A stretch of 10,392 nt of DNA from Boseongicola sp. SB0675_bin_26 (GTDB taxonomy: Bacteria; Pseudomonadota; Alphaproteobacteria; Rhodobacterales; Rhodobacteraceae): positions 1 to 10,392 of the forward strand of contig VYCX01000030.1 of the NCBI GenBank assembly GCA_009843725.1. The letters run 5' to 3'. The translations under genes were made by a program, and so were the position numbers. Under the pieces are notes generated by a model. The model made no database searches. It was not told the DNA's origin and worked only from the letters and a program-made list of their open reading frames with translations. Shown here piece after piece: positions 1 to 10,392 of the stretch; within the stretch, counting starts at the first letter, position 1, and each line of letters begins with the position of its first letter.

Positions 1-1
1 G

Positions 2-892
2 ACCGGAATCACGACAGGACCGACTGTCGTCACCTCACGACCGAACGCTTACAACAAAAGCGAAGAACCCGTCCAGACGGAAGTCGTTGCCGCGGCTGGA
101 ATGCTTGGCAAGGAAAGTCCTACTTGGGACGACTTCGTCGAAGGGTGTAGGGGACTTCAGAAGTTCATGGACGAAAAGAACAGCGGCTACAGCGACTTCG
201 AGCGAAAGTACAGAGAATCGCACGATGGCCGGGCCTGGGCGGATGATGCCCTCAAGAATGTCCTCGGGATCTATCGATATCAAGGTGGCGTAACGCAGCT
301 ACGAGGTGTGGCGAAGCAGCACTCGCCGAGCGCCACCAAGAACTTTGCGACCGAGGTCGTCGAGGACCTGAAGGCAGGGAAACTCGTGATCTTCGATCAG
401 TCGACTGGTGATCCGGAGCAGAACGTCGGTGCAGCCGAACGCATACTTTGGGAGATTTTCAATTCCCAGAAGCGCGCCTTCATTGAACCGCGACTGGATG
501 GTGACGGTCAGCTCGTGCCGCCTTCGCCAGTCATGGTCTACCTTGAAGAGGCCCACAATCTTCTGCCGGCGGCGGGCGGGAAGGACGAGCTCAAGACCAT
601 CTGGGCGCGCACCGCGAAGGAAGGCTCGAAGTACAGGATCGGCATGGTCCTGGCAACGCAGGAACCGTCTTCTGTGATGCCGGCGATCCTGAAGAACACC
701 GACAACTGGTTTGTCGCGCATCTCAACAACGCCGACGAGATTCGAGCCTTGTCGAAGTTCTACGACTTCGAGGACTATTCCCATCAGATAAGGTCGATCA
801 GCGATCCGGGCTTCGTACGCATGCGCACGCTGTCAAACCCCTACACGATCCCCGTGCAGATCGACCTGTTCACGGTCGACGGAGGCGCGTGA
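2..892 (+). CDS. herA: HerA-family DNA translocase ATPase, C-terminal part (5' end outside window)
   Basis: The reading frame is open from the left edge with no stop, so the ATG at 101 is probably internal and the N-terminal Walker A half is missing. About 296 codons are visible. A Walker B strand (VMVYLEEAHNLL, coded near 531-563) is followed by ARTAKEGSKYRIGM, a sensor-type LATQEPSSV and NTDNWFVAHLNNADEIRAL, the usual order in HerA/DUF87 ATPases of the FtsK-HerA superfamily. Family members form hexameric rings that pump double-stranded DNA, generally into or through a partner nuclease. The next gene, one base after this stop, encodes a NurA-like nuclease, which supports the HerA rather than the VirB4 or FtsK assignment. 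The frame is intact to its TGA at 890-892. I am confident of the family. The target DNA and trigger cannot be read from the sequence. Confidence 0.88.
   Translation, partial: TGITTGPTVVTSRPNAYNKSEEPVQTEVVAAAGMLGKESPTWDDFVEGCRGLQKFMDEKNSGYSDFERKYRESHDGRAWADDALKNVLGIYRYQGGVTQLRGVAKQHSPSATKNFATEVVEDLKAGKLVIFDQSTGDPEQNVGAAERILWEIFNSQKRAFIEPRLDGDGQLVPPSPVMVYLEEAHNLLPAAGGKDELKTIWARTAKEGSKYRIGMVLATQEPSSVMPAILKNTDNWFVAHLNNADEIRALSKFYDFEDYSHQIRSISDPGFVRMRTLSNPYTIPVQIDLFTVDGGA
881..885 (+). promoter_or_regulatory. Shine-Dalgarno for nurA
   Basis: GGAGG lies inside the last codons of the herA-like gene, 8 nt before the GTG at 894. It decides the GTG start of the nuclease gene and suggests coupled translation of the two. 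Confidence 0.7.
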
Positions 893-893
893 C

Positions 894-2225
894 GTGCCCT
901 ACGAAAACCAGCGCGCGACGGGCGAAGCCCTGATCTCGCTGCAGCAGAGCAAGCTCTTCGAAGAGTTCAAGGGAAGGATCAGGCCGCCCCCGCCGAGGTC
1001 AGAAGAGGCGCTGGAGCCGACGGCCATTCCGGAAGCTGAATTAGCAATCAACAGGGTGATCACGATCGACGGATCATTGGTCACCGAGACGCTGAAGGAC
1101 GGGTTCCCCGGTGCCGAGGCAAGCCTGGTCCAGCTCGCGCTGGTCTACATCGACCTGCGGAAGCTCAAGGCGGAGGGTCCGGGGCGGATCATCCCGCCTC
1201 GGGCATTCAACGAGATGGACGACGCGCGCACGTTGCAGACGGTCCTGCCGGGTCGGAACGTAGTGCGTAACGACGGGTTGCAGCCAAGGGATTTCTTTCG
1301 TCATTCGGTGTTCGAGGCACTGCAGGGCAAGATCGTCCAGAGCGGGCACGAGACGCTCCTGGAGACCTTCGAGCATCTGGTAAAGGGTCGCCACGGCGAG
1401 TTCAGATGCCCGCATGACGAACTGTGCGGAAACCAGCTTCGGCCGATCACCGGATGCGGCAAGTGTGCCTGCGAGAGGGACAAGGAAATCTACAGCACCG
1501 ACCAAATGCGGTTTCACGAGCGCTTCAGCGAGATGGGACCGAACGGGGAGCCTCACGGAGAAGTCATGCGCTTCCTGGAGCTCATTCTCCTCCTGAACGT
1601 CCTTCGCTATTTCGTGGCGAACGACGATGCCGTGCACGTGCTGCCCAGAATCGCGTTCGTGCTGGACGGGCCGTTGGCGGCCTTCGGTCAGTTCGCCTCG
1701 GTCGTCCCGCGCGTGAAGGAGGAAGTTCGGCGCATAAGCGAGGAGTGCAGGGACCGCACCGGAAAGGACCTCCTTCTGTTCTCGCTCGTCAAGTCGGGGC
1801 AATTCGTCGAGCATTTCGAACGCATTGACTTTGATCCGAAACTTGGTCCTGGTGGCAGGTTCCAGGCGCGCACGGCCCTGCTGCCGAACATCGCCTACAT
1901 TCACAGGAACATCGTCTTTCGTGCGCCGGATGCAAAGGAATGGGGGAAGAGCACCTACTTTGGCAGGGCGGTCCTGTACAAGAGCCGCACCGGGCAGAAG
2001 ATGGTTGTCAACACGGCGATGACATCGGACGCGTCCGACGACCTGTCGAACACGACCTTGGCGGCATACACCCGGCTTCCGGAAACGCTTGGGATCGTGG
2101 ACAGGCTTTCCACCTACCTGTTCGAAGGCGGCTTCGTGCCGATCGTGAGGGCTCATTCGCATGCAGCGATCCCGTTGAAGATTGGAGGCGAAATCTTGCA
2201 GAGCCTCTTCGAAGACGATGTTTGA
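894..2225 (+). CDS. nurA: NurA-type nuclease with Cys-rich insert
   Basis: A 443-residue protein starting at GTG, 1 nt after the ATPase stop and with GGAGG 8 nt upstream. The N-terminal acidic motif is ITIDGS (D59), the characteristic first metal-binding site of the NurA fold. The second acidic strand is FVLDGPLAAFG (D258), and the C-terminus carries a VRAHSHAAIP segment (H421, H423) typical of the end of NurA domains. Known NurA proteins are metal-dependent 5'-3' exonucleases and endonucleases that work in a complex with HerA rings. Between the two acidic motifs sits an insert with CPHDELC and CGKCAC (Cys 172, 178, 188, 191, 193), possibly a zinc-binding module. It is longer than typical archaeal NurA, in line with bacterial defence-linked relatives. 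The stop overlaps the methyltransferase start by 8 bp. Family call is firm; exact activity is inferred. Confidence 0.83.
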   Translation: MPYENQRATGEALISLQQSKLFEEFKGRIRPPPPRSEEALEPTAIPEAELAINRVITIDGSLVTETLKDGFPGAEASLVQLALVYIDLRKLKAEGPGRIIPPRAFNEMDDARTLQTVLPGRNVVRNDGLQPRDFFRHSVFEALQGKIVQSGHETLLETFEHLVKGRHGEFRCPHDELCGNQLRPITGCGKCACERDKEIYSTDQMRFHERFSEMGPNGEPHGEVMRFLELILLLNVLRYFVANDDAVHVLPRIAFVLDGPLAAFGQFASVVPRVKEEVRRISEECRDRTGKDLLLFSLVKSGQFVEHFERIDFDPKLGPGGRFQARTALLPNIAYIHRNIVFRAPDAKEWGKSTYFGRAVLYKSRTGQKMVVNTAMTSDASDDLSNTTLAAYTRLPETLGIVDRLSTYLFEGGFVPIVRAHSHAAIPLKIGGEILQSLFEDDV

Positions 2226-3366
2226 CAAGCCGTTCGACGACTGGCGCCCGCGCACGCCGGAGGGTCGGTGGGCGGGCTTCGGGCCGTACTATGCCATGTT
2301 CCCGGTCAGCTTCGCTCGCGCGGTGATCGGGCGATTCAGCTGCGAGGGCGACACGGTCATCGACCCGTTCTGCGGCCGCGGGACGACGAATTTCGTGGCG
2401 CAGGCGATGGGCCGGCATTCCTTGGGTTGCGAGCTCAACCCGGTGGGATGGTTGTATGCCACGACCAAGACGCGGCCGGCTCGGCAGTTGGGCCGTATCC
2501 TCATGCGCATAGACCAGATTGCCGCCTTGCGCGTGGAGTCGGACTACATCCCCGAGAACGAGTTCCAGGACTGGGCATGGTGCCGCGACGTCCTGGCGTT
2601 TCTGAACAGCGCAAGGCGAAACCTCGACTGGCGCCGGTCGAAGGTTGATCGCACCATCGCCGCGATCATGTTAGTGTCCCTGCACGCCAAGATTGGCGGC
2701 GGGCTTTCCAACCAGATGCGGCAATGCAAGTCGCTGTCTCCCGAGTATTCGGTAAGGTGGTGGCGGCAACGAGGCATGAGGCCACCTGCACTGGATCCTG
2801 CGGGCTTTCTCAAGGCGCGGGTCAAATGGAGGTACGCCAAGGGGTTCGTCGACGCCACATGCGAGGCACAGGTATTTCTGGGAGATGCGCGGCGCAAACT
2901 GAAGCGATACGCCGGTGATCCTGCCTCTCTGGTGCTTACGTCACCGCCCTATTCAGGCGTCACGAACTACCGGTACGACAACTGGATACGCCTTTGGGCG
3001 CTAGGTGAGGGACCGTCACTGCCGAACGGGGCTCCCGGGCATCGATACGGTCATCAGGGTAGGTATCGGGCGCTGATCCACGAGGCGTTCGCGACCACCT
3101 CGCGGAAGACCCGCGAAGACGCGGCTGTCTTCGTGCGAACGGATGCACGCCGGTTCACGCTCGAAACGACAATTGCCGCAATGAGGAGTGCGTGGCCACA
3201 TCTGATGCTGTATGGCAGAACGACGAAGGCCCGTCAGCTCACCCAGACAGCCCTCTTTGGCGACAGGTCGACAAAGCCCGGGGAAACAGACCTGGTTGCG
3301 CTGCCGTGCGGCACGCGACCGCCTGTTGAATTCGTTGAGGTCGGGACAAGGACGTTGTCGTCTTGA
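2218..3366 (+). CDS. DNA methyltransferase (amino-methyltransferase, TSPPY type)
   Basis: A 382-residue protein from ATG 2218, overlapping the nuclease gene by 8 bp. A TTG at 2182 is a possible longer start, but it would add 12 residues that only repeat nuclease coding sequence in another frame. The SAM-binding motif I is DPFCGRGTT at residues 49-57, and the catalytic motif IV is TSPPY at 241-245. About 185 residues separate them and include SNQMRQCKSLSPEYSVRWW, which may belong to the target-recognition part. The order motif I, spacer, motif IV is alpha-like. SPPY is most frequent in N4-cytosine enzymes but also occurs in N6-adenine ones, so the modified base is open. No frameshifts are seen. 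No separate restriction endonuclease gene follows, so the HerA-NurA pair next door is the natural candidate for the DNA-cleaving or processing partner. Confidence 0.85.
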   Translation: MFDKPFDDWRPRTPEGRWAGFGPYYAMFPVSFARAVIGRFSCEGDTVIDPFCGRGTTNFVAQAMGRHSLGCELNPVGWLYATTKTRPARQLGRILMRIDQIAALRVESDYIPENEFQDWAWCRDVLAFLNSARRNLDWRRSKVDRTIAAIMLVSLHAKIGGGLSNQMRQCKSLSPEYSVRWWRQRGMRPPALDPAGFLKARVKWRYAKGFVDATCEAQVFLGDARRKLKRYAGDPASLVLTSPPYSGVTNYRYDNWIRLWALGEGPSLPNGAPGHRYGHQGRYRALIHEAFATTSRKTREDAAVFVRTDARRFTLETTIAAMRSAWPHLMLYGRTTKARQLTQTALFGDRSTKPGETDLVALPCGTRPPVEFVEVGTRTLSS

Positions 3367-3419
3367 ATTCTGTTCACGCCCCTGCGTCAGACAGGCATGA
3401 CAAATCCGGCCGGCTGGCC

Positions 3420-3770
3420 GGCCACGGAAGCGCGGCGGGACGCCTGATTCGTTTCGGGCTTGGCGGTTGCCGATCGCGCCGAGCTCGCCCGTCCACGCGA
3501 TCAGGGCCGTCGCCGTGACGGGGCCGATGTCTGGCACCGAAGTCAGGATCCCGTAACTCTCGGCGAGGTCGTCCTGGCCCGCGACCAGTTCCGCAGTCCG
3601 CCGGTCGAACTCGCGGACGTCGGCGCCGAGCTCCGAAAGGACCTACGGGACCGGCCGTACGGTACGGGACCGTGGACCTCGTCGAGGGCCGCCTTCTGTT
3701 CCGTGCGCTGGTCAACGAGCTTCTCCCGCAGCGCCAACACGTCGCGGAGCCGGTCAACGGCCACGCAGGC
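3420..3770 (-). pseudogene. IS110-family transposase remnant
   Basis: Reading the - strand, about 3665-3764 encodes AVDRLRDVLALREKLVDQRTEQKAAL, the helical middle part typical of IS110 transposases. After a change of frame, 3457-3615 encodes LSELGADVREFDRRTAELV and then ILTSVPDIGPVTATALIAW, the helix-hairpin-helix signature of the Transposase_20 domain. A TAG stop lies in the second frame just upstream of this part (about 3644), and the two parts are out of frame. The N-terminal DEDD catalytic domain and a recognisable C-terminal serine region are absent. It is a decayed fragment and no intact product is possible. Its left end lies only about 50 bp beyond the methyltransferase stop. Confidence 0.7.
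3644..3672. repeat. 10-bp direct repeat, 19-bp offset
   Basis: TACGGGACCG occurs at 3644-3653 and again at 3663-3672. The 19-bp offset is not a multiple of three and coincides with the place where the IS110 remnant changes frame, so a small tandem duplication may be one of the lesions that broke it. Confidence 0.6.
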
Positions 3771-3785
3771 GGCAATCCGGGGCTG

Positions 3786-4084
3786 GTGTCGGGCGACCGG
3801 GCGACCTTGTCACGCCTTCGCTTGGCGCGCCGGGACGCGTTCCTGAAGCGCCTGAACCGCAGCGCAGGCGACTGGGCGCCGGATGTGCGCAGGCTGCGCC
3901 CCGACATGCCCTGGCAGGACGTGCTGGCAGTCCTGAATTCACGCCTGCCGGACTGCGGCGCTGGACGCTGCAGCGTCTCGTGCGCGCAGCCAGGGCCTAC
4001 GTCGCCGAGGGGCTGCTGCCGGAGGCCGTTCTCCAGTCGCGCGATCCGAGGTGGAAGTCGAGGAGTGCCGCTTGGATGCGATGA
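3786..4084 (+). pseudogene. Frameshifted fragment of unknown protein
   Basis: From about 3786 the + strand encodes LSRLRLARRDAFLKRL, then DWAPDVRRLRPDMPWQDVLAVLNSRLP. The frame then changes near 3945-3953, and the sense-looking reading continues in another frame as AGLRRWTLQRLVRAARAYV and EGLLPEAVL to a TGA at 4082-4084. Joined across a single-base lesion, this makes a basic, helical stretch of about 98 residues with the look of a DNA-binding protein. I do not recognise the family. The true N-terminus may have been lost at the junction with the neighbouring IS110 remnant, which ends at about 3770. The frame change, short length and neighbours argue for a broken gene. Confidence 0.4.
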
Positions 4085-4189
4085 TCGGGCCACATCACCC
4101 CGAGCATGGCAGCGTCCACTGGCCGGGCAGGTCAGGTGACCGCTCGCATTCGCTCCTTGGAATTCTCGAACAAGTCGGTGCGATTCCGG

Positions 4190-4591
4190 TCAGGACTTGC
4201 CAGAATACTCTGCGTCGGTAACGTGTTCCATCCAAGTCACGTTGGAGCCGTCGAGCGCCTCTTGGATCGCGATGTGGGTCATTCCGGTATCAGGTGCAGC
4301 GCCATGCCAGTGGCGTTCTTCGGGCGCGAACCAGACAACATCGCCAGAACGGACCTCGTGAATTCGGTTACCAGATGTCTGCACAAGACCTTTGCCCGCG
4401 GTCACGATCAGTACCTGGCCAAGAGGATGCGTGTGCCATGCAGTTCGGGCACCAGGTTCAAAGGTCACTGTCAGCGCACGGACCCGGGAAGGGTCAGGTG
4501 CCATGATCACCGGGTCAATTCGAACCCGACCTGAAAACGAGTCCTCCGGTCCGGCCCGGGACGGGCGCGATCCGGCCTGCAGAATCTCCAT
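4190..4591 (-). CDS. Cupin-domain protein, manganese hydroxynitrile-lyase-like
   Basis: A 133-residue single-domain cupin. A GGAG sits 7 nt before the ATG on the - strand. Metal-binding residues are H53, H55 and Q59 (AWHTHPLGQ) and H94 (EERHWHG). These are the same positions and spacing I recall for the manganese-dependent cupin hydroxynitrile lyase of Granulicella tundricola, and the sequence aligns without gaps over nearly its whole length, including the MTH and QE.LDG segments near the C-terminus and the ending MEHVTD. Q110 is also kept, while residue 40 is Leu. Related proteins are widely annotated as COG1917 cupins, and most have no tested substrate, so cyanohydrin cleavage is only one possibility. 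It appears intact although it lies among decayed mobile-element genes, and it may be carried cargo. Confidence 0.88.
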   Translation of the reverse strand: MEILQAGSRPSRAGPEDSFSGRVRIDPVIMAPDPSRVRALTVTFEPGARTAWHTHPLGQVLIVTAGKGLVQTSGNRIHEVRSGDVVWFAPEERHWHGAAPDTGMTHIAIQEALDGSNVTWMEHVTDAEYSGKS

Positions 4592-4674
4592 GTGTTCACT
4601 CCATTCGACCGGGGCGCAGGCGTCGTCTCATTCGTTCGCCGCCGCCGGTGTTGAAACCAACTTCCGGCAAATCT

Positions 4675-4689
4675 ACCACTTCGAGTGGT
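4675..4689. repeat. Short perfect inverted repeat
   Basis: ACCACT and AGTGGT are separated by TCG. The repeat lies between the end of the recombinase pseudogene and the cupin start, on the strand of both. It could be a weak transcription end or an operator for the cupin gene. There is no T-run, so I do not call it a terminator. Confidence 0.35.
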
Positions 4690-4731
4690 TGGGCTAAACC
4701 CAGCACAAGCACCGAATCCGCCACAGGATTC

Positions 4732-5359
4732 TCATGCCCTTGGCTTCCTGATCCCATTCTTCTTCATCCAGTTCGTGAGGTTGTCGGGCGTCGTGTTGCA
4801 GCGCTTCGCGATGAACTTTCGGGCCGAACCGTTCGTGAGCAGTGCCTCGATCTTGGGACGAAACGGATCGAGCTTGCTCTTGCCTGGCCCTTTCGGCCGT
4901 CCAAGCGGCCGTCCGGAGACCTTCCGTGCCCTCAGCGCTTCCTTTGGTTCTGGCCGAAAGCGGGTCGTGTTGGATCTGGGCGGCCATCGAGAACGCCATG
5001 ACAATGATCCGGCTCTGGATCGTTTCGTCGAGCCTCCAGAATCCCTTGATGGCGTAGATCCTGATGCCGGCGTCCGAGGTGATGGACAGGATTTCCATGC
5101 ATTCGAGCATCAAGCGTCCGAGCCGGGAAAGCTCGCTGACGACCAAAACGTCACCTTCGCGCAGTTCCTCCAGAATGTCCGCGATCCTTCGCTTGCGCCA
5201 CGCGATCCTGCCGGAAGCCTTCTCCTCAACGAACTCGACCCGGCCGAGGTGCTCCTTGCAGGCTCAAGCGAGGATGTCTGCCCGGTTCCTGTCCAGGTCC
5301 TGCCCCTGCCTGGACACCCGGAGACATCCAATGGTCCTGGGCTGTCTTTTGGCAGTCAT
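4732..5359 (-). pseudogene. Serine recombinase (resolvase/invertase family), broken
   Basis: The intact ancestor would have been about 208 residues from the ATG at 5359. The N-terminus has IGCLRVSRQGQDLD with the presumed nucleophile serine at residue 16, then SELSRLGR with the active-site arginines, FSMAAQIQHD before the long helix, and a C-terminal helix-turn-helix (SARKFIAKR through NLTNWMKKNGI). Two lesions are visible: an in-frame TGA at 5266-5264 (codon 32), and an extra A in the A-run at 4943-4945 that shifts the frame at TKEALRARK. The total length, 628 nt, is one more than a multiple of three, consistent with one inserted base. Only the correct-frame parts look like protein. It begins 3 bp after the stop of the next recombinase gene and cannot make a functional product unless the lesions are sequence errors. 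Confidence 0.85.
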
Positions 5360-5362
5360 CGG

Positions 5363-5887
5363 TCAAGATTCGAATAAGGTGCCGTTCTTCGACATGAAGG
5401 ACATCTCTTCCGATGGCTTGATCAATGACATTCGTTCTACGGAACGCGCAGTGAAAACGAACCTTTTCTGCGGCCAGCCGCCTGATCGTTTCGCCGCCTC
5501 GATCCCGGCACGCTGCCGGTCACGAATGAACTTCAGCTCCACGTCGGCCACCATGCCAAGAACGGTCACTACCGGGAGACCGAGATCTCCCGCAGTCGCG
5601 ACCTCGGGCTCCGGCACGCGTAGTGACGCGCCATTGCCATCCAGCTCGTGCACCAGATTGAGAACGTCGCCGGTCGAGCGGCCGAGCCGGCCCAGGCAAT
5701 TCACGGCCAGCTCGTCGCTTTCCCGCAGGAAGTCCAGGATGTCCAGCAGTTCGGCGCGGCCTTCGCGCGAGACTCCGGAGCTTGTCTCGGTACGCATGAC
5801 CTCGCAGCCCGTCGCCTCGGTCTTGGCTTTCTCGATTTCGAGGTCTTGGGTCGACGAGCTGACTCGGGCATGCCCGATGCGGGGCAT
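5363..5887 (-). CDS. Serine recombinase/resolvase with abnormal C-terminus
   Basis: A 174-residue product. The catalytic domain fits the Tn3-resolvase/Hin family: IGHARVSSSTQDLE (R8, S10), SREGRAELLDIL, then LGRLGRST and FIRDRQRAGIEAAK at the start of the long arm helix. The usual LDRLAR motif reads LGRLGR, so the conserved aspartate is glycine (residue 66). After residue 134 the sequence no longer resembles a resolvase: the glycine-arginine hinge and the helix-turn-helix are missing, and the last 40 codons run through less GC-rich DNA that looks like the upstream region of the following recombinase. It therefore seems truncated or fused at its 3' end, and DNA binding is doubtful. Its start has only a weak AGG upstream. 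Likely origin is an integrative or transposable element. It may be a pseudogene. Confidence 0.7.
   Translation of the reverse strand: MPRIGHARVSSSTQDLEIEKAKTEATGCEVMRTETSSGVSREGRAELLDILDFLRESDELAVNCLGRLGRSTGDVLNLVHELDGNGASLRVPEPEVATAGDLGLPVVTVLGMVADVELKFIRDRQRAGIEAAKRSGGWPQKRFVFTARSVERMSLIKPSEEMSFMSKNGTLFES
5433..5446. repeat. Inverted repeat CGTTC-TACG-GAACG
   Basis: A perfect 5-bp inverted repeat with a 4-base spacer inside the aberrant 3' part of the upstream recombinase gene, about 75 bp before the start of the broken recombinase. It could be an operator or a recombinase half-site left from that gene's original promoter region. Confidence 0.3.
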
Positions 5888-6201
5888 GGCAGCCTGTCAC
5901 ATTGGGGTGCCTTGCGTCCGATACTGTCACGGATCGCGACATTCGACCCGTTTTTGATGCTGCGCGGCGTCACGTCCGGTCGTCACCTGCGGATCTGCCC
6001 TTTTGTCACACAGGTCGGGGAATATGGATTCGAGTGCCCACCTGCCTTCGGGCATTGCCATCCGCGCTTCCAGTTCGGCATTCAGCCCAGCCCACGCCGC
6101 GGGCGGTCGTTACCCAAGTCCATCGGTCATGAATCCCCTTGTGTCCAAGTCCGTTGTCTTGCCTCCCTGCAGCTTCAATGATCAAGTCACGGGGCGGGCG
6201 C
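5888..6201. other. Intergenic region upstream of recombinase pair
   Basis: No recognisable gene in 314 bp. It holds several copies of TGTCAC or GTCAC (about 5895, 5925, 5969, 5982 and 6004) and the palindrome described separately. Small frames on both strands resemble nothing I know. Confidence 0.4.
5925..5941. promoter_or_regulatory. TGTC/GACA palindrome, possible recombination or operator site
   Basis: TGTCACGGATCGCGACA is an imperfect 17-bp palindrome (13 of 17 positions symmetric) 38 bp upstream of the recombinase start. Tn3-type resolvases bind half-sites starting TGTC, and their res sites lie next to the resolvase gene. Only this position and the TGTC ends support the idea. Confidence 0.35.
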
Positions 6202-6408
6202 ATGAAGAACTTTCCTCATGTCAATGGGAAGACAGTCGATCCTCGACGCGGTAACGTCACCGACCAAGACGTTCTCAAGACGCTCATGATCGCGCTCCGT
6301 GATGTCCACGCAGAAGGCGAAATCTGCATCGACACGGCCGAATACGGCCAGGTCATGAAGGGATTCCTGCTTCAGCACATGATGCTGCAACGCGGCCGTT
6401 CCACCTGG
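6202..6408 (+). CDS. Unrecognised coding-like stretch, possibly gene remnant
   Basis: From an ATG at 6202 the + strand encodes MKNFPHVNGKTVDPRR, then DQDVLKTLMIALRDVH and DTAEYGQVMKGFLLQHM. The balanced acidic, basic and hydrophobic composition and the G/C bias in third codon positions look like real coding sequence for about 68 codons. Beyond about 6408 the frame stays open but turns to low-complexity glycine/serine-rich sequence and runs on into the ArsC-like gene, which argues that the true 3' end was lost. The antisense frame over the same bases is also open and I cannot fully exclude it. I do not recognise a family and see no clear ribosome-binding site. Confidence 0.25.
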
Positions 6409-6700
6409 TCGTCTCCAGACTCTTCAACAGTCTGCAAATCCGGTCAGGCCCCTGGGGGCGGAGAAAATGGCCGTGACGAGGCGGTCGGCACGCGACTTGG
6501 CGCGGGTGGCGAAGGACAGGCGGGCCAGGGCCATGCGCGGCAATCGCAAGAGACCGGGACGGGACCAACGCCACGTCTTGAAACCGGTCCGACTCACGGG
6601 GGCCAGACAGAAATCGGGAATGCCCAAAAGGCGAATGCGCTCCGTGCCGCGGTCGCCCTGTCCAGAAGGCATGGCATCCTCCCTTGCGACGCAAGGCCCG
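6409..6700. other. Stretch with no recognisable gene
   Basis: Open frames exist on both strands (for example 6424-6672 on - and 6467-6751 on +), but they are arginine- or glycine-rich and match nothing I know. A perfect hairpin, CCTTGC-GAC-GCAAGG, is at 6682-6696, just before the promoter of the next gene. Confidence 0.4.
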
Positions 6701-6703
6701 TCC

Positions 6704-6732
6704 TTGAGAGCGGGGCGCAGTCACCATATACG
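6704..6732 (+). promoter_or_regulatory. Sigma70-like promoter for ArsC-family gene
   Basis: TTGAGA (6704-6709, 5 of 6 to consensus) and TATACG (6727-6732, 4 of 6) are separated by 17 bp. Transcription would begin at about 6739-6741, some 23 bp before the ATG at 6763. Confidence 0.5.
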
Positions 6733-6762
6733 ATCCCAAAGCCTTTCATGACGGGATCAGGA

Positions 6763-7095
6763 ATGCCGACGCTCTACGGGTTGAAGAATTGCAGCACTTG
6801 CAGGGCGGCAGTTCGGGAACTGAAAGGTGCCGGCAAGGACGTGACATTCGTGGACGTTCGCGAAAGCCGATTGGACCCCGACGTCGTCGACCGTTTCCTT
6901 CAAGAGTTTGGAGACGCTCTCGTCAACCGTCGCTCGACCACCTGGCGCAGCCTCTCCGAATCCCAGAGACAGGGCGCGCCGGACAGCCTGATCGCCAGGC
7001 ATCCCTCAGTCATGAAGCGTCCCGTCATCGTAGAGGGCGAAATGGCCACGCTTGGCTGGAATGCAGCGGCAAAGGCACGGCATCTCGGTGAATAG
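6763..7095 (+). CDS. ArsC/Spx/YffB-family thioredoxin-fold protein
   Basis: A 110-residue protein with the usual length and layout of the ArsC-like family. It starts MPTLYGLKNCSTC, giving a CxxC pair at C10 and C13, followed by the FVDVRE strand, the LVNRRSTTWR segment and MKRPVIVEG with the conserved RP (R86-P87). Such proteins (YffB, Spx/MgsR) have a thioredoxin fold with an inserted helical part. YffB is thought to be a glutathione-dependent thiol reductase, and a true arsenate-reductase role is not implied. No arsenic genes are nearby. The frame is open far upstream (from 6139), but domain similarity begins at 6763. An in-frame ATG at 6748 would add five residues. AGGA lies very close to the chosen start, so 6748 cannot be ruled out. 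Confidence 0.85.
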   Translation: MPTLYGLKNCSTCRAAVRELKGAGKDVTFVDVRESRLDPDVVDRFLQEFGDALVNRRSTTWRSLSESQRQGAPDSLIARHPSVMKRPVIVEGEMATLGWNAAAKARHLGE

Positions 7096-7104
7096 GTGCC
7101 TTTC

Positions 7105-7123
7105 GCCGGATCTAACGTCCGGT
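7105..7123. terminator. Weak hairpin between convergent genes
   Basis: GCCGGA and TCCGGT can form a 6-bp stem (one G-T pair) around a 7-base loop between the ArsC-like stop and the convergent DoxX stop. It is followed on the + strand by TTCCGCTTTATTTG. It could end transcription from either side. The short stem makes this tentative. Confidence 0.35.
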
Positions 7124-7129
7124 TCCGCT

Positions 7130-7681
7130 TTATTTGTTCCTGTCAAAGGCCGCGTAGAGCAATCGGTCGACCGAAATCGGCCCGCCGCCCCGGAAGAGCA
7201 GGTAGAGAAGCAGGAAGACCCAGAAGGCGCGCTGGTCCAGGATCACGGCGTCCGAGACGTGGTCAAACCACGCGCCGGTCTCTCCGCCATGGCCGAAAAT
7301 GTCCGTGAGGCTCTGAACCGTCACGAAACCGATCATGCCGAGCGCGGCGAGGCGGGTGAACAAGCCGATGACCAAGAGGCACGGAAGCACGAATTCCGCC
7401 CATGTTCCGGCGAGGATCACAAGTTTCTGGAAGAGCGTTGCCTGGCCGATGTCATAGAGCACGGCTTCGGCCTCCTTGGGGAAGATCTGCGCGAAGGCAT
7501 TGAAGCTCGGCGATACCAGATTGATCAGGCCTTCGGGAATCTTGGTCAGCGCGGAGTTGAGGTAGTAAACAAGCAGGACCGCCGCAAAAATGAAGCGCGC
7601 CAGCGTGGTCAGCACCGGCGTGGATGCCGGTTCGATCAGCGCAAGCAGCCGGTCCGGCAGCAGCAGGATATTGCTGGACAT
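7130..7681 (-). CDS. DoxX-family membrane protein of bufferin operon
   Basis: A 183-residue inner-membrane protein with about four membrane segments (near residues 24-43, 84-106, 108-125 and 150-164) and the DoxX-type ending LLFRGGGPISVDRLL. A GGAGGA inside the end of bufC, 9 nt before the ATG, gives a clear ribosome-binding site, and only 5 bp separate it from the bufC stop. A DoxX protein as the fourth gene is a common arrangement in bufferin operons and in the gold/copper-induced gig operon of Cupriavidus, where it is called gigT. Its role is not established; suggestions include membrane electron transfer or peptide and metal handling. It is the last gene of the operon and converges on the ArsC-like gene. 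Confidence 0.87.
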   Translation of the reverse strand: MSSNILLLPDRLLALIEPASTPVLTTLARFIFAAVLLVYYLNSALTKIPEGLINLVSPSFNAFAQIFPKEAEAVLYDIGQATLFQKLVILAGTWAEFVLPCLLVIGLFTRLAALGMIGFVTVQSLTDIFGHGGETGAWFDHVSDAVILDQRAFWVFLLLYLLFRGGGPISVDRLLYAAFDRNK

Positions 7682-7686
7682 GAAAG

Positions 7687-8436
7687 CTATCCTCCGATTT
7701 CGATCAAGGTCTTCATTTCGACCAAGAGGGTGAGCACCACCGGCAGTTCAAAGCCTTGGGATGCGTCTGATGCCTTGTCCATTGCATCCCCGAATGTCGC
7801 ACCCGTCAAGAGCGCACTGACGAATTCCGCCCCGCCTGAAGGCAGCAGCCGGGGAAAGGGATCCAGATCCGGCCGGGCGACCAGCACGTCTTCAGCGGCC
7901 ATTTCCGGGCTTTTCGCACCGTCCTCGACATTGAAGCGCCAGATCGAGAGGATCGGCCAGGACGACCGCACCAGCCGCAAGGAAGGAGCGAGCAGCACGC
8001 GAGCGCGGACCAGCGCATCGGGCGGCAGTGCCTCGAGTTCCGCAGGGCTGATCGGGTCCGCGTCTGCCGCGTGATAGCTTTCCCGGATTGCAAGTTCGAG
8101 CCGTGCAACGTCCGGCAGGTAGCCGGTTTTCCGCGTGGGCTTGAAGTCGGCCAGGAACGAGGCCATGTCGGCTCCGAAATGCATCATCAGCGGCGAACGC
8201 GGCGGATGACGGCGCAGGTACGCAGAGGCCAGCAGCTTGAAATTTTCCTGCCCGACCAGTTTGCGGATGACCGGAAAGCCCACCTCGAGCGCTTCGGTCA
8301 AAGAGACCGCGACATTGTTGCGATAGACGTCGAACCGGCGCCCGGCCGGGCGGCCCTCGCCGTCCCTCAGGCCGTTCGGGCGTGCGGCCTCCGGATCCAG
8401 AAGCGCTTCCCGGAACGTGGTCTGGTCGACCGTCAT
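7687..8436 (-). CDS. bufC: BufC-like DUF2063 protein, bufferin maturation partner
   Basis: A 249-residue protein with the N-terminal DUF2063 signature: [45 protein letters not shown] and [11 protein letters not shown]. Its ATG overlaps the bufB stop as ATGA (8436-8433), the classic sign of translational coupling and the reason I prefer it to the longer frame start at 8517. DUF2063/MbnC-type proteins act with DUF692 oxidases, delivering or holding the precursor peptide so that cysteines can be modified. BufC and its relatives GigB and HvfC are found next to such oxidases. The C-terminal half is less conserved but contains FNVEDGAK and [11 protein letters not shown] in the expected place. It is intact. 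Confidence 0.87.
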
Positions 8437-9293
8437 GCGTTTGCGGATTCCAGGACCCTGGCTGCACGGCTGGCCTCGGCCTTGAGGACTGGCCAATCGG
8501 GAACGTCGTTGTCCCATTCTATGAGGCTTGGCCTGGGGCCGGACTTCCTGATCGTGTACTCGAACAGTGACCAGACCGGGTCCGCGACTTCGCGGCCATG
8601 ATTGTCGATCAGCAGGGGCGCGCCGTGGTCGTCTTCATCGTCGTCATGCCCGCCGAGGTGGATTTCCCCGACCAGTTCGACGGGGAACGCGTCGATGTAC
8701 GAAACCGGATCAGTGCCAAGATTCGTGGCGCTGACAAAGACGTTGTTCACGTCGAGCAGGAGCCCGCAACCGGTTCGTCTGGCGATCTCGCGGAGGAAGT
8801 CGGTCTCGGGCATCGTGGACTCCTCGAACGCGAGATAGGACGAGGGATTCTCCAGCAGCATGCGTCGTCCCACGACTTCCTGGACTTCGTCGACATGCTC
8901 GGCAACGCGGGCGAGGCTGGCCTCGGTGTAGGGCAGGGGCAGCAGGTCGTTGAGAAACGCGGAGTCGTGGGTCGACCACGCAAGATGTTCGGAAAAGCTT
9001 GCCGGATCAAGCCAGTCGACGAGGTGCCTGAGCCGAGCAAGGTGCTCGGAATCCAATGAACCTTCACCGCCGATGGAGAGACCGACGCCATGCACGGAGA
9101 ACGCGAACCGCTCCGCGAGATGCCTGAGCTGCGCGATGGGCCGACCGCCGTCGCCCATGTAGTTTTCGGCGTGAATCTCCAGCCAGGCAACCGGCCCGGC
9201 ATCGTTCACGATCTCGCTGAAGTGCTGCGGCTTGTAGCCGACCCCTGCCGCATCGGGCAGGCGGGCAGATCTGTGGGTGGTGGCGTCCAGCAT
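8433..9293 (-). CDS. bufB: BufB-like multinuclear non-heme iron oxidase (DUF692)
   Basis: A 286-residue DUF692 (MNIO) protein with a TIM-barrel fold. Residues fitting the family's metal-ligand pattern are visible: LEIHAENYM near 38-46, HGVGLSIG (H68), SEHLAW (E102, H103), LENPSSY (E149, N150), LDVNNV (D181, N183), IHLGGH (H212, H216), IDNHG (D230, H232) and IEWDND (E259, D261). Characterised relatives MbnB, TglH, ChrH and BufB use two or three irons to rewrite cysteines in ribosomally made peptides; bufferin enzymes make 5-thiooxazoles from cysteine. Its partner BufC is encoded directly after it with an ATGA overlap, and the precursor is encoded 63 bp upstream. The start at 9293 has no strong Shine-Dalgarno, so BufB output may be kept low relative to the precursor. 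Confidence 0.9.
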
Positions 9294-9307
9294 TGACGGG
9301 ATCCGGA

Positions 9308-9347
9308 AGCTGAGGCGTCCCCAGCAATGCAGGAGACGCCGTCAGCT
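9308..9347 (-). promoter_or_regulatory. Strong hairpin between bufA and bufB
   Basis: On the - strand AGCTGA, a bulged C, GGCGTCTCC, a 9-base loop, GGGGACGCC and TCAGCT form a stem of 15 pairs (one G-T pair, one bulge). There is no T-run after it, so it is probably not a full terminator. It more likely protects bufA mRNA or partly blocks read-through into bufB, giving more precursor than enzyme. Confidence 0.6.
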
Positions 9348-9356
9348 GTCAGAACC

Positions 9357-9662
9357 TTAGCTCGGCAGGTCGCGATCGAGCGGCTCGAGCGAACCCATGC
9401 GTGGCGTGCCATCGGCCATTGTGGGCAACTCGATCTCGGCGCAGGTGCCTGTGTCGACAAGAGTCCAGGCATTGCCTTGGTAGTCGACGGTGGAGGTGCC
9501 GGAGCAAGTCGTGCCGGGACCGGCCGCACAGTCGTTCTCGCCGGCAAGCGAAACGCCGTAGCACTTCTCCTTGGTCTGGGCTTGAGCGGGCACAGCCAGT
9601 GACGCAGCCAATGCGGTCGCAAGTGCGCCCGCGGCCGCCAAGGTCTTGGTCGTTTTCGACAT
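9357..9662 (-). CDS. bufA: Bufferin precursor peptide (DUF2282)
   Basis: A 101-residue precursor. The start at 9662 is chosen because GAGGA lies 7 nt upstream and the product begins directly with a signal peptide ([12 protein letters not shown], hydrophobic alanine/leucine core, then VPAQA with likely cleavage after A28). A longer frame from 9716 would bury it. The mature part has four cysteines (C34, C45, C53, C74) in [18 protein letters not shown] and TGTC contexts, followed by the family's C-terminal tail with [13 protein letters not shown]. This is the DUF2282/bufferin-1 type, exported to the periplasm after BufB and BufC modify some of the cysteines, and reported to bind copper and possibly other metals. 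It is the first gene of an apparently complete bufA-bufB-bufC-doxX operon. The role is known from relatives and inferred here. Confidence 0.88.
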
Positions 9663-9756
9663 TTGGATGTCCTCATTCGGTTGAAATTTCGTCGTTGAAT
9701 CGACCCGTGCATTCAAGACGGGATCGAATCAGACTTCCATTCACGGCTGCGTGTGC

Positions 9757-9770
9757 TGACAGTGTTGTCA
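9757..9770. promoter_or_regulatory. TGACA-GTGT-TGTCA palindrome upstream of bufA
   Basis: A perfect 5-bp inverted repeat with a 4-base spacer, about 95 bp before the bufA start in the 147-bp gap after thrS. It includes a perfect TTGACA on the - strand, but no -10 box follows at 16-18 bp. It is a candidate operator; no binding protein can be named. Confidence 0.35.
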
Positions 9771-9809
9771 AAAACTGAAATATCGCCAGCCTTCGGCAAC
9801 CGGAGACGT

Positions 9810-10392
9810 CTATGCCGCGCCGACCTGGGAGCGTACCCGGCCATCCCGCCGCAGGTCCGGCGGGAGAGCATCCGCTGCAAGCTCCCGGACGGCGTCGGCG
9901 AGCGGACGGGTGTCGGTTGCCTTGCTGCCGAGCCTCCTGACGCTCACGGTCCCTTCGTCCACTTCGCGGCGGCCAATCGCCAGGATCACCGGCACCTTGC
10001 CAACCGAATGCTCCCGAACCTTGTAGCTGATCTTCTCGTTCCGGATGTCGGGCTCGGCGCGCACGCCGGCGCTCTGAAGCTCGGCGGCAATCCTGGCGGC
10101 ATGCGCGTTCGTGTCCGACGTGATCGAGGCGACGACGACCTGACGCGGCGCCAGCCAGAACGGAAGCCGGCCTTCGCTGCTCTCGATCAGGATGCCAATG
10201 AAGCGTTCAAACGAACCGAGCGCGGCGCGATGCAGCATCACGGGACGATGCCTGTCTCCGTCCTCGCCAACATAGGTGGCGTTCAGCCGTTAAGGCAGCA
10301 CAAAGTCGACCTGGTGGGTTCCGCACTGCAAGTCGCTCCCGATCGCGTCGTTCAGGACGAATTCCAGCTTCGGACCGTAGAACGCGCCATCG
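9810..10392 (-). pseudogene. thrS: Threonyl-tRNA synthetase, C-terminal part with internal stop
   Basis: Reading the - strand from the right edge gives [30 protein letters not shown], then a TAA at 10292-10290, then [17 protein letters not shown] and [13 protein letters not shown] (class II motif 3, with the histidine matching the third zinc ligand of ThrRS), and the anticodon-binding domain ([14 protein letters not shown] through [12 protein letters not shown]) to the TAG at 9812-9810. ThrRS normally has Glu at the stop position, so GAA to TAA explains it as a single base change. Everything after the stop remains in frame and conserved. Ending at the stop would remove motif 3 and the tRNA-binding domain. 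Because thrS is essential, this is probably a second, dead copy or a base error. The 5' part is outside the window. Confidence 0.85.

Follow-up and report, generated by a model that had tools for sequence, protein, structure and literature searches.

The TdpABC system marks DNA by phosphorothioation: TdpC inserts sulfur into the backbone, and DNA without this mark is degraded by TdpAB. The system includes a modification gene, as the set of genes described here probably does as well. In T. kodakarensis, the HerA–NurA pair starts at the ends of duplex DNA and breaks down both strands, and the available part of that report has its authors suggesting antiviral defence (PMC12977600). The ICETh1 operon of Thermus thermophilus, according to the accessible text, encodes the type IIG enzyme Tth111II, a NurA-like protein, TdtA (a HerA/FtsK hexamer) and an N4/N6 methylase (PMC5365140). 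Here we analyse a locus at which genes for HerA, NurA and a methyltransferase (MTase) lie side by side, and we put at about 70% the probability that this trio is a compact and mobile defence module that resembles restriction-modification systems.

The window, that is, the whole stretch of 10,392 nucleotides analysed, is an entire contig, and the features of interest within it are as follows.

1–52, no strand assigned: end of a repeat, probably an insertion sequence, shared by five contig ends, abutting and interrupting herA.
53–892, plus strand: 3′ part of a gene for a HerA-like ATPase/translocase (C-terminal ~280 residues), by homology to Ruegeria HerA.
Window edge to stop at 892, plus strand: the open HerA reading frame, 296 residues.
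GTG at 894 to stop at 2225, plus strand: gene for a NurA-like nuclease of 443 residues; the start is common to homologues.
ATG at 2218 to stop at 3366, plus strand: gene for a methyltransferase, probably of DNA, of 382 residues (PF01555, PADLOC and alignment).
4694–5146: piece of a serine recombinase (Pfam, 27 bits).
5363–5887: piece of a serine recombinase (Pfam, 84 bits).

The tight packing of the three genes described in the original prediction agrees with these coordinates: a 1-nt gap separates the stop of the HerA frame at 892 from the NurA start at 894, the start that the homologues share, and the MTase start at 2218 overlaps the end of the NurA gene at 2225 by 8 bp. Degraded transposase and recombinase genes had also been described as neighbours. 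The recombinase is present in the two pieces listed above, but a Pfam search of five minus-strand frames between 3016 and 4093 detected no transposase.

HerA models from NCBIfam and PADLOC match residues ~175–277 of the 296-residue frame with scores below the NCBIfam curated cut-offs. Models for the HerA components of known anti-phage systems align with the C-terminal part of the protein, the PADLOC mad8 model doing so weakly, at 33–41 bits. When a profile of HerA homologues was used to search the PDB, the best match was TdpA (1.6e-27), with 99.4 bits versus 55.4 bits for the next entry, and TdpA is also the best PDB match of a Vibrio phage HerA. The Pfam NurA model gives 14.1 bits with the window protein (cut-off 21) and 36.2 bits with its homologue L025; a search of the window's own genome with this model returned no match at E 0.001, which marks the limit of its sensitivity. 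Searches of PDB sequences with NurA gave no match from the single sequence or from profile A1, and only weak rows came from profile A4, namely RPA70 and zinc-finger chains with E values of 0.05 and above. The best PDB matches of an AlphaFold2 model of NurA are NurA-family nucleases; TdpB is the closest of all, so that the fold is TdpB-like, and repair NurA is structurally farther from the model. An insert in NurA contains four cysteines, of which Cys172, Cys178 and Cys191 are kept in 28 of 28 NurA proteins and Cys193 in 26 of 28; this insert may bind zinc.

The match of the MTase to PF01555 scores 53.3 bits and is confined to the motif I part. Its motifs run in the order DPFCGRG (motif I, residue 49) and TSPPY (motif IV, residue 241), with a helical insert between them, and a family alignment of 26 sequences was assembled. 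A PADLOC Type II MTase model matches at 2e-17 over residues 36–275 of a longer, 394-residue frame, equivalent to residues 24–263 of the 382-residue protein. The nearest folds to the AlphaFold2 model of the MTase (pLDDT 88) are tRNA MTases. Other classes of DNA MTase are present in sister HerA–NurA systems, and we infer that this MTase acts on DNA. PADLOC-DB 2.0.0 gives no match for the tested NurA proteins and only partial or generic ones for HerA and the MTase; such compact three-gene systems are apparently not included there as such.

Among 8,000 scored candidates from a search of 5.8 billion proteins, 162 are NurA relatives with an E value of 0.001 or better; an identical NurA in the protein database comes from a contig of 27,976 bp. 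When 84,980 species genomes were scanned with the NurA alignment, a procedure restricted to loci holding the peptide patterns used, 49 pattern matches were obtained, and 25 of these encode a NurA relative. At all 25 of these loci, HerA is encoded directly upstream and an MTase of the window type directly downstream on the same strand. Because the order is the same in 25 of 25 cases, the trio is not a chance arrangement, and the original prediction, which staked itself on such trios recurring elsewhere and on an MTase that does not occur independently, has held on the first point and, for full-length copies in the 16 genomes searched, on the second. The trio is found in scattered bacteria (Pseudomonadota, Chloroflexota, Acidobacteriota, Actinomycetota, Verrucomicrobiota, ‘Candidatus Entotheonella’ and Dojkabacteria), and related genes occur in archaea and phages. 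No fourth conserved gene was seen among frames of at least 80 residues around the 25 loci, where some neighbourhoods are short. The idea of one was rejected, the widest other cluster spanning four of the 25 loci; its L002 member is an ABC-type ATPase.

Further copies of the window-type MTase were sought in 16 genomes (17 of the 25 loci were submitted and L005 was absent). In all 16, the trio copy is the only full-length match, at 461.7 bits or more, the other matches being partial and scoring 54 bits or less. The proposal that the MTase is an independent orphan was not borne out by these genomes. Of 12 plasmids with a more distant MTase relative, 10 have no NurA or HerA match.

The modification and nuclease genes of the trio are inherited together, as their association at 25 of 25 loci and their correlated divergence indicate. 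Pairwise distances of the three proteins, computed for 23 rows that leave out L004, L013 and L017, correlate with coefficients of 0.83, 0.74 and 0.64 (0 of 2000 permutations each); correlation of this kind is also expected from shared descent alone. On supported branches of the NurA tree, taxonomic groups are broken, a gammaproteobacterium and a Dehalococcoidia bacterium, for example, being joined twice. It is this conflict with taxonomy that points to joint transfer of the trio. Its distribution is patchy, the window's own genome being the sole match among 198 genomes of the same family and 398 of the same phylum.

Related HerA–NurA pairs, recovered with wider alignments on plasmids, phages and proviruses, also occur with other methylases. 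Searches with NurA returned five plasmid records, all under 26% identity, and two phage records, both from Vibrio. In Vibrio phage 10N.286.55.C4_PE001, genes for an integrase, HerA and NurA are followed by those for a methylase of the D12/Dam type, which is encoded on the opposite strand, and an excisionase. A first scan of viral contigs with the close NurA alignment matched 20 stretches by pattern with no relative among them, and scans with wider alignments gave 3 + 5 loci on seven distinct contigs. A D12 methylase adjoins in five of these (L040, L041, L044, L045 and L047) and lies 2.1 kb away in L043. L040 and L041 are 99.96% identical and both begin at NurA, with HerA outside view; L047 ends after HerA and L046 inside NurA. 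In Chloroflexota, 11 of 400 genomes matched, one of them by a weak partial hit and three being L007, L010 and L017. The other seven loci were fetched (H1, H3 and H7 are not among the fetched loci): three have a D12 methylase (L079, L081 and L083), three have a PF01555 methylase of beta order (L077, L080 and L082), that of L077 lying on the opposite strand about 380 bp away, and L078 has no MTase beside HerA–NurA. Plasmids of Halorarius (L038) and Deferribacter (L039) encode MTases homologous to that of the window, with E values of 1e-19 and 1e-35, respectively, and the Tolypothrix plasmid (L037) has no MTase adjacent to the pair. Across 44 loci, comprising the window, the 25 trio loci, four plasmid and phage records, seven viral loci and seven from Chloroflexota, an MTase is adjacent on either strand in 40: 28 of the window type, nine D12 and three of beta order. 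The classes are clustered on a HerA tree of 28 rows, in which six label changes are needed versus a minimum of three and a shuffled mean of 12.0; the long branches L083 and L038 are placed unsurely. Three MTase classes on one HerA tree require that the marking enzyme was exchanged at least twice, with the motor and the nuclease retained.

One motor-nuclease served by exchangeable marking enzymes argues for a restriction-modification logic. In such a scheme, the MTase would mark host DNA. HerA, presumably a hexamer, and NurA, presumably a dimer, would load on DNA, and HerA would translocate along it, feeding the active sites of NurA. Methylation at MTase sites would block loading, translocation or cleavage, limiting degradation to unmarked, incoming DNA such as that of a phage, and the four-cysteine insert of NurA is a candidate reader of the mark. 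Self-marking coupled to processive degradation had been proposed for this locus at the outset, and it gains support at the level of comparison from the constancy of the trio, its correlated divergence, its conflict with taxonomy, its relation to TdpA and TdpB and the other MTase classes beside related HerA–NurA pairs, prophage ones included.

The copy in the window is damaged. Bases 1–52 recur identically at five contig ends (C137, C161, C175, C476 and C531), beyond which the sequences diverge. Since collapsed copies of an insertion sequence appear as shared contig ends followed by divergence, this segment is probably the end of an insertion sequence, and the end may be IS66-like (GTAAGCG); the first 60 bp have no match among plasmids. 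Homology to herA begins at base 53, corresponding to residue 461 of the 738-residue Ruegeria HerA, so the open frame starts with 17 residues that are not HerA. The remainder is 70% identical to residues 461–734 of the Ruegeria protein and retains VYLEEAHNLLP, presumably the Walker B region, while the part with Walker A is missing. Extension of herA beyond the contig edge had been suggested, but the edge is the repeat, and the first ~460 codons, including Walker A, are absent from the rest of the assembly (92% complete) in a search with full-length HerA at E 0.001. The repeat and the lack of any other herA piece together suggest that the gene is interrupted and not simply cut by the contig edge. 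The local copy of the trio can probably no longer restrict DNA and would serve at most as an orphan methylase. The missing part of herA could sit in an unbinned contig.

Decay elsewhere runs in the same direction. Of 27 loci (the 25 loci, the window and L039, in which an IS605-type insertion splits HerA), six have an interrupted HerA or NurA and none an interrupted MTase, stops flagged in the L005 MTase and the L023 NurA being read as the genes' own terminal stops. The sparing of the MTase fits restriction-modification logic, but by gene length alone the chance that it escapes all six breaks is 0.19. Some frameshifts in the decayed loci may be assembly errors.

The comparison of the surroundings of the trio drew on 84 proteins flanking 14 of the 25 loci and, as controls, 83 proteins encoded in 14 distant stretches of the same contigs. 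The output, a tally of overlapping models with 25 families shown and not a count of proteins, is only suggestive of clustering with known defence genes. Ten proteins were then picked, of which seven have a match and three have none. Among the papers listed in a search of the open-access PMC literature, no description of a HerA–NurA–methylase defence system was found, and the available parts of two surveys of HerA/FtsK defence systems do not mention NurA (PMC12839542, PMC10853773).

The genes might instead serve DNA transfer, HerA pumping DNA out of or between cells as TdtA does, NurA trimming ends and the methylase protecting or marking a mobile element. The accessible text on ICETh1 reports that tdtA and nurA are required for DNA donation (PMC5365140), and the movement of the trio between lineages in the NurA tree, the integrase genes near HerA–NurA in L036 and L078, and the resolvases (two) and IS66 transposase (one) among the 84 flanking proteins would suit such a role. 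However, no type IIG enzyme belongs to the conserved neighbours at the 25 loci, and phage-type integrases do not appear among the 25 commonest of the 95 Pfam families recorded for the flanking proteins. Moreover, the ICETh1 methylase has minor effects on transfer, as far as the available part of that study goes (PMC7767461), whereas in the trio the MTase is the constant partner. We consider a transfer function unlikely. Abortive infection, in which HerA–NurA would kill the cell when triggered by phage and the methylase would be a sensor or antitoxin-like guard, as in a variant of HerA–SIR2 or HerA–DUF4297, draws on the match between the C-terminal part of HerA and the models of anti-phage systems. 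Yet no other HerA chain in the PDB matches as well as TdpA, the effector has the fold of NurA, no SIR2 or DUF4297 effector was found beside HerA, where the conserved partner is NurA-like, and the role of guard would have to be filled by each of three different MTase classes; this makes it a doubtful explanation, less probable than transfer.

End-resection HerA–NurA is linked to mre11/rad50. Neither that link nor broad conservation in the lineage was seen here, there being no conserved fourth gene and a sole match in 198 same-family genomes. A DNA-repair pair active in end resection, with the methylase adjacent by chance or for strand marking, would accord with the action of archaeal and Deinococcus HerA–NurA on DNA ends (available parts of PMC9960219 and PMC12977600). 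The trio, however, is patchy and in conflict with taxonomy rather than vertically inherited, the same MTase family is present at 25 of 25 loci, and the NurA model is structurally nearer to TdpB than to repair NurA; the T. kodakarensis study, in its available part, itself doubts a resection role (PMC12977600). Of the alternatives weighed, repair is the least probable.

We therefore return to the restriction-modification-like reading. It is an even bet whether HerA–NurA pairs of the TdpAB type make up a general and so far unnamed class of restriction-modification systems, a single kind of translocating nuclease being joined to interchangeable markers: phosphorothioation by TdpC, D12 adenine methylases in prophages and Chloroflexota, beta-order methylases and the motif-I-first TSPPY methylase of the window. 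A ring translocase-nuclease would then be controlled by the DNA mark that its partner happens to make, the motor either reading several chemically different marks or being licensed by the methylase protein, and TdpABC would be one form of a wider class and not an isolated thermophile curiosity. How one motor-nuclease family might distinguish sulfur-marked, base-methylated and unmarked DNA would thereby become a testable question.

The operons of MADS, BREX and DISARM are larger, and no further gene is conserved at the trio loci. The trio resembles these systems in the weak mad8 match of its HerA and in methylation-marked defence, as treated in the available part of PMC12904381. With HerA–SIR2 and HerA–DUF4297, it shares a HerA ring and a partner effector; the effector families differ, and the accessible portions of those reports name no methylase as a component (PMC11291478, PMC12948488). 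Both of its protein families are those of archaeal and Deinococcus HerA–NurA, but the trio is patchy, and no methylase partner is described for the archaeal pair in the available part of PMC12977600. ICETh1 also brings these three kinds of gene together in a single mobile operon, the comparison being by kind of gene and not by sequence; it differs, according to the accessible text, in its order NurA–HerA–methylase, its extra type IIG enzyme and its demonstrated role in DNA donation (PMC5365140). TdpABC (PDB 8wfd, 8wet and 8y1k) likewise has a HerA-type ATPase and a NurA-type nuclease. The proteins differ in size, with 443 residues in the trio NurA versus 358 in the TdpB chain and 738 in Ruegeria HerA versus 586 in TdpA, and NurA has no detectable sequence match to TdpB. 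Where TdpABC has the sulfur-inserting TdpC, the trio has a methyltransferase, the only gene conserved beside HerA–NurA at the 25 loci among frames of at least 80 residues. Since no further gene is conserved beside the MTase, the trio would work like TdpABC without being TdpABC and, by analogy, is best described as a methylation-marked, TdpAB-like system.

The SNQMRQ region of the methyltransferase, residues 161–180 (window 2698–2757), lies within the helical insert between motif I and TSPPY, and its conservation across phyla equals that of the catalytic motifs. Given this conservation, either the methyltransferase has one and the same target in all lineages or its insert does not serve to recognise the target.

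Beyond the HerA-NurA-methyltransferase genes, the window carries the following features.

Other features of the window (coordinates, strand, description)
4190–4591, minus: cupin protein; NCBIfam (R)-mandelonitrile lyase, 191.8 bits (cut-off 140)
4694–5146, minus: serine-recombinase (Resolvase) piece 1; weak, partial match of 27 bits
5363–5887, minus: serine-recombinase (Resolvase) piece 2; domain match
6139–7095, plus: 318-aa open frame with an ArsC-family domain at its C-terminal end; domain match
7130–7681, minus: DoxX; bufferin-type cluster
7687–8517, minus: DUF2063/HvfC-like partner; bufferin-type cluster
8433–9293, minus: MNIO maturase BufB; NCBIfam, 374.6 bits (cut-off 310)
9357–9716, minus: DUF2282 precursor-like gene; bufferin-type cluster
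9810–10241, minus: aminoacyl-tRNA synthetase anticodon-binding domain (PF03129); 143-aa frame

Both Resolvase pieces are likely to be mobile-element remnants. The minus-strand segment 7130–9716 is identified as a bufferin-type RiPP cluster. The PF03129 domain forms a frame of its own close to the contig end.

Related HerA-NurA pairs elsewhere have neighbours of their own. In two Chloroflexota loci (L078:7419–10948 and L081:6552–9964), NurA is followed by a UvrD-like helicase gene, assigned by Pfam in the former and by resemblance at the start of the sequence in the latter, and by a gene of about 280 aa; this gene order may represent a further variant. At a third Chloroflexota locus, an Mrr-type restriction endonuclease domain (L080:1–573; 124.5 bits) is encoded immediately upstream of a beta-order methyltransferase-HerA-NurA set. 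In Vibrio phage 10N.286.55.C4_PE001 (L036:1–6052), integrase and excisionase genes flank HerA, NurA and a D12 methylase, and the interval between integrase and excisionase is a common site of prophage accessory genes.
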